The translations under genes were made by a program, and so were the position numbers. 64,000 nt of DNA from the NCBI GenBank assembly GCA_028866895.1, contig JAGWHF010000005.1, positions 86,249 to 150,248 on the forward strand, in the 5' to 3' direction. Each line of letters starts with the position of its first letter. The stretch's first letter is position 1. This document shows, piece after piece, positions 1 to 64,000 of the stretch. Below the pieces are notes generated by a model. The model saw only the letters and a list, made by a program, of their open reading frames with translations, ran no database searches and was not told where the DNA came from. The stretch is from Nitrososphaerota archaeon. Lineage in GTDB: Archaea; Thermoproteota; Nitrososphaeria; Nitrososphaerales; Nitrosopumilaceae.

Positions 1-97
1 TGGCGTTGGCAGGGATGGTGGCGTTGGCAGGGATGGTGGCGTTGGCAGGGATGGTGGCGTTGGCAGGGATGGTGGCGTTGGCAGGGATGGTGGCGTT
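1..97 (-). repeat. 18-bp tandem repeat coding for IPANAT hexapeptides
   Basis: Five complete 18-bp units plus a 7-nt partial unit are present and the array runs off the left edge. The unit on the plus strand is TGGCGTTGGCAGGGATGG. Read on the minus strand in the frame of the LamG gene it encodes I-P-A-N-A-T, so each unit carries one N-A-T sequon. The copies are identical, which points to recent expansion or ongoing slippage. The true copy number is outside the window. Confidence 0.95.
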
Positions 98-1054
98 AAT
101 CGACAACCCAGCCTTGATTTCCAATTTTGTCTGATTTGTTCCAGTCCCTAGAGGCTTCTGCAGTCCCAAGAAGGACGTAGTATTTGAGAATCCGTTGAAT
201 GATAGGTTTGGAATTGTTGCGTTGACCGCCTGTTTTGTCTTATTTCCGATGTGGACTTGTCCTACAGATATGCCGGTCTCATTTTCAGAAGCGAGTCTGC
301 CCTGAAGTATTATTGCTGGCACCAGATTAAACTGGACCTCGTCTAACCCACCCTTGTAATAGTTATGGACTCCAAGATTCGATCCTGATGATCCGATATA
401 AAAATCGGCGTTAGAACTCAAGACCGACGGACTGACGATCGGGGCTCCACCGTAATAATAAAGTGGATTGTTCAGTATTTTCTTCTGTGCGTCAATGCCA
501 CCGTTCAGGTAAATGGACATGGACTTGCCGTCATACATGGCATCAATGTTTGTCCATTGTTCCTTTATTGGCGAATTCGAATAAAGCGACGTCCATTTTA
601 TACCGTTAAAGACTGAAAAGACGACATAGTATTTGCCACCGTATTGATTGAGCTGCAAAGAAAATGCCTTGTCCTTTTCAATTATTGTCATGTCTCGAGA
701 CGCATCAGTGTAATTAGGAAGCGCCCATGCAGAAAGCTCAACATGAGAGAGCGTATCAGTTTTTTTCGACCCAGTTATTACCATATACTCATTTTTACCA
801 TTTAGAAAGACAGAGTTTCCTACTATCCCCGGCCCGAGTGTCGGTTTGCCATATATTTTCAGGTCATCAATGTTCAGATTGTAGAAATACCATGAAAGTA
901 CCTGATTTACCAAGCTATAAGGTTTTGTTCCGTTATCGTTTTGTTTATCCAGCACAATTTGGGCGGAGGTACCTTTTGCCTCTTGCGACTCTGATGCAGA
1001 AAAGATTGATACAGTCAACAATGCAAGGAAAACTACGGCCAGTGCTTTTCTCAT
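1..1054 (-). CDS. Secreted LamG/concanavalin-like domain protein with sequon repeats (3' end off window)
   Basis: An open minus-strand frame starts at ATG 1054 and has no stop before the left edge, so the protein is at least 351 residues. The first 20 or so residues (MRKALAVVFLALLTVSIFSA) form a Sec-type signal peptide. The body resembles a LamG/concanavalin A-like jelly roll: the motifs ELSAWALPNYTD, DAMYDGKSMSIYLNGG and FYIGSSGSN are typical of the LamG_3 group. A tail with N-Q-T and N-A-T sequons leads into the IPANAT repeats. It is probably a cell-surface or exported carbohydrate- or protein-binding protein. It lies 162 bp downstream of the membrane metzincin gene on the same strand. The domain call is from pattern only. 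Confidence 0.75.
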   Translation of the reverse strand, partial: MRKALAVVFLALLTVSIFSASESQEAKGTSAQIVLDKQNDNGTKPYSLVNQVLSWYFYNLNIDDLKIYGKPTLGPGIVGNSVFLNGKNEYMVITGSKKTDTLSHVELSAWALPNYTDASRDMTIIEKDKAFSLQLNQYGGKYYVVFSVFNGIKWTSLYSNSPIKEQWTNIDAMYDGKSMSIYLNGGIDAQKKILNNPLYYYGGAPIVSPSVLSSNADFYIGSSGSNLGVHNYYKGGLDEVQFNLVPAIILQGRLASENETGISVGQVHIGNKTKQAVNATIPNLSFNGFSNTTSFLGLQKPLGTGTNQTKLEIKAGLSINATIPANATIPANATIPANATIPANATIPANA

Positions 1055-1216
1055 CCTATTACCAACCCCTCAGGCTTTATCTCCTACCAGCCGGATTACC
1101 TCTACATTTACTGTAGGTATTACGCTCCTCTTTGCCATGCCATACTACCCATCATCTGGCTCATAAGGCGAGACTTGATTACTAGACCTGATATTCACCG
1201 CTGATAACCCAAAAAA

Positions 1217-3121
1217 TCAACTGCAAGTAGTATCAGGACCAATACCACTGTAAAGTGACTTCAAATCATCGAGGTCACAGGGAGATATGTAGGCCCGTGA
1301 AGCCACGAACTGTTTATTCATCAGGTCCCCCGTAACAGGCAGGTGACTCAGACCCAAGGCATGACCAAACTCATGCCGAGTAATCGCCCCCATTTCCTTT
1401 GCAGTGAGATCCTTGGCATCAAAAATTGTAATAAACGACTTTAGTATCTGATGATGATCCGTGTCTGCTATTGTTTTGGTAAATCCAAGGGCCCCGTCTC
1501 CCTCCACGTCCGTTGTCAATATGATAACCACGTCTCCTATCGACTCCTGCCCCTGCACGATTTCAAAATTGGTAGGAAGGCTCACCGATGCATTCTGCCT
1601 AGCTATGCTTTCAATAGCCCCCTTCCAACCTTTATAGTAAATTACATTTCCGCCTGGTGGTTTCACCCCACCGCCATTTCCAAGCGTAGTATCTTCAGAC
1701 AATATCGCGTCCTTTATTGCCTGAATTTTGGCGCTAGCGACCAAATTGGAATTTACTATGGTAACATGCAACGGTTCTCCCGGGCCTTTATGCCACGTTG
1801 CCCACGCAGTGATGTTTGCTCCTTGCAAGTTCTGGATTATGAATCTGCCTGACTGAATCACTTGGTTTCCCGAGGTCACTTCGGAAACATTCGAGGTAAT
1901 CACGTAGGTGGAAACCACCGTAAGAATTACCAAAAACGCCACCCAAAATGGCAGCAATTCATTACGCCTCCTGTCAAGTCTGCCAATGGCCCGAACCATA
2001 GTCTCAATAGAGGTCTCAGTCCCGCTTTCTCCCTTCCTTTCATAAGTATGCGTTTCAAGACCGTTGATTTTTGCATGCATTGTACGATTCTTTTGCAGCG
2101 TTACCATGAAAGCCAGTCCAAGGACAACCACCAATGCAGACAGGATGTATCCCGCAGGTGTAACCACCTCCAATTCCCTAGTTGACAGGTTTTGTTCTAC
2201 GGGAGTTTCAAACATAAGAATACAGAAGGCAACTACGGACGCAATCGAGAGGAAAGATACGATTTTCCAATGACTGGCAAAACCTTTTCTGCGGATTTCT
2301 TCAAATTCGGCCTTTACCTCCTCAATCAGAGGAGAATGGGCGAGAGATTGTTTTCTCCGCACCAATGCCGAGTATCCAATCATAACATAGGCTGAATAAA
2401 AGAAGATCTCAAACGGATATCCTGTGTGGTAGAACCCAAGGGCCGTTGCAATGCTGAACATGGTATCCCCGACAAGCATCGATATTATTCCAACAGCCAA
2501 GAAGCTCCAGAACTTTTTTGATTTCCCCAATTTTGACGAGGACGACAAAACTATTATTCCAGGCCAGAGCAATATTCCGTCCATAATAGGATATGCCAAT
2601 GACAATGCGATTGAAAGTACGCCCTCCCCTCCTGACGAATAAGCCATATAGATAGACGGCACCAGAAAAATTGACACCACCAGCGTAGCGCCAAGCTTAA
2701 CGTTAAATGTGGTATAATTTTTCAGCGGCCATAGCATTCGGAATATGAATATTCCCAAAAGTATGTAACCCCCAATATAGAAAAAGTCGGCAGCTGAAGG
2801 GAATGTCTTTCCGTGCAATACAAGTTCGGTGATCATCCAGGTATGCTCTGCCAAAAGCCAAGATACCGCAGAGCCAAAAAATAATATCCAACCCATATCG
2901 CGGTCTCCTATTTTGCGTTGCTTTTTCAGCAACAGGTAGGAGCTGATTACCATGAAGAATGTAACAGGCACGTAGAGCAGGTTGCCAACCAATATCGAAG
3001 TCCCTGTCCCCTCCAAGTTAATAGCTAAAATTACCAGACCTATGATTCCAAGAATTATAACCAGATGCTTCTCTGTAGCTACCTGATTCAGTACATCCTT
3101 GACATACCTAGGATTTTCCAT
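1217..3121 (-). CDS. Polytopic membrane protein with C-terminal metzincin (matrixin-like) protease domain
   Basis: The 634-residue product has an N-terminal region of roughly ten hydrophobic segments (about residues 15-340). A further membrane segment follows near residues 385-410. The last 220 residues are predicted to lie outside the membrane. That domain contains HEFGHALGLSH at 583-593, the HExxHxxGxxH zinc site of metzincins, and a downstream Met (about 601) in GDLM that fits the Met-turn. Two Cys near the C-terminus (617 and 633) may form a disulfide. The membrane part resembles the N-terminal sensory region of archaeal membrane kinases rather than a transporter. The likely role is an exported, membrane-tethered protease, possibly acting on surface proteins such as the next gene's product. 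The substrate is unknown. Confidence 0.8.
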   Translation of the reverse strand: MENPRYVKDVLNQVATEKHLVIILGIIGLVILAINLEGTGTSILVGNLLYVPVTFFMVISSYLLLKKQRKIGDRDMGWILFFGSAVSWLLAEHTWMITELVLHGKTFPSAADFFYIGGYILLGIFIFRMLWPLKNYTTFNVKLGATLVVSIFLVPSIYMAYSSGGEGVLSIALSLAYPIMDGILLWPGIIVLSSSSKLGKSKKFWSFLAVGIISMLVGDTMFSIATALGFYHTGYPFEIFFYSAYVMIGYSALVRRKQSLAHSPLIEEVKAEFEEIRRKGFASHWKIVSFLSIASVVAFCILMFETPVEQNLSTRELEVVTPAGYILSALVVVLGLAFMVTLQKNRTMHAKINGLETHTYERKGESGTETSIETMVRAIGRLDRRRNELLPFWVAFLVILTVVSTYVITSNVSEVTSGNQVIQSGRFIIQNLQGANITAWATWHKGPGEPLHVTIVNSNLVASAKIQAIKDAILSEDTTLGNGGGVKPPGGNVIYYKGWKGAIESIARQNASVSLPTNFEIVQGQESIGDVVIILTTDVEGDGALGFTKTIADTDHHQILKSFITIFDAKDLTAKEMGAITRHEFGHALGLSHLPVTGDLMNKQFVASRAYISPCDLDDLKSLYSGIGPDTTCS

Positions 3122-3303
3122 GATTTTTTACCCGGAATTTGCCTATTATATGAAAGCGTCATTTATCACTCATGATAATAAAAAAGACGAATAGTTCGCA
3201 ATGGAGTCCTACAAAGTTTTAGAAATGCCTGATACCATCCTTTCTAGCCTGCCCATGGCATAAAACATCTAGTGAGCCCATCATTACAACCCGAGCAAAG
3301 CCC

Positions 3304-3516
3304 TCAACCAATGGCTCTAATTCTCCCCTTAAATTTGCCCAAATTGGCTTCAAGCCCAATCAGCACGTGGTATTTTGTTTCAGTTAGTTGTTGGGGCAAC
3401 ATGGTGCACATCTCCAAAATTATAGGTCGGAGCCTCCATTGCCCAACTTTTTCAAGATCTCCACACGTCCCCAATTCGCGCAGTTTCAACAGTTTTTCAA
3501 TTTTGATATCCAGCAA
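3304..3516 (-). pseudogene. Possible small CDS or remnant with in-frame upstream stop
   Basis: The 538-bp gap between the metzincin gene and the SDR gene holds one protein-like stretch on the minus strand, about 70 codons from a TTG at 3516. Its composition (LDIKIEKLLKLRELG, then TKYHVLIGLEANLGKF) looks coding. The same frame stays open for about 28 more codons upstream but is cut by a TGA at 3535-3537. This fits either a short gene with a TTG start or a decayed gene with a nonsense mutation. I do not recognise the family. The rest of the gap shows no other convincing gene. Confidence 0.3.
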
Positions 3517-3659
3517 TCTAGTCTTTACTCCAAGTCATGGTTTTTCTGAAACTGAAAAATATTGTAGGTCGAGAAGAACAGATGATTTACCCGGCCAAAG
3601 ACTTTCAATTTTCTTGCCTAAAGCTTGATAAATAGTCCGAAATTATCCAAGAATTGCAA

Positions 3660-5444
3660 ATGGCAAAATTTCTTAACAAGACCGTCGTCATAACTGGAAG
3701 CGGAACCGGCATCGGCAAGGCCATCGCCATCAAGTTTGCAGAAAATGGGGCCAACATAGTCATAATGGGAAGACGCAGGGAGCCCCTTGAGGAAGCTGCA
3801 AAGGAGCTCCAGCAGGCAATCAGCAAGTGCGGAAGCGGGGCCTTTGTCAGGACATATCCAGGTGTTGATGTAAGTGACGAACTGGGAGTTTCAAGGATGT
3901 TTGAAGATCTGAGTTCAAAAGGTCCTGTCGACATTGTGGTCAACAACGCCGGCGTTTCCGGACCCGTTACCTGTTTTCCAAATTCCCCGATCGATGATTT
4001 CAAGGGGACTGTATCCATACACCTTACTGGCACATTCTGGACCTCCGCACAGGCTGCAAAGGCCATGAAGCCCGGAGGAAAGATCATCACAATATCCACA
4101 TTCTTTACCGAAGAACGTCCCTTCGAACAAAGGCCGTACAGGTTCCGCAGCCCCTACACCGCTGCACAGGGGGCAAAGAACAGGCTCGCCGAAGCCATCT
4201 CATGGGAGCTTACGGAAAAGGGCATCATATCAATAGCAACAAATCCCGGCCCCGTCCACTCTGACAGAATATACAAAACAGTCTATCCCAAAGCGGCGGC
4301 GGAGTTTATGAGGGTATCAGGTTTTGAAAGCTTCAGTCCCGAAGACGTCGAAGTCATAAATAGCGACATCCTGCCATTACTGGGCGAGGACGAAGCTACT
4401 GTAGCCAAGGGCATAGCACATGCAGCGGCAAAACTTGCAAGTGCAAAGTCCATCGACTCGGCAGATCGCATCAAAGAGATGGAAAAAACCACCAATGCCC
4501 TCCTCATGAAGATCCAGCAGATTGCAGAAAAGGTCCAAAAAAACACAAGCAAGATGATAGCCGATGAGCAGTTCCTCTCGCAGCAACAGGTTGCAGAAAC
4601 AGTCATGATGCTGTGCGATGAAAACATATCGAGGATCCTAAACGGCAAGGTCATCCCAGGCGACAGGGTGTTCTATCCTGTCAAGCCCCACATTGCATGC
4701 TCAGTACCAGAAACCAAGCCCGACTACAATTCAAAAGTGGTCCTTTTCGTAGTAGACGCGACCGACGAGTACGACATTGCTAGAATTGAATATCTTGCAC
4801 AGAATATCGAGAACAGCCGGGGCAAAACGGTCATCCTTATCTCAAAGACAAGCACTCCACAGGCGGAGCAAAGGTTGTCAAAGTTCCACTCACACGTCAT
4901 GGACATCACGAGCCAGGAGAACATGAGAAGGATGCTCAACACGGCAACCCAGAAGATAGGCCCAATAAGTACAATGATTTACGTGACTGGGAGGATCCCC
5001 CAGATGGGCAGGCTTGTCGACCTGCCAAGGCAGAAGTGGGATGGCCTTGTAGACAAGTTCGTAAACACTCCTGCGTCTGTACTCCAGGAAGTCCTCGGAA
5101 GGTTTGTCCCAGACGGTGCAAAAAACCCCCCTCTCTTCAAGGACAAGGATGGGACAATAATACTGATTGGGCCAGACATGCCGGTTGGAGCCAAGGTGAC
5201 CGGAATGGATCGTGCCAAGGTCGAAGTGTTCAGGGGAGCCCTAAGACCCTTTACCACAACAGTCAACCAGGAATTAAGCGACGTGTTAAAATCAAAGATA
5301 AGGCTTCACCTCGTCCTGCCAGGCAGCGTAGATGGAACCGAGTCAAGCAATGAAAGCGTACTCAATGCAATTAACTACTTTAGCTCAGGCAGGGCAGTCT
5401 CAAACTCCGAAGTCATCTACTATCCAGACGAAACAAGATCCTGA
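3660..5444 (+). CDS. Tandem short-chain dehydrogenase/reductase, malonyl-CoA-reductase-like architecture
   Basis: The 594-residue protein has two Rossmann modules. The first (1-330) has TGSGTGIG at 12-19 for NAD(P) binding, NNAG at 95-98, a catalytic-type Ser near 146 and Tyr166. The classical YxxxK Lys is Gln170; a Lys sits instead at 173, giving the Y-x6-K spacing of FabI-type enoyl reductases. An insert (about 205-310) rich in helices precedes a second, degenerate module (about 350-594). Layout and local similarity (NPGPVHSDRI, ISTFF) recall one half of Chloroflexus bifunctional malonyl-CoA reductase. An upstream TTG at 3654 is possible, but ATG 3660 is preferred. Its stop overlaps the MaoC start by one base, so the two probably act on the same acyl-CoA or acyl-ACP chain. 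The substrate is not proven. Confidence 0.75.
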   Translation: MAKFLNKTVVITGSGTGIGKAIAIKFAENGANIVIMGRRREPLEEAAKELQQAISKCGSGAFVRTYPGVDVSDELGVSRMFEDLSSKGPVDIVVNNAGVSGPVTCFPNSPIDDFKGTVSIHLTGTFWTSAQAAKAMKPGGKIITISTFFTEERPFEQRPYRFRSPYTAAQGAKNRLAEAISWELTEKGIISIATNPGPVHSDRIYKTVYPKAAAEFMRVSGFESFSPEDVEVINSDILPLLGEDEATVAKGIAHAAAKLASAKSIDSADRIKEMEKTTNALLMKIQQIAEKVQKNTSKMIADEQFLSQQQVAETVMMLCDENISRILNGKVIPGDRVFYPVKPHIACSVPETKPDYNSKVVLFVVDATDEYDIARIEYLAQNIENSRGKTVILISKTSTPQAEQRLSKFHSHVMDITSQENMRRMLNTATQKIGPISTMIYVTGRIPQMGRLVDLPRQKWDGLVDKFVNTPASVLQEVLGRFVPDGAKNPPLFKDKDGTIILIGPDMPVGAKVTGMDRAKVEVFRGALRPFTTTVNQELSDVLKSKIRLHLVLPGSVDGTESSNESVLNAINYFSSGRAVSNSEVIYYPDETRS

Positions 5445-5914
5445 TGAAGAGATTCTCGGAACTCAAGGTTGGAGACGAGTTTTTCGCAGATTGCACCATC
5501 ACACCGTCAGACCTTTACACATACCTGACTTTTTCCGGCATTAGAAATGTCATTTATGAAAAGCACGAGTCCACAGAAAGCGGACCCAAGATGGTCTCTG
5601 GACGGGCAATCCTGGCAAGGATGGAGGGAGAGTTTACAAAACTCGACGAGTTTTACGGGAACCAGTTAATCTTTTACGGAATTGACGGCGATCCCTCCTG
5701 GAACGGGAGACAGACAAGGTTCCTTCGACCCCTCCGTACTGACGAGAGATTAAAGGCCAAGTTCACCATCTCCGACAAGCGCGACCTAAATGACGAGTTC
5801 GGACTCATCTCTGTCGACTTTGAAGGTACTGGAGAGGACGGAAAGACAATCCTTATCTCCAAAAGAAACCTCTATCAGATGAAAAAAAATTCAGCCCGCA
5901 CGCCAGAAAAGTAG
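5444..5914 (+). CDS. MaoC-like hot-dog fold protein (putative hydratase/dehydratase)
   Basis: The 156-residue product begins F-S-E-L-K-V-G-D-E-F, the usual opening of MaoC/FAS1-dehydratase hot-dog domains. It continues with VSGRAILARMEGEFTKL and a C-terminal strand-rich half. The classical R-hydratase motif DxNPxH is not seen (DLYTYLTFSGIRN occupies that place), so catalysis is uncertain. Translation is coupled to the SDR gene through TGATG. Known partners of MaoC domains are acyl-CoA reductases and dehydrogenases, which supports a joint hydratase and reductase step. Size fits a single hot-dog domain. Confidence 0.65.
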   Translation: MKRFSELKVGDEFFADCTITPSDLYTYLTFSGIRNVIYEKHESTESGPKMVSGRAILARMEGEFTKLDEFYGNQLIFYGIDGDPSWNGRQTRFLRPLRTDERLKAKFTISDKRDLNDEFGLISVDFEGTGEDGKTILISKRNLYQMKKNSARTPEK

Positions 5915-5926
5915 CCTGCAGGGGCC

Positions 5927-6700
5927 TCACAACAAGCGCACGTTGAAGGCATCCGTGAAGAGCTTCACGGCAGTCACGGCAAGAATCACAGTCACAAGTA
6001 TTCGCAGTTTACCCTCCGGAACCATCAACGAGATCCTGCTTCCCACCATTCCGCCTACAAATGCACCAGAGGCCAACAGTCCAGCCTCCATAAAGTTAGC
6101 GTGTCCCATCACCGAATGAACCACCATGCCCGAGGCTGCCACGAACATAAGTATGAACTGCGATGTTGGTGCTGCAAGCTTCATGGAAAGCCCCATCGCA
6201 ACGACCATTAGGGGCACAAACACCGTGCCTCCACCGATGCCGAAGAGGCTAGATATCACGCCAGCAAAAAAACTTGCCCCGACCGCAAGCACCATCATCT
6301 GCTTTGAGAGGTTGTATTCCTTTGGCTCCATCTTCCTCTTGGAATATATGTATACGCTTGAGGCGACTAGAACCATCCCAAATAGGAGCTTAAACATAGA
6401 GGCCCCTATCACATCCGACACATAGGCGCCAAGTACAGTGCCCGGGATTGAAACGAGGGCAAGCTTCAACCCAAGCGAGAAGACCACCCGCTTCTGCCTG
6501 GCATAGGACATCGTAGCAGCCACCGCATTACAAAAAGCCGCAAAGAGGCTGTCGCTTGCCGCGAGAGTTGGAGGGTATCCTGCAAAGGTCAATGCAGGTA
6601 CCACTATGAAACCTCCCCCCAGCCCTATCATAGACCCAAGAATTCCTGCCACAAATCCCAGAGGAACCAACCACAGGTATTCTAGCAAACCCAACACCAA
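5927..6700 (-). CDS. TauE/SafE (DUF81) family anion exporter
   Basis: The 257-residue product has about eight hydrophobic helices. The two glycine-rich repeats typical of the family are GSMIGLGGGFIVVPALT near residues 22-38 and SLFGIGGGTVFVPLMV in the second half. These internal repeats are diagnostic of TauE/SafE permeases, which export sulfite, sulfoacetate or related organosulfur anions. The sulfite/nitrite reductase and rhodanese genes lie about 14 kb away, so a sulfur link is possible but not shown by context. The gene is convergent with the MaoC gene, 12 bp apart. Confidence 0.85.
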   Translation of the reverse strand: MVLGLLEYLWLVPLGFVAGILGSMIGLGGGFIVVPALTFAGYPPTLAASDSLFAAFCNAVAATMSYARQKRVVFSLGLKLALVSIPGTVLGAYVSDVIGASMFKLLFGMVLVASSVYIYSKRKMEPKEYNLSKQMMVLAVGASFFAGVISSLFGIGGGTVFVPLMVVAMGLSMKLAAPTSQFILMFVAASGMVVHSVMGHANFMEAGLLASGAFVGGMVGSRISLMVPEGKLRILVTVILAVTAVKLFTDAFNVRLL

Positions 6701-6762
6701 GTTAATTGCTAAAGTGGTTAAGTAATCCTGTCAAGGTTAATGTACCCAAAGATGTCTACTGG

Positions 6763-7425
6763 TCATTTTGCAACAAGAAGCTTCCAGAGGTACCCCTGCG
6801 GATTTGTAGTCAGCTCAATCTCAAAGTGTTTTCCCTCAAGCGGCACTCCCTGAGTTGTACTGTTTGGCTTTTTTCCCTTGAGATGAAAATCCCTCAGGGC
6901 GTCCATCATTGCGGAAATAGTCCCATATCCCCCAGGCTTCTCCTTTGCCCAGCAGTGACATACTGTCTCGTTAATGACGTCGCCGAACAGCAACTTTATG
7001 TCCTTGTAATTGCCAAACATCGGATCCGTTTGCGCGGTGGCAACGACAAGCACTGGAGCTATGGGCGCGCCCACCATGTTGAGGTTTCCAAGGAATTGAG
7101 AATTTTCATCCTTTATTTCAGTCGATGTGCAGCGAACTATCATAGCCTGTTTTGTCTTGTTTGAAAGAAAGTTGCAGTACTGATTGATTTCAGATGGCGT
7201 CTGGAATGTCAAAGGTTTCGACATATTGATACCCTGTCCCTTCAGGGTGTCACGAAGATCCGAGTTGACGGTTTCATACGTATAATCAAGGAGATATGGT
7301 GAGAGGTCAGAGGGTCCAGTACCGGTATTCACGGTAGTCGTAGTACCGAACTGAGTGATGATCAATACCGCGGCTATTGCTGCTGCCGCCACGATTCCCG
7401 CATAGATGTATTTTTTTTGCTTCAC
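6763..7425 (-). CDS. Membrane-anchored extracytoplasmic protein of unknown function
   Basis: From a GTG at 7425 the product is 220 residues, beginning VKQKKYIYAG and followed directly by one transmembrane anchor. The remaining 190 residues are soluble and include CHCWAKEKPGGYGTISAMMD and KGKKPNSTTQG. The frame stays open upstream to 7593, but that would overlap the divergent homoserine dehydrogenase gene. A TTTATTAAAG box about 25 nt upstream of 7425 supports the shorter form. The CHCWAKEKPGG segment could be a thiol or metal site. I do not recognise the family with certainty; it has some feel of the archaeal DUF929 group. Confidence 0.6.
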   Translation of the reverse strand: MKQKKYIYAGIVAAAAIAAVLIITQFGTTTTVNTGTGPSDLSPYLLDYTYETVNSDLRDTLKGQGINMSKPLTFQTPSEINQYCNFLSNKTKQAMIVRCTSTEIKDENSQFLGNLNMVGAPIAPVLVVATAQTDPMFGNYKDIKLLFGDVINETVCHCWAKEKPGGYGTISAMMDALRDFHLKGKKPNSTTQGVPLEGKHFEIELTTNPQGYLWKLLVAK

Positions 7426-7505
7426 TGGTATCCAAATTTCTGATGCTTTAATAAAGGAATCTTCCAGGTCGTTAATCTTAATTAATACCGATATGCGTCT
7501 TGTCA
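7426..7505. promoter_or_regulatory. Divergent promoter region
   Basis: This 80-bp space separates the minus-strand membrane protein and the plus-strand hom gene. It carries two A/T-rich boxes: CTTAATTAAT about 30 nt before ATG 7506, and TTTATTAAAG on the other strand about 25 nt before GTG 7425. Both distances fit archaeal TATA elements driving leaderless transcripts. Confidence 0.45.
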
Positions 7506-8519
7506 ATGGTGCGCATAATTCTCTGCGGTTTTGGCGTCGTAGGACAGAGTTTTGCCAAACTCCTGCTCTCAAGATCGGAGGATCTTTATGCAAAGCATGG
7601 CCTCAAGGCAAGGATAGTTGGAGTTTTCGACAGCAAGGGCTCTGCGGCATCTTCTGCTGGAATAGACCTCAATAGGCTCCTTGAAACAAAGAAGCTGTAC
7701 GGAAACATAGCAAAGTATCACAACAAAGAGAAGAAAGCAAACGGACTCGACATGATAAACGGCATGGAAGCAGAGGTCCTAATCGAGACCACCCCCAGCA
7801 ATTACAAAGACGCCGAACCCGGCATGTCACACATAGTGTCCGCCATGAAGCGGGGCCTCCACGTAGTCACCGTTAACAAGGGCCCGCTTGCACTAGCATT
7901 TCCATCACTCATCGAGCTTGCAGCATACAACCAAGTCCAACTCAAATTCAGCGGCACCGTAGGAGGCGGCACTCCCATACTTGACTATGCCAAAAACAGC
8001 TTGAGAGGCGAGAGAATCGTCTCATTCCAAGGCATCCTCAACGGCACAACAAATTACATCCTTACAAACATGGCTGGAGGCATGAATTTCAAGGAAGCCC
8101 TCTCCGACGCAAAAAAGAAAGGATATGTCGAGGCAGACGAGTCACTTGACATCGAAGGATTTGACGCAGCCGCCAAGCTTGTCATTCTTGCAAACTGGAT
8201 AATGGATATGAAGGTTACAATAATGGATATAAAGAGGAAGGGAATACGCGATGTCACAACGACCGACATTACCAATGCAAGATCCCGCCGTTCCGCCGTC
8301 AAACTAATCGCTTCATGCAACAGGGACCTAGAGGTTTCCCCAAGGGAGATCCCGCTTGATGATCCTCTGTGTGTCAATGGAACGCTCAATGCAATAACAT
8401 TCAATTCCGAACACTCGGGCCAGCAGACCATAATAGGTCGAGGTGCAGGAGGCATGGAGACCGCAAGCTCCATTCTCAGGGACTTGCTTGACATCAAGCA
8501 GGAAGTCGGAAAGATTTGA
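7506..8519 (+). CDS. hom: Homoserine dehydrogenase
   Basis: The 337-residue product reduces aspartate semialdehyde to homoserine on the way to threonine and methionine. It has an N-terminal NAD(P) fold (ILCGFGVVGQSFAKLL), VVTVNKGPLA for the substrate-side Lys, and the family core GGGTPI followed by GILNGTTNYIL and the GYVEADESLDIEGFDAAAKLVILA block. There is no C-terminal ACT domain, so allosteric control by threonine through ACT is not expected. ATG 7506 is preferred to TTG 7500. Its stop overlaps the TTG start of the following PUA gene. Confidence 0.93.
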   Translation: MVRIILCGFGVVGQSFAKLLLSRSEDLYAKHGLKARIVGVFDSKGSAASSAGIDLNRLLETKKLYGNIAKYHNKEKKANGLDMINGMEAEVLIETTPSNYKDAEPGMSHIVSAMKRGLHVVTVNKGPLALAFPSLIELAAYNQVQLKFSGTVGGGTPILDYAKNSLRGERIVSFQGILNGTTNYILTNMAGGMNFKEALSDAKKKGYVEADESLDIEGFDAAAKLVILANWIMDMKVTIMDIKRKGIRDVTTTDITNARSRRSAVKLIASCNRDLEVSPREIPLDDPLCVNGTLNAITFNSEHSGQQTIIGRGAGGMETASSILRDLLDIKQEVGKI

Positions 8520-8989
8520 AGACCCACCCGCTCTCAAAGACAGATAGCTCCGAGATACTCGATGCCATCGAGTCGGATTGGAAGATAGAACTCCCCAAGG
8601 TAAAGACGCTCGTAAAGCACGAGATAGGCGAGGAGGCATCCATCATATCAGGCGACGGCTTCACCGCATTGAAGGTCGGGGAGACATACATGCCTTTCCT
8701 ATCAGAAACCTCCATTCTTGAAAAATTTCCAAGGGTGATAGTAGATGCGGGCGCAATAAAGTTCGTATGTAACGGCGCAAACATCATGCGACCCGGGATC
8801 AAGAGTTTTACTGACTTTCAGAGGGACCAGATAGTGTGCGTGGTGGAAGAGACCCACAACAAATTCCTTGCTGTAGGCAGATCCCTTGTCTCAAGCGAGG
8901 AGATGAAAACAATCACAAAGGGAGAGGTCGTAAGGAACATGCACTATATATCAGACAGATATTGGGAAGCTGCAAAGGCTATGAAGTGA
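8516..8989 (+). CDS. PUA-domain RNA-binding protein (MCT-1/DUF1947-like)
   Basis: The 157-residue product has an N-terminal alpha/beta pre-PUA domain (about 1-70). A PUA domain follows (about 75-157) with VDAGAIKFVCNGANIMRPGI and the ending EVVRNMHYISDRYW. The layout matches archaeal relatives of MCTS1 and the PUA part of archaeosine transglycosylases, which bind tRNA or the small ribosomal subunit. The start is TTG 8516, inside the last codons of hom, so the two are translationally coupled. The metabolic link to homoserine is unclear and may only reflect a shared promoter. Confidence 0.8.
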   Translation: MKTHPLSKTDSSEILDAIESDWKIELPKVKTLVKHEIGEEASIISGDGFTALKVGETYMPFLSETSILEKFPRVIVDAGAIKFVCNGANIMRPGIKSFTDFQRDQIVCVVEETHNKFLAVGRSLVSSEEMKTITKGEVVRNMHYISDRYWEAAKAMK

Positions 8990-9583
8990 TTATTTCTCGG
9001 TTGATTCTCGCGAGCCGTTCTTGTCTACTACGAGTACGTCTATTCCATCACCACTTGCGGCATCACGCATTATTGCAGACTTGATGGACTTGACCGCAAG
9101 AGCAACGGCGTCTTTTTCCTTCATCCCCTTCTTGAACTCCTGATCAAGCACTCCCAGTGCCATTTCTGCACCTGTGCCGACAGCTGCATAATCATCCGGC
9201 AGTACTGATCCAAGGGGATCAAGCGTGTATATTGCAGCTTCTCCATCCACTCCACCCACAATCACCTGCGTAAGCAGGGGATAGAATCGTCGTTCATACA
9301 TTAGTGATGACATCATCTTTGCCACCGAGTTCGGAGGAATCTCCCTTTTCAGCTCAAGTTTTCTCACCTTGGTCAAGGCTCTCATCTGCATCGCCAAGAC
9401 CTGCATGTCCGCGACCATTCCAGCACAACACGCACCTACAAAATCGGTTATCTTAAACGTCTTTTTGGTACTTTTGCTTACAACAAAGTTGCCATACGAT
9501 ATCCTCCTTTCGCTTGCCAGTACGACACCGCCATCATACGCTATCCCGACAGCCGTGGCGCCCGGCATGTACATATAAGCCAT
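8990..9583 (-). CDS. psmB: Proteasome beta-type subunit, apparently lacking the catalytic Thr1
   Basis: The product belongs to the 20S proteasome core family: VGIAYDGGVVLASERR, SYGNFVVSK, the GDGID block and the YAAVGTGAEMALGVL helix are typical. Active archaeal beta subunits are cleaved before a Thr in a G-T-T-x-V-G context. Here the junction reads P-G-A-T-A-V-G, so position 1 is Ala. This resembles the non-catalytic beta paralogue of Crenarchaeota. ATG 9583 is chosen over TTG 9607 because a CTTTATTG box lies about 30 nt upstream. A second, active beta subunit should exist elsewhere in the genome. Confidence 0.88.
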   Translation of the reverse strand: MAYMYMPGATAVGIAYDGGVVLASERRISYGNFVVSKSTKKTFKITDFVGACCAGMVADMQVLAMQMRALTKVRKLELKREIPPNSVAKMMSSLMYERRFYPLLTQVIVGGVDGEAAIYTLDPLGSVLPDDYAAVGTGAEMALGVLDQEFKKGMKEKDAVALAVKSIKSAIMRDAASGDGIDVLVVDKNGSRESTEK

Positions 9584-9666
9584 ACCTGAACTGCCAAATG
9601 AGCACAATAAAGGCCTTTCTCTGCGATCCGATGATCCTTTTCCTTGCGGACCAATTGATCACGCCA

Positions 9667-11025
9667 CTAGGTTCTCGCGCCAAAATTTCTTAAAATCTTG
9701 CAAACGCACTTTGTCGCCTTTTTCAAGAGGTCAATTCTTGCAAACTCATTAGGCGAGTGTATCCTTGCGTATACGTAAGTGCTGCCAACAGATATGCACG
9801 GTGCCCCGAGAACTTTTGAGAACGAGTACATCGGTCCCGTGCCAGCGGAAGATATGCTTATCACCGCACTGCCAAATGATTCATGTGCGGCATCCTCCAC
9901 CACCTTCACAAAAGGATCTGACACCGGAGTTCTCGAAGCGGCCTCGCCGTGAATCACCCTTACCTGGATGTCTCCAAACCCCTTCTTCCTTAGGTGCTTT
10001 GCCAGCCTCAATAGCTGCCTTGAGGGATCCATCCTTGGAACAAGCCTGAAATCAATTTTTACAGAGGCAGTTGACGGAAGAACTGTCTTTGCTCCCGGTC
10101 CCTCCCAGCCAGATGAAAATCCCGCGATATTACACGTAGATCCTCCCACCATAGCCTTTTTTACATCCACGCCCTCCCTTCCCCCAACAAATCGTGTTAT
10201 CCCATACTCCCTTTTGAATGACCCTTCATCAAACGGCTCCTTTCTTATTATGCCAAGTTCCTCCCTAGAAAACGGATCAACTTCCTTGTACCAATCCTTG
10301 ATGAGAATCTTCCCGTCCACGTCACGCAGTGTACGCAGTGCTTCAACCATCCTCCAAGCCGGATTCTCAATCAATACCGCCAGACTCGAATGTGCGTCCC
10401 GGACAGATTCCTTTGCGGTAAGCTCGACGTAAAGAAGGCCCTTCATGCCAAGGCTGATGACTGGCCTTCCCTTTTCGTCAACATACCCAAACTCCCAGAT
10501 AACACCATCACATGAGAGTTTGGTCTTGAATTTTCTTAGGTATTCTTCAACATGCATACTTCCTACCTCCTCCTCGCCTTCCACCAGGAATTTTATGTTG
10601 CAGGGAACATCGCCCGTAGTCCTAAGGAATGCCTCGACTGCTTTGATCCTCGTGATGAGCTCGCCCTTGTCGTCCGCTGCGCCCCTGCCGTAGATCTTGT
10701 TTCCCCTTATTTTTCCGCTAAATGGAGGGTCGTTCCAGAGGTCTATTGGCTCTTCCGGCTGTACATCATAGTGATTGTAAAAGAGTATCGTCTTTTGTGG
10801 GTTTTTCTTTGACCTCACCTCCCCATATACCGCCGGCGCGATTCCTTTCCCAAGCCTCAAAATTTCCGTCTTGATGCCAGATTCGCGCATTATTTTAGCT
10901 GCCAGCACAGCACATTCCCTGATTCCAATGTTCTTTGCAGAGACGCTTGGCTGTCTTATCAACCTCTGCAGGTCGGAAATAAGCGATGGCATGTTTTTGT
11001 CAACGTACCTTTCCTGTTCCATCAT
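9667..11025 (-). CDS. M20 family metallopeptidase (dipeptidase/carboxypeptidase)
   Basis: The 452-residue product is a zinc-dependent amidohydrolase of the M20 clan. Visible metal-site motifs are YNHYDVQP, RGAADDKGE, EGEEEVGS and, near the C-terminus, IHSPNEF. A dimerisation domain interrupts the catalytic domain (about residues 190-330). Length and motifs match cytosolic nonspecific dipeptidases and ArgE/DapE relatives, so the natural substrate cannot be told from sequence alone. Its ATG overlaps the stop of the nnrD gene by four bases, so it is the downstream member of a minus-strand operon. Confidence 0.87.
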   Translation of the reverse strand: MMEQERYVDKNMPSLISDLQRLIRQPSVSAKNIGIRECAVLAAKIMRESGIKTEILRLGKGIAPAVYGEVRSKKNPQKTILFYNHYDVQPEEPIDLWNDPPFSGKIRGNKIYGRGAADDKGELITRIKAVEAFLRTTGDVPCNIKFLVEGEEEVGSMHVEEYLRKFKTKLSCDGVIWEFGYVDEKGRPVISLGMKGLLYVELTAKESVRDAHSSLAVLIENPAWRMVEALRTLRDVDGKILIKDWYKEVDPFSREELGIIRKEPFDEGSFKREYGITRFVGGREGVDVKKAMVGGSTCNIAGFSSGWEGPGAKTVLPSTASVKIDFRLVPRMDPSRQLLRLAKHLRKKGFGDIQVRVIHGEAASRTPVSDPFVKVVEDAAHESFGSAVISISSAGTGPMYSFSKVLGAPCISVGSTYVYARIHSPNEFARIDLLKKATKCVCKILRNFGART

Positions 11026-11888
11026 TTGCCACTTGTCCTGTCAAACGGCTTCATTGCATCAGGTAGAAATTCAAGTAGGTCTGTTGCCACAATGTGGAAG
11101 CCATGCTTCCTTTGAGCCATGGCTCCTGCCCTGCCGTTTACATAGGCTGCGGCAGATGCGGCCTCCACCGGCTTTCTATTTTTAGATAGCATGGATGCCA
11201 CAATGCCCGACAATACATCCCCCGTTCCTCCCACCGTCATGGAGGCAAGGTTCTTTACATTAAGAAACGTCCTTTCTCCGTCCGATATCACATCAGTAGG
11301 ACCCTTGAGTAGTACAGTTACACCATTTTCCCTGGCATGTCTTCTGACCAGCTCCGCCCTCTTCCTCATCTCAGAGGGAGGATCCTCACCAAACAGCCTC
11401 CTGAACTCTCCCGCATGGGGAGTAACCGTCACATTTTTGTCTTTGATATCATGGAGAACTTCTGGTACAAGCGCGCTTGCATCAAGCGAAACCATTACCG
11501 CTCTGTCTAGAAGATCCCTTATCAGCATCCTCAACGCCTCTCTGTCCTGAATCCCAAGACCCATCCCTATGGTCGCTGAATCCAACTCTTTCGGGATTAT
11601 GCCGACAAGCTTTCTTGCTGCACCCCTTGTCAACTTGGCATCCACCAGAGGTATGACAATCAGGTTCGGCGAATGTGCCCTAGTAGACACCACGTTTATT
11701 TTTGGAACACATGTATATACCAGATCAGACCCGGCCCGAAGGGCCGCCATCGACGCCAAGATTGGCGCACCGTGATACATGTAGCTTCCTCCAACCACCA
11801 ATACCGTTCCATTTTCGCCTTTTCGCGAGGTCGTCTTTCTTGGAGGAATGAATGTCTTCACCGTGGCGGCTTGGATGTTTTTTATCAA
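11022..11888 (-). CDS. nnrD: ADP-dependent NAD(P)H-hydrate dehydratase (NnrD/CARKD-like)
   Basis: The 288-residue ribokinase-like protein repairs hydrated NADH and NADPH. Supporting motifs are GTVLVVGGSYMYHGAPILA near the N-terminus, VTPHAGEFRRLFG, VLLKGPTDVISDG and NLASMTVGGTGDVLSGIVA, the anion hole and nucleotide site of the family. Many archaeal enzymes carry an N-terminal epimerase (NnrE) domain; this copy is dehydratase only. It sits between TrmI (8 bp upstream) and the M20 peptidase (4-bp overlap). Confidence 0.9.
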   Translation of the reverse strand: MIKNIQAATVKTFIPPRKTTSRKGENGTVLVVGGSYMYHGAPILASMAALRAGSDLVYTCVPKINVVSTRAHSPNLIVIPLVDAKLTRGAARKLVGIIPKELDSATIGMGLGIQDREALRMLIRDLLDRAVMVSLDASALVPEVLHDIKDKNVTVTPHAGEFRRLFGEDPPSEMRKRAELVRRHARENGVTVLLKGPTDVISDGERTFLNVKNLASMTVGGTGDVLSGIVASMLSKNRKPVEAASAAAYVNGRAGAMAQRKHGFHIVATDLLEFLPDAMKPFDRTSGK

Positions 11889-11896
11889 TGACTTTT

Positions 11897-12760
11897 CTAT
11901 TTTTCCACGCTGGATAAACTTTCGTCTTCCTGCATCTCCTCAGTTGCGCCTTCCAGCTCCGCATCTGTCTTCCTGCGGTCCCTTGGACTTGTGACCTTCC
12001 TTGCAAATGCGACGTACGTGGTGTGCCCTATACCACGGAAGGAGTGTCGTGTCTTTCCTTCTCGCGCCTCTATAGTCCGCACTATCTGCTCAGTAAACTC
12101 CATGTCAAAAAAGTCGTTTTCCCACAGGGCAGATGCGAGTTTTTCAAGCTGGTTCATTGTAGGGCAAATAGTCACGATAAAACCGCTTCCCTTTAGCATT
12201 TTTCTTGCCTGCGGAACTACGGTCCATGGATCTCCAAGATCCACCATAACCATGTCCACCTCACTCATGGGAACTTTTTTGGCCGATTTGATGTCCAATT
12301 TTTCCATGGTAACAAATTTTGCGACCCCGGCCCTCTCGATATTTTTTTGTGCGATTGCCATAAAGTTTTCATCCACATCATAGGTATACACATGACCCCT
12401 CGGCTTTACGAGGCTTGCAAGAAACGTGGTTAGCGAGCCGCTTCCAGTCCCAATCTCCACGATTTTCTGGCCGCTCTGCAGCCCAGTTCTTGCCGCAATA
12501 TACCCTAGATCCTTCGGGTATACAATCTGGGTGCTCCTCTGGCTCTTCATTACATAATCGTATATTGTAGGTTCAAGAAGGTAGATTATCTTGCCCTTGT
12601 TGGTTTTCAGCGAGCTCCCGTACTCCTTTCCAATTGCCTTTTTGTGTTCAATCACGCCCACGTGCGTGTGAAACTGCTGGTTTTTTGAGACCTTCATGAG
12701 CCATTTTTTAGAGTCGCTAAAGAAGAAAAGCACGTTGCTATTCTGTTTTATTTTCTTCAC
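11897..12760 (-). CDS. trmI: tRNA (adenine-N1)-methyltransferase, TrmI family
   Basis: The 287-residue product has an N-terminal beta domain of about 75 residues. The SAM-dependent Rossmann domain shows VEIGTGSGSLTTFLA, the acidic YTYDVDE strand end and VDMVMVDLGDPW. The last block is close to the DxPxPW-type motif of TrmI enzymes, which make m1A at positions 57/58 of archaeal tRNA. The C-terminal 30 residues are acidic and low in complexity (DAELEGATEEMQEDES), which is not needed for the fold. It lies upstream of nnrD and downstream of argS. Confidence 0.88.
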   Translation of the reverse strand: MKKIKQNSNVLFFFSDSKKWLMKVSKNQQFHTHVGVIEHKKAIGKEYGSSLKTNKGKIIYLLEPTIYDYVMKSQRSTQIVYPKDLGYIAARTGLQSGQKIVEIGTGSGSLTTFLASLVKPRGHVYTYDVDENFMAIAQKNIERAGVAKFVTMEKLDIKSAKKVPMSEVDMVMVDLGDPWTVVPQARKMLKGSGFIVTICPTMNQLEKLASALWENDFFDMEFTEQIVRTIEAREGKTRHSFRGIGHTTYVAFARKVTSPRDRRKTDAELEGATEEMQEDESLSSVEK

Positions 12761-12807
12761 AACTTTGCCTGACTGACTGTGGATAATAGTATTTCCAATC
12801 TACGGCA

Positions 12808-14694
12808 TCACATCCTATCAGGTGCGTCGATTCCAAGCAATGACAGTCCTTTTGCAAGAGTCCCCTTGAAGGACCACACCAGACAGAGCCGCGCATTTAC
12901 CAGTTCGGGGGTTTCTGCAGTCAACACCTTTACGTGTTCATAGAACGCGTTGAATGACACTGCAAGATCATAGCAATATCTCGCAATAATCTTCGGTGAA
13001 AGATTTCTTGCGGAATCCTCCACCTGCATGTCAAGCTTCCCTATTGTCTTAGCCAAACTCTTCTCGTATGCATCACCAAGCCCATCAAGGGGGTCGTCAA
13101 ATCTTGGATTCGTCGATGCCTTTTCAAGGATTCTCACCGCCCTTGCGTGCGCATATTGGATATACGGCCCTGTATCTCCTTCAAGGCTTAGGGATTCTGA
13201 AAGGTCAAATACAATTATCTTGTCAAGATCCTGCCTTATCATCGCATACCGGAGTGCGCCCACTGCTACCTGCTCTGCAATGCGCACGAGCGACTCCTCC
13301 CCAAGATCGGGATTTCTTTTCTTTGCCTCCTCGTACGTCCTTACTCCTAGGATGTCAAGCACATAATCCGCGTTGACATAAACTCCCTTTCTTCCCGACA
13401 TCTGTACCGCCTTTCCGCCAGTATCAAGGTTAAGCATCATTGCCGTATCCGCACTGAGCGTGACGGATTCATATCCAAGGTGGACGTATGATTTGTGCTC
13501 GGTTGTAAAGCCTGAGACAATCCTTGTTATTATCTTCTGCAATCTTGACTGCCTTGAATCAATTACGGTTATGACCTTGTCCCCTGTAAGACGGATTTTT
13601 TCGCCCGTGCTTTCAAGGACTGTCGCCCACAATAGCCGGCCACTTTTTTGGACGGCATATTTTGCATATGAAAACGGGTCTTCCAAAAGGCCAAGCTTCC
13701 AGGCGGCGTAAGGTATGTCTTTAGCAACGTATGTTGCAATTCCATTGCTTCTGACAAGTACCTTGTCCTCATCATTGTCAGACTCGGACCTTATTACCCA
13801 GCAGCCTTTATTCTTGCCCTCATTTTCCAAATATATTATGCCTCTTGACTTCATCTTCTCAAACGCTGTTCCCCAAAGTCCAGACCTTACAATCTGGGAC
13901 TCGAAGTTCAGGCAGTCGTATTCCGCCCCAAGCCGCCAGCAGGTCCTGAGCTGCTCCTCCAAAACTCTCCTAGTTACATCCTCCCCGAGCTTGGCAATCT
14001 CGGATGTTCCTTCCTCAAGTTCCTTTAGCACAAGTGTCCTTTTTTCTGCAAGAGGCAAATCTCTTTCATACCTGCCAGTCATGCTGACATAAACAACATC
14101 ACCGCAATAGTGATCAAATTTTTGCCCTTCCGGCGGCTCCCTTGCAAATCCCCCGAACAGAAACCCCACAAGGATATCTGCAACCTGCAGGCCTGAATCA
14201 TCCACATAATTTAGCACCCGTACATCAAAGTTTGCCTTGCGCAATATCCTGGCAATGGTGTCGCCCACAATGATATTACGGACGTGCCCTACATGCAACG
14301 CCTTGTTTGGGTTCACGCTAGTATGCTCAACCACAGCCCTCTGGCCGCCACCCAGGTCAAAGGATCCATAGGCCGAGTCTTGTGAGGCGCAGACAACAGA
14401 GGTAATCAGACGATTCCCGTCAGCCACAAAGTTAAGGTAGCCCGACGGATGCACGCTGACCTCCAAGATCATCCCATCCTTTTCTTTCGGATACCTACCG
14501 GCAATTGATGTGGCTATCTCAAACGGGCTCTTCCGCAAGGGTTTTGCCAAAAGGAATCCGATATTACAGCTTACATCCCCAAACTCGGGCTTTGATGCCT
14601 CAGAGACATCAAAATAGATATCCGGGTGTCCCAATTCGAGAGAAATTTTTTTTACGTTGGAACGTATCTCGTCAAAAAGCTGCCTTAGTGTCAT
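12808..14694 (-). CDS. argS: Arginyl-tRNA synthetase
   Basis: The 628-residue class I synthetase has an N-terminal Add-1 domain. The HIGH-type motif is NKALHVGHVRN near residues 131-141, and a KMSK-like element MSGRKGVYV follows in the second half. The C-terminal anticodon-binding helical domain carries the expected DTGPYIQYAHAR motif. Its start lies four bases downstream of the phosphoglycolate phosphatase stop, so the genes are co-transcribed. Length and domain order are normal. Confidence 0.95.
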   Translation of the reverse strand: MTLRQLFDEIRSNVKKISLELGHPDIYFDVSEASKPEFGDVSCNIGFLLAKPLRKSPFEIATSIAGRYPKEKDGMILEVSVHPSGYLNFVADGNRLITSVVCASQDSAYGSFDLGGGQRAVVEHTSVNPNKALHVGHVRNIIVGDTIARILRKANFDVRVLNYVDDSGLQVADILVGFLFGGFAREPPEGQKFDHYCGDVVYVSMTGRYERDLPLAEKRTLVLKELEEGTSEIAKLGEDVTRRVLEEQLRTCWRLGAEYDCLNFESQIVRSGLWGTAFEKMKSRGIIYLENEGKNKGCWVIRSESDNDEDKVLVRSNGIATYVAKDIPYAAWKLGLLEDPFSYAKYAVQKSGRLLWATVLESTGEKIRLTGDKVITVIDSRQSRLQKIITRIVSGFTTEHKSYVHLGYESVTLSADTAMMLNLDTGGKAVQMSGRKGVYVNADYVLDILGVRTYEEAKKRNPDLGEESLVRIAEQVAVGALRYAMIRQDLDKIIVFDLSESLSLEGDTGPYIQYAHARAVRILEKASTNPRFDDPLDGLGDAYEKSLAKTIGKLDMQVEDSARNLSPKIIARYCYDLAVSFNAFYEHVKVLTAETPELVNARLCLVWSFKGTLAKGLSLLGIDAPDRM

Positions 14695-14698
14695 GCCA

Positions 14699-15394
14699 TC
14701 ATTTCACTGAGAGTTTTAACTCAATCCTTTCAAGCGCTTCAATCACTCCGTCCCCCTCCCTTGCCTGGACAGACAGAGTCGCCTTGGACTTTACCTCATC
14801 TGGTGCATTACCCATAGCCACGCTTACCCCGGCCATCCCAAAAAGAGGAATGTCCGTCTCGCTGTCTCCTATTGCAATAACGTCATCCTTTGTCGCAGAG
14901 AACATCCTCATCACCTCCAGAAAGCCGCTTGCCTTGTTGACGCCCCTCGAGTTTATATGGTATGCATACATGCTGTCCGAGAGATGTACATCAAAACCCT
15001 TCTCAGAGAGAAATTCCTTACCTTTCCTAATGTCAAAATTTCTCTCCAAGACCACCTCAGTTAGACGTGGAAATACTGGCTTTTCCACCACCCCTGGAAT
15101 GCAAGATTTTAGAAATTCAAATGCCCTCAAGCATTCCTGCCTGTTCCCAATCAGTTTGTGCTCGTTGGGGCCTGATGTGATTATGCCACCGTTTTCACCA
15201 ACAGATATCCTTGTAGTGCCTCCAAAGACTGAGAGAACATAGGCCTCAATTGACGATCTTCCTGTCACATAAATTACCTTGTGGCCCAGCTTGACAAGAT
15301 ATCTCAGGGCAGCAAGCGCGTCAAGATCCACCCGTCCCCCCTTGTTGTCAGTGATTGTGCCATCGATATCCACCGCAAAAATTTTGGGCTTCAT
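14699..15394 (-). CDS. Phosphoglycolate phosphatase-like HAD hydrolase (Cof type)
   Basis: The 231-residue product is a HAD enzyme with motif I FAVDIDGTITD, motif II YVTGRSS, and motif III/IV AIGDSETDIPLFGMAG. A C2B-type cap occupies the middle. Archaeal phosphoglycolate phosphatases have this length and the same IGDxxxD ending. Substrate assignment within the Cof group is uncertain; sugar phosphates are the main alternative. It heads the minus-strand run ending with the M20 peptidase. Confidence 0.82.
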   Translation of the reverse strand: MKPKIFAVDIDGTITDNKGGRVDLDALAALRYLVKLGHKVIYVTGRSSIEAYVLSVFGGTTRISVGENGGIITSGPNEHKLIGNRQECLRAFEFLKSCIPGVVEKPVFPRLTEVVLERNFDIRKGKEFLSEKGFDVHLSDSMYAYHINSRGVNKASGFLEVMRMFSATKDDVIAIGDSETDIPLFGMAGVSVAMGNAPDEVKSKATLSVQAREGDGVIEALERIELKLSVK

Positions 15395-15522
15395 TCAAAC
15401 GACGTACCATGACGGGCAATAATAACTGATTCTCCACGCTGCCGACTCTGCCCTCCAAGAGGATGGATGGTTTAGAAGGCCGGAGAACCAACTTATAGAA
15501 TGACCCTGAAGGTACGTAATCC

Positions 15523-15750
15523 ATGACACGAAAGGGTACGATCGCAGAAATCTTCAGCAAGGCGGTACACCATGACGATCCCGTCCTTTATTACGTAGGA
15601 TTCATTGACCTAGGAGTCGTCAGGGAAGCCACATTGCCTGAATTTGTGGCATTGTCTGAAAACTTTGAGGTGATACCGGCAACGAGAATCACACATATCA
15701 GAAGAGGTAATCAGATGCTATACCAAAAAGCGACCAAGAAACGATCGTAA
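15523..15750 (+). CDS. DUF504 (MJ1316-like) small protein
   Basis: The 75-residue product reads RKGTIAEIFSKAV at the N-terminus and IPATRITHIRRGNQMLYQK at the C-terminus. These are the conserved ends of DUF504/MJ1316 domains, where the I-P-x-H-R-I motif is here IPATRI. Family members have been proposed to recognise RNA cyclic phosphate ends, so a role in RNA processing or repair is possible. A TTATAG box lies about 35 nt before ATG 15523. It is divergent from the HAD gene. Confidence 0.7.
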   Translation: MTRKGTIAEIFSKAVHHDDPVLYYVGFIDLGVVREATLPEFVALSENFEVIPATRITHIRRGNQMLYQKATKKRS

Positions 15751-15806
15751 AATAAACGCGGCATCATGTTGTTGGATTTAATATACTCAAATTGCTACAT
15801 CTATTC

Positions 15807-16304
15807 GTGTTTACAGATATTCTAAAATCAGTGCTTGCGAATCCCCTGTTTGTAAAGTACGGGCTGGCAGGGCTCTTCCTCAACTGCGTCTTTGCCTCGG
15901 TGATCCCATTTCCAATCGTGCTGACCTCCACTGCCCTGCTGATGGACGGTCAGAATCCAAACATGGTATTTCTAATAATGGCGGTAGGATCCATAATAGG
16001 CGGCATTCTGACCTACTTCATAGGACAGGACGGCAAAAGGCTCTACAAGATCCTCAGAAAAACACACACTGCCACTCATTACAACAAAGGGCACGAATGG
16101 TTAAACAGACACGGATGGATCATCATTTTCATCTTGAGCCTCGTGCCTATAATGACCGAAGTTGTCACAATCATAGCTGGCGCGCAGAGATATAACTTCA
16201 AAAAATTCGCCATAGCAATGGCCCTTGCAAGAACCAGTAGCGCCATAGCCTCAGTTTATTTTGGAAGCCTGTTTGTCCAGTATTTCAACAACATAAGGAT
16301 GTGA
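15807..16304 (+). CDS. DedA/SNARE-associated (VTT) family membrane protein
   Basis: The product has about four to five hydrophobic segments in 165 residues. The short glycine-containing block GSIIGGILTYFIGQDGKRL and a C-terminal half with LVPIMTEVVTIIAGAQRYNFKKFAIAMALAR match VTT proteins, whose reentrant loops carry such motifs. These proteins are linked to lipid or undecaprenyl-type carrier scrambling and envelope homeostasis. A TTTAATATA box near 15777 is about 30 nt before GTG 15807, which favours that start over TTG 15792. Confidence 0.78.
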   Translation: MFTDILKSVLANPLFVKYGLAGLFLNCVFASVIPFPIVLTSTALLMDGQNPNMVFLIMAVGSIIGGILTYFIGQDGKRLYKILRKTHTATHYNKGHEWLNRHGWIIIFILSLVPIMTEVVTIIAGAQRYNFKKFAIAMALARTSSAIASVYFGSLFVQYFNNIRM

Positions 16305-16366
16305 TTGCAAGGCCACATATGGGCCAGTAGTAGGATTTTATTCAAGACCAGACGATGTAAACACAG

Positions 16367-17467
16367 ATGGGAATCCCGGAAAAGATCCAAGCAATCAAGG
16401 ACGAGATGGCAAAAACACAGATAAACAAAGCCACAGAACACCATATTGGTCTCCTCAAGGCAAAGCTTGCCAAACTCAGACGCGAGCAGGACGAGGTCAA
16501 AACAAAAGGTTCCGGGAGTTCCGTGGGCTTTGACGTAAAGAGGACTGGAGATGGCACAGTGGTCTTCATAGGTCTTCCCAGTGTGGGAAAATCAACCCTC
16601 CTCAACAGGTTGACTGGAGCAAAGTCTGCGGTTGGAGCGTTCCAGTTTACTACCACCACGGTCGTACCAGGCATGATGGAACACCGCGGCGCAAAAATTC
16701 AAGTCCTCGACCTTCCCGGGATAATCAAAGGCGCATCTACGGGAAAAGGCCTTGGAAAGAGAGTCCTCGCAGTTGCAAAAAGTGCAGACCTCGTCCTCAT
16801 AGTGCTTGACGTTTTCCAGCCGTACCACGAAGGGGTAATAAGAACAGAGCTCGCAAACATCGGAATCAGGCTGGACCAGAGACCTCCTGACATCGTAATA
16901 GAAAAGACAGGTGATGGAGGCCTGGCGGTAAGCCAGCAGGTACCGATAACAAAAATGTCGGTCAATCTCCTCAAGGACATACTAAGAGTATACGGCATTA
17001 ACAACGCCCGTGTCCTCATAAGGGAAGACATTGACTCGGAACAGCTAATCGACTTTGTTTCTGGAAACAAGTTCTATGTCGAGTCCCTTACCGTAATGAA
17101 CAAGATAGACCTGGTAAACCAAGGATTCTTAAACGAGCTTCAGGAAAAGGTCAAATCTAAAATAATCCCAATATCGGCCGATGCCGACGTCAACGTCCAT
17201 GCACTCAAAGATGCCATATATGAAAAGTTGGACTTTATCAGGATATACCTGAGGCCCAAGGGCGGAGAAGCAGACTACAAGGAACCCCTCATCGTGCGAC
17301 GCCGTTCATCAGTCCTTGATGTCTGCAACAAGTTGCACCGCGACCTGAAAAAGGATTTCAGATACGGTCTGGTGTGGGGAAGAAGCGTCAAGTTCGGCGG
17401 CCAGAGGGTCGGCCTCAATCACGTCTTGGAAGACGAAGATGTACTAACCATAGTGAAAAATAAGTAG
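16367..17467 (+). CDS. DRG-family (developmentally regulated) GTP-binding protein
   Basis: The 366-residue product is an OBG/DRG GTPase. An N-terminal helical pair (1-50) precedes G1 GLPSVGKS at 69-76, the switch TTTTVVPGM, G3 DLPG and G4 NKID. A DRG insert follows and a TGS domain ends the protein (about 300-366, RRRSSVLDVCNKLH onward). DRGs act on the ribosome, with stalled or stressed translation. Length is normal. The two tiny genes that follow are on the same strand. Confidence 0.95.
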   Translation: MGIPEKIQAIKDEMAKTQINKATEHHIGLLKAKLAKLRREQDEVKTKGSGSSVGFDVKRTGDGTVVFIGLPSVGKSTLLNRLTGAKSAVGAFQFTTTTVVPGMMEHRGAKIQVLDLPGIIKGASTGKGLGKRVLAVAKSADLVLIVLDVFQPYHEGVIRTELANIGIRLDQRPPDIVIEKTGDGGLAVSQQVPITKMSVNLLKDILRVYGINNARVLIREDIDSEQLIDFVSGNKFYVESLTVMNKIDLVNQGFLNELQEKVKSKIIPISADADVNVHALKDAIYEKLDFIRIYLRPKGGEADYKEPLIVRRRSSVLDVCNKLHRDLKKDFRYGLVWGRSVKFGGQRVGLNHVLEDEDVLTIVKNK

Positions 17468-17501
17468 CAAGAGATATTTTCTGACAATTCCCTTATCAAA
17501 T

Positions 17502-17678
17502 GTGGAAAATGACGCTGAAACCAGATGGTGCAAGAGATGTCTTGCAAAGACTAGACAGGAAATAATTTTCTTGCCTGAAATTGCAACTTACAAAAGGCGC
17601 AGACAGTACAGATGCACACAATGCGGACAGACGTCATGGTTTCAAGCAAGACGGCCGTCGGCCGAGTCGGTTTACTAA
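17502..17678 (+). CDS. 58-residue zinc-ribbon protein
   Basis: A GTG at 17502 opens a 58-codon frame with two Cys pairs, WCKRCL near residues 8-13 and RCTQCG in the second half, about 27 residues apart. This is a typical C-x2-C...C-x2-C zinc ribbon. The C-terminal part is rich in Arg (KRRRQYRC, QARRPS) and suggests RNA or DNA binding. It lies 34 bp after the DRG gene, possibly in the same transcript. The function is unknown. Confidence 0.65.
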   Translation: MENDAETRWCKRCLAKTRQEIIFLPEIATYKRRRQYRCTQCGQTSWFQARRPSAESVY

Positions 17679-17792
17679 AAAATCGATCAGATTTCAAGGA
17701 TTTTGCAAAAAAATTGTCGATACAATATCATCATTTGGTGTAATTTTCTTAAGCGTAACGATAGAAAAACAAGTGAAAGGTAAATTACAACA

Positions 17793-17930
17793 ATGGCAAC
17801 TAAAAGACGCGCAAAAAAAGCTGCTAGAAGATCTGCTCCGAAGAGAAAGGCTCCCAAGAGAAAGACAGCAGCTAGAAAATCTGCGGGTAAAAAAGCTAAA
17901 AAGAGATCTGCGGCAAAACGCAGAAGATAG
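17793..17930 (+). CDS. 45-residue Lys/Arg/Ala-rich basic protein, chromatin-protein-like
   Basis: ATG 17793 opens a 45-codon frame made almost only of Lys, Arg, Ala, Ser, Pro, Gly and Thr. There are about 24 basic residues and no acidic ones. It contains twin A-P-K-R-K units and a T-A-A-R-K-S-A-G-K-K stretch that looks like the K9 region of eukaryotic histone H3, and overall it resembles a histone H1 tail. No globular domain is present. The likely role is DNA or RNA charge neutralisation and compaction. The resemblance to H3 may be convergence of low-complexity sequence. The gene stands alone on the plus strand with a purine-rich GTGAAAGG about 20 nt upstream. Confidence 0.7.
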   Translation: MATKRRAKKAARRSAPKRKAPKRKTAARKSAGKKAKKRSAAKRRR

Positions 17931-18111
17931 AAAAATATCGCCTGTCGGTACGCGATAATTTTCAAGTTTTAGCTCCCCAAAGCCTGACTGTTGGAGCAAG
18001 TTTCTGAATAACAGATTCAGGCAAAAAGAATTTCTTTCAAAACAATTCAAGTCATAGAAGGACAGACATGCACAGGGTCCACCTGCTAGCCCGGCATCAC
18101 CATGAATAACC

Positions 18112-19524
18112 CTAGTAAAGGAAGCTCAGCAATTTTATTTGCTGTTCGGTCGTGATCACATTCCTCGAAGATAGGATTTCCAACAGTTGCGTTATCAGCT
18201 GTTTTTGCTGCTCTGAGAATCCTGGCTGGCCCACAGGCCCTGGTGGCCCCGGAGGGCCTCTCGGTCCCTGCTCACCCATAGGACCCTGTGGGCCTTGAGG
18301 GCCCTTGTCACCTGCAGGTCCCGGCGGTCCCGTGACCCCTTTTTCTCCCTGAGGACCCTGTACTCCCTGCGGACCTTTCTCGCCTGCCTGCCCTTGCGGT
18401 CCTATCGGGCCCTTGTCTCCTTGCGGTCCCTGTATACCCTGAGGTCCCGGAGGACCCTGCGGGCCAGGCGCACCCCTAGGACCCTGATCTCCCGGCTGGC
18501 CCGGCAAACCACGCGGGCCTTTCTCTCCCTGAGGTCCCGGAATCCCGGTGAGTCCTTTCTCGCCCGGCGGTCCCTGAGGGCCCTGAGGTCCCTTATCCCC
18601 AAGAGGACCTTGAGGGCCAGTCAGCCCCTTGTCGCCCTGAGGACCCTGCGGGCCTACTGGTCCCTTGTCCCCAACTGGTCCCGGTGGGCCTTTTGGACCT
18701 TTTTCTCCCGGAGGGCCTTGAATCCCTTTGTCTCCCGGCGGGCCTGACGGTCCAGTTGGGCCTTTATCACCCTGAACGCCAATTTCTCCCGTAAGTCCCT
18801 TCTCGCCCTTGTCTCCCTTGTCGCCCTTGTCTCCCTTGTCGCCTCTATCTCCCTTGTCGCCGCGCAGCCCCTTGTCACCTGAAGGTCCCTTGTCACCGGT
18901 AATCCCTTTGTCTCCGGTCGGACCCTTATCTCCCCTGTCGCCCTTGTCTCCCGGCGGTCCTGATGGACCCCTCTCCCCCTGCGGACCGGGCGGACCGGGC
19001 GGACCCTTGTCACCCGGCTGGCCCGGCGGCCCTTGCGGTCCAAGAGGTCCCGCCTGCCCAGGAGGACCCGGCGGGCCTTGGATGCCAGATGGGCCGGGCG
19101 GTCCGCGCGGGCCCTGCACTCCCTGAGGCGGATAGTAATGTTCCGCTGCAGGCCTAGCAGTTTTTTGCGGTTCTTCCCTGTGTTGACTTGGTGGAGGCTG
19201 TAACTCCCCTGAAACTGGCGTCAGGGCAACCTGAAACGAACCGCTGATTGAGGAAAACTGATCCTGGACCACAATCCAGACAGATTCCCTTGTAAACACA
19301 AAATCAGGAATAGGATTCCTCGCAGAACCTAGAACCTGAGTGAATTTTCCCTCCTTTACCCTCAGGTGAAAGTTGTCTTTCCAGAGCACGGGGAAGTCCC
19401 TGCGCCGTACATCCTCTGCAGAGGGCGCATAGTCACAGATTGAGATCTGCACCTCAAAGACTCCAGACGGTAGTTTAAATGGCGACTCGCCAGTTACCTC
19501 TATGGTCTTATCCTTGGCTGACAT
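18112..19524 (-). CDS. Collagen-like protein with 100 uninterrupted Gly-X-Y triplets
   Basis: The 470-residue product has three parts. Residues 1-134 form a predicted beta-rich domain plus a Pro/Gln linker. Residues 135-434 are 100 consecutive Gly-X-Y triplets by my count, rich in GPP, GPQ and GDK. Residues 435-470 are a helical tail ([18 protein letters not shown]) that could trimerise. The run of G-D-K and G-E-K triplets near 193-242 would give the inter-chain salt bridges that stabilise bacterial collagens without hydroxyproline. No signal peptide is visible, so location is uncertain. The gene stands alone between a 181-bp spacer and the TPR gene. Confidence 0.93.
18223..19122 (-). repeat. 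Imperfect 9-bp periodic repeat coding for collagen triplets
   Basis: These 900 bp encode the Gly-X-Y region. Codons are varied and the third position is not uniform, so the array is an old, selected coding repeat rather than a fresh tandem expansion, except the GDK block near 18800-18850 where near-identical 9-mers recur. The periodicity keeps the antisense frames open. Confidence 0.9.
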
Positions 19525-19651
19525 ATTCTTGCTGTAATTCCTAGGTATTTTTGTATTTATCAGGCATTATAAAGGCCGTCTGCCAACAAAATTTGCCATT
19601 TGGTGCATCCGGAATAGTATTTATCCATGCAAAATCCATATTTTATCAGCC

Positions 19652-20782
19652 GTGAAAAAATTATTCGAGGGTGGCTCTGGCCGGCCGGATGACAAGAAGC
19701 AGGGGATGCCAGAGGTCAGCCCTGGGTCCAAGCTTGCAAACCCAAATTATACCAGGGACAAGATGTACAAAAAAGGAATCTCCCTGATGGCAGATGAGAA
19801 GATGGATGAGGCTGCGTCCGCCTTCGAGGCTGCAATCCAAATCGACCCAGGCCACGTGGACTCGCTGTTGAAGCTTGGATACGCAAGGTTCCACATGGGG
19901 GATTTTTCCGGTGCAATGGAATCATACAACAAGGTACACGAGATAGACGTCACGAATTCAGAGGCTTGGAATCTCAAGGGCCTGATATTTTACAGGCAGA
20001 AAAATTATGAGAAAGCGCTTGAATGCGTTGAAAAATCAATCGAGATAAACCCGACCGACGGGATGTCATGGTACAACAAGGCATGTTACCACTCGCTTCT
20101 AAATAACATTCCTGAATCAATCGAGTCATTAAAAAGGTCCATTGAGATCGATGTAAAAAACGCAAAGAAGGCAGTAAGGGACAGGGACTTTGAGAACGCC
20201 AAGGCAGACGACGGTTACAGAAGAATTGTGGAGGTTGTCGTTTTAGAATCTGTAAGACAAGGTTATCACAAGGTAGGACAAATCGTGTGGACAACCATGC
20301 TGGGCAAGGCAGAGGTGGAGGATGCCGCACGGAAGCTTTTAGAAAAGGGCCTGTTAATTCGGGCTGACAAAAACATGGGACTTACCAAGATAGAAGAATA
20401 CGAGATTGCCCCCGAGCTTGCGGCAAAGATAGGCGTAGAAAAGAAAGGGCTCTTCGGCACTAAAAAGATAAACCCGCTCCTACTCCAACACCTCAAGGAG
20501 ATAAGCGAGGCGGTGCAGGCAGTCAAGTCCTCGATTGAAAAAGGCGACGTAAATGAAGTGCTTTCCAAGATGGACGTTTTCATAGATCCTCACAAGATAG
20601 GTGCACAGATGATCGAGCACTTCTTTGAGGAGCACCGGGACATACGCTTCTTTAGGATCAGGCTGGCAGACAAGGGTTACGAATACTTGCAATCAAACAA
20701 GCAGAAAATGCTAGAGCTCTTCGACCACATAGAAAGCCAGACCACCAAAAAGATAAGGAACGAAACGGCGCGCAGCAGTTAG
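19652..20782 (+). CDS. TPR-repeat protein with C-terminal winged-helix-like region
   Basis: The 376-residue product starts at GTG 19652. It holds three to four tetratricopeptide repeats at about residues 35-170, including SLLKLGYARFHMGDFSGA and LKGLIFYRQKNYEKALEC. Residues 185-265 look like a winged helix (EDAARKLLEKGLLIRADK). The remainder is alpha-helical. TPRs mediate protein contacts, so a scaffold or regulator is likely; the partner is unknown. The coding sequence ends three bases before the convergent rhodanese gene. Confidence 0.82.
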   Translation: MKKLFEGGSGRPDDKKQGMPEVSPGSKLANPNYTRDKMYKKGISLMADEKMDEAASAFEAAIQIDPGHVDSLLKLGYARFHMGDFSGAMESYNKVHEIDVTNSEAWNLKGLIFYRQKNYEKALECVEKSIEINPTDGMSWYNKACYHSLLNNIPESIESLKRSIEIDVKNAKKAVRDRDFENAKADDGYRRIVEVVVLESVRQGYHKVGQIVWTTMLGKAEVEDAARKLLEKGLLIRADKNMGLTKIEEYEIAPELAAKIGVEKKGLFGTKKINPLLLQHLKEISEAVQAVKSSIEKGDVNEVLSKMDVFIDPHKIGAQMIEHFFEEHRDIRFFRIRLADKGYEYLQSNKQKMLELFDHIESQTTKKIRNETARSS

Positions 20783-20785
20783 AAC

Positions 20786-21595
20786 TTATTCCGCAGAAAG
20801 ATCCCAATAGTTGGCATCGCTCTGCCGTTCTATAGGCTTTTCAAGCGACTTCCATTCCTTGAAGGAACGCACGTAGAGTTTTACATTTGGAATACCCACA
20901 GACTTGAGGGCATAGTATCCAAGTCCTGACAGGGTCCCCACGCTCCCGCAGTAGGTGATGACCTCCGAATCTGACGTAATCCTCCTGTTTTGCATCAGCC
21001 TTTTGAGGTCGTCCTTTGGCCTAAGTATATTCTGCGGTGATGCGAGCATTCTGTAAGGCATGTTGATTGCCCCCGGAATATGGTTCTCAAGGAAGTTCAG
21101 CCGTTCCCTATTATCCACCAAAATTGCACCCTTTCCTTTTTCCTCCATCAAGGCGTCAGCCGTTGCAAGAATTTGCGGCTGTAGCCTGAGGGAATGGTTT
21201 TTTTTGGCAGGGGAGGGCGATTCAAGGCTTGTCTCAAGCCCCAACCTTTTCCACGAACTGAAGGTGACATCAAGCAATGAAACCTCATCATGCCCGATAT
21301 ACTGGAGTGTCCAGGCAACACGTGATGCCAGAGCCCCGAAGGTATCATCATATACGACCACCGGTGTCTCATCGTCGATTCCAAACGATTGTACGAACTG
21401 GAGCACCTTTGACGGCTCGTCATCTGCAAGAAGCGTTGAGAGAGGAAAATTTACCGCGTCTGGTATGTGATCCTTCTTGTAGTCCTCCTCCTTTCGTATG
21501 TCAAGGACCCTAACACTCTTGTCCCTGATCTCAGACCTTAGAGTATCGGCATTTACGGTAATGCGTGCAGTTTTTTCCCTGCTCAAGCGGCACAC
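20786..21595 (-). CDS. Tandem-domain rhodanese (sulfurtransferase)
   Basis: The 269-residue product has two rhodanese domains. The second has the active loop TYCGSVGT with Cys216, and the first has the inactive VYDDTFGA in the same place. This is the usual thiosulfate or 3-mercaptopyruvate sulfurtransferase layout, here with a six-residue loop C-G-S-V-G-T. The GTG start at 21595 overlaps the end of the sulfite/nitrite reductase gene by 13 bp, so the pair is an operon in sulfur assimilation. Substrate choice between thiosulfate and mercaptopyruvate is not resolved. Confidence 0.88.
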   Translation of the reverse strand: MCRLSREKTARITVNADTLRSEIRDKSVRVLDIRKEEDYKKDHIPDAVNFPLSTLLADDEPSKVLQFVQSFGIDDETPVVVYDDTFGALASRVAWTLQYIGHDEVSLLDVTFSSWKRLGLETSLESPSPAKKNHSLRLQPQILATADALMEEKGKGAILVDNRERLNFLENHIPGAINMPYRMLASPQNILRPKDDLKRLMQNRRITSDSEVITYCGSVGTLSGLGYYALKSVGIPNVKLYVRSFKEWKSLEKPIERQSDANYWDLSAE

Positions 21596-23388
21596 TCGCC
21601 CCTTCCGGTTCTGGCCCTATATGTGCCGTCATTTCCATAGTCGACATAAAAGTCCTCATCCTGTTCAATCGATGGGGGCGTGACAACAGGCCTGAGCACC
21701 TCTTTGATATCATTAAGAGACTTCACTTTGGAACTTCCGTTTCCTTCCACGATCATCCCTATCCACGAGCTCAGTGTTTCACCCTGCCTTTTTTCTGACT
21801 TGAAGACCTCAATTATCTTGAGGATTGCAGGAATAACACGCTTTGCAGGGACTTTTATGGTGTTCAGCCCAAGCATCGACATGGAATCTGCCCTTCCCCC
21901 AAGAAGCATCGTGTAGAGAGGGTACATGTTCTTTTCCCACCTGCCACCACCTCCATAGAATCCGATCGTAGCAATCTCATGCTGGCCGCAGGAATTAGGA
22001 CAACCGCTAATCTTGATGGTCGAGTCCCTCAGGTCGTCGTCCTCGTCAAGCTTCATCTCAAGGAACTTCCTTTGAACTTCCTTCGCAAGCCTATGGGAAT
22101 TGGTAAGCGCAAGATTGCATGACGTGGTACCAGAGCATCCCACCACGGATGCCATCGTAAGTGCTCCGGGGTTTGCAAGACCTACCTCCATCAACCTCGC
22201 ATATAGCCTAGGAAGGTCTTCCTCCCTTACCCACCTGAAAACAATGTCTTGTGCAAATCCGTTCCTGAGTCTTCCCTCGGCAGAGAACTCCCTTGCCATG
22301 TCGGCCACGGACCTCAGCTGACTTGCAGTGATGTCTCCAGACTCCAACGTGATAAAGGCGCTGCTGTAGCCCTTCTGTTTTTGCCCAATGGTGTTACTTT
22401 TGAGCCATCTGGAGAGACCCTGTGGTGGAGATGGCATCTCCGAACTTATTGAGACCTTACGAAGTACCTCAGGATTCTTGTCAAGCTCAAGTTTTACAAG
22501 AACGGACTGCGTCAATCTTACCATGGTCCGCTCCTTGAGCACTAGGTTGTGGAATTTTTCCCATCCGATCTCGTTTACAAGATAGCGCATCCTGTTTCTT
22601 GCCATATTGTCCCTGTTTCCCATCCTGTCGTAAACCCGAATTACTGCAATTATCGTGTAGAGAAGATCCTCTTCAAGAGTAAATTCCTCGAGTTGGTGGC
22701 CCACAAATGACTGGGCTCCAAGACCGCCGCCCAAGAAGACCTTGAACCCGTTCTGCGGCTTGCCGTTTATCTCCCTTCTTTCGGGTATCAAACCCACGTC
22801 GACAATCCTTGCCATTCCGTGTTTTTCACAGCATGTATAATTTATCTTGAATTTTCTTGGCAGTGACTGGTTCATTGAATTCCTAAGCAGAAACTTTGCG
22901 GTAGCTAGAGCATATGGCGTTGGATCAAAGACCTCATCTGGGCAGACACCTGCGAGAGGGCTGCACATGACATTCCTTACAGAATTTCCGCAGGCCTCCC
23001 TCGTAGTCAATCCTGCCTCCGCAAGTCCCCTCATGACTTCTGATACGTCCTCCAAGGCAACCCAGTGCAACTGAAAGTTCTGCCGCGTAGAAACATGCGC
23101 GCTTCCAATCGAGAAAGACTCGCTCAGCTCCGCGATTTTCTCCAACTGTTCAGGATAAACCTCACCCGCAGGAATTTTGATGCGCACCATGCTGTAGTCA
23201 TCTGTCATCCTGCTGCCATACGCGCCATGCTGCAGCCTGAACCTGCGTAGCTCGTCACTTGTAATTTTGCCCTGTCTGTAGAGTTTTACCATCTCCGCAA
23301 ATTTTTCAGATTCCTCTAGCCTGCCCCATTGAATCTTGGGCTGGGGAAGGTTTTCTGGTCTTGAATGAGAGAGGCTGGTCTTGCTCAA
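21583..23388 (-). CDS. Ferredoxin-type siroheme sulfite/nitrite reductase
   Basis: The 601-residue product carries two ferrodoxin-like NIR_SIR half domains and the siroheme/4Fe-4S cysteines at 418, 424, 463 and 467 (C-x5-C-x38-C-x3-C, CSGTTSC and CPNSC). It reduces sulfite to sulfide, or nitrite to ammonia, with six electrons from ferredoxin. Coupling to a rhodanese favours sulfite. The last 40 residues (IEQDEDFYVDYGND) extend past the usual end. The start is TTG 23388, with a TTTATATTC box about 35 nt upstream. Confidence 0.9.
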   Translation of the reverse strand: MSKTSLSHSRPENLPQPKIQWGRLEESEKFAEMVKLYRQGKITSDELRRFRLQHGAYGSRMTDDYSMVRIKIPAGEVYPEQLEKIAELSESFSIGSAHVSTRQNFQLHWVALEDVSEVMRGLAEAGLTTREACGNSVRNVMCSPLAGVCPDEVFDPTPYALATAKFLLRNSMNQSLPRKFKINYTCCEKHGMARIVDVGLIPERREINGKPQNGFKVFLGGGLGAQSFVGHQLEEFTLEEDLLYTIIAVIRVYDRMGNRDNMARNRMRYLVNEIGWEKFHNLVLKERTMVRLTQSVLVKLELDKNPEVLRKVSISSEMPSPPQGLSRWLKSNTIGQKQKGYSSAFITLESGDITASQLRSVADMAREFSAEGRLRNGFAQDIVFRWVREEDLPRLYARLMEVGLANPGALTMASVVGCSGTTSCNLALTNSHRLAKEVQRKFLEMKLDEDDDLRDSTIKISGCPNSCGQHEIATIGFYGGGGRWEKNMYPLYTMLLGGRADSMSMLGLNTIKVPAKRVIPAILKIIEVFKSEKRQGETLSSWIGMIVEGNGSSKVKSLNDIKEVLRPVVTPPSIEQDEDFYVDYGNDGTYRARTGRGECAA

Positions 23389-23573
23389 TTGTTGTTAGCT
23401 ACTCTTCGGAGCGAATATAAATTTTAAAATAGACACCAGATACGCAGTGAACAGACTACATGGTGGCAAGATTTTCCACCTTTCATGTCTGGCGGCATGC
23501 TGGATTAAGTTAGGAAAAGCTAACCCAACAATAGCAGAAAAGAGTTAAATGAAGACCGAAGAGAAAAATTCAC
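23389..23573. promoter_or_regulatory. Divergent promoter region between reductase and ino1
   Basis: This 185-bp space holds TATA-like A/T boxes near both ends. On the minus strand a TTTTAAAATTTATATTC tract precedes the reductase TTG start. On the plus strand GAGTTAAATG lies about 30 nt before GTG 23574. The short palindrome AGTTAGGAAAAGCTAAC at about 23509 could be an operator. I see no small gene here. Confidence 0.4.
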
Positions 23574-24590
23574 GTGCCTGACAAGATCAAGATCGCATTA
23601 GCCGGTTTTGGCAATGTTGCATCGACATTGGCCAAGGGACTTGAATTCTACAAAAATTCAGAAGAGGGTCTCTGGCACCCACGAATAGGCGGCCTCACAC
23701 TCAATGATATCATGATTTCCGCAGTCTATGACATTGACGCGACAAAAGTTGGAAAGAGTATAGGCGATGTGGCTGGGTCCGATGCCTCGAGTCCCGGGAT
23801 CATAATACAGCCTGGAATAATTTCCGATGCTGTACCTTCACATATCAGCCAGAACGGCCAAGCCAGAACTGAAAGTTATGAAGATTTTGTAAATTCCCTA
23901 AAGTCCTCCAAACCGGACTTCTTTCTAAACCTGATTTCCTCCGGTCTTGACAAGACCTCTGGAATGTATTGCAGTGCGGCGCTAGAGGCAGGATGTTCAT
24001 TTTTCAACGCTACCTCCGCAAGGACTGTCACGGACGAGGTGAGAAAGTCTTTCGAGGCAAAAGGCCAAGTCATCCTGGGAGACGACCTCATGAGTCAGTT
24101 CGGAGGAACCGCCTTTCACCGGGGAATGATTGACTTTATGATAAGCAGGGGAATTAGGATCCAGAAAGCATACCAGCTTGACGTCGGCGGGAACCAAGAC
24201 ACAAAGAACACGATGGTAGAGGATATACGGGAGAGAAAGCGCAACATCAAGACAGAATCGATAGCAATAGAGTCCCCATACCCATTCCGGTCCGCTGCGG
24301 GAACTACCGAGTACGCTGAACAGCTGGGTGACTCCAGGGTAAGCTACTACTGGATGGAGGCAAAGGGATTTCTAGGTTCCCCTGTAGAGATGGACCTTTC
24401 GCTTAGGACAAAGGACAGCACAAACGGGTGCAACGTAATTGTTGATGCTCTTCGAGCGGCAAGATACTTGCTTTCAAAAAATGACTTGGATGGGATGGAC
24501 GTTGTCTCGGCCTACGCCTTCAAGAATCCTGCAAGAAAGATGCACATAAGGGACTGCATCAAATCCTTCGAGGATTCGTTTGCCAGTTAG
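23574..24590 (+). CDS. ino1: Myo-inositol-1-phosphate synthase
   Basis: The 338-residue NAD-dependent enzyme converts glucose 6-phosphate to inositol 1-phosphate, the head-group precursor of archaeal inositol lipids. It starts with IALAGFGNVASTLAKGLEF and shows family blocks GDDLMSQFGGTAFHRGMI, LDVGGNQDT and MEAKGFLGSPVEMDLSL. Archaeal and actinobacterial forms have this shorter length. The start is GTG 23574. Confidence 0.9.
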   Translation: MPDKIKIALAGFGNVASTLAKGLEFYKNSEEGLWHPRIGGLTLNDIMISAVYDIDATKVGKSIGDVAGSDASSPGIIIQPGIISDAVPSHISQNGQARTESYEDFVNSLKSSKPDFFLNLISSGLDKTSGMYCSAALEAGCSFFNATSARTVTDEVRKSFEAKGQVILGDDLMSQFGGTAFHRGMIDFMISRGIRIQKAYQLDVGGNQDTKNTMVEDIRERKRNIKTESIAIESPYPFRSAAGTTEYAEQLGDSRVSYYWMEAKGFLGSPVEMDLSLRTKDSTNGCNVIVDALRAARYLLSKNDLDGMDVVSAYAFKNPARKMHIRDCIKSFEDSFAS

Positions 24591-24712
24591 GGTTCATTCC
24601 AAGTCGCGCGACAAAGTCCAAACGCCGCCCAACCCGGAAGCATCCAACATGTGAGTGCTTGGCACTAAATTTCAAAGCAAACTATTAATTTGCTCATGCA
24701 AGGATATTTTTC

Positions 24713-25528
24713 ATGCAAAAAACCATTGAAACAGGAGCTCCAAAGATCTTTGCAGATGTTGATGAAAAGGAGATTACGAGAGCAATCGCCGATGAGTTTC
24801 ATTCAGTTCTAGTAGACAGGGCTGATTCTGACGTCATAATAATAGGGGCAGGACCGGCCGGCTTGACCGCATCCAGGGAGCTTGCATCAATGGGATTCAA
24901 GACACTAGTGATAGAACAGAACAATTACCTGGGGGGCGGATACTGGCTTGGAGGATACATGATGAATCCAGTAACAGTCAGGGCCCCAGCCCAAAAAATA
25001 TGGGACGAGTTGGGCGTACCATACAAGAAAGTGAGGGAAGGGCTGTACCTAACTCCCGGCCCACACGCAGTATCAAAGCTTATTGCGGCCGCGTGCGACG
25101 CAGGAGTAAAGTTCCTGAACCTTACAAAGTTTGACGACCTCGTACTGAAAAATGGCAGGGTGGCAGGCATCGTAGTAAACTGGATGCCCGTCTCTGCACT
25201 TCCGAGGAACATAACCTGTGTCGATCCGGTAGCGTTGGAGTCCAAGGTGGTGATAGATGCCTCCGGCCATGATTCCGTTGCCGTAAAGAGATTGGTCGAC
25301 AGGAAGCTCGTCGAGTGGAAAGGAATGGATCCCATGTGGGTAGATGACGGCGAGAACAAGGTGGTTTACCACACAGGCGAGGTATTTCCAGGACTGGTAG
25401 TTGCCGGAATGTCCGTTACGGAAACCTACGGCATTGCAAGAATGGGTCCCACCTATGGTTCCATGCTGCTTTCGGGCAAAAAGGCAGCCGAGGTAGCGGC
25501 AGTCAAGATAAAGGAAGCAAGAAGATAA
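24713..25528 (+). CDS. thi4: Thiamine thiazole synthase Thi4 with a Cys at the sulfur-donor position
   Basis: The 271-residue product has the FAD/NAD dinucleotide motif IIIGAGPAGLTASREL (43-58) and GGGYWLGGYMMN (74-85), which is diagnostic for Thi4. Cys169 in NITCVDP falls at the place of yeast Cys205, the residue that gives its sulfur to the thiazole. Methanococcal enzymes that use free sulfide have His there. By this rule the enzyme may be a single-turnover suicide form. No TPP riboswitch pattern is visible in the 122 bp upstream; a CTATTAATTT box lies about 30 nt before ATG 24713. Confidence 0.93.
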   Translation: MQKTIETGAPKIFADVDEKEITRAIADEFHSVLVDRADSDVIIIGAGPAGLTASRELASMGFKTLVIEQNNYLGGGYWLGGYMMNPVTVRAPAQKIWDELGVPYKKVREGLYLTPGPHAVSKLIAAACDAGVKFLNLTKFDDLVLKNGRVAGIVVNWMPVSALPRNITCVDPVALESKVVIDASGHDSVAVKRLVDRKLVEWKGMDPMWVDDGENKVVYHTGEVFPGLVVAGMSVTETYGIARMGPTYGSMLLSGKKAAEVAAVKIKEARR

Positions 25529-25547
25529 ATTATTCAAGGGCGGCATT

Positions 25548-26309
25548 TTGCCGTTGAGAATTTCTAACCTCTACTTGTACGATGCTCCTGCCGTACCACA
25601 GATAAGGACAAACGAATTGGCCGAATTTTTGACAGAGAAAACCGGGATAAGCGTCAAGACAAGAAGGAGTTTTTTAGAGCACCATTCTTGCACCCGAGAT
25701 GCACTCCAGCTGATTTCCTCATGCGTGATTTCAGATCTACTGTCACCAATAGATCAGGTGACCACTAAAGTGACGCCTCGATCCCAGGAGGGACCTGCAA
25801 TGCACGGTGCCCCGCTTTATGACGGATTTGAACTACAAAAAGTGCTCACATATTACATCCCCGAATCTGAGTTGGTACAGGATAACTTTCATCTGGTTTT
25901 TACCGACATGCTTACCTGTACATATGATTATGATGATTACAGATACCATGCAAGGGCAATCATCTGCTCAAACCCTGCCCTAGTTTCCATCCCAGGAATA
26001 ATCGAAGCCCCCGCAAAACCGCGTGATTACTACTTTCAAGTTTATGAAAAAGCGCTACAAGGCGTCGGCGAGGAGATTGTAAGGAAAGGCTTCAAAGGTA
26101 GGTTTCTTGAGTACGGAGACGACAGGCTAGGGCTGGTGGCAAAAGGATACGCCCTACAGGCAATAATGTACTATCTTACCGGCGACCCCTTTTGTGAATC
26201 CAAGGATTGCATCCTGTACAATGCTCACTGGCAAGAAGACCTCCTCCACGCACAGTCCGAAATTGGATCTTTATGCGAGCAACATAAAAAAACACTCGCC
26301 AAGTCCTGA
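25548..26309 (+). CDS. Conserved-looking protein of unknown function beside thi4
   Basis: The 253-residue product starts at TTG 25548, 19 bp after thi4. It has no signal peptide or membrane segment. Recognisable spots are FTDMLTCTYDYDDYRYHARAII in the middle and a C-terminal region with C-E-S-K-D-C and YNAHWQEDLLHAQ. Cys and His content is moderate. I do not recognise the family with certainty; similar proteins in archaea have been called putative metallopeptidases, but no HExxH motif is present. Co-directional spacing suggests co-transcription with thi4 and trxB. Confidence 0.6.
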   Translation: MPLRISNLYLYDAPAVPQIRTNELAEFLTEKTGISVKTRRSFLEHHSCTRDALQLISSCVISDLLSPIDQVTTKVTPRSQEGPAMHGAPLYDGFELQKVLTYYIPESELVQDNFHLVFTDMLTCTYDYDDYRYHARAIICSNPALVSIPGIIEAPAKPRDYYFQVYEKALQGVGEEIVRKGFKGRFLEYGDDRLGLVAKGYALQAIMYYLTGDPFCESKDCILYNAHWQEDLLHAQSEIGSLCEQHKKTLAKS

Positions 26310-26342
26310 TTTCTTCCTGTATAATTTAAATAGGAACTAGAG

Positions 26343-27320
26343 ATGGATTTTTCTGTGCAAGCAGAAATAAGAGCGGAGAGCAAGCCACCCGAGGCCACAA
26401 AAAAATTCGACGTTGTAATAATAGGCGCAGGACCTGCAGGATATACCGCCGCAATTTATACCTCAAGGGCCAAGAGGGAGACGCTCGTAATCTCCGGAAT
26501 CCTTCCCGGCGGCCAACTCATGCTTACAACGGAGGTCGAGAACTTTCCAGGGTTTGCCGAGGGCATCATGGGTCCAGACCTTATGACCGCCATGAGAAAA
26601 CAGACCGAGAGAATGGGTGCCACAATAATCGATGACGAGGTAGTAAATGTCGACTTCAAACGAAGTCCCTTCAAGATACTCACGAATGCCGAGGAATACG
26701 AAGCAGATGCAGTCATAATAGCCACAGGGGCGAGCCCGAGAAAGATCGGGGCAAGGGGTGAGCAGGAGTTCAGTGCAAAAGGCGTATCATATTGCGCAAC
26801 CTGTGACGGCCCGTTCTTCAAGAATCAGGAACTAGTCGTTGCAGGAGGAGGCGATTCAGCTATGGAGGAGGCCATATTCCTTACAAAATTTGCCAAGAAT
26901 GTGCACATCATCCACAGAAAAGACAAGCTTAGGGCAAGCAAGATTATGCAGGACAGGGCTTTTGAAAACACCAAGATAAAGTTCCACTGGAATTCAATCA
27001 TCGAGGAAATACGCGGTAAGGAAAAGGTAAGCCAAGTAACGATAAAAAATGTCACTACCAACCAGACAGAGGTGATGGATGTCGGCGGCCTATTCGTGGC
27101 AATCGGTCACGAACCAAATACCAAGATGTTCAAGGGCCAGATCGAGCTTGACGAACAGGGGTACGTAGCACTGAGGAACCATACCCATACAAGCGTTGAA
27201 GGCGTATTTGCTGCAGGAGACGTCCATGATCATAGATACCGCCAGGCCATCACCGCGGCAGCATTTGGTTGCATGGCAGCAATAGATGTAGACAGATACC
27301 TCTCAGAGAGAATCAAATAG
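26343..27320 (+). CDS. trxB: Thioredoxin reductase
   Basis: The 325-residue flavoprotein has FAD motif VIIGAGPAGYTAAIYTSRA, the redox-active CATC in YCATCDGPFF, NAD(P)-binding VAGGGDSAMEEA and the C-terminal FAD motif GVFAAGDVHD. It transfers electrons from NAD(P)H to thioredoxin. The N-terminus has about 20 extra residues (MDFSVQAEIRAESKPPEA) before the fold. It is convergent with cysK with no space between stop codons. Confidence 0.95.
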   Translation: MDFSVQAEIRAESKPPEATKKFDVVIIGAGPAGYTAAIYTSRAKRETLVISGILPGGQLMLTTEVENFPGFAEGIMGPDLMTAMRKQTERMGATIIDDEVVNVDFKRSPFKILTNAEEYEADAVIIATGASPRKIGARGEQEFSAKGVSYCATCDGPFFKNQELVVAGGGDSAMEEAIFLTKFAKNVHIIHRKDKLRASKIMQDRAFENTKIKFHWNSIIEEIRGKEKVSQVTIKNVTTNQTEVMDVGGLFVAIGHEPNTKMFKGQIELDEQGYVALRNHTHTSVEGVFAAGDVHDHRYRQAITAAAFGCMAAIDVDRYLSERIK

Positions 27321-28322
27321 TCAATAAAGCGCTGAAGGCGAGAGATGCTTTGCATCATGGAGGCACCTGTCAAATTCTTCCGGCGTGAAAACCCCCTGCT
27401 GCCCGTACAGACTTTTGAATTTCTTGCCGTCGTCAGCAAAAATACCTACGACGCATCCCTCGCTTATCCCGTATTTCTTCATAGCACAATAAACAGCAGC
27501 GGATGACGGACTTGCAAGTATTCTTTCATTTTGGAATATTTCCTTCACAGATGAAAACGCCTCCTCGTTTGTGATGGTCATCCAATCGTCTACTACATCC
27601 TCCCTCTTGAGAAAAAGTTCTGGTTTTGCAGACTCTTCGAAGTTTCTCAGGCCCTGAATCAGGTGGTTTTGTTGCGGCTGTACGGCAATTATTTTCACAT
27701 CCCGGTTTTTCTCCTTTAGATAGGCGCCTATCCCCGTTATAGTCCCGCCCGTTCCAACCCCCGAGAAAAAGTGGGTTATTTTTCCGCCAGTCTGCTTCCA
27801 TATCTCTGGGCCAGTCCCACTGTAATGTCCCATGAAATTTGCCTCGTTAGCATACTGGTTTGGAGAGAAGTATTTGTCCGGCCTTGCGGAAGCTATGGAT
27901 TTTGCAAGTGCTATGCTCTGGTCAGTGCCAGCCCCCACCTTCGGGCACAAATCATCGCTTGTCTGATACAATGTGGCCCCAAGCAATTCTATTATCTTCT
28001 TCGTCTCTTCACTTGCCTTTTCCGGAATTACGATTTCAACCTTGTATCCAAGCAGTTTTGCAATTCCTGCGAGGGCAATCCCAGTATTTCCCGAGGTGGG
28101 CTCTATTATCACGCTGTGGCCTCTTTTTATGAGACCTTCCTCTTCCGCGCGCTTTATCATCCAAAAGGCCGCCCTGTCCTTTACAGAACCAAACGGATTA
28201 TGAGATTCAAGTTTTGCATAAAAATCGACGCTTTCATTTGAAAGCGACTCGAGTTTTACTAGTGGCGTATTACCAATTTTTTTCAACAGCCCCTCGGCAT
28301 CTTTGAGTGCCTCGATGGTCAA
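27321..28322 (-). CDS. cysK: Cysteine synthase family PLP enzyme
   Basis: The 333-residue product is a fold-type II PLP enzyme. Lys48 in HNPFGSVKDR is the Schiff-base Lys, PTSGNTGIALAG is the substrate loop, and SGVGTGGTITGIG is the phosphate-binding loop. It makes cysteine from O-acetylserine or O-phosphoserine plus sulfide. Cystathionine beta-synthase is a family alternative. The TusA-like gene directly upstream (4 bp gap) supports a sulfur-transfer role. Confidence 0.92.
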   Translation of the reverse strand: MTIEALKDAEGLLKKIGNTPLVKLESLSNESVDFYAKLESHNPFGSVKDRAAFWMIKRAEEEGLIKRGHSVIIEPTSGNTGIALAGIAKLLGYKVEIVIPEKASEETKKIIELLGATLYQTSDDLCPKVGAGTDQSIALAKSIASARPDKYFSPNQYANEANFMGHYSGTGPEIWKQTGGKITHFFSGVGTGGTITGIGAYLKEKNRDVKIIAVQPQQNHLIQGLRNFEESAKPELFLKREDVVDDWMTITNEEAFSSVKEIFQNERILASPSSAAVYCAMKKYGISEGCVVGIFADDGKKFKSLYGQQGVFTPEEFDRCLHDAKHLSPSALY

Positions 28323-28326
28323 GATC

Positions 28327-28533
28327 CTATTTCACCTTCTTGATAATAAATTCAAGATCCTTTCCGGATTTGTTTATGCTAACCAACTGGTGCCCATTTC
28401 TGTTAACCCATCTTGAGATATCCTCCTCCGAAGCAGGATCATCGGCGATGATTTTCAGTGTGTTGCCCACCACCATCCTTTCCATCTCAATCTTCGTCCT
28501 GAAGACTGGTTCTGGACAAAACATTCCGCGCAC
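28327..28533 (-). CDS. TusA/SirA-like sulfur carrier
   Basis: The product has the family signature R-G-x-x-C-P-E-P-V (RGMFCPEPV) with its sulfur-binding Cys, followed by a small alpha/beta fold ending in LEFIIKKVK. GTG 28533 would begin inside the usual D-x-R-G motif. The frame is open for 13 more codons upstream (SPTKTVDVRG) with no ATG, GTG or TTG, so an ATT start or a short N-terminus must be considered. It sits immediately before cysK, consistent with sulfur delivery. Confidence 0.8.
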   Translation of the reverse strand: MRGMFCPEPVFRTKIEMERMVVGNTLKIIADDPASEEDISRWVNRNGHQLVSINKSGKDLEFIIKKVK

Positions 28534-28704
28534 ATCTACTGTCTTGGTAGGAGATAACTCAGAAATGCCTCTTCACCAATATAACAAAGGCTTTCAATGC
28601 AATATTAAATGTTATTCATGAATGAGGCACTGAAGTAACGGCGGCTTGCCCAGAAATCTTTTTTCCCATGAAGGGGTTCCCCCCATACGCATTGTGCCTC
28701 CCAG

Positions 28705-29625
28705 TCAGATGAGAATCATAGGCAGGATGGCCCTAAGGTTTCGTTCATAGAGGATGTTATAATCCTGATTCTTGAAATTAATCTTGTTGGAAAGCCTTGC
28801 CGTAAGGTGTACCGCAATCTTGTACACCGCTGTCCACACCACGCTGTCCGGGTTCGACTGGAATGCCTCAATGAGAAAGTTGCATATGCCTGTAAGATGA
28901 GGGTGGTTTTCCTTGAAATACATTATGATGTCCTCCTTCGAATTTTCTATTTTGTACCGTGCATGCTCTATCATCTCGCTGCTTGTAATGTACCCCGTAC
29001 AACCTATTGCAACCTTTCCTTTCCTCATGGCATTCAAAATCCCCTCCAATGTGTTTTCCGCCTCTATGATGTTCGTAGACCTTCCCAGCGTGGATACCAC
29101 GTGTGAATCACTTCCCGCCACTGCCTTCATCTTGTTTGCCTTTGCGAATTTGTAAGCCCTAAGGTTGGAGTACCTGTCAACGTTATTGCTGTTGAACGCC
29201 TCTATGAGGTCACATAGTAGCGCCTTCTCCCTTAACCCATTGTTCAAGGCGAAGGGATGCGGCGCGCATGAAATTGCACCTTGGGAACGTATGATGTCAA
29301 GCACCTCCTCAAGGCCCTGACCGGGTTTTATCTCTGATGTCAGACCGTATGCCAATACATGGATTCCCTGGTCCGTCGTAATCTCCTCACCCGGATAAAC
29401 CTGAACATCCTTGAACTTTTGATGATCCTTCTTGTAGCGCAGGAGCTGGTCGTACCCATCAAGCGTGTTGTGATTTGTAATAAAAAAAGCGTCAAGACCT
29501 GCCTGATATGCCTGTTCGATCTGTTCCGACACCTTTACCCCACAATCATAGGGGGTTTCTTTGAGGCCGAGGTGAAAATTTGAAAACTCGTTGTGGCAGT
29601 GCAGTTCTGCCCTTAGATCATCCAA
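28705..29625 (-). CDS. PHP-domain metal-dependent phosphoesterase
   Basis: The 306-residue product shows the four PHP motifs: ELHCHNEFSNFHLG, FITNHNTLDGY, YPGEEITTDQGIHVLAYG and, later, GSDSHVVSTLG, with CAPHPFALNNG between. These give the nine metal ligands of the family. Members include histidinol and nucleoside phosphatases and PolX/YciV-like nucleases. No extra domain is seen, so the substrate is open. It is a single gene with short flanking gaps. Confidence 0.85.
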   Translation of the reverse strand: MDDLRAELHCHNEFSNFHLGLKETPYDCGVKVSEQIEQAYQAGLDAFFITNHNTLDGYDQLLRYKKDHQKFKDVQVYPGEEITTDQGIHVLAYGLTSEIKPGQGLEEVLDIIRSQGAISCAPHPFALNNGLREKALLCDLIEAFNSNNVDRYSNLRAYKFAKANKMKAVAGSDSHVVSTLGRSTNIIEAENTLEGILNAMRKGKVAIGCTGYITSSEMIEHARYKIENSKEDIIMYFKENHPHLTGICNFLIEAFQSNPDSVVWTAVYKIAVHLTARLSNKINFKNQDYNILYERNLRAILPMILI

Positions 29626-29680
29626 TGATTAGTGATTCCACCAAACTTTGAATATAATCCTTGTTTTCAAAAACAACCAA

Positions 29681-30421
29681 TCACCGAAAGAGGTCCTCGG
29701 ATCGCTGTCTTATGAGCACATCTATCTTACTTTTAGTTTTAGAAAACCCAAAATTTCTAATTATGCAGATGGGTGTACGAAGTGATTTTCCCATTACAAG
29801 TTCCGTTGCGGAAGATAACTCATCAGCAATCGCGATTGCAGTCACCCGAAGCAACCTCCCGAAACTATCAGGTTTTCCAGCATAATCAAGAATAGGCTCC
29901 ATCCCAGACAGCCCGATTGCCACATTTGTCTGGCCCTGCCTGAAAGGGCGGCCAAACGTATCTGATATCACTATTGCAGTATCCTTGCCGGTTTTTTGTT
30001 TTATCTGTCTGCGCAGCGATTCAGCAGAAAGATCGGGATCAGCAGGCAACAATGTTGCGCTCCCCTCCGGCACGTTGCTCTCATCCACGCCAGCATTTGC
30101 GCAAATGAAACCATGGAAGGTTTCCGAGATTATTATGCCATTCCGCATGCGCACGATACGTTTTGTTTGTCCCATTATCAATTCCATAACACGTGGATCT
30201 TTGCCATATTCGCTTGCTATTCCCGTTGCAAGAAGTGACGGCTTGACATCGGAAAGATTTATTGTGCGCCCCTCTTGCTTGGAGATGATTTTTTGGGTGA
30301 ACATTATGATATCGTTATCTTGCAGTTCCGGCTTCGTTTCGGATTCCAGCATAAGGCCAACAAGATCATCCCCGACCCCGACCTCCTTGTCAATCTTAAC
30401 TGGAATGAGCTCCAACACCAT
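29681..30421 (-). CDS. cofE: Coenzyme F420-0:L-glutamate ligase
   Basis: The 246-residue product has the CofE opening LELIPVKI followed by VGVGDDLVGLM, the TQKIISKQEGR motif, and the metal/GTP blocks DESNVPEGSATLLPADPD and VISDTFGRPFRQGQTNVAIG. The enzyme adds gamma-linked glutamates to F420-0. Presence of CofE fits F420 use in Nitrososphaerota. Other cof genes are not in the window. Confidence 0.94.
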   Translation of the reverse strand: MVLELIPVKIDKEVGVGDDLVGLMLESETKPELQDNDIIMFTQKIISKQEGRTINLSDVKPSLLATGIASEYGKDPRVMELIMGQTKRIVRMRNGIIISETFHGFICANAGVDESNVPEGSATLLPADPDLSAESLRRQIKQKTGKDTAIVISDTFGRPFRQGQTNVAIGLSGMEPILDYAGKPDSFGRLLRVTAIAIADELSSATELVMGKSLRTPICIIRNFGFSKTKSKIDVLIRQRSEDLFR

Positions 30422-30461
30422 CTAGAAACTTACTGGCCCCACTTCTTAAAACCATATTCCC

Positions 30462-31112
30462 TCAGGCAACAGTCTGGAGCTGGATCTTGAGCCCGTAGTG
30501 TCTGTTGATGATACCTATTAATTTTGAGAGGTCCTTCTCTTCGAGGGTTACGGTAGCTAGGTCCTTCACCAAATCTTGGGCCCTGAAGGCCACTCCAAGC
30601 CCGCAGATGTTAAAGAGTTTGATGTCGTTTGCCCCGTCAACCACTACAACAACATCCTCCTTCCTTTCCTTCCACTCCCTTATCTTAATCAAGGCAGACC
30701 TGGCCTTGTCAGAATCGACGTTTATTATCACGTCATCGAGTTTTCCATTTTCGAATACCAGCTCATTTGAAAAGACGTAATCAAGCCCTAGTTCCTCCTT
30801 CAGCCTGTCTGTCATTATGGTAAAACCTCCCGAGACCGCCATGACTTTCCATCCTGCTGCCTTTAGCGCACTGCATGCCTCTCGCGCCCCCGTCATGACT
30901 TTGAGCGAGTCAGCAACCTCTCTGCATGTCTCGTAGTCTATACCTCTGAGAAGTTCGATTCTTTTTCGAAGTCCGTCCTCCCAGTTGATCTTTCCTTCAA
31001 TCCCTCTCCTTGTAATCTCCCAAATCTCGTCTTGTTTGTTTATTTTTTCTGCAAGTATCGGAAGGAACTCGGCATCAAGCAGTACTCCCTCCACATCGAA
31101 AATTGCTAACAT
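30462..31112 (-). CDS. serB: SerB-like HAD phosphatase with D-x-E-G motif
   Basis: The 216-residue product follows the phosphoserine phosphatase plan: motif I IFDVEGVLLDAEFL (Asp6, Glu8), motif II AVSGGFTIMTDRLKEELGLDY and motif III/IV VVDGANDIKLF. The second Asp of the usual D-x-D is Glu, as in ThrH-type phosphoserine/homoserine phosphotransferases. Either phosphoserine hydrolysis or the ThrH reaction is possible. It lies 40 bp upstream of cofE on the same strand. Confidence 0.82.
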   Translation of the reverse strand: MLAIFDVEGVLLDAEFLPILAEKINKQDEIWEITRRGIEGKINWEDGLRKRIELLRGIDYETCREVADSLKVMTGAREACSALKAAGWKVMAVSGGFTIMTDRLKEELGLDYVFSNELVFENGKLDDVIINVDSDKARSALIKIREWKERKEDVVVVVDGANDIKLFNICGLGVAFRAQDLVKDLATVTLEEKDLSKLIGIINRHYGLKIQLQTVA

Positions 31113-31211
31113 CAGTTTCTGCTTTGTGGAATGATTCAGAATATATTAATCTTAAGCGATCTCAGTGCCGGCCACCACTAGCAATATATTCAAGATGTCA
31201 AGATAAATGTT

Positions 31212-31499
31212 ATGAGTGAGCTTCCACACAAATACGAGGTCACAATCAAGTCAGCCACGACAGCGAACCGATTGTCAGATGGTACAAAGGAAGAACTGAA
31301 GGCATCAGGAATGATGGATGACAAAGGAAAATTGAAGTTGAAGGGAGTAAGTCCGAAGATGCTCAAGAAGATGAAAGAGGAGGCTGTCGACTGCCCGGTT
31401 TTAAAAAAGGAAGTTCCCTTTATCCAGTGTTTTGTTTGCTCCAACTTCCAGAGCAGAATTACGGGAAAAGTTCTTTGCAAGGGCGACCCGCTGAAGTAG
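31212..31499 (+). CDS. Small conserved-looking Cys-containing protein, function unknown
   Basis: The 95-residue product has a charged N-terminal two-thirds and a Cys cluster at the end: DCPVLKKEVPFIQCFVCSNF and KVLCKGDP, four Cys in C-x12-C-x2-C-x12-C spacing. This could bind a metal or an Fe-S cluster. It begins at ATG 31212 with a CAATATATTC box about 30 nt upstream and ends 39 bp before proS. I do not recognise the family. Confidence 0.6.
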   Translation: MSELPHKYEVTIKSATTANRLSDGTKEELKASGMMDDKGKLKLKGVSPKMLKKMKEEAVDCPVLKKEVPFIQCFVCSNFQSRITGKVLCKGDPLK

Positions 31500-31538
31500 G
31501 CACAAGGCTCATTAGGGCAGAATCCAAAATGATGTGAA

Positions 31539-32981
31539 TTGAGCAAAGAGATAGGAATTACATCTAAAAAGTCTGAGGATTTTAGCGAGTGGTACACGCA
31601 AGTGGTAATAAAGGCACAACTTGCCGATTATGCACCTGTAAAGGGCCTCATCGTTCTAAGGCCGTACGGGTATTCCATATGGGAGTTTCTGAAATCGTCA
31701 GTCGACCAGAAGTTAAAGGCCACAGGCCACGAGAATGCATTCCTTCCCGTACTCATTCCAGAATCGCTGTTAAGCAGAGAGGCGACCCATTTTGCCGGTT
31801 TCACCCCTGAAGTTTTCTGGGTGACATATTCCGGCGATTCGGAGATCGGCGACAGGCTGGCGCTACGGCCCACATCTGAGACTCTAGCGTACTCAATGTA
31901 TTCAAAATGGATAAAAAGCTGGAGGGACCTCCCCCTCAAAATCAATTTCTGGAACTCCGCCTTAAGAGCAGAGATAAAGGCTACAAAGCCTTTCCTTAGG
32001 ACATCTGAATTTCTCTGGCAGGAGGGCCACACGGTTCATGCCGAAAAGGAGGAGGCCGAAAATGAGGTCACCAGTATACTCGAAATGTACAGAAAGACAG
32101 TAGAGGAAGAACTTGCCATACCCGTCATACTTGGAAAAAAAAGCGACAAAGAAAAGTTTGTCGGGGCAATCTACACCACTACCATGGAATCCATCATGCC
32201 CGACGGCAAGGCATTACAGATGGGAACCTCCCACTTCCTAGGACAGAACTTCTCCAAGCCCTTCGATGTAAAGTTCCTTGACAGGCAAAATGTTGAAACG
32301 TTTGCTTGGCAGACATCATGGGGCATCTCGTGGAGGCTCATCGGTGCACTCATAATGGTTCATGGAGATGACAAGGGACTAGTCCTCCCGCCACGCGTGG
32401 CCCCTATTCAAGCAGTGATAATTCCCATCTACTCGTCACAGGAAGACAAGGATTCAGTTCTTAACAAGGCCAGTGAGATAAAAGAGAACATCTCCAAGGG
32501 AGGCATACGGGTACACCTAGATTCAAGAGACGAGTTCACCCCCGGCTACAAATTTCACGATTGGGAGATGAAGGGAGTACCGCTGAGAATAGAGATCGGG
32601 CCCAAGGACCTCTCCAAAAACAAGGTGGTTCTGGCACGTAGGGACAACATGAAGAAAACCGATGTTGCCTTTGAAGTACTTGTCGATGGCACGATTAATG
32701 CCCTAAATGATATCCAGTCAGACCTTTTCGCCAGGGCAAAAACGATTCTCAGTTCCAAGACCAAGGACGTGACAGAGTTCAGCCAGTTCAAAAAGGAGAT
32801 AGAAAATGGGATGTTTGTTCGCTCTCCGTGGTGCGGCAGCCAGAAATGTGAGGAAACAATCAAGGAAGACACTGGGGCAGATATCAGGGTCATACCTTTT
32901 GATGCAAAATCATCCGAGTTCCCCTGCATAGTTTGCAAATCTCCCTCCAAGACTACCGCCATGTTTGCAAGAGGTTATTAG
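31539..32981 (+). CDS. proS: Prolyl-tRNA synthetase (archaeal/eukaryal type)
   Basis: The 480-residue class II enzyme lacks the bacterial editing insert. It shows motif 2-like LRAEIKATKPFLRTSEFLWQEGHTVH and motif 3 WGISWRLIGALIMVHGDDKGLVLPP. It ends with the zinc-binding C-terminal domain (WCGSQKCEET, FPCIVCKSP) and the usual terminal Tyr. The start is TTG 31539. It charges tRNA-Pro. Confidence 0.95.
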   Translation: MSKEIGITSKKSEDFSEWYTQVVIKAQLADYAPVKGLIVLRPYGYSIWEFLKSSVDQKLKATGHENAFLPVLIPESLLSREATHFAGFTPEVFWVTYSGDSEIGDRLALRPTSETLAYSMYSKWIKSWRDLPLKINFWNSALRAEIKATKPFLRTSEFLWQEGHTVHAEKEEAENEVTSILEMYRKTVEEELAIPVILGKKSDKEKFVGAIYTTTMESIMPDGKALQMGTSHFLGQNFSKPFDVKFLDRQNVETFAWQTSWGISWRLIGALIMVHGDDKGLVLPPRVAPIQAVIIPIYSSQEDKDSVLNKASEIKENISKGGIRVHLDSRDEFTPGYKFHDWEMKGVPLRIEIGPKDLSKNKVVLARRDNMKKTDVAFEVLVDGTINALNDIQSDLFARAKTILSSKTKDVTEFSQFKKEIENGMFVRSPWCGSQKCEETIKEDTGADIRVIPFDAKSSEFPCIVCKSPSKTTAMFARGY

Positions 32982-33043
32982 TTGCAGACGATGCTCCGCA
33001 TGCGACCAGAGATTATATTTAGCAACATTTGGTGAGACGACAA

Positions 33044-33364
33044 ATGTCTGGAACCAGCTCATATCGGGACAGAATATACATAATAAAGGACATCATACTC
33101 ATGTTGGTCCAGTATGGCGAGCTCAACCAGACAGCCCTTGTGAGCTTTTGCGGCCTCAATCTCAAAAAGCACAAGCCCATACTCGATGATTTGGAATCAA
33201 ACGGCCTGATTTCAAGCACTGAAAGACAGCTTGGAAAAAGAACGATAACCATTTACACATGTGCCCCGAAGGGACTGGAATTTTGTAGGACCATTTTGGA
33301 GCCGTATGAAAAGTTATTTCCGCGCAAAAAAGGCGCTATCGAGTCCGGTGGAACCGGGTCCTAG
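33044..33364 (+). CDS. Winged-helix transcription regulator-like protein
   Basis: From ATG 33044 the product is 106 residues with a compact winged helix: YIIKDIILMLVQYGELNQTALVSFCGLN is the first helices, KPILDDLESNGLIS the recognition helix, and KRTITIYTCAPKGLEF the wing. It resembles short archaeal PadR/MarR-like regulators without an effector domain. A TTATATTTA box about 32 nt before ATG 33044 favours this start over TTG 33029. The 3' end overlaps the convergent membrane gene by four bases. Confidence 0.75.
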   Translation: MSGTSSYRDRIYIIKDIILMLVQYGELNQTALVSFCGLNLKKHKPILDDLESNGLISSTERQLGKRTITIYTCAPKGLEFCRTILEPYEKLFPRKKGAIESGGTGS

Positions 33365-33744
33365 TCCTGTTCTAACCCGTAGTCGGAGGCAATTCTCTTG
33401 TCAATCTCGTCTTTTTGCTTCAGATATTCATCATATTTTTGATCCCAAGATTTTAGCATAACATACTGCCTTACACCAGTCGCTATCCACACTACCGAGA
33501 TTGATATGATGACGCCAAGAAGGATCCCAAGAATCGTCCCAAACTCATGCTCATTTTGCAACAGGTCATAAAATTTTGGATGGGTTAGGAGGAATATGGA
33601 GAGGCCCGTTGCAAGCGGCGCAAGTATCAGTGCAGAAACGGAAACGCTAAGAAGTATCCTCCTGATTTCGAGCATTCTCTGGATAAAACTGTCCATAAGA
33701 TCAAGGACGCCAGTCCTTGAAAGGTCATCGTTCCTACCGTCCAC
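33361..33744 (-). CDS. Two-helix membrane protein, unknown
   Basis: The 127-residue product has two hydrophobic segments, about residues 34-54 and 71-90, with a charged C-terminal helix (DQKYDEYLKQKDEIDKRI) likely in the cytoplasm. No catalytic motif is visible. It is followed downstream only by the convergent winged-helix gene. Upstream, 57 bp separate it from the cupredoxin gene. Confidence 0.6.
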   Translation of the reverse strand: MDGRNDDLSRTGVLDLMDSFIQRMLEIRRILLSVSVSALILAPLATGLSIFLLTHPKFYDLLQNEHEFGTILGILLGVIISISVVWIATGVRQYVMLKSWDQKYDEYLKQKDEIDKRIASDYGLEQD

Positions 33745-33801
33745 CCAGCCGGCCCCCCGTTTTGCCCCTTCCGGATGCTTCGCAAGAAAGGATCAATATC
33801 A

Positions 33802-34296
33802 TCATGGATCTACCGTAAGCGATCCCTTCATCTCAGGATGCAGGTTTGAATAGTATGAAAAAGTCCCCTCCTTGTTTGCCATGAAGTTTATTGTTTGAGC
33901 TTGGAAATACCCCAAGTTGTTGGTGTGGACTTTGAACTGATCTATATTGAGGTCCATCGGGGATTTTGTGTCCTTGTCCTCGTTGATGAAATGAAGGGAT
34001 ACCAACGAACCTTGCGGGACATGTATGGCCGCATCTGGCGTGGCTCCCGTCAGGCTTCCCTTCCCCTGCCTGGTAGATTCCTGTTCGTAAATGTAACCCC
34101 TGGTAGGATCATGTGTTCCTATGATGTAGATATTGGTAGGAGTCGCAAATACAGGGTGGTCCACGTTTACAGGCGTCGAAGAGTTTATCAGATAATATAT
34201 GCCCGCCCCAGCCGCTGCTACTATTACCGCCACAAATAATATGGTTCCCCGTGAAATAGACAGGCGCTTTGCCTTGTTTTTCTGCTTTTTTCCCAC
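33802..34296 (-). CDS. Membrane-anchored cupredoxin-like protein lacking the type 1 Cys ligand
   Basis: The 164-residue product has an N-terminal anchor (about 14-36) and an extracytoplasmic beta-sandwich. The C-terminal loop reads SYYSNLHPEMKG. In type 1 copper proteins a Cys three residues before this His and a Met three after it are ligands; here the Cys position is Ser150, with His153 and Met156 kept. It may bind copper in another mode or be structural. Nitrososphaerota encode many plastocyanin-like proteins, so this is a plausible divergent member. Confidence 0.75.
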   Translation of the reverse strand: MGKKQKNKAKRLSISRGTILFVAVIVAAAGAGIYYLINSSTPVNVDHPVFATPTNIYIIGTHDPTRGYIYEQESTRQGKGSLTGATPDAAIHVPQGSLVSLHFINEDKDTKSPMDLNIDQFKVHTNNLGYFQAQTINFMANKEGTFSYYSNLHPEMKGSLTVDP

Positions 34297-34394
34297 TACG
34301 TGATAACAAACCTGTGCGTATATTTATGTTGAGATGAACATAGGTTCGTAAAGAATATTATTCTGGTCTGCGCTACTTTACCGACGATACACCA

Positions 34395-35603
34395 ATGAGA
34401 AAGATAGAGATTGTTTTAATCGCCGTAATTCTCGTTCTTGCCGTTACCATAATAACCCAGTACACAGATGTCAAGAACCCGGGCGATCCCTCGCCGGCCC
34501 AAGTCCAAGGTACGCAGGGGATACAGGAGGCTGCCTTGGCCCAGCAGGAGGGCGCGGCCGGTCAGACGGGTGACGTCCAGCCTTTGACCCAGGACACAGT
34601 CCTGACAAGCCTCTTCAAACGAACCGAAGACTCGGTAGTCCAGATAACAAGCAAGGTTTCAACGACCGACAGCAGCATCATAATAAACGGCCAGCCACTT
34701 TCAAGCCAGTCCACAAGACTTGGGTCAGGATTTGTCTACGACAAAGAAGGGCGAATCATAACCAACAATCATGTCGTAGAAGGGTCCAAGACAGTAAATG
34801 TTACCTTCATCGATGGCAACACATACACCGCCAAAGTGATAGGTACGGACCCAGACAACGACATTGCTGTAATCCAGATAATAGACAATTTCTCGGACGA
34901 GAAGCTCGTGCCCTTGAGCTTGGGAAATTCCTCCCAACTTCAGCCAGGCCAGCAGATTGTTGCAATAGGCAATCCCTTTGGACTTAGCGACTCTATGACT
35001 ACAGGTATTGTGAGCGCCTTGGCGCGCCTCATACCAAATGAGAATTCAAAGTTTTCCATACCTGACGTAATACAGGTAGATGCCGCCATAAATCCCGGCA
35101 ACTCGGGAGGACCCCTGCTGAACCTTCAAGGACAGGTAGTAGGCATGAACACTGCAATCAAGACGAATACGGGCGACTTCTCGGGCATAGGCTTCGCAAT
35201 CCCCTCCAATACACTAGCGAAGATAGTACCCGTACTCATCAAGACTGGAACCTACCAGCATCCATATCTGGGAATAGCAGGACGAACTCTTGACCCCGAC
35301 ATCGCACTTGCCAACGGGCTCCCGCGGAACTTCAAGGGAGTGATAGTAGAAAATGTCGTAAAGGGAGGGCCTGCAGACAAGGCAGGGATCGTGGCTGCGA
35401 CTCTGGACAGCAACAACATACCTCATGGCGGGGACATCATCACGGCAATAGACGGACACCAGATAAAGACAATTGATGACGTAATTGCATACTTGGATGA
35501 TAAAAAGTCTGCAGGAGACAAGGTCACCCTCACAATCGACAGGCAGGGAAAAACGATCGAGGTGAATGTTACCCTTGGCGCAAGGCCTTCGACAACATCC
35601 TAG
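34395..35603 (+). CDS. HtrA/DegP-type serine protease with PDZ domain
   Basis: The 402-residue product has an N-terminal signal-anchor (about 4-22), a Gln/Gly-rich linker, a trypsin-like domain and one PDZ domain (about 300-395). The catalytic triad is visible as NNHVV (His126), DNDIAVI (Asp156) and GNSGGP (Ser237). It likely degrades or refolds proteins outside the membrane. The last 35 bp overlap the convergent alkyl-adenine glycosylase gene. Confidence 0.93.
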   Translation: MRKIEIVLIAVILVLAVTIITQYTDVKNPGDPSPAQVQGTQGIQEAALAQQEGAAGQTGDVQPLTQDTVLTSLFKRTEDSVVQITSKVSTTDSSIIINGQPLSSQSTRLGSGFVYDKEGRIITNNHVVEGSKTVNVTFIDGNTYTAKVIGTDPDNDIAVIQIIDNFSDEKLVPLSLGNSSQLQPGQQIVAIGNPFGLSDSMTTGIVSALARLIPNENSKFSIPDVIQVDAAINPGNSGGPLLNLQGQVVGMNTAIKTNTGDFSGIGFAIPSNTLAKIVPVLIKTGTYQHPYLGIAGRTLDPDIALANGLPRNFKGVIVENVVKGGPADKAGIVAATLDSNNIPHGGDIITAIDGHQIKTIDDVIAYLDDKKSAGDKVTLTIDRQGKTIEVNVTLGARPSTTS

Positions 35604-36174
35604 ATCCGCCGGAAGGCGTCATGCTGAAGTTCCACCTATTTTCAGCGGCCTTCCTTATTCCTATCCTAGGCTTTGATTCCACCATCTCCCTATTCACAGG
35701 CACTCCTTCTGTGATGTAAAGGTCGGATTTTAGGGTAAGGTCCTCCTCATATTGCTTCTTCGTTATTTTCATTGCCTGGGTAAGCTTGGCCGGGCCGTTT
35801 GCAAGATTTTCGAGGATCTCAGTACCCCTTTGGTCCTTCATGAAGGTAATCCCCTCCGTTGGAATTATTGCCCTTATGAGCACTGCCCCGGCCTCAGAGT
35901 TCCTGTCTCTTGCCACGGCATTCACGCAGTAATGCATCCCGTATGTAAAATAGACGTAGGCCATGCCTACCTGACCGAACATGGCCCTGTTTCTTTCGGT
36001 TTGTCCCGCATAGGCGTGGCTTGCAGGATCTTCCCTGTGGCAATAGGCCTCCGTCTCGCATATGATTCCCGATAATACCAAGCCGTCCACTTTCCTCACT
36101 AGTTTCTTACCTAGAAGATCCATTGCGACTTCGACAGTGTTCCTCAAGTAGAAGGGACGCGATATCGGATTCAT
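35569..36174 (-). CDS. 3-methyladenine DNA glycosylase (AAG/MPG family)
   Basis: The 201-residue product has the AAG features: FYLRNTVEVAMDLLGKKLVR, the active-site region GIICETEAYCHREDPASHAYAGQTERN (general base Glu), and YFTYGMHYCVNAVA. The enzyme removes alkylated purines from DNA. It overlaps the upstream uracil glycosylase gene by four bases (ATGA), forming a base-excision repair pair. Confidence 0.92.
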   Translation of the reverse strand: MNPISRPFYLRNTVEVAMDLLGKKLVRKVDGLVLSGIICETEAYCHREDPASHAYAGQTERNRAMFGQVGMAYVYFTYGMHYCVNAVARDRNSEAGAVLIRAIIPTEGITFMKDQRGTEILENLANGPAKLTQAMKITKKQYEEDLTLKSDLYITEGVPVNREMVESKPRIGIRKAAENRWNFSMTPSGGSRMLSKALRQG

Positions 36175-36752
36175 TCACTGATCTGCACAGGAGTTCCCTT
36201 TTTTATCTTCTCAACTATTCCGTAAAGGCTCTTCAGATCATCCTTTAGAACCTGTCGCAGGTCCGGATTATACAGCACTGCCGCAGGATGAACTGTGACA
36301 AAATAAAGATGGTCCTCCCTCCTGATTAGTTTGCCACGATTTTTTGTGATCTCGCTACCGTCCAAAAGGGAGCCAAAGGCGGTGTTTCCAAGAATACAGA
36401 TCACCGTGGGTTTTATGATTCCAATCTCCTTCTGCAAGTATCCACTGCAAGAACTCACCTCCTGCTTGCTCGGCCTCCTGTTGTTCGGCGGCCTGCATTT
36501 TACAACATTTGTTATGTAGACGTGTCTACGGGTAAATCCTGCATATTCCAGTGCCTCCGAAAGTATCTTCCCAGCAGCTCCGACAAACGGTGCTCCTTGC
36601 AGGTCCTCGTTGCGCCCCGGAGCTTCTCCAACAAAGATCACATCCGACTCCCAGTCCCCTTCGCCCGGGACAGCGTTTATCCTCGACCTTGACAGGTCGC
36701 AATTCATACAAGAAATAACAGAATTTTTGATCGAATCAATGGCGGACGACAT
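36171..36752 (-). CDS. Family 4 uracil-DNA glycosylase (Fe-S)
   Basis: The 193-residue product shows motif GEAPGRNEDLQGAPFVGAAG and the second motif VHPAAVLYNPDLR. Four Cys for the 4Fe-4S cluster sit at ISCMNCDLSR (15, 18), KCRPPNNRRP and SSCSGYLQ. This is the UDGa pattern of archaea. It lies 1 bp after TldD on the same strand and overlaps the AAG gene. Confidence 0.95.
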   Translation of the reverse strand: MSSAIDSIKNSVISCMNCDLSRSRINAVPGEGDWESDVIFVGEAPGRNEDLQGAPFVGAAGKILSEALEYAGFTRRHVYITNVVKCRPPNNRRPSKQEVSSCSGYLQKEIGIIKPTVICILGNTAFGSLLDGSEITKNRGKLIRREDHLYFVTVHPAAVLYNPDLRQVLKDDLKSLYGIVEKIKKGTPVQISE

Positions 36753-36753
36753 C

Positions 36754-38190
36754 TTACTGCCTCACACTCTTTACCGTAGCGATGCCACGTACGAAGGGCC
36801 CTCCGTTGCCCATCCTCATTATTTGCATTGGATCACCCTTGCCGCAATTCGTAATGGGTCGGACGGCAAAATCCTTACTTCTGGCATCAATTGAACGAAA
36901 AAATTCAGGCGCAGTGCCCATCACTATCACGTCTCTCACCATCCCCTTCAGCTCCCCCTTCTCAATTTTTTGGGCATATTGACATGAGATGCTCCAGTTA
37001 TACCGCATCATGTCTATGGACGGTACCTTCATGTCGCAAATGAGATATCCTTCTCTTACTTCTTTTATCATCTCCTCCGAATTCCAATTTCCAGGCCCTA
37101 TGACGGTGCAAGCCATCCTTATCAGCGGCATGAAGGAATATCCTGCAGACCGCATCGAGGAATCCGGCTCCGTGCCAAAGACTGCAGCTGTTTCCCTGCT
37201 CTGCATGTGCCTGACAAGCACGCCCTCCTCAATGAGCGATTTTCTGGCAGCAGGCACGCCCTCATCATCATACTTGTAACTTCCAAGCGAGTTTCCAATG
37301 GTTGGATCGTCGTACACACTGAGTTCATCAGAACCGATTTTCTCACCCAACATTCCTGCCCACCATGAGCCTCCGGCCCATGCCATCTCCCTTCCCAAAA
37401 CCCTGTCCCCTTCCGATGGATGGCCCAAGATCTCGTGAGTAAGGAGTGCAACAAAATCAGGGTTCATCACCACCACGGCCTTTTCCTCCGTTGCGGCCCT
37501 CGCCTCCACCAACTGGCCTGCCCTTTCCGACAATAAGGCCGATTTTGCCAAAATGTCGTTTTTGCCTAAGATCAACTCGAGGCCCCCGCGCCCTCCCTCC
37601 GTGGTGCTGGTGGTTTCTGAGATTCCCGACTCCCGTGCAGTAGATGACAGTTCAGCTATCAGGTCATCATAATCCTGAGTTATTTTCGAGCCCTCACTAT
37701 TTACATAATATTTGTGGAATACATCATGATGCATCCGGATTGATGACCTGACTATCCTCTTTCCCTCCCTTACGATCTTATCACAATCCGACCCCAGACT
37801 GACCATCTCCTCAATATGAGGCCTCTTTTGGGCCTTGTGGACAACCCTATCCTCCTGAGCCTTAACGTCTGCAAGGCTTACCTTATTTCGCTTTGTTTGA
37901 GAGCAGTAAAGCGCGTTCCTTGTTGCCTCGATTATCCCCTCCCTAATCGTATCAAAGGATATGGGATGTGAGAAGGAACAAAACCCCCATGATCCCTCCG
38001 CCAGCACGCGTATTCCCAGTCCATCATCAAACCTCAAGGAGACGTTCTCGACCTGGCCGTTTTCGAGGACGAAACCGTTGCTTTCCACCACCTCGGCCCT
38101 GACATCACAGTAATGTGCGCCACTTTCAAGTGCGAATTGGACTGCCCTATCTGCAAGATCTTCCAGCACATCAAGATCTCCAGTCTGCAA
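36754..38190 (-). CDS. tldD: TldD/PmbA family metalloprotease
   Basis: The 478-residue product has the TldD zinc motif HEILGHPSEGD in the middle and the conserved C-terminal segment with GNGGPFVRG. TldD/TldE pairs cut peptides such as microcins in bacteria; archaeal homologues are probably general peptidases. The start is a TTG at 38190. No TldE (PmbA) partner lies next to it. It follows the histidine kinase gene by 21 bp on the same strand. Confidence 0.9.
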   Translation of the reverse strand: MQTGDLDVLEDLADRAVQFALESGAHYCDVRAEVVESNGFVLENGQVENVSLRFDDGLGIRVLAEGSWGFCSFSHPISFDTIREGIIEATRNALYCSQTKRNKVSLADVKAQEDRVVHKAQKRPHIEEMVSLGSDCDKIVREGKRIVRSSIRMHHDVFHKYYVNSEGSKITQDYDDLIAELSSTARESGISETTSTTEGGRGGLELILGKNDILAKSALLSERAGQLVEARAATEEKAVVVMNPDFVALLTHEILGHPSEGDRVLGREMAWAGGSWWAGMLGEKIGSDELSVYDDPTIGNSLGSYKYDDEGVPAARKSLIEEGVLVRHMQSRETAAVFGTEPDSSMRSAGYSFMPLIRMACTVIGPGNWNSEEMIKEVREGYLICDMKVPSIDMMRYNWSISCQYAQKIEKGELKGMVRDVIVMGTAPEFFRSIDARSKDFAVRPITNCGKGDPMQIMRMGNGGPFVRGIATVKSVRQ

Positions 38191-38211
38191 CTATTTTATC
38201 TTATACCGGAT

Positions 38212-39243
38212 TCATCCCTTGTTGTTTTTCGGCAAGGTGAAGTAGAAGGTTGATCCTTTTTCAATCTCACTTTCCACCCAGATCCGCCCCCCGTGGGCTT
38301 CCACTATTCCCTTGCAGATTGAAAGACCCAAACCGCTTCCGCTAGACTCCCTAGTGGAAGATGTATCAACTTGATAGAATTTTTTGAATATTTTCTCCTT
38401 TGAATCCGCAGGTATTCCCTTCCCGTTATCCGCTACCGACACTGTCACCTCGTCAGGTCCCTCCGCTGCGGAAACTTCTATCATACCCGTCTTTGCGGAG
38501 GTGGCCTTTAACGCGTTCTTGACCAGATTTGTTATGACCTGAGTTATCCGGTCATCATCATAGTTTGCATAGAGGTCTCGTTTTATGTTTTGGTTAAGCG
38601 ATATGCTCTCACCTGCGGCAAGGGGTTGCATTACAACCATGGTATTTTCCGCTGTCTGGCGCAGATTGTGGCGAGATTTCTTAACCCTGAGCTGCCCAAG
38701 CTCCATCTTCTGAGCGTCCAGAAGGTCCGAAATCAGCTGTAGCAGGGATGACGCGCTCGACTTTATGACCTCTATCCTCTCCTTCTGGTTTTTATTGAGT
38801 GGTCCCAAGTGTTCCCCCAACAGTATATCCGAATATCCCTGAATTGGAACCAACGGAGTCTTGAGTTCGTGCGTAATCATCGCAAGAAATTCGTCTTTTG
38901 CAATCTCCACCTTCTTTGCCTCCTCCTCCTTCCTCTGAATCGTGCTTGAAAGCGAGTTTATGGATTTTGCAAGATCCCCCATCTCATCCTTTGAGGAAAA
39001 CTCTATGCGTTCGCCGTAGATCCCGTTCTTGATCCTGTCTATAGCATCGTTCATGGTTTTTAGAGGATCAAGTGACCTTTTTATCGATAACAGGAAGGTT
39101 ACAAACATCACAATGTCAAAAATCAGCAGCCCCTCCGCCACAACCAGATTTTCAGGCGAAATCAAAACCAGCAGGAGAAGGATTAATGTAGTGACGTCTA
39201 TAATCACCCCAAGCATGACATATGTTTTCTGAGCAATCTTCAA
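38212..39243 (-). CDS. Membrane histidine kinase
   Basis: From TTG 39243 the product is 343 residues. Two membrane helices come first (TYVMLGVIIDVTTLILLLLVL and GLLIFDIVMFVTFLLSI), with almost no sensor loop between. A HAMP-like linker follows, then the H-box MITHELKTPLVPIQGYSD, N-box TNLVKNALKAT, and G1/G2 boxes VADNGKGIPADS and SSGSGLGLSICKGIV. The frame extends to 39504, but that part runs against the divergent Hpt gene. The kinase probably pairs with the adjacent Hpt and CheY proteins. Confidence 0.9.
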   Translation of the reverse strand: MKIAQKTYVMLGVIIDVTTLILLLLVLISPENLVVAEGLLIFDIVMFVTFLLSIKRSLDPLKTMNDAIDRIKNGIYGERIEFSSKDEMGDLAKSINSLSSTIQRKEEEAKKVEIAKDEFLAMITHELKTPLVPIQGYSDILLGEHLGPLNKNQKERIEVIKSSASSLLQLISDLLDAQKMELGQLRVKKSRHNLRQTAENTMVVMQPLAAGESISLNQNIKRDLYANYDDDRITQVITNLVKNALKATSAKTGMIEVSAAEGPDEVTVSVADNGKGIPADSKEKIFKKFYQVDTSSTRESSGSGLGLSICKGIVEAHGGRIWVESEIEKGSTFYFTLPKNNKG

Positions 39244-39308
39244 TTCGATAGGAACACAAGAGATAATCCTATAAAAGCTTGTATAACATACGTGTTTTAA
39301 CAAATCAA

Positions 39309-39677
39309 ATGGCGGACGAGTTTCAAAGAGTTGCCACGCAGGAGATTTCTTCCGAGCTTGAAAAATTACAGATTGCGTTAGGACAACGCAAGAAGGACAA
39401 TGACGTCTTGAAAAATTCAGATGAGATAAAGGAACCCCTGCACAAAATAAAGGGGCTTGCCCCCATGATGGGAAAGGAAGATCTCGGCGACATGGCAAGT
39501 ACATGCGAGGCCATAATAGCGCAATTTTCTAAAGGCGGCATCAATTCCGACTGCATCAATTTTTTGGAAGACGCCTCAATTCAGATGACAAGGTCATTCC
39601 TCGGTACCGACATTGACTGCATGACTAAATTTAGGAGCTTGGTCCTCGCCAAGTTTCCCGGCCTGCAAGGCATCTGA
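39309..39677 (+). CDS. Histidine phosphotransfer (Hpt) domain protein
   Basis: From ATG 39309 the product is a 122-residue helical protein. His45 in PLHKIKGLAPMMG matches the phospho-accepting H-x-x-K-G motif of Hpt and CheA P1 domains. It lies divergent to the histidine kinase and 42 bp upstream of the CheY-like gene. Together they form a stand-alone phosphorelay module. Confidence 0.82.
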   Translation: MADEFQRVATQEISSELEKLQIALGQRKKDNDVLKNSDEIKEPLHKIKGLAPMMGKEDLGDMASTCEAIIAQFSKGGINSDCINFLEDASIQMTRSFLGTDIDCMTKFRSLVLAKFPGLQGI

Positions 39678-39719
39678 AGTTCGTTTGGGCTTAAATAACC
39701 AGCACGGGATGCCTAAAGG

Positions 39720-40091
39720 ATGGCCAGAATCATGATTGCAGACGATTCAGAATCAATAAGAATGGTACTGCGGGACATCCTGTCCATAGGTGCGCACGAA
39801 TGCACAGCGGAAGCATCAAACGGATTTGAAGCGATAGAGCAATTTAAGAAGACTTTTCCAGACATCGTTCTTTTGGACATGGCAATGCCAAAGATGGACG
39901 GTCTTGACGTCCTAAAACAGATGATGTCCATCAGGCCAGCGGTCAGAGTAATAATGATCACCGCATCAGACGACCAAAACACCATACGGGATTGCATAAA
40001 GGAAGGCGCCTCGGCATACATATTGAAACCGTTCAACTTTCAGGATGTCCTGAACAAGATAAACGAGGTCCTAAGCCTGCGAGGTGCCTGA
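39720..40091 (+). CDS. CheY-like single-domain response regulator
   Basis: The 123-residue receiver domain has acidic pair MIADDSES, phospho-acceptor Asp53 in VLLDMAMP, the switch Thr in IMITASDD and Lys in YILKPFNF. It has no output domain, so it acts by protein contact or as a phosphate sink. It sits after the Hpt gene and 79 bp before the PIN-ATPase-KH gene. Confidence 0.95.
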   Translation: MARIMIADDSESIRMVLRDILSIGAHECTAEASNGFEAIEQFKKTFPDIVLLDMAMPKMDGLDVLKQMMSIRPAVRVIMITASDDQNTIRDCIKEGASAYILKPFNFQDVLNKINEVLSLRGA

Positions 40092-40170
40092 ATTTTCAGC
40101 CGCCAAAATCGGCCAAACCGTCCATCCTTGAACGCACTTATGATTTATAGGTGCAAGAGGGCCAGTTGAC

Positions 40171-41979
40171 ATGATGGAAAAAATAGTTGCAGATACCAGC
40201 ATTATAATCGACGGCGAGATAACCAAGCTTATAGAAGCCGGGAGCCTCAGGGATTGTGAGATCATAATTCCTGTCGCGGTCCTCGATGAGCTCCAATCAC
40301 AGGCCTCCCAGAGCAAAGATTACGGCTTTGTAGGACTGGAAGAGATTAAAAAGATTCGCGAACTGGCCCAAAAAAATCGCATCGTTCTAAGGTTCGAGGG
40401 CGAGCGGCCCAGCATGGACGACATAAAACTGGCAAGACATGGCAGGATCGATGCCATAATAAAGGACATCGCAAAGAAAAACTCGGCCACATTTTACACG
40501 GCAGATTACGTCCAAGCTCTTGTAGCAGAGGCGGAAGGCATCAAGACCAATTACTCCAAGCCCCAGATCAAGATATCCGACCTCGAATTTGAAAGATACT
40601 TCGACGGGGAAACCATGAGTGTTCACCTAAAGGAGGGTACAAGGCCCGTGGCCAAACGCGGGAAACCGGGCGCTTTTTCGCTTGTGGAAATCGGCGACAG
40701 GGTGCTCGACAGAGAATATCTGGAGGGGATCACTACAGAGATACTCGAGTCATCAAGGGTAAACCAAAGCGGGGTCATCGAGATCTCAAAGGCAGGAGCG
40801 CTGGTGGTTCAATTCAGGGAATTCAGGGTTGTGATAACGCACAGGCCCTTCTCGGACAGCTATGAAATAACAATAACCCACCCGCTTGTCAAGATGTCCC
40901 TTGAGCAATACAACACATCAGAAAAGCTCATGAAAAGACTCTCGGAAAGCGCCGAGGGAATCCTCATATCGGGCATACCAGGTTCCGGCAAGAGCACCTT
41001 TGCCTCAAGTCTTGCAGACTTTTACGCAAAAAGGGGAAAGATAGTGAAGACCTTCGAATCCCCCAGAGACCTGCAGGTCGATGAGAAGATAACACAGTAT
41101 ACGGTCCTTGAGGGAAGTTTTGAAAACGCGGCCGACATCCTGTTACTGGTCAGACCCGACTATACCATTTTTGACGAGGTGAGAAGATATCACGATTTCA
41201 GGGTTTTCTCAGACCTCCGACTTGCAGGGGTAGGAATGGTAGGCGTAGTCCACGCAAACGCCCCGCTTGATGCAATCCAGCGGTTTATTGGGAAGGTGGA
41301 CCTTGGAATGATCCCCCACATACTTGATACCGTGATCTTCATCAAGGCTGGGCAGGTCTCCAAGGTTTACGGGCTTGAATTCAAGGTGAAGGTACCCACC
41401 GGCATGACGGAGCAAGACCTAGCAAGGCCGGTGATAGAGATAAGAAACTTTGAGAATAACAACCTTGAATATGAAATCTACACATATGGAGAGGAAAACA
41501 TCGTCATTCCAATCTCAAAAGAGGCAAAGGGAAGTGGTATTGAAAGACTTGCAGAATCAAAAATAAAGGAGACGGTAAGGCGGTTTGACCCTAAAGCCGA
41601 GATAGAGATACTTTCCAACAGCAGCGTCAGAGTGAGGATTGACAAAGACTCCATACCAGCCATCATCGGGCGTGGAGGTTCTACCATAAACGAGCTTGAA
41701 AAAAGCCTCGGGGTGCACATCGATGTAGAGCCTAGGACGTCCCCTACCAGAAACGGCGAATGGTTTGAAATGTCAGAATCTGGCAACAATTTCATCTTCG
41801 AGGTAGACACGAACAAGTCAGGGATGGACACTGATATCTACGTCAAGGACAGGCACCTTTTATCCACAAGGGTCGGCAAGAAAGGACGGATAATAGTACC
41901 GAAGCGGTCAGGCCATGGCAAGAAATTAATCAACGCCGTGATGTCAAAAGACGACATCAGGATAGTCGTACACGAATGA
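40171..41979 (+). CDS. PIN domain-ATPase-KH protein (PilT-N/VapC-ATPase family)
   Basis: The 602-residue product has three parts. A PIN nuclease-like domain (1-130) starts with VADTSIIIDGEI (Asp8). A PilT/VirB11-like ATPase (about 215-430) has Walker A GIPGSGKST and the Walker-B-like FDEVRRYHDF. A KH domain near 480-540 carries IPAIIGRGGSTINELEKSLG. The C-terminus ends in a short basic domain. The arrangement is conserved in archaea and suggests RNA binding and cleavage, but the biochemical role is not established. Start is ATG 40171 or 40174. Confidence 0.9.
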   Translation: MMEKIVADTSIIIDGEITKLIEAGSLRDCEIIIPVAVLDELQSQASQSKDYGFVGLEEIKKIRELAQKNRIVLRFEGERPSMDDIKLARHGRIDAIIKDIAKKNSATFYTADYVQALVAEAEGIKTNYSKPQIKISDLEFERYFDGETMSVHLKEGTRPVAKRGKPGAFSLVEIGDRVLDREYLEGITTEILESSRVNQSGVIEISKAGALVVQFREFRVVITHRPFSDSYEITITHPLVKMSLEQYNTSEKLMKRLSESAEGILISGIPGSGKSTFASSLADFYAKRGKIVKTFESPRDLQVDEKITQYTVLEGSFENAADILLLVRPDYTIFDEVRRYHDFRVFSDLRLAGVGMVGVVHANAPLDAIQRFIGKVDLGMIPHILDTVIFIKAGQVSKVYGLEFKVKVPTGMTEQDLARPVIEIRNFENNNLEYEIYTYGEENIVIPISKEAKGSGIERLAESKIKETVRRFDPKAEIEILSNSSVRVRIDKDSIPAIIGRGGSTINELEKSLGVHIDVEPRTSPTRNGEWFEMSESGNNFIFEVDTNKSGMDTDIYVKDRHLLSTRVGKKGRIIVPKRSGHGKKLINAVMSKDDIRIVVHE

Positions 41980-42077
41980 CCCAACGCCTGCCAAGTCATA
42001 TTTATGCTGGAATGGGTCCCGGCGGCTCCCCGTACCCATAGGCGTGAATTCGTCCGTCCCCAGATAAGCCTGAGAGA

Positions 42078-42089
42078 CCCCCCCCCCCC
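42078..42089 (+). repeat. 12-base cytosine homopolymer in a 264-bp gap
   Basis: A run of 12 C lies in the gap 41980-42243 between the PIN-ATPase-KH gene and a small gene. On the minus strand it reads as poly-G within a frame that would encode GRGWGPYGLVWGFRRG and, after a one-base shift, GRIHAYGYGEPPGPIPA before a stop. The run could be a sequencing artefact or a slippage site. No confident gene is called in this gap. Confidence 0.7.
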
Positions 42090-42243
42090 AAACCTGCAGA
42101 CCGCGTCTGAATCCCCAGACAAGGCCGTATGGGCCCCATCCCCTTCCTGAGGGCACCAGATATTTCCTCACCCTTGATCGCAAACCTTTACCTTGTTGTA
42201 ATTGATCTTTTGCATGAAATCTTAACTACAAATCCCAAAACTT

Positions 42244-42597
42244 GTGGAAGGCATGGATGATGGACTTCGAACTAGTATTCATAAAATTAAAAAAATGAGA
42301 GAGTCCATCAAGAGGCGCGCCGAGATTTACTCAAATCTAGGGGCCTTGGACGACCGCGGCACAGCACGGGCACTTGGCGCCCTTCAGCGAGCACCCGCGC
42401 CTGGAAAGAAGATACAAAAGATAGGATTCATACTGCTTTTTTCGCCCGAGCCATTTACTACCGTGGCTGGCGTACCCATGATATTAGCAGGCAAGTATCT
42501 GGACAGGGTCTACAACGGGGCAACCATATCTGACATCGGACATGAAACTAGAAGCTTCGCAAAACACATTTCCGACTTTAAAGACCGGATAAGATAG
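42244..42597 (+). CDS. Small conserved-looking protein, function unknown
   Basis: The 117-residue product begins at GTG 42244, or at ATG 42253 (MDDGLRTSIHK). It has a positively charged N-terminal helix (KIKKMRESIKRR) and a hydrophobic middle (GFILLFSPEPFTTVAGVPMILAGKYL) that may be a membrane or amphipathic segment. The family is not recognised. It is 13 bp upstream of the DUF192 gene. Confidence 0.55.
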   Translation: MEGMDDGLRTSIHKIKKMRESIKRRAEIYSNLGALDDRGTARALGALQRAPAPGKKIQKIGFILLFSPEPFTTVAGVPMILAGKYLDRVYNGATISDIGHETRSFAKHISDFKDRIR

Positions 42598-42610
42598 CCT
42601 CCATCTGTTT

Positions 42611-43144
42611 TTGCATTGGTTTTTAACTAGACTTGGCACACCGGCTTTTGTGGCAACAAGGGCCCAAATACTGATTCCACTAGCCATTACTGCGGTAATA
42701 ATTGGCGTTGCAGGCGTGTTGACAATACCATCCGACTCCAAGTTTGCCGACGTAAAATTCCCAAAGGGCACCGTAAGGATCGGGAATGTGACGCTTGCAG
42801 TCCAAGTCGCAGAAACGGACGCGCAGAGGTCACGCGGTCTGATGTTCCAAAACCAGATACCGTATGATCAGGGGATGATATTTGTCATGCAAAACCAGCA
42901 GGTCATACCGATATGGATGCAGAACATGCAGTTTCCCCTAGACATAATTTGGTTTGACAGCGATGGAAACATCGTCCACATCTCAAAGTTTGTCCAGCCG
43001 TGCAAGACTGCCCTCGAGACTGCAATTTGCCCCGTTGACAAGGGAGGGAACAGGCCTGCAAGATACGTCCTAGAAGTGACAGCAGGATTCGTAGACAAGT
43101 TCAACATAACATCAAGTTCCAAGCTGAAAATAATTTCTATCTGA
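42611..43144 (+). CDS. DUF192 family exported protein
   Basis: The 177-residue product has an N-terminal signal-anchor (about 18-41) and the DUF192 core: VQVAETDAQRSRGLMFQNQIPYDQGMIF, followed by WMQNMQFPLDIIWFD. These are the family's conserved motifs. The function of DUF192 is unknown; its fold is a small beta-barrel outside the membrane. The 3' end overlaps the convergent acs gene by 8 bp. Confidence 0.88.
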   Translation: MHWFLTRLGTPAFVATRAQILIPLAITAVIIGVAGVLTIPSDSKFADVKFPKGTVRIGNVTLAVQVAETDAQRSRGLMFQNQIPYDQGMIFVMQNQQVIPIWMQNMQFPLDIIWFDSDGNIVHISKFVQPCKTALETAICPVDKGGNRPARYVLEVTAGFVDKFNITSSSKLKIISI

Positions 43145-45083
43145 GCTTGCTGCCCTCAATTTCCCGTTCGAGTTCCTTGAAGGCAGACCTGATCTCTTCC
43201 ACCGCGGCCTCATCCTCCAGTGTGCTTACGTCCCCAATCTTCTCATTTTTTGCTACAGCCTTCAATAGCCTTCGCATGATCTTCCCGCTTCTTGTCTTAG
43301 GCAGTTTTGAAACCACGTAGAACTGATCCGGTACTGCAATAGGTCCCACCGTTTTTCTTATGTGTTGGACCAACTCATCCCTGAGCCTGATGTCCCATGC
43401 AGCCCCCTCCTTTAAGACGAGGAATGAGATTACCGACTCTCCCTTTACCTCGTGCGGAATACCACACACTGCGGCCTCTGCCACTGCTCCGTGGGATACA
43501 AATCCGCTTTCAATCTCCGCAGTACCGAGTCTGTGCCCTGCCACCTTTAAGACATCATCTGCTCTTCCAAGCATCCAGATGTACCCATCCTCGTCCCTAA
43601 TGGCAAAATCCCCGGGATAATACATCTTCGGATATTTGGACCAATAGACTGTCTTGTATTTCTCGTCGTCCCCCCACAGCGACAGCAGCATGCCTGGCCA
43701 CGGCGCCTTGATTACCAGATAACCCTTCTTTCCAGGCGGAAGGTCCTTGCCATTTTCATCCACCACCCCGACGTTAATACCCGGAACCTGCCTTGACGCA
43801 GAACCGGGCTTCATAGGTGCAGTCTCAAGCCCCGGAAGGGCCGAGATCATTGTTCCACCCGTCTCAGTCTGCCACCAAGTATCTACTATTGGGCATCTCT
43901 CCTTCCCTATCACGCGGAAGTACCACAGCCAGACCTCCGGATTGATTGGCTCACCCACGCTTCCAAGAAGGCGCAGGCTTGAGAGGTCCTTCGAGTCTGA
44001 AAGTGTGTCGCCATACTTCATCAGCATGCGCAGGGCGGTTGGAGTTGTATAAAGGACCGTGATTTTGTACCTCTCCACCATCTCCCAAATACGCGAGGGC
44101 GTAGGATAGACCAGGGCCCCCTCATACATCACCTGTGTTGCACCATGCATCAGAGGCCCATATACGACGTAGCTGTGGCCTGTAACCCATCCGATGTCCG
44201 CCGTACAAAAATAGATATCCGAGTCCTTGACGTCAAATAGCCACTTGAAGGTGCTGTTAACATGGACAAGATACCCCCCAGTGCCATGCAGTACGCCTTT
44301 GGGTTTTCCCGTAGTGCCCGAAGTATATAGTATATAGAGCGGGTGCGTGCTTTCCACTTCTTCAGGCTCGCAAATGTTTGAGGCCGCGTTTACAAGGTCG
44401 GCCCAGCGTTTGTCTCTTCGACCCATCTCGACCGGGATCTTTGCGTGCTCTAACACAAGTACGCTTTCCACAAAGTCAAGATCCGATATCGCCTCATCCA
44501 CAATCCTCTTGAGTTTTATAATTTCACCCCTTCTAAAACCACCATCTGCTGTGATAATGACCTTGGATTTGGAATCGCTTACCCTGTCCCGGATAGATTG
44601 GGAGCTGAAACCCGAAAAGATTACCGTATGGACGGCCCCTATCCTTGCGCATGCAAGAAGCGATACCATCAGTTCCGGAACCATCGGGAGATAGATTGTC
44701 ACCCTGTCCCCCTTCCGTACGCCCAGTGATTTTAGGGTGTTCGCTGCCCTGCACACATAATCAAGCAGATCCCGGTATGTCAATGTACGACTTGTGCCGT
44801 TCTCGCCTTCCCACAGAATGGCAGGCTTTTTGCCGTTCTTCCTAACTGTCACGTCGAGTGCGTTATAGCATGCATTGATACGTCCTCCGACGAACCATCT
44901 GGCAAATGGGGGATCCCACTCGAGAGATTTGCTCCATTTTTCAGACCATTGGAGCTTTTCCGCCTCTTTTTCCCAGAACTTTACATAGTCCTCCTCCGCC
45001 AACTTTCTTGTCAGGCTGTCGTTGTTCCCAAGTCCTACTGTAAACGAGTCTTTCGCCAACAAACGTATTGGGTCATACATCAA
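43137..45083 (-). CDS. acs: Acetyl-CoA synthetase (AMP-forming)
   Basis: The 648-residue ANL-family ligase has P-loop LYTSGTTGKPKGVLH, adenine motif VDTWWQTETGG (with the Trp that limits the acyl pocket to acetate) and the C-terminal motif containing the acetylatable Lys SRSGKIMRRL (seen as TRSGKIMRR). It makes acetyl-CoA from acetate, CoA and ATP. Propionate or hydroxyacids are weaker alternatives; the 3HP/4HB cycle ligases of Nitrososphaerota are reported to be ADP-forming and differ in sequence. It follows cdvA by 54 bp. Confidence 0.92.
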   Translation of the reverse strand: MMYDPIRLLAKDSFTVGLGNNDSLTRKLAEEDYVKFWEKEAEKLQWSEKWSKSLEWDPPFARWFVGGRINACYNALDVTVRKNGKKPAILWEGENGTSRTLTYRDLLDYVCRAANTLKSLGVRKGDRVTIYLPMVPELMVSLLACARIGAVHTVIFSGFSSQSIRDRVSDSKSKVIITADGGFRRGEIIKLKRIVDEAISDLDFVESVLVLEHAKIPVEMGRRDKRWADLVNAASNICEPEEVESTHPLYILYTSGTTGKPKGVLHGTGGYLVHVNSTFKWLFDVKDSDIYFCTADIGWVTGHSYVVYGPLMHGATQVMYEGALVYPTPSRIWEMVERYKITVLYTTPTALRMLMKYGDTLSDSKDLSSLRLLGSVGEPINPEVWLWYFRVIGKERCPIVDTWWQTETGGTMISALPGLETAPMKPGSASRQVPGINVGVVDENGKDLPPGKKGYLVIKAPWPGMLLSLWGDDEKYKTVYWSKYPKMYYPGDFAIRDEDGYIWMLGRADDVLKVAGHRLGTAEIESGFVSHGAVAEAAVCGIPHEVKGESVISFLVLKEGAAWDIRLRDELVQHIRKTVGPIAVPDQFYVVSKLPKTRSGKIMRRLLKAVAKNEKIGDVSTLEDEAAVEEIRSAFKELEREIEGSKLR

Positions 45084-45137
45084 AAAAAAGGTTCTCTTAG
45101 AAGGAGGCCTGGAGCGGCGACCTTACCTTTCAGAGGT

Positions 45138-45953
45138 TCAGGATGATATTCTCCTGAGCCAGTCTGAATCTTGAGTCTCTTCCTCTCCGTCTGCACCGAC
45201 AGCAACGGGACGTGAAGCTGGTGTTGGGGGATTATTATTTCCAACGGCCACACCCACTGCCACGGGCGTCTTGGTCTGAGGAGAATCGGTTTCCACCTTA
45301 CCAAGGTAGGAAACGGCGGCTGAATGAACGTCCTGCTTCGGACTTTCTGCACGCTCCACGTTTTCTACTGAAAGATCGTTTATGCGGCGCTGGATATTCA
45401 CTATCTCCGCTTTTTCGTGTTCGATGTGCTCTATTATCTCGACCGTGTGAGTCTTGACCGACTCGTACTTGACATCCGAGATCTCGTTACTTTTGTTCTG
45501 TAACTTGGCATCAAACCTGAGCATCCTTATAGATTTGAGTTGGCTGTCAAGCTCCGCCAGTCTTTGATCCAGTCTCTCCCGGATCTTTCGCTCGGTCTCG
45601 TCCAGCGTCAGCAATTTCATCTTGTACTTCTCATGGATCAGTTCAGCATCCTCCTTCATGTCGTCGTTTTCAGATACGATATCCATCAGCGCGCGAATCC
45701 GGCGCAATGTAAGGCCCTTCTCGCGCAACAATCTCTGGGCATCCAATCTCCACCTAGGAATGAAGATAACATACTGGCCCTGAACTACCAGTTGCTCGAA
45801 GGGAACTTGTTTTAGGCCTTCGGAACCGCAATCGACACCTACGGTTTGTACACTTCCGTCTATGTCGGTTATGGTGCCTATGACCTTCCCAATGTATGTC
45901 CCATACATGTCCTTAACCTGCTTGCCGATGAACTCGACATCTTCTTTGCTCAT
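45138..45953 (-). CDS. cdvA: CdvA-like cell division protein (PRC-barrel plus coiled coil)
   Basis: The 271-residue product has an N-terminal PRC-barrel domain (about 8-75), a central charged coiled coil (about 85-205) and a Pro/Ala/Val-rich linker ending in the short motif DSDWLRRISS. This order is the CdvA plan in Cdv-dividing archaea, in which the C-terminal peptide is expected to recruit CdvB. ATG 45953 is preceded by a TTATATTAAAAAT box about 25 nt upstream. CdvB and CdvC are not in the window. Confidence 0.75.
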   Translation of the reverse strand: MSKEDVEFIGKQVKDMYGTYIGKVIGTITDIDGSVQTVGVDCGSEGLKQVPFEQLVVQGQYVIFIPRWRLDAQRLLREKGLTLRRIRALMDIVSENDDMKEDAELIHEKYKMKLLTLDETERKIRERLDQRLAELDSQLKSIRMLRFDAKLQNKSNEISDVKYESVKTHTVEIIEHIEHEKAEIVNIQRRINDLSVENVERAESPKQDVHSAAVSYLGKVETDSPQTKTPVAVGVAVGNNNPPTPASRPVAVGADGEEETQDSDWLRRISS

Positions 45954-46091
45954 TGGACATACCTGATATTTTTAATATAACCAACGAAGTGTTAACAAGG
46001 TTTCAAATTTTGGTAAGATCATTTTTACAAAGTTTAAACGGCAGCCCCAATTTAGTAATTTTAAAATCACTTGGATCATAATGGTCCAATC
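45954..46091. promoter_or_regulatory. Divergent promoter region upstream of cdvA
   Basis: This 138-bp A/T-rich gap separates cdvA from a small plus-strand gene. The cdvA side has TTATATTAAAAAT; the other side has AATTTTAAAATC about 30 nt before ATG 46092. Both fit TATA elements for leaderless transcripts. Confidence 0.45.
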
Positions 46092-46391
46092 ATGATTACA
46101 AAGGATGAACTAGACCAAGTGCTCCATTTTGTGGCAAAACGCTGGATCGACATGAGTCGCGATCCCAATCACAAAGCCTTCGAAAACACGCCCACCGATT
46201 TCTGGATGAATTCGATGGGAGGATCGGCGGGGGAAGGAAGATGGGTTACCGCCTTGATGTATACCGAGGATCCGTCAGAGGCTGAGTCATTCAAGGAGGT
46301 GCTTTTGCGTTGGCAGGGCAAGCACAACACGCTGAATGCAAAGCCGACAGATCTAATTCAGATTGGAAAAAAACAGGAAAACAAAGAGTAG
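46092..46391 (+). CDS. Small protein of unknown function
   Basis: From ATG 46092 the product is 99 residues, soluble and acidic at both ends. Notable stretches are VAKRWIDMSRDPNHKAFEN and DFWMNSMGGSAGEGRWVTALMYTED. The family is not recognised. The gene lies 11 bp upstream of the ThyX-fold gene and is probably co-transcribed with it. A TATA-like AATTTTAAAATC lies about 30 nt before the start. Confidence 0.55.
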   Translation: MITKDELDQVLHFVAKRWIDMSRDPNHKAFENTPTDFWMNSMGGSAGEGRWVTALMYTEDPSEAESFKEVLLRWQGKHNTLNAKPTDLIQIGKKQENKE

Positions 46392-46402
46392 ATTATTTAT
46401 AA

Positions 46403-48037
46403 TTGAACTACTTTGAAAACGTGTTGTCAGAATTTTCCGAATCTGAAAAAAAAATCCTGTCGCACCATTTTTCCAACAGTGACGAGCCGATCTTTGCAAT
46501 TACCACTCCCCGCCAAGTTGATCGCGGTGCTCTAATGTCAAGATACAGCAGGACCGACAAGAGCATGCGCAGGGTTTTCCTTGACGAATTCATCCAAAAT
46601 GAATCTCGGGGGGAGGAGTTTTACAACAGGGTCTTGCTGGAGTACGGCGATGATTCCGTGGCCGAGTTGGGAGAAGGGCAGATTGCAATAGAAGGCCTCT
46701 CCAACATCGCTGTAAAAAAAATCGAGGACCGCAGGATTGGACTTTCATACCTAGAAAAATCCTCACGCTATGTCTCATGGGACAAAAAAATTAACGGCCA
46801 GTACAAGTTTTTCAGGGAACCGGACATAATGGCGTCAAGGCGTGCCGACGCGTACATCGATTCATGCAACCTAGATTTTGAAGTATATTCCAGAAACCTA
46901 CAGCCCATGATATCCTACATCAAGGAAAGGGAGCCAATCGAAGACCAGAAATTTAGAAATTCGGCAGGAGACGAGGTACCGTTCGCAAAGCTTAGAGAAG
47001 AGGAGGACGTCAAATCTGCAAACAGGATTTATGCTGCCACAATTAAGGCAAAGGCGTTGGATGTTTTGCGCGGCATACTTCCCGCCTCAACCCTTACCAA
47101 CGTTGGAATAACAGGCAACGGCAGGGCCTTCGAGTATCTCCTAACAATTCTCTACGCTTCAAACCTAAAGGAGGAAAAGGAAATTGCCCAGAGAATGCAC
47201 GTCGAACTAGACAAGACAATCAGGTCTTTTGTGAAGAGGTCAGATGACGGCCACGGCAAGATCTTGCAAGCCTACCTTTCTGAGATTAAGAACAAGTCAG
47301 AGTCTTTCGGGAAAAAATTCCTAGTAGACAAGAAATCGAAAGATTTTCTCGTGCAAATGATAGAGGCAGAACAGGAGAAGAAGGCTGAGGCAAAAGTGAT
47401 TTCAGGCCTGTTGTATGAGCGGTCGTCAGGATTGACCTACGGTGAGATTCTAAGACAGGCAAGAAAAATGGGCCCCATGACACGCCAGAAAATTATCAAC
47501 ACGTTTACAGAAATGAGGAAAAACAGGAGGCAGCGGCCTCCAAGGGGTTTTGAGATGACAGAGTACACATTTGACCTCCTGACCAATTTTGGCATGTTCC
47601 GCGATCTCCACAGGCACCGCCTCCTCACGCTTGAGAGGCAGTTGCTAACCACCAGGCACGGATTTTCGGTTCCCTCCGAGATAGTCGCACTTGGAATAAA
47701 GAAGGACTTTGAGGACTGCATGTACAAGGCAAGAGAAGTCTTCGACCTCCTGTCAGATAAGATGCCCGAGCAGGCGCAATACGTAGTAAATTTTGCCTAC
47801 AAATACAACTATTTCATCAAATTGAACCTTAGGGAGGCAACGCACCTAATTGAGCTTAGGACCGTCCCCCAAGGACATCAGGACTACCGCATGGTAGCCC
47901 AGGAAATGTTCCGGCTTATCAAAAAGAAACACCGCAACCTTAGCAGGATAATAAAGTTCGTAGATCTGAAGACCTACGGGCTTGAAAGGCTCCAGTCAGA
48001 AAAGAGGATCGAGGAGAAAAGAAGGCGCCTTGGATAA
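46403..48037 (+). CDS. Tandem ThyX-fold protein (thymidylate synthase-like)
   Basis: The 544-residue product is about twice the length of ThyX. Both halves carry worn ThyX motifs. The N-half has [19 protein letters not shown] and EKSSRYVSW, where ThyX has its R-H-R...S-x-R-Y region. The C-half has [11 protein letters not shown] and [17 protein letters not shown]. The signature R-H-R-x7-S ends in Gln in the C-half, and the Ser is lost. Either it is an active fused ThyX or a paralogue with another role; a separate ThyX or ThyA elsewhere would decide. Start is TTG 46403. Confidence 0.75.
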
Positions 48038-48043
48038 CCGTGT

Positions 48044-49069
48044 TTACTTGAACCACTGTTCCAGCGTGTGACTCTTTTTTTCCATGGCTTTTTTCAGCCT
48101 GTTCAGCGACGTTTCAACCCTCTCGATTGAAAAACTCCTCTCCTTTGTAAGATATGAGATAATGCCCGCATAATCAACATCGCCGAACTTCAGCTCGGCT
48201 ACTTGGGCAACCTTTGGATTCAAAAATATTTCACGGATCTGCTTGTAGTCTACACTTTCCAGTTTGTCCCGGATCTGCGGGATTTCCTCTAGGCGTCCGT
48301 GTTGTTTTATTGCCTTGAGGGCGGTTTTCGGCCCGATTCTTTCAAATCCATCCGGGTTGAAGTCCGTCCCAATCAATATCCCGATATCCACCAGCTGTTC
48401 TCGCACAATTCCAAGGTCTGATAACGTCTTGTTAAGATCTATCAGCTCCGGCTCAATCTCTATCGTCGTGTTCCTGTTGGGAAGTTTCCTCTTGCCGGAA
48501 TTGGTAAAATTCCTCACAAGTTTTTTTGCACCGAACAATAGCGAGTCAAAGTCTTGGCTTGCAGAGGCGTGTGCAAGTCCGGTTGTCGTCATATGCGCTG
48601 CAGTTGCCTCTCCCTCAGATGGTGCTTGAATGAAAGGAATGCCAAATAGGCCAAGCAGTCGTTCGGAATCTTGCACCATCTCGTCCTTTAGGATGGATGT
48701 CTGCTGCGCATACTTTTTTGCCTCTTCGTACATTCCCTGGCTTACCGCATTTTCATATTTTATCGTAGCCTCTTTTTTTATTTGCTTCCTCCTCTCAATT
48801 TCAGCTGATTTTAGCGACGGGGGTTTTCCATCAAACACGTAGACAGGTTTGATTCCAAGGGAGAGAAAGTTGATGTTTCTGTAAAAGAGGCCCGAGATAT
48901 GGCTCGTTATCCTGCCGTTGTAATCCGTAAGAGGAAGGCCGTCTGGCCCACGTATTATCGACAGGAATTGGTATATCGCATTGTAGGCGTCAATGGCCAC
49001 AACCTTTGATGAAAAGGCTTCAAGCGTTGTCCTTTCCCTGGTACATAATGCCTTTAGATCAAGACCCAC
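48044..49069 (-). CDS. fen: Flap endonuclease FEN1
   Basis: The 341-residue product has the N-domain [12 protein letters not shown] and an I-domain with [31 protein letters not shown] (metal ligands). The HhH segment is [27 protein letters not shown]. The C-terminal peptide HTLEQWFK is the PCNA-binding PIP box. It removes RNA-DNA flaps in lagging-strand synthesis and repair. The sequence after the initiator Met begins GLDLKALCT. Confidence 0.95.
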
Positions 49070-49104
49070 GAAACCGATTAAGCAAGTGGTGCATTTTGGT
49101 CTTC

Positions 49105-49287
49105 CTATTTCTTCCGCATAGCAGACTTGGACTCCCAGCCCCTTTCTATAATCTCCTCGTAGATGTTCGAGAGTTTGGGGATTGCCTCACCCTTTTCTGC
49201 GGCAGCCTTTACCTTTTCACGATAATAGCTCTCAATTGCCTTTGCCGTCTTTCCATCAATTGTTATCGAGATTCGTGTCTTTGCCAT
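49105..49287 (-). CDS. Small ribbon-helix-helix-like protein
   Basis: From ATG 49287 the product is 60 residues, beginning [10 protein letters not shown], a strand that matches ribbon-helix-helix DNA-binding proteins, followed by two helices ([21 protein letters not shown], then [13 protein letters not shown]). Upstream codons to 49341 encode a hydrophobic extension that is probably not translated. It is 50 bp downstream of a 56-residue gene on the same strand and 35 bp from fen. It may autoregulate the pair. Confidence 0.6.
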
Positions 49288-49337
49288 TTTTACCGCGTTG
49301 GTGAATACCACTACAATCAATAATAAACTATCGATTA

Positions 49338-49508
49338 TCAATTATTGCTAACAAGGACAAATCCCCCTTCCCTTGACTGCAGGCGCACGGGCATGTCCAC
49401 CGGCTTTCCGAGCGAGGCAAGCAAGTCCCCTATGGTCAAATCCTCACTGAGGGCGTATTTTTTTCCCTCAAACTCCACCATTACCGTCTTTTTGGTTAAA
49501 GCCTCCAT
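49338..49508 (-). CDS. 56-residue protein, possible beta-grasp-like fold
   Basis: ATG 49508 opens a 56-codon frame: two predicted strands (KTVMVEFEGKKYALSED), a helix (TIGDLLASLG) and a final strand pair (VRLQSREGGFVLVSNN). The spacing hints at a small beta-grasp domain such as MoaD/ThiS-like proteins, but the ending is N-N, not the Gly-Gly tail of a sulfur carrier. A GATATAAAG box about 27 nt before the ATG supports expression. The partner RHH gene follows. Confidence 0.5.
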   Translation of the reverse strand: MEALTKKTVMVEFEGKKYALSEDLTIGDLLASLGKPVDMPVRLQSREGGFVLVSNN

Positions 49509-49618
49509 CAAGTTATTATAAATAATCTACTTTATATCCTTTATTATATACTTGATCGCATGATCATTAGATCAGTATTCTGATTGTATTTATTCCCCCA
49601 AAACTCAGGCACATATGC

Positions 49619-49714
49619 GCCAGGTTAGCCAAGCGGTACGGCGACCGCCTCGAGATCTCATACAAGGCAGCGGTTGTGCTTCTGCACTCAGGGGTTCGAA
49701 TCCCTTACCTGGCG
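49619..49714 (+). tRNA. tRNA-Ser (anticodon CGA) with a 14-nt intron
   Basis: The acceptor stem GCCAGGT (49619-49625) pairs with ACCTGGC (49707-49713), followed by discriminator G73, as in serine tRNAs. The D arm is GCC...GGC and the T arm AGGGG-TTCGAAT-CCCTT. The long variable arm GTGC-TTCT-GCAC marks class II tRNA. The anticodon stem ACCGC/GCGGT leaves a 21-nt loop: CT-CGA-G, then 14 extra nt (49655-49668) and A38. The insert sits between 37 and 38, the canonical archaeal intron site. CCA is not encoded. Confidence 0.92.
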
Positions 49715-49928
49715 CCTCGAATTTTTTACTGAAAATATGCAAAATTTCATTCGTAATTTTAGTTGGAAGATGGGGTTTCAACCTGACTTGTTTGACATCT
49801 GGTCATTGTGCCTAGCCGCATGCCAAAACTAGACATACCAGTACAATTGGGCCAAGTGGTAACACGTGTCCCTATTTGTCCATGTCAGCAGTAACAGTTG
49901 TTATGCAAATATGTAGTGGACCGACATT

Positions 49929-50282
49929 TCAACCAGCGGCGCTCGAAGTTTTATGGACTTGATCTGCATTCTTCCTGTTCTTCCCAATCACATCCAATAT
50001 TTTGGTCGTTTCATCCCGGATCATCTCCTCATGAAAGATGTTATAATAAGCCACGAAGGCAATGATCGTTCCAACAATTAGGAATGCAAATGAAATCCAT
50101 ATCCCAAGAATGGCAATAATCATAGCAGCAACAAACATTGTGAAGGAGATCATTGCCGGTATTTGGAATGACATGGACCCTTTCAAATGTCCCAAATAGG
50201 CAGAGAGCGGGCTTTGAAAAGAGGCAAGAGACGTGGAGGCAAATACCAAATTGGAATAATCAGGAGATGTCAGGCTAATCAT
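49929..50282 (-). CDS. Two-helix membrane protein, unknown
   Basis: The 117-residue product has two adjacent hydrophobic segments (about 44-85) and a charged C-terminal tail (HEEMIRDETTKILDVIGKNRKN). No motif is recognised. Its ATG overlaps the stop region of a 57-residue gene upstream, so the two form a small operon. Downstream, 214 bp without a gene separate it from the tRNA-Ser. Confidence 0.55.
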   Translation of the reverse strand: MISLTSPDYSNLVFASTSLASFQSPLSAYLGHLKGSMSFQIPAMISFTMFVAAMIIAILGIWISFAFLIVGTIIAFVAYYNIFHEEMIRDETTKILDVIGKNRKNADQVHKTSSAAG

Positions 50283-50448
50283 TTTTGGACAGGACCTTGC
50301 CTACCTCAAAATCCACCATCTTCCCCAGTTTCGAATCAATCCTTTTGATATCATCAATCTTTTGATCACGTTCATCCTTCCTTTCTCCGGCAACCGCCAT
50401 TGCGATCCTATATGCGGCGGCTCGCTTTGGGGAGAGGAAATAAGGCAT
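50275..50448 (-). CDS. 57-residue charged protein, unknown
   Basis: ATG 50448 opens a 57-codon frame: YFLSPKRAAAYRIAMAVAG, then a charged coiled-coil-like stretch (ERKDERDQKIDDIKRIDSKLGK) and FEVGKVLSKND. Its stop overlaps the start of the next membrane protein gene by eight bases. The coupling supports both genes being real. A CTTAAATAG box about 35 nt upstream could be the promoter. The function is unknown. Confidence 0.5.
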   Translation of the reverse strand: MPYFLSPKRAAAYRIAMAVAGERKDERDQKIDDIKRIDSKLGKMVDFEVGKVLSKND

Positions 50449-50668
50449 GTGTTCAACATATAACCCACGTGCTTTCTATTTAAGAGAAACGCATCTATCC
50501 TCTGTAATTTCTTGCCTGCTAGATTACCCAACGTACCGCTTTCCCGAATCTGCCAATAGGCAAACTATCCCTTCCTAAGATTTTATCAGATTAAAGATAC
50601 GCAAATTTTTTTTAATGGTTTTTCGTAAAAAAACCAATGTACCGCATCATACCTTGGAGCGTTCAATT

Positions 50669-51421
50669 ATGAAGTACAGGACGACGCTCTTGGCAGTAGT
50701 TGGAATCATGACCTTGATTCCCGGTACCATCTATGCCCAAAACGTGACCCTGTCCGGAAACCTGAATGTAAACGACAACCAGATGACAAGCACTTCCAAT
50801 CTCCTCTTGCAGGTGCTGGCTTCCTTGGCAGAATCCATCATACCCCTAATCATAGGTGCCGTGATAGGCCACAAAGCTATCGCCTTCTGGTTAGGAAAAA
50901 AAGAAAGAATTTCCACCAAAAACGATGCCATTGCAAACTATTCCCAAGCAATCAAGTCCCACATATCGCTACTTGACAGCTTTGTCGAGAGGATCTTCAT
51001 GTCGTATTTGGTATTTCAGAAGGATGAAAAGTCTGCCCAGTCCCCCGTCGTCCAATACTCCAATCCTCAAGACAACGTTACAAGTTTCCTCAAATTCCCA
51101 TCCGAGGAGGACCAAATGCCATCAAGGAGGTTCTCAGAGGAGTACAAGCAGTTGTTTTCCTCAATCAGCTGCTTCTCAAGTGCGGGGGACCGCCTCGTTT
51201 TAGATCTCAAGTCGATCCAAAAGGACGACCCCAAAAGCTTTGAGAAGTTGGAAAAAATACAAGGCCTCATCAAGAGATCCGAGGTGCTGGTAGCCAAATT
51301 CATCCAGTCGAAAAGCAGCGACGAGCTGTCAAGTTTCCGCGAGAGATTCATTGCGTTAGGAAGAACCATCAAGGCAGAGACTGACGATTTCGAAAAAGAC
51401 CTCATAGGTGTTAAAACATAG
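50669..51421 (+). CDS. Exported membrane protein with long helical domain, unknown
   Basis: From ATG 50669 the product is 250 residues. A signal peptide (YRTTLLAVVGIMTLIPGTIYAQ) is followed by a short exported segment with sequons (NVTLSGNL) and one membrane helix (SIIPLIIGAVIGHKAIAFW). A cytoplasmic helical domain of about 180 residues completes it. A GGAG about 9 nt before 50669 fits a Shine-Dalgarno site; the frame is open to ATG 50615. Function is unknown, perhaps signalling or scaffold. Confidence 0.6.
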   Translation: MKYRTTLLAVVGIMTLIPGTIYAQNVTLSGNLNVNDNQMTSTSNLLLQVLASLAESIIPLIIGAVIGHKAIAFWLGKKERISTKNDAIANYSQAIKSHISLLDSFVERIFMSYLVFQKDEKSAQSPVVQYSNPQDNVTSFLKFPSEEDQMPSRRFSEEYKQLFSSISCFSSAGDRLVLDLKSIQKDDPKSFEKLEKIQGLIKRSEVLVAKFIQSKSSDELSSFRERFIALGRTIKAETDDFEKDLIGVKT

Positions 51422-51443
51422 ATAGGGAGGACAGTTGAGCCAG

Positions 51444-51752
51444 TCAGTCGCGTTTTGGGCCGACCATCTCGTCACTTTTCACATTTTGATCCCACCTTCC
51501 TTTAATGCCCCTGAAGACAACGTATGAACCCCCGCCCATCAAGCCCACCGCAAAGGCAAGAAGAAGCAATGCTTGGTTCTCCTCATATGAACAGTTTACG
51601 TAAACCTGCTTGCCAGTGGAATAATCATAACAGTCGTCAAATTGCGCCTTTTGGATTGACATTTGAGAATATTGCGAACCTGCCATGCCAGCTACCAAGA
51701 ATCCCACAAAAATGATCACGCATCCCGTCATGATCAACCTGATATCGCTCAC
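51444..51752 (-). CDS. Two-helix membrane protein with exported Cys loop, unknown
   Basis: The 102-residue product has membrane helices at about 6-25 and 62-82 with a loop between them (FDDCYDYSTGKQVYVNCSYEENQ) holding two Cys that may form a disulfide and one N-C-S sequon. The C-terminus is charged. It is convergent with the preceding helical protein and divergent from the coiled-coil gene. Confidence 0.58.
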   Translation of the reverse strand: MSDIRLIMTGCVIIFVGFLVAGMAGSQYSQMSIQKAQFDDCYDYSTGKQVYVNCSYEENQALLLLAFAVGLMGGGSYVVFRGIKGRWDQNVKSDEMVGPKRD

Positions 51753-51807
51753 GGTTCTGTTTTGCCATACATAATATTTAACGTTGTTAGATAAATTATA
51801 GAGTTAT

Positions 51808-53091
51808 ATGGTCTTTGGATTTGGCAGGAAAAAAACAGCGGAAGAACCCCGCCCCAAAATTCCCCAAGAGATGGAAATCACAATCCAAGAGATCCCGTCG
51901 GTGATAAGAGGTGTTGAAGCCCCCAGGGTTTCGGACCTGATAAAGAAGGCAAGGGACCTAAAGGGGGAGATAGAGTTGAACCAAAAGAACATCTACAACA
52001 TAGTCATGCAGTTGGAATCCGACGACCTAAAACTTGACGATGTAGACAAGAACCTAAAGGCCATAGGCGTAAGGGGCAAGGAGGCCGTGGTATCAACAAT
52101 AAAAAAAGAGACCAAATCGACGCTTGTTACAGTGGAAAAGTACGAGGATGTAATAGAACTCAGCGACGAAGTGAACCAGATGCTCAAGAGAATGGGGGAC
52201 GTATTGGGGTTACACACTAGGGTAATGCATGTTTTTGCAAGAAAGTATGCTGACAGGCTGAAAGACGAGATAGCAGACCTTGCAAAAAATAGGAATTCCC
52301 TGCAACATTCCATAACCGAGCAAGAAAGATTCAAGTCCGACTCGATGGAAATTCTCGCTAAAATACAGAAGATCAACTATCTCAAAAAGGAAAACGAGGC
52401 CAAGGTCCACCGAATCAACGAGATAATCAGCGAGCGGGCCCAAGCCACAAACACCATCGCTGCGTTGGAAGGCGAGATATCTGACACAATGTCAAGCCCA
52501 GAATACTCTCACTTCCAAGAGGAAAAAAATAAGATGGTCCTGCTTGATACCGAAAAGTCCCAAATAAAGGGAAAGATAAACTTGCAATTTTCCAAAATCT
52601 CAAGACCTCTCAACAAATACAGCTATGTCTCAGCATTTGACAAATCCATGAAGAAGATAATGGAGGATTTGATGAAGGACCCCTACCAAGTCCTGTCAGA
52701 GGAAAACAAGGGCGCGATAATAGAGATCTTGGAGGCAGTGACAAAGTCCGTCGTTGCGGGAAATGTGTCCGTCAAGGATTCTGACAGGTCTACCGAGGCC
52801 GTAGAAGAAACCATCCAAAAACTTGACGAATTTTTGAAGCTAAAGGCCGATCATCAGGCAAAGGTCATGGAGATCGAGCATCGCCTGAAGTCATTTGACT
52901 CAAAAAAACTAGAGGATGCGAAAAAATCCCTTGAAAAAGCAAGGGTGAACCTTGCCTCCCTCGAGGCGGCGCACAAGAAATTGGAGGGAGAGATGGATGA
53001 AAACAAAAACCAGTTCAATTTGGCCAGGACAGATCTGGAGAGGAGGCTTGAAAGCTTGTTAGACAATCCCTCCGTCAAGGTCCAGTGTTAG
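51808..53091 (+). CDS. Long coiled-coil protein, unknown (SMC/tether-like)
   Basis: The 427-residue product is mostly coiled coil, with heptads from about 45 to 235 and from 330 to 420. A less coiled middle (FSKISRPLNKYSYVSAFDKSMKK) and a helical linker lie between. There is no Walker A or ABC signature, so it is not an SMC ATPase. The N-terminal 30 residues (GFGRKKTAEEPRPKIPQ) are basic then Pro-rich. It starts 55 bp after the divergent membrane gene and is 45 bp before the JAMM protease gene, likely co-transcribed. Confidence 0.65.
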   Translation: MVFGFGRKKTAEEPRPKIPQEMEITIQEIPSVIRGVEAPRVSDLIKKARDLKGEIELNQKNIYNIVMQLESDDLKLDDVDKNLKAIGVRGKEAVVSTIKKETKSTLVTVEKYEDVIELSDEVNQMLKRMGDVLGLHTRVMHVFARKYADRLKDEIADLAKNRNSLQHSITEQERFKSDSMEILAKIQKINYLKKENEAKVHRINEIISERAQATNTIAALEGEISDTMSSPEYSHFQEEKNKMVLLDTEKSQIKGKINLQFSKISRPLNKYSYVSAFDKSMKKIMEDLMKDPYQVLSEENKGAIIEILEAVTKSVVAGNVSVKDSDRSTEAVEETIQKLDEFLKLKADHQAKVMEIEHRLKSFDSKKLEDAKKSLEKARVNLASLEAAHKKLEGEMDENKNQFNLARTDLERRLESLLDNPSVKVQC

Positions 53092-53136
53092 CAGGATATT
53101 TCTAAGATTAATTAGCGCCCCCGTCAGAAAGAGGCC

Positions 53137-53550
53137 ATGGTATTCAAGAAGTCGCAAAAGATGCGCCGCACCGTTACCATAACCAAAGAGACGCGCGACG
53201 GGATTCTCAGCTATTGCAAGATGAGCCACCCAAACGAGGGGATCCTCATCCTGCGCGGCAAGTACAAAAATAGCGAGGTCCTCGTAGACGGCCTTGTCAT
53301 ACCGCCCTTCTTCCACACAGGCCCCACCTTTGCAGGATTCCCGCACAACTTCCTACCCCTAGATCCAAGTTATGTCGGAACCGTCCACTCGCATCCGACC
53401 GGAGTTGCAAGACCCTCCGTCACAGACCTGCACAACTTCTTCGGGTTCGTGTCAATAATTGTCCAGGCCCCCTACGAGGACGACGACTTGTTTGCATATG
53501 ATCGAGACGGAAACCTTCTTGAAATGAACGTGCGCATAGACAAAATCTGA
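53137..53550 (+). CDS. JAMM/MPN domain metalloprotease
   Basis: The 137-residue product is a single MPN+ domain. The zinc site follows the JAMM rule exactly: Glu34 in PNEGILILR, then His84-x-His86-x7-Ser94-x2-Asp97 in GTVHSHPTGVARPSVTDL. Family members in eukaryotes and archaea cut isopeptide bonds of ubiquitin-like modifiers (Rpn11, HvJAMM1). No ubiquitin-like gene is next to it; the neighbours are a coiled-coil protein and a zinc-ribbon membrane protein. The substrate is unknown. Confidence 0.88.
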   Translation: MVFKKSQKMRRTVTITKETRDGILSYCKMSHPNEGILILRGKYKNSEVLVDGLVIPPFFHTGPTFAGFPHNFLPLDPSYVGTVHSHPTGVARPSVTDLHNFFGFVSIIVQAPYEDDDLFAYDRDGNLLEMNVRIDKI

Positions 53551-53586
53551 CAAAAATTTATAAGCTTTTTGCTATAACATGTAGCG

Positions 53587-53895
53587 TTGATAAATTACAA
53601 GACTTATCTCATATTCCTTTTTGGGTCACTTGCCGTAAGCATTGGTTTACAGATGCTCCTGCCATGGCCATTTGGCCTCATAGCCGCACTTGCGATCTTC
53701 ATAGTCTTCCCGCTCTTCCTGAGAAACAGGGCCCTTAAGCGGATGGGCGGTATGGGTACAGATTCCGGCGCCGGAGGAGGCGGCTTTTTCGGCCAAGGTC
53801 AGGGAGTAAGATACATCTGCCTTGCATGCAACAACAGATTCAAGGGCGGCATCTGCCCAAGGTGCGGCTCGAAGATGAAAAGGGCGGATTTCTAG
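53587..53895 (+). CDS. Membrane zinc-ribbon protein
   Basis: The 102-residue product has two hydrophobic segments at the N-terminus (about 6-45). A Gly-rich linker (GTDSGAGGGGFFGQGQG) follows, then a C-terminal zinc ribbon with C-L-A-C and C-P-R-C (CLACNNRFKGGICPRCG). The ribbon would face the cytoplasm. It lies 36 bp after the JAMM gene on the same strand and may anchor it at the membrane. Start TTG 53587. Confidence 0.65.
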   Translation: MINYKTYLIFLFGSLAVSIGLQMLLPWPFGLIAALAIFIVFPLFLRNRALKRMGGMGTDSGAGGGGFFGQGQGVRYICLACNNRFKGGICPRCGSKMKRADF

Positions 53896-53904
53896 GCATA
53901 CGAG

Positions 53905-54234
53905 ATGACGTTAGAAGACCTGAGAAAAAAGGCGTTATTCCAGAATACAATCGACACTTGGATAATGCTGTGCGAGGAAAAAAATGCCGAATGGTACGAA
54001 CCTGAAAATTACAAGAGATTTATGGCACACCTTTTTCAAAGCGGTCTCAAGCTTCAGAAATTCCCGCTCTGCATCAAGGAGTCCGGCGGCATGTACCAGA
54101 GGGGAAAGGACAAGACCCAGTTTGCCGAATCCCTTGCACAGTCGACCGATCCCAACGCGGCAGCATACACCATCAAGCTAAGCGACGAGACGATCAGAAT
54201 AATACGCAGCTTCAACCCTACCGTCGTAGCTTAG
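53905..54234 (+). CDS. Small soluble protein, unknown
   Basis: The 109-residue product starts at ATG 53905 and has a helical N-terminal half (LRKKALFQNTIDTWIMLCEEKN) and SGGMYQRGKDKTQFAES in the middle. Two Cys and no metal motif are seen. The family is not recognised. It follows the zinc-ribbon gene by 9 bp and converges with the permease gene, overlapping by 17 bp. Confidence 0.55.
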   Translation: MTLEDLRKKALFQNTIDTWIMLCEEKNAEWYEPENYKRFMAHLFQSGLKLQKFPLCIKESGGMYQRGKDKTQFAESLAQSTDPNAAAYTIKLSDETIRIIRSFNPTVVA

Positions 54235-55576
54235 GGTTAACTACCGCATCCATTGCCTGGCCTATGAAGACAAAGGCAAGCCCAGTTATTGCAATCATCA
54301 TGCCCGGCGGGAGAATCCACCACCAAAGGCCTCGCTCCGCAGCCCCATACTGGCTTGCATCGTGGAGCATCTGGCCCCACGTGGGAAATGCAGGATCCCC
54401 AAGTCCCAGGAAACTAAGACCCGCCTCTGTTGTTATAGCCGCCGGAACGGAGATTGCAATGCTCGCAAAGGCATAAGGAAGAAGCTGCGGCAGCACATGC
54501 TTGAAGATGATCTTGAAATCCTTTTGCCCCATCAGTTTTGATGCCTCGACGAACTGTAATGTCTTTATCTGCATTGCCATGCTCCTAGATACCTTGGCAA
54601 TGCCGACCCATCCGAATACAACCAAAAAACCCACAATCAGAAAGATGCTGTTGCCTACAGTGACTGCCAAAATTATCAGCAACGGCAGCGCAGGCATGGC
54701 GTATATTATATCATTGAACCTCATCATCACCTCATCCGTGCCTCCCCCCTTGAAACCGGCATAAACACCGTAGAGCAGTCCAAGTGCTACAGAACCTATG
54801 GAAACCGTAACGCCGATAAAAAGTGCAAGGGGCGTACCCCAAAGTAATCCGACCGCCAGGTCCCTCCTCAAATCATCCGTCCCCATCAACCCGTATGCCT
54901 TGCCTCCAACGATGAACCTTGATTGATCAAGCGTAAGGCTCCCGTCCACATCATAAAAGGTAGCCTTGAATTCATAAAGACCCTTTTGGACTCTGTTTTG
55001 GTTCGTCTCGGAGAATACAAGATCCTGCGAGGGGACGGAGGCCGTAGAAAAGCTGAAATCAATGCCATTTTCGATGTTTTTCTTCACAGAATTATCAGTG
55101 GAGAACACCATCCCGCCAACAACCTTCTTTTCATCTGATGCCGGCAGGGCCGTAGAGAGCAAAACGGTACTTAACCCGTCGGGCCTTTTCACCGAAATCT
55201 GAAGGAGCGGCGAACCTTTGTAGTTTGCATCATACTGATAGATAAAGTCGCTTGGAAATGCATCATATCCATAATTTGTCGAGAACACTTCGGTTATGAC
55301 ACTCACCCCGCCCTGTTCCTGGCGCACCTCCCTTGGTTCCAATACCATATGCTCAGGCACCTTGTTTGAGGTAAAATAGTTGATCCATGCTGGCGATGCT
55401 GCCTTTGGGTAGGCAAGCCATCTCGTAGGGTCGTTCCACTTTCCAAAGTTTCCCGCCGGCATCGCCACTAATGCAATCACAGACATTAAAATCAACACCG
55501 CCAATATCCCCAATCCCACCAGAGCAAGTTTGCTCCTGACAAACTCCTTCCAGACCTCCTTTGGTGAGAAACTCAT
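54218..55576 (-). CDS. Peptide-type ABC transporter permease (DppC-like) with large exported insert
   Basis: The 452-residue product starts with a cytoplasmic tail and one membrane helix (LALVGLGILAVLILMSVIALVA). An unusual insert of about 190 residues follows (about 50-235). Then the standard BPD_transp_1 core has the EAA-type loop in KVSRSMAMQIKTLQFVEASKLMG. The end is FVFIGQAMDAVVNPKLRR. DppC homologues are normally about 290 residues; the insert is beta-rich and probably outside the membrane. It overlaps the DppB gene by four bases. No ATPase gene is in the operon. Confidence 0.87.
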   Translation of the reverse strand: MSFSPKEVWKEFVRSKLALVGLGILAVLILMSVIALVAMPAGNFGKWNDPTRWLAYPKAASPAWINYFTSNKVPEHMVLEPREVRQEQGGVSVITEVFSTNYGYDAFPSDFIYQYDANYKGSPLLQISVKRPDGLSTVLLSTALPASDEKKVVGGMVFSTDNSVKKNIENGIDFSFSTASVPSQDLVFSETNQNRVQKGLYEFKATFYDVDGSLTLDQSRFIVGGKAYGLMGTDDLRRDLAVGLLWGTPLALFIGVTVSIGSVALGLLYGVYAGFKGGGTDEVMMRFNDIIYAMPALPLLIILAVTVGNSIFLIVGFLVVFGWVGIAKVSRSMAMQIKTLQFVEASKLMGQKDFKIIFKHVLPQLLPYAFASIAISVPAAITTEAGLSFLGLGDPAFPTWGQMLHDASQYGAAERGLWWWILPPGMMIAITGLAFVFIGQAMDAVVNPKLRR

Positions 55577-56625
55577 TGCCTTCTTACCCTGGGGTCAAAA
55601 TAGGCGTACAATACATCGGCAAGAAAGATGCTTGCAAGAAAGAATGCCGTCAGAACGTACGTGGCCCCGATTATTACGGGAAGATCAAGCAGTGTGATGG
55701 CCTGGTAATACAGGCTCCCCATACCGGGCCAGTCAAAGACTGCCTCCGTTATAATGGCGCCCCCTAGAGAACCGGAAAGGCTGAGTGCAAGCACTGTAAT
55801 TATCGGCGGGGCCGCATTCCTTAACGCATGACGATAGAGTATCTTTTTCTCATCAATCCCCATGGTCCTCTTTGCAGTGATAAAATCCTCCTGCAGGACG
55901 CCCACAAGAAAGTTCCGGACAAGGTAGGCCCACGACCCAAACCCTATCAGGACAAGTGTGATGAGCGGCAGCGTCATGTGATAAAGCAGTGCCGGAAAAT
56001 ACCCAGGGTCCGTCACAGCTAGGGAAGGCGTCGCCCTTGCCGGAAATATCGGATAGATGAAGGCAAACAGGAAGATCATCAATATTCCCACCCACCAGAC
56101 CGGAAAGCTGCTGCTCACTATGGCAAAACCCGATGTAATCCTGTCGATTTTTGAACCCACCTTACTTGCAGAGATCGACCCGAGGATTATTCCGACAAGG
56201 GAAACAATGGCAGTGGCAGTGGTAAACAGCAGAATGGTCCTTGGGAGTTTTTCAAGGATTATGGTCTTCACGTCGGAGGACCCAGAATCACTCGTTATGA
56301 ATTTCGCCCTGCCAAAGTCAAGCGTCAGGATCTTGTACATTGCAAGGCCTATCCTCTGCGGGGTATACCATGGCTGGTCAAGCCCCAGTGATCTTACCCT
56401 CAAGTCGATCTGGTTTTTGACATACTTGTCCAGTTGTTCCGTGGTCTTGAAGGTTGAGACCAAGCTCTTGTCGTTGGTCACCTGCTGCCTGATGTCAAAC
56501 GAGACGCTCTGTTTCAGTATTGCGTCCATGTTCGACCCTACAAGTGCGACTGTTATCAGAAGCGTGGCCATCAATACACCAAACATCGTAATTGCGCGCT
56601 TTGCAAGATACCTTTTGAAGCCCAT
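55573..56625 (-). CDS. Peptide-type ABC transporter permease (DppB-like)
   Basis: The 350-residue product has an N-terminal helix (MFGVLMATLLITVALVG), a modest exported loop and the BPD core with EAA-loop LRNAAPPIITVLALSLSGSLGGAIITEAVF and the end ADVLYAYFDPRVRRQ. It is the partner of the DppC-like permease and starts 2 bp after the binding-protein gene. Imports of oligopeptides or other large polar solutes are typical. Confidence 0.9.
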   Translation of the reverse strand: MGFKRYLAKRAITMFGVLMATLLITVALVGSNMDAILKQSVSFDIRQQVTNDKSLVSTFKTTEQLDKYVKNQIDLRVRSLGLDQPWYTPQRIGLAMYKILTLDFGRAKFITSDSGSSDVKTIILEKLPRTILLFTTATAIVSLVGIILGSISASKVGSKIDRITSGFAIVSSSFPVWWVGILMIFLFAFIYPIFPARATPSLAVTDPGYFPALLYHMTLPLITLVLIGFGSWAYLVRNFLVGVLQEDFITAKRTMGIDEKKILYRHALRNAAPPIITVLALSLSGSLGGAIITEAVFDWPGMGSLYYQAITLLDLPVIIGATYVLTAFFLASIFLADVLYAYFDPRVRRQ

Positions 56626-56626
56626 A

Positions 56627-59092
56627 TCATACTCCCTCCTTTGTCACCCTTTTCCTCCTCAGAAGGTATGCCAGGACAGACAGTGCAGACGCGATCGCAA
56701 TAATAAATCCCACATAATCCTGACCCGGATTATTCCCCGGCTGTGATGCAGTGACGTTTTCCGGCAGAATGCCCCATGCCTTGCGGGTTACAAGGAAGCT
56801 GGTACTGAACATGTCTGGCCTGAAGGCGGTTTTTGATACGGTGAACAGCTTCAGGTTGTTTGCACCTATGGTAAACCCGTACGTCCTATCTGCCGGGACT
56901 ACAATGACAAAGCTCCCGTTGCCCGAATTCACCGTTCCGTCGTAGACAACCTTCCCCTGTCCGTTTATGAAATAATAATATACGTCAGAGTCAGGAGTCG
57001 CAAGGGATGGTATGTCAACTTGCGTGCCCATCTCCACTGCAGTCGGTACCGCTGTTTTTTCCAACCTGGGCAGCTGCACATTTTCAAATTTTCCCCAGTA
57101 GCCCGGTCCGAAAGGATACGTAGGATCATCAAACGAGCGGAGGGTAATGCTGCGGGCCTCCGGCAGGTAGCTGTCGATATAAAACGGTCCGTTGCTTATC
57201 ATAGCATTACCGTGCTTGCCTATCCATTTTATCGCGTTGTCGTATCTTGCATTACAGTAACTGGAATTTGCCATGCCTTGCAGAGCAGGAGGAATCTTTC
57301 CCTCACGCTCAAACTCCGCCAAGTAGGACTTTAGGAGGTCAGAGTCGCGCGGGATTACCAGTGACAGCCAGTCAACGTTCTTGCTGATGGCGTCGGATTT
57401 TGAGAATGCCAGCCTGCCATCTACGACCGCCCTCTCCATGGCATACATTATCTCCCATGGCATGCTTGGCCATACTTGGGCTGAGTCAGCTATCTCGTTT
57501 TCATCAAAATGCCAGTAATTCTGGTATACCTCGATGGTATCATTGTTGACGACCCTCACGCCAACCAGTGTTTTTGCCGCCTGATTTGCCCTAGGTGAAT
57601 ATTCCGAGTCAAACGTCTTCAGCTGGCTTGCGTTGTCCGATCCCCATTGATAGAGAAAATAAATCCCGTAAAGCACGTCGTTCATGTCCATAGGCCTGCC
57701 GTCATGCCAATCGCCAAAATCCATATGAAAAGTCACCTTGCTGATTGCCTTGGTGCCATTGCCAACCTCAACCCATTTCTGTTCCCCCGGGTCCCACATT
57801 ATAGCGTCACTTGGCACATCAAGTTTTCCAGCAGGTCCTGCCGTCTGGACTTTCCATGTCGTCCTTGCCGGAATCACCGTGCCGGTGTAGGGATTTCTAA
57901 AATCACCAGGATCCATTATTGAGGAGGAGATCTCCTGGCTGTAAGAGTCGGTAAACCCAGCTATAGGATTCCATGCCCCCTGGTAGATCTTTGCAACCCC
58001 GATCTTGAGCGTCCCGGAACCATCCCTTGAATTTATCGGCGTAAGCCTGCTCGTTATACCGGCCCCAAAGTCATCTATTATTCCGTGGACCTTCTTGCTT
58101 GTCACGTATTGGTCGACCTGAGCGGCAAGGAAGATCCTTACCGATTCCTCAATCCCTTCCCGGACACCCTGGTTTAGCAGTTGTGCACGTTCCTTTGAGG
58201 AGGTAAAATTCCCATCAAAGATTGCCTTTGATATGTTGTCGAGTGATCCGTTCTCATAGTTCCAATAATCAGGGTTGTTGAATCCCGGCATGTTGGAGAA
58301 CCAAGGAGAATACATCTGTGCTATAAGAACAGAATCATACCTTACAAATCCCCCAGTAGTGTATGCCTCAGTATATATGCTCCACTGAAGGTCGGCGGGG
58401 TTGGAGCCATATACCACCGAGAAGGCCTTTGAGAGGTCGCCGAATTCAGTCCTTACCTGAAAGCCGGTCTTCTGGAGCTGGGAAGCAAGAATCTCGCCGA
58501 TAGCCTCCCTTACCTGGTCATCGTTTCTTATAAAGATCGTAATCACCACAGGCCTTGAATCATAGAACCACTTGTCTCCCATTTTTTTAGCTCCTGCCTT
58601 TGTCAGCCCGTCCGATATCATCTTGTCGGCCAAAACAGGATTATATTCAAAGTTAAAGGATTGGATGGTCCCTAGCACAAGGAGGTAGTCCGGGTCGTAT
58701 GGTTTGTATGCTGAGATCATTGGCGAGCCATAGCCGTTTAGGATCTCGTCCACTATCATCTTTCTGTCTACAAGAAAGTTTAGCGCATAACGCACCTCTC
58801 TGATTGAGAATGGGTTGAACTTGGAAGACGGGGCAGGATTTATGAGAAGCCCGTATTCCGTCCCGGTAGATTGGTATACATTGAGATTCTTCCTGACCTC
58901 GCTGTCTATCCTGCCCGATGGAATTGGCGAGTAGTAGGCATCCAGATGCCCGTTCAAAATCTCCTCCATGGCAGTGTTCGGGTCAGAATATTGTGTAAAT
59001 TCCACCTTGTCCACGTATGATCCCTTCTCTCCAAAGGCAGCCTTTGAACCCAAAACAAAGAGCGCTAGCACAACAACTAGCAAGAGCCTCAT
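56627..59092 (-). CDS. ABC transporter solute-binding protein (SBP_bac_5 type), membrane-anchored
   Basis: From ATG 59092 the product is 821 residues. It opens with a signal peptide (RLLLVVVLALFVLGSKAAFG) and ends with a membrane anchor (DYVGFIIAIASALSVLAYLLRRKR). Two blocks resemble periplasmic peptide-binding domains (for example DPNTAMEEILNGHLDAYYS, then LKIGVAKIYQGAWNPIAG). The length is larger than the usual 500-600, and a beta-sandwich domain precedes the anchor. Codons upstream to 59254 belong to the decayed transposon. It supplies the DppBC-like permeases. Confidence 0.87.
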   Translation of the reverse strand: MRLLLVVVLALFVLGSKAAFGEKGSYVDKVEFTQYSDPNTAMEEILNGHLDAYYSPIPSGRIDSEVRKNLNVYQSTGTEYGLLINPAPSSKFNPFSIREVRYALNFLVDRKMIVDEILNGYGSPMISAYKPYDPDYLLVLGTIQSFNFEYNPVLADKMISDGLTKAGAKKMGDKWFYDSRPVVITIFIRNDDQVREAIGEILASQLQKTGFQVRTEFGDLSKAFSVVYGSNPADLQWSIYTEAYTTGGFVRYDSVLIAQMYSPWFSNMPGFNNPDYWNYENGSLDNISKAIFDGNFTSSKERAQLLNQGVREGIEESVRIFLAAQVDQYVTSKKVHGIIDDFGAGITSRLTPINSRDGSGTLKIGVAKIYQGAWNPIAGFTDSYSQEISSSIMDPGDFRNPYTGTVIPARTTWKVQTAGPAGKLDVPSDAIMWDPGEQKWVEVGNGTKAISKVTFHMDFGDWHDGRPMDMNDVLYGIYFLYQWGSDNASQLKTFDSEYSPRANQAAKTLVGVRVVNNDTIEVYQNYWHFDENEIADSAQVWPSMPWEIMYAMERAVVDGRLAFSKSDAISKNVDWLSLVIPRDSDLLKSYLAEFEREGKIPPALQGMANSSYCNARYDNAIKWIGKHGNAMISNGPFYIDSYLPEARSITLRSFDDPTYPFGPGYWGKFENVQLPRLEKTAVPTAVEMGTQVDIPSLATPDSDVYYYFINGQGKVVYDGTVNSGNGSFVIVVPADRTYGFTIGANNLKLFTVSKTAFRPDMFSTSFLVTRKAWGILPENVTASQPGNNPGQDYVGFIIAIASALSVLAYLLRRKRVTKEGV

Positions 59093-59183
59093 GAGTTGTT
59101 TTGATTTGGACCGTATATAACCATGGCCTAACTGGTGATGCCTCCTTCCACCGGCTTCCCGAATTGAACGGTGCTGAAATAAT

Positions 59184-59207
59184 GGTTCTGCTGCAAAACC
59201 GGCTGAT
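59184..59207 (+). repeat. Right-end palindromic repeat of TnpB element
   Basis: The plus strand reads GGTTCTGCTGCAAAACC followed by GGCTGAT. The first 17 bases form an imperfect hairpin: GGTTcTGC pairs with GCAaAACC. The same sequence recurs in inverted orientation at 59861-59884 with one mismatch (G to A in the 24). Confidence 0.85.
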
Positions 59208-59281
59208 GACATGAGATCATCCCTGAACTTGCAGCTTGCTTCCATCCACTCCAAGGATTATCGGTGGAAGTTTTCTGTGTT

Positions 59282-59845
59282 CCCTTCATCGCTTCACATG
59301 CAAGCCCTCGAGGATGGCAAAACTCACTCCGCCCCTTGAAAAAGACGTTCATGGCCGCGACGACACCGCGGTCCATTGTTCTCCTGCAATTCCTGCGCCA
59401 TAATTTCCGCCTGTTCTGCCTGTCCTCTTGGACTCTCCACATATCGGGCAGAGCTTGCTGGTGCGTCTCGGATCTACAAACCGTACTGGAATGCCCTCCC
59501 ATACGGCCTTGTATTGTATCTGCCGCTGCAACTCGTAGAAAGACCACGAGTTCAGCCTCCTCCTGTATCTTCTTCCCTGCCAGTTTCCCTTCCTGTACAG
59601 CCTGTGAGATTGCTGTAAGCTTGTAGTATGACGGGATCCCGCATTCCTACGGGCGGCCTATGACAGCAGTGACAATCTCCTCATGTTTGTCGTGATGTTC
59701 TCAAGGCCTAGCCTGATGCAGTGGTTGACCATCAGGCGGAAGGTCTCCATCATGGCAACCAGTTCAGGCCGCGGTAGGAAAGCCTGCCTGGCAGATTTTA
59801 CGGCATGTATTTGATCGTCGGTGATTTTGGAAAATATAAAGGACA
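59282..59845 (-). pseudogene. tnpB: TnpB (IS605 OrfB) pseudogene with deletion and frameshifts
   Basis: Reading down the minus strand, residues DQIHAVKSARQ and ELVAMMETFRLMVNHCIRLG (typical TnpB N-terminus) run to an in-frame TAG at 59658-59660. A second frame gives GIPSYYKLTAISQAV, then a jump past the RuvC I-II region. A third frame carries RLNSWSFYELQRQIQYKAVWEGIPV and the zinc ribbon half CPICGES. A further shift leads to TMDRGVVAAMNVFFKG, the RuvC III end where active copies have DRDxxAAxN. One ribbon Cys is Arg. The gene cannot be active. Confidence 0.85.
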
Positions 59846-59860
59846 GGTAATATCACCATT

Positions 59861-59884
59861 ATCAGCTGGTTTTGCAGCAGAACC
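59861..59884 (-). repeat. Left-end palindromic repeat of TnpB element
   Basis: The plus strand reads ATCAGCT followed by GGTTTTGCAGCAGAACC, the inverted partner of 59184-59207. It lies upstream of the TnpB N-terminus (minus strand), where an IS200/IS605 left end is expected, and 43 bp before the nuclease gene. Confidence 0.85.
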
Positions 59885-59926
59885 GAAATAATTAATTTTT
59901 TATCAGCATGGAAAAGACAAGATACG

Positions 59927-60547
59927 ATGAACCTGCACAACCTCATAAATGGCATCAAAGGGATAGTACCAGGCGGCATAACACTGAAGGAATTTTCCAT
60001 TGTAACACGGACAAGTGAGGATCTTTCGGCCGAAATTTTGGACAACCTCATGAAGAACGGCATAGGCATATTTGCTGACGGTCATGTGCAGTTTGACGAA
60101 AATGACAGGCTCAAGACAGGCATGCTTGCAATCACCATGGGCGCGCCAGTGGAGGAGATTTCAAACCTGCTCACCTGGCAGGACTTTGAGTCCCTTGCCG
60201 CAGAAATATTGGAGTCTCATGATTTTGAGACATTCCGTAACGTCATACTTACCAAGCCCAGAATGCAGATTGACGTCGTGGGGCTGAAAAACAAGCTTGC
60301 CATCCTTGTGGACTGCAAGCACTGGAACCGGATGACCAATTCCTCGCTTGAAGTGGCCGTAACGAGGCAGATAGAACGTGCCAAGAGATACCTGTCAGAA
60401 CAGCCTGTCAGGGCGTCCGTGCCAGTCATCGTCACCCTGCATCAGCATGCAACGAAGTTCATAAACAAAGTACCCATAGTCCCCATCAACCAGCTGGGCA
60501 GCTTCTCCGAGGAACTCTTCGGCAACGCGGACGGCATCTATGGCTGA
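59927..60547 (+). CDS. PD-(D/E)XK nuclease-like protein with N-terminal winged-helix region
   Basis: The 206-residue product has an N-terminal helix-turn-helix-like part (about 1-65) and a C-terminal restriction-endonuclease fold. The active site fits Glu93 in DFESLAAEIL, Asp116 in MQIDVVGL and Asp129-x-Lys131 in ILVDCKHW. This is the Mrr/RecB-type pattern, related to Holliday-junction resolvases and type IV restriction enzymes. It sits directly beside the TnpB relic. It overlaps the convergent DUF2070 gene by 10 bp. A role in repair or defence cannot be decided. Confidence 0.75.
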   Translation: MNLHNLINGIKGIVPGGITLKEFSIVTRTSEDLSAEILDNLMKNGIGIFADGHVQFDENDRLKTGMLAITMGAPVEEISNLLTWQDFESLAAEILESHDFETFRNVILTKPRMQIDVVGLKNKLAILVDCKHWNRMTNSSLEVAVTRQIERAKRYLSEQPVRASVPVIVTLHQHATKFINKVPIVPINQLGSFSEELFGNADGIYG

Positions 60548-62280
60548 AACATCGTATAGAAGAAGAAAAGCGTGGTGACAACCAGGAAACCCTGTGTCAT
60601 GCGCATTGCCCTATCCAGCGCCTTCGAGTAATCCTCAAACTGCTTCGTACCCATTACCTTTACGCTTGTTTCCTGTGCGAGCAGCTCAAAGGATGCAGCA
60701 GATATGTTTTGTTCGGCCTGACTTGCAAGATTCAAGAACCAGGATTTTATGTCGTCTGATTTAGCAAGACTGCCGAACTCGAAATATCCGTGCTTGTTTC
60801 TCGCGTTTCTGGATTTGTAGTGCGTGTCTGAGGTGCAGATCTCAAGCAGGTTGAGCCCATTTCTTGAGAAATGGTTTGCAATTTCCTCTCTCAGCCCGTT
60901 CTGCATGTTGTTTGAATCTGCCCACCCCAGAAAGAACTTCTCATCGCCTATTTTCAGGCACATCATCGCTATCTTGCCAGGACCTAGATCGTCAGTCTCA
61001 ATCCTCATGTCGTCCGAGTTTGCAAAACCAATCTCAATCGGGCTTGCATCCTTTGTTATCAGCGTATCAAGGTTAGATTTGGCTGCCTTGAGGAGATCGT
61101 CTGCATCCGGCGCAGATATTTCCTTGCCCATCGCATTGTGGCTGTCAACGATGAGCACCCTTTCAAACCCCCTGTTTTTTCCATACTGCTCAAGGTCGGT
61201 CTTAACGGACGAAGGGACGTCCTCCATCCCGTATGGCGAAAGGGAGAGAATCAGGACTGCCGTCTTGTCAAAAAGGAGGCCCACCGTCCTTGCCTTGTTT
61301 ACCTGCACTGTCACAGGCTTGGTGCATCTATACCCCTCGTGAACAGTTGGGCTTTCCCGTAGGCTTGCAAGGTACCGTTCCACCTGCGATTTAGAAGGAA
61401 GGTTGAGCGAGTGGTCTGAAACGCTATGCATCACCATTGCAGACGAGTCAAGGTTCTTGTAAATAAGATACGTAATGTTGCTGCCGCCAATGGGATGGAA
61501 TGGCCCAGGATGCACATCAGGCAGGACAAGCCTGCAATTCTTGTTGCTCCTAGTCTTAAAGAGTATCTGGAATGTCGAGACCTTGGATTGCTGCGACCTC
61601 TCCTCCATCATTGTTTCCATGTCCACGGGATCATTCCTTGTCATTGCGGCCACATACGCCTGAAGAAACGTATGGGCTCGGGCCAGCTTTCCTGTGGCCC
61701 TGTCTGTAAGTATCGTCCATGCAGTACCGAGGAATATGAAGACAAGTCCGAATCCAATCGACCTTGGGTCCGACAGTATTGGAATCCACTGGCTGACAGG
61801 CACGAATGTCAGAAACATCGCAAGCGGCTGGATAAGACAGGTGGCAAGCGCGGTCTTGATTTTAGTTCCCATCACCGAGGTGTATATCCCCACCCGGAGG
61901 CTCGCAAAGAGAAGCATGCCCTCTGCAAGGTAAATTTCCGGCAGATGGGGCTTTGAAAAAACGTAGACCGAGAGTAAACCTCCCACCAGCGTTACAAGCC
62001 AGAGAAGATTTCCGAATGCCGAGATGTGTAGAACTTTGGAATAGTCTGTCCTGAGGATCTTGTGATCTAAGATTTGTGCAGATATTAGAACCGATACCGT
62101 GGTCAGGATGCTGACAAGCAGATCGTCAGCAGACTTTAGGTAGTAAATCGAGGAGAGGGAGACTATCGCGCTTGCGATTATTACAGATATTGTAAAAGAC
62201 GTGTACTTCGAGGATGGAGTAAATGTAGTAAGAGTATACCTCTTGTGTATACGCGATACACTGTCTGAGCTATCGGTCAT
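60538..62280 (-). CDS. DUF2070 archaeal membrane protein
   Basis: From ATG 62280 the product is 580 residues. About seven membrane helices come first (about 25-205). A large soluble domain follows with VLPDVHPGPFHPIGGSNITYLIY, ILSLSPYGMEDVP and VLIVDSHNAMGKEIS, and one helix ends the protein (FLVVTTLFFFYTMF). This matches DUF2070, whose His/Asp motifs hint at a metal-dependent hydrolase. The function is unknown. Its ATG overlaps the Sec61beta stop (ATGA). Confidence 0.85.
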   Translation of the reverse strand: MTDSSDSVSRIHKRYTLTTFTPSSKYTSFTISVIIASAIVSLSSIYYLKSADDLLVSILTTVSVLISAQILDHKILRTDYSKVLHISAFGNLLWLVTLVGGLLSVYVFSKPHLPEIYLAEGMLLFASLRVGIYTSVMGTKIKTALATCLIQPLAMFLTFVPVSQWIPILSDPRSIGFGLVFIFLGTAWTILTDRATGKLARAHTFLQAYVAAMTRNDPVDMETMMEERSQQSKVSTFQILFKTRSNKNCRLVLPDVHPGPFHPIGGSNITYLIYKNLDSSAMVMHSVSDHSLNLPSKSQVERYLASLRESPTVHEGYRCTKPVTVQVNKARTVGLLFDKTAVLILSLSPYGMEDVPSSVKTDLEQYGKNRGFERVLIVDSHNAMGKEISAPDADDLLKAAKSNLDTLITKDASPIEIGFANSDDMRIETDDLGPGKIAMMCLKIGDEKFFLGWADSNNMQNGLREEIANHFSRNGLNLLEICTSDTHYKSRNARNKHGYFEFGSLAKSDDIKSWFLNLASQAEQNISAASFELLAQETSVKVMGTKQFEDYSKALDRAMRMTQGFLVVTTLFFFYTMFQP

Positions 62281-62441
62281 GGTGTGAAGAATATCTTGAG
62301 GATCCACGAGATCGCGATTAACGCGCTTGGTATTGCTACTACTATCTCTGGCCTTAACTTGTATCCCTTCGTCTCATCCTCAAAAAACCTCAATAGACCT
62401 GCGCTTGATGCCGGCAGGGGCGCGGACTTCTTGCTGCTCAT
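62277..62441 (-). CDS. secG: Preprotein translocase subunit Sec61beta
   Basis: ATG 62441 opens a 54-codon frame with the archaeal Sec61beta plan. The Ser/Ala/Pro-rich cytosolic start is KSAPLPASSAGLLRFFEDE, followed by KGYKLRPEIVVAIPSALIAI and one tail-anchor helix ending in ILKIFFTP. It is the small subunit of the SecYEG/Sec61 translocon. Its stop is coupled to the DUF2070 start, so the two are likely co-translated. Confidence 0.92.
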   Translation of the reverse strand: MSSKKSAPLPASSAGLLRFFEDETKGYKLRPEIVVAIPSALIAISWILKIFFTP

Positions 62442-62482
62442 GATAGGTCATTTCATTCCTGTTTAAATAAATACCTTTGTGA

Positions 62483-62812
62483 TTAAGGCTTCTTGAGTTT
62501 CGCCTTTACTTCCAGTATTTCACTGATGGATTTCAGTATGATCTGCTGTTTGGAATAATCCTTTTCCTTCCGAAGTTCCTCGGTTAGCTCCTCAACTTTC
62601 TGGTCAAGTTTTCCCAATGCCGGCTGTTCCTCCTCTCCTTGCTTGCCAGAATCTTGGGGAACTTTCTCCTCCCTTGACTCCCTGCCGCAATTTACACAAA
62701 ATGCGTTGCCCTCATTCATTATCCTCACCCCCCTGCAGTAAGGACAAGGATCGCTTACAAGTGTGGCTCCCTTGAGTAGCATTTCGACTGCTTTTTTTGT
62801 AAATTCCGTCAC
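62483..62812 (-). CDS. SSSCA1/autoantigen p27-type zinc-ribbon protein
   Basis: The 109-residue product begins with the family motif KKAVEMLLKGATLVSDPCPYC, has the second Cys pair in FCVNCGRES, and continues as a charged coiled coil (KLDQKVEELTEELRKEKDYS). Archaeal members are of unknown function. It lies upstream of Sec61beta on the same strand with a 41-bp gap. Confidence 0.85.
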   Translation of the reverse strand: MTEFTKKAVEMLLKGATLVSDPCPYCRGVRIMNEGNAFCVNCGRESREEKVPQDSGKQGEEEQPALGKLDQKVEELTEELRKEKDYSKQQIILKSISEILEVKAKLKKP

Positions 62813-62890
62813 AATCTAGGTATCATGTCCGTTTAAAAAAAGGTAAGCGTGAACAAGGCTTAATAGTAGGATTCCAGCTTTTTATCTTGA

Positions 62891-63199
62891 ATGGCGGTAA
62901 TCTGCAATACTTGCGGACTTCCCAACGATTTATGTGCCTGCGGTGAACTTGAAAAAGATCAGACTCAGATCGTAGTTCGGATTGAAGAGCGACGTTTCAG
63001 AAAGAAGGGTACCATGATTGAGGGGTTAAATCCAAAGATGAACGACCTTGGAAAGGTGGTCCGTGAATTGAAGGCAAGGTATGCCTGTGGCGGCACTGTG
63101 AAAGACGGATACATATTCCTCCAAGGAGATCACAGGGATACAATCAAGGGGACTCTTGTCAAGCTTGGGTTTCCAGAGTCAAGCATAGAAGTACATTGA
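62891..63199 (+). CDS. Translation initiation factor SUI1 (aIF1)
   Basis: The 102-residue product has an N-terminal Cys-containing segment (ICNTCGLPNDLCACGEL). The SUI1 fold follows: VVRIEERRFRKKGTMIEGL, then ELKARYACGGTVKDGYIFLQGDHRDTIKGTLVKLG. The GGTVK...LQGDHR motif is diagnostic. It scans for start codons on the small subunit. A GCTTAATAG box lies about 30 nt upstream of ATG 62891. Confidence 0.95.
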   Translation: MAVICNTCGLPNDLCACGELEKDQTQIVVRIEERRFRKKGTMIEGLNPKMNDLGKVVRELKARYACGGTVKDGYIFLQGDHRDTIKGTLVKLGFPESSIEVH

Positions 63200-63206
63200 T
63201 TGCAAC

Positions 63207-64000
63207 TTGGCAGACCTAGACAAACTAATCCGAATCACGTCTGTACCATACTCTGCATTCGTTTCTGTCATTTTTGGAATAATGATAATATCATTTCCAA
63301 TAGGGGCCTATCTTGTCTTTGATTCCGACATTGGAAAGAACATAGACTTCCATTACCCCATACACGGGTTCAGCTTCTTCATAGGCGGAATACCGGTTAC
63401 GGTACCGCTGTCATTCCAACTTGGCGATGCCTTTGTGATAGCTTGGTCGGTTTACATAGTGTTGTTTTCCATATCCTTTGTCGGCCCGCTTGGCAGCCTG
63501 ACAAAGACGCTTGCTTATTCCATGTACGAGGGTTTTCGCAGTCTGAGAGAAAACGGCCTGATAAACGCCATAAGCTGGCTTACAATACTGATACTGTTTT
63601 CGGTCGCAATCGACTATGCCCAGCGGAGCTTCGGAGTAAAGATAGAGCCCCCGCATTTCCAAAACGGGCTTGTGCAATTCTTCCTAATGACAACATCCCC
63701 CATCACGGAGGAGCTAGGTTTTAGGGTCCTGCTCATAGGCATTCCCCTCTTCCTCATCTTTTCACACCGTTCATCATTGAAACTTTTCTTCCAGTCGCTG
63801 TGGCGGCCCTCATCAAGCCTTCAGATTACAGATTACAGGAAGGCCTGGGCGCTAATAATAGCAGTCGGCATATTCTTTGGGGCCGCGCACATAATGTCAA
63901 GCACCCCTTGGAGCGCAGGCAAGATTACCCAGGCCACGCTTGGAGGAATCATCCTAGGGTGGGTCTATACGAGATATGGCCTGGGCCCCGCAGTGATAGT
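63207..64000 (+). CDS. CPBP family intramembrane metalloprotease (3' end off window)
   Basis: An open frame from TTG 63207 to the right edge gives at least 264 residues and seven or more hydrophobic segments. Motif 1 EELGFR (E-E-x3-R) and motif 2 FFGAAHI (F-x3-H) are the catalytic signatures of CPBP/CAAX proteases (type II). A third motif would be beyond the window. It follows SUI1 by 8 bp and is probably co-transcribed. Confidence 0.85.
   Translation, partial: MADLDKLIRITSVPYSAFVSVIFGIMIISFPIGAYLVFDSDIGKNIDFHYPIHGFSFFIGGIPVTVPLSFQLGDAFVIAWSVYIVLFSISFVGPLGSLTKTLAYSMYEGFRSLRENGLINAISWLTILILFSVAIDYAQRSFGVKIEPPHFQNGLVQFFLMTTSPITEELGFRVLLIGIPLFLIFSHRSSLKLFFQSLWRPSSSLQITDYRKAWALIIAVGIFFGAAHIMSSTPWSAGKITQATLGGIILGWVYTRYGLGPAVI

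Follow-up and report, generated by a model that had tools for sequence, protein, structure and literature searches.

The window, that is, the whole stretch of DNA analyzed (64,000 nucleotides), carries two overlapping genes on its + strand. The upstream one (3660–5444) encodes a tandem SDR protein of 594 aa when read from the ATG at 3660; a TTG lies in frame at 3654. The downstream one (5444–5914) encodes a MaoC-like hot-dog protein of 156 aa, and the first base of its ATG is the last base of the stop codon of the SDR gene, which makes for an overlap of one base. The source genome (2.26 Mb) carries archaeal amoA, and among named taxa, Candidatus Nitrosotalea species come closest to it; thus, the window is DNA of an ammonia-oxidizing archaeon (AOA). 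Residue numbers given below are those of the tandem SDR (P0001) with the initiator Met removed, and all its features lie on the + strand.

Module 1 of the tandem SDR contains the nucleotide-binding motif TGSGTGIG (residues 11–18; 3693–3716) and an NNAG motif (residues 94–97; 3942–3953), exact instances of the two signatures (TGxxxGIG and NNAG) that a preliminary description of this DNA had reported. Asp69 is also present, and Arg37-Arg38, which come after β2, would be of the NADPH type. The position of Asn in the classical SDR tetrad is taken by His120 (4020–4022). The active-site segment Y159-R-F-R162-S-P-Y165-T-A-A-Q169-G-A-K172 (4137–4178) displays the Tyr-x2-Arg-x2-Tyr motif of malonyl-CoA reductase (MCR), but with Gln169 at the canonical Lys site (Tyr165+4) and Lys172 at Tyr165+7. 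Downstream, PGPVHSDR (4245–4268) matches the PGP[IV]xx[DE]R pattern of MCR in the alignment. The catalytic-site residues of module 1 were invariant in an alignment of 52 orthologues covering four AOA families (Nitrosopumilaceae including Nitrosotalea, Nitrososphaeraceae, a Nitrosocaldus-type family, and one more); this includes His120, and Tyr159, Arg162, Asn173, Arg174, and GPVHSDR (196–202) were invariant as well. Gln at the classical Lys site with a Lys three residues further on had been pointed out before, and because the pair Gln169/Lys172 is invariant in all 52 sequences, it reflects neither decay nor chance. Judged from the alignment, the active-site pattern of module 1 is under strong constraint. 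A decayed SDR gene is ruled out by the same invariance.

An AlphaFold model built from 18 orthologues (mean pLDDT 86, pTM 0.86) displays two Rossmann modules. When it was compared with the PDB using Foldseek, ranks 1–25 were all MCRs, either N halves, C halves, or whole enzymes (E 2.7e-25 to 1.5e-19, TM about 0.7, some 650 columns), whereas the best SDR other than MCR reached 1.5e-13. The earlier comparison of the architecture with half of an MCR was thereby substantiated: like one MCR half, P0001 consists of a catalytic SDR, an insert, and a degenerate SDR. The second module (residues about 346–593; 4698–5441) had been described as degenerate, and its sequence is indeed poor in motifs; the SDR signatures are missing and Pfam adh_short_C2 scores weakly, and only in some orthologues. 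It does contain a conserved stretch, VFRGALRP..TVNQEL, and in the model it is nevertheless a real Rossmann/SDR-like module. Sequence-only comparison of module 2 with SDR2 and SDR4 of MCR (hhalign) gave no significant match, and it is the fold search that suggests an MCR-like module here. Between PGPVHSDR and NGKVIP, a helical insert of 132 residues is found (4272–4640). The span from PGP to NG/SG comprises 132 residues in P0001, compared with 50 in a FabG-like control, 71 in the N half of MCR, and 176 in the C half. In the latter, the extra domain forms the CoA pocket; the insert of P0001, which is of intermediate size, may be of that kind.

For comparison at the sequence level, MCR was represented by PDB sequences of the bifunctional Chloroflexus/Roseiflexus enzyme and its solved halves (8hjw, 8hi4, 8aet, 8hi6, and 6k8s), the Chloroflexus sequence being identical to 8hjw. 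The bifunctional bacterial enzyme comprises four fused SDR domains (about 1220 aa) and catalyzes both reactions on one chain, whereas P0001 has two modules in 594 aa. In the A1 profile search, full-length MCRs reached E values of 9e-44 and 2.5e-41 versus 1e-24 for the best other SDR, but these high scores sum two matching stretches, and a single module scores about as well as good FabG or glucose dehydrogenases. Likewise, sequence identity in module 1 is 28–31% to MCR and 32% to a glucose dehydrogenase. In a tree of module 1, the thaumarchaeal rows and both MCR halves were split from 17 other SDRs with a support of 99/97, which held when either the C half (100/99) or the N half (99/96) was left out; an initial tree with more long-branched rows gave 95/86. 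The grouping with the MCR halves thus appears good, but long branches keep it from being final. The free tree joined the thaumarchaeal SDR with the N half (87/79), and hhalign also scored the N half slightly above the C half; still, the topology with the C half was not rejected (p-AU 0.18). From these sequences, phylogeny does not place the thaumarchaeal SDR nearer to the CoA-acylating C half than to the alcohol-dehydrogenase N half. Among plasmids, relatives of MCR were not found at E 1e-30.

In the MCR of Roseiflexus (RfxMCR), the residues that handle the substrate are Tyr743, Arg746, Tyr749, Ser731, and Lys753 (C half) and Tyr172, Arg175, Tyr178, Thr165, and Lys182 (N half); mutation of Lys753 abolishes activity (PMC10470521). 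Tyr159, Arg162, and Tyr165 of P0001, invariant in the 52 sequences, align with Tyr743, Arg746, and Tyr749, and Thr146 (4098–4100) aligns with the catalytic Thr165 of the N half and Ser731 of the C half. PGPVHSDR corresponds to PGPVEGDR or PGPIESDR in MCR. Arg1164 of RfxMCR is apparently not kept, according to manual mapping. Neither is the Tyr-x3-Lys pair of bacterial MCR, as the thaumarchaeal proteins have Tyr165-x3-Gln169 throughout (52/52). In the C half of MCR, Lys occupies Tyr+4 and Gln occupies Tyr+7; in P0001 the two are swapped, with Gln at Tyr+4 and Lys at Tyr+7. The archaeal protein further differs from the bacterial enzyme in having His for the tetrad Asn. These two exchanges, at the canonical Lys and at the tetrad Asn, count against P0001 acting as a malonyl-CoA reductase.

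The preliminary description had also taken the overlapping hot-dog gene to encode a hydratase partner. The hot-dog fold and the one-base overlap stand; the Foldseek matches of its model include MaoC-like 1q6w (2.2e-8), PhaJ1 (1.6e-7), and 4ffu. The catalytic part of the proposal fell, however. These (R)-hydratases have the motif SGDxNPxH, whereas the family encoded here has SGI[KR]NxIY or SRI[KR]N, and by this motif reading, the catalytic Asp/His dyad of MaoC is replaced in all 10 members aligned. The gene lies beside the SDR gene in most Nitrosopumilaceae, but it was not found next to it in Nitrososphaeraceae or Nitrosocaldaceae, and none was found in the Nitrosocaldus-type family. A homologue in Nitrososphaeraceae is located away from the SDR gene; it is intact in one genome (G132) and contains in-frame stops in several others (G070, G185, G248, and G109), where it is apparently a pseudogene. 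As the dyad is absent and the gene is missing or decayed where the SDR is kept, a hydratase partner was rejected. At most, the hot-dog protein has an accessory or acyl-CoA-binding role.

The tandem SDR is nearly universal in, and specific to, AOA within the genomes searched. It was present in 267 of 400 genomes of the class, and amoA in 249; both occurred in 234, only the SDR in 33, only amoA in 15, and neither in 118 (Fisher p 7e-53, a value that ignores relatedness and should not be over-read). The genomes with the SDR only all belong to AOA families; of 14 such genomes tested, 13 contain a gene of the 4-hydroxybutyryl-CoA dehydratase family. Conversely, at least two amoA-positive genomes initially scored as SDR-negative (G263 and G312) carry a fragment of the gene at a contig end. 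Drawing from the whole phylum, the SDR was present in 73 of 398 genomes, all from AOA families, and none was found outside these families; the complete genome G096, a non-AOA member of the same order, does not have it either. Nearly every genome that has the gene has one copy. Both G046, at 1.23 Mb the smallest of the complete AOA genomes examined, and the early-branching Nitrosocaldaceae retain it. Presence across AOA is, however, equally expected of any AOA-specific gene. A gene of the 4-hydroxybutyryl-CoA dehydratase family (PF11794) also occurs in genomes with neither amoA nor the SDR (G096, G146, G163, G169, G175 (family f4), G197, G004, G014, and G021), so that within this class PF11794 by itself does not mark the HP/HB cycle.

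A TauE/SafE permease gene (5927–6700, − strand) lies close to the tandem SDR in the window. Such a permease is also encoded near or beside the SDR in Nitrosopumilaceae, Nitrososphaeraceae, and the Nitrosocaldus-type family (loci L118, L120, L121, L123, L125, and L126), and homoserine dehydrogenase is encoded near it in several AOA loci; this neighborhood is an old conserved gene order. In nine genomes, no gene of the HP/HB cycle was adjacent to the SDR, and the gene context thus speaks neither for nor against a role in this cycle.

AOA fix CO2 via a variant of the HP/HB cycle. For four of its activities, malonyl-CoA, acryloyl-CoA, succinyl-CoA, and succinic-semialdehyde reductase, measurements have been reported but the genes were unidentified (PMC4510362 and PMC6038301), as was stated again for malonyl-CoA reductase (PMC6964070); these enzymes are described as not homologous to their counterparts in Sulfolobales (PMC7845616). 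The statements on missing genes date from 2015 to 2020; the open literature yielded no later identification, most subscription papers being outside the scope of the search. The nearest precedent for the proposal made here is a remark from 2018 (PMC5797428) that Nitrosocaldus encodes short-chain dehydrogenases, sharing ∼30% identity with the Chloroflexus enzyme, as possible substitutes for malonic semialdehyde reductase.

The malonyl-/succinyl-CoA reductase of Sulfolobales, which acts at the same pathway step, is of the aspartate-semialdehyde dehydrogenase type and has an unrelated fold; P0001 has no ASADH-type Pfam match. Exactly two semialdehyde-dehydrogenase genes of this type (PF02774) were present in each of the 13 genomes checked, which is the number one would expect for the reductase of the LysW pathway plus aspartate-semialdehyde dehydrogenase. 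The complete genome G046, which has amoA and the SDR, contains no gene of the aldehyde-dehydrogenase family. Medium-chain (PF00107) genes, the family to which acryloyl-CoA reductase of Sulfolobales belongs, number five to nine per genome checked. Taken together, elimination favors thioester reduction over enoyl reduction for the tandem SDR, which is an argument, not proof. The candidate for a malonic semialdehyde reductase of the Fe-ADH type (about 320 aa), which other AOA do have, is missing in two AOA families; it was not found in G067, G099, G164, G137, and G112, the last of which represents family f5, and this extends a published remark on one Nitrosocaldus genome (PMC5797428) to a second family.

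We therefore propose, with odds that we consider just short of even, that the tandem SDR is an NADPH-dependent malonyl-CoA reductase of the MCR type, whether or not it also accepts succinyl-CoA. It would convert malonyl-CoA to malonic semialdehyde, the second step of the thaumarchaeal HP/HB cycle, and possibly succinyl-CoA to succinic semialdehyde, the tenth. Both NADPH and the thioester would be bound by module 1, with Tyr159-Arg162-Tyr165 and Thr146 presumably sitting where MCR holds and reduces its substrate. Lys172 may take on the ribose-binding and Tyr-activating role that in MCR belongs to the Lys at Tyr+4; analogy to FabI-type enzymes suggests that it stands in for the canonical Lys. 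Module 2 and the helical insert might form the CoA pocket, comparable to SDR4 and the extra domain of MCR. The link to 3-hydroxypropionate metabolism, which had been raised as a possibility before, has gained likelihood from fold, phylogeny, restriction to AOA, and the documented gap in the pathway. That some non-AOA genomes have a gene of the 4-hydroxybutyryl-CoA dehydratase family but not the SDR counts against a role in the cycle.

This last point also bears on the assumption that the SDR is an AOA-specific oxidoreductase acting outside the HP/HB cycle, for instance in the metabolism of lipids or other acyl compounds, on a re-used MCR scaffold. The gene tracks AOA and not the 4-hydroxybutyryl-CoA dehydratase family, its conserved neighbors are the permease and homoserine dehydrogenase and not a gene of the cycle, and the altered Asn and Lys sites would allow for a chemistry different from that of MCR. 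We nevertheless regard such a function as unlikely, although to be taken seriously, since the only solved proteins of this architecture are MCRs and since the gene is retained in G046 and the early-branching Nitrosocaldaceae, where there is a documented gap to fill. Less probable again is that P0001 reduces malonic semialdehyde, succinic semialdehyde, or both to the respective hydroxy acid, working like the N half of MCR. Thr146 and the segments "RxPY" and "PGPxxSDRI" resemble this half, the free tree and the slightly better hhalign score point the same way, no gene for succinic semialdehyde reductase has been assigned in any AOA, and Nitrosocaldaceae lack the malonic semialdehyde reductase of the Fe-ADH type (PMC5797428). 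However, AOA that do have the Fe-ADH reductase carry the SDR gene just as well, the insert exceeds that of the N half in size (132 versus 71 residues), and it would be odd for an alcohol dehydrogenase to have lost the classical proton-relay residues Asn and Lys.

An acryloyl-CoA (enoyl-CoA) reductase with a FabI-like Tyr-x6-Lys pair, finally, has little probability in our judgment. The spacing between Tyr165 and Lys172 is indeed that of FabI and invariant in the 52 sequences, and the acryloyl-CoA reductase gene is likewise unassigned in AOA. FabI is defined by a divergent glycine motif (GxxxxxSxA) on a single-domain chain, whereas P0001 has the classical TGSGTGIG, a second SDR module, and the insert; enoyl-ACP reductases were absent from the 60 best PDB sequence matches and the 50 best fold matches, and the medium-chain genes mentioned above offer alternatives for this step. 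The enoyl-reductase identity that the preliminary description had drawn from the Tyr-x6-Lys spacing was consequently abandoned, as this spacing is the only FabI-like trait and the MCR halves are the nearest structures.

Returning to the proposed malonyl-CoA reductase, a farther-reaching version of it, which we consider doubtful, is that this one gene serves both thioester-reducing steps with a new active site (Tyr-x3-Gln-x2-Lys versus Tyr-x3-Lys-x2-Gln in the C half of MCR), that the archaeal half represents a third, independent branch of the MCR type, and that halves of this sort gave rise to the fused bacterial enzyme. The thaumarchaeal HP/HB cycle has been described as the most energy-efficient aerobic route of CO2 fixation known, and some of the most abundant inhabitants of oceans and soils run it. 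Confirmation of the malonyl-CoA reductase would complete part of a globally important pathway, furnish a gene that marks CO2 fixation in archaea, and offer 3-hydroxypropionate engineering a stand-alone malonyl-CoA reductase whose active site is new. A nearly universal, AOA-specific half-MCR gene turns the reductase gap into a question of one gene and one assay.

Upstream of the tandem SDR, the opposite strand of the window (1217–3121, − strand) encodes a protein of 634 aa that apparently has an N-terminal membrane part and whose sequence ends in a zinc-protease motif of the matrixin type (PF00413), HEFGHALGLSH.
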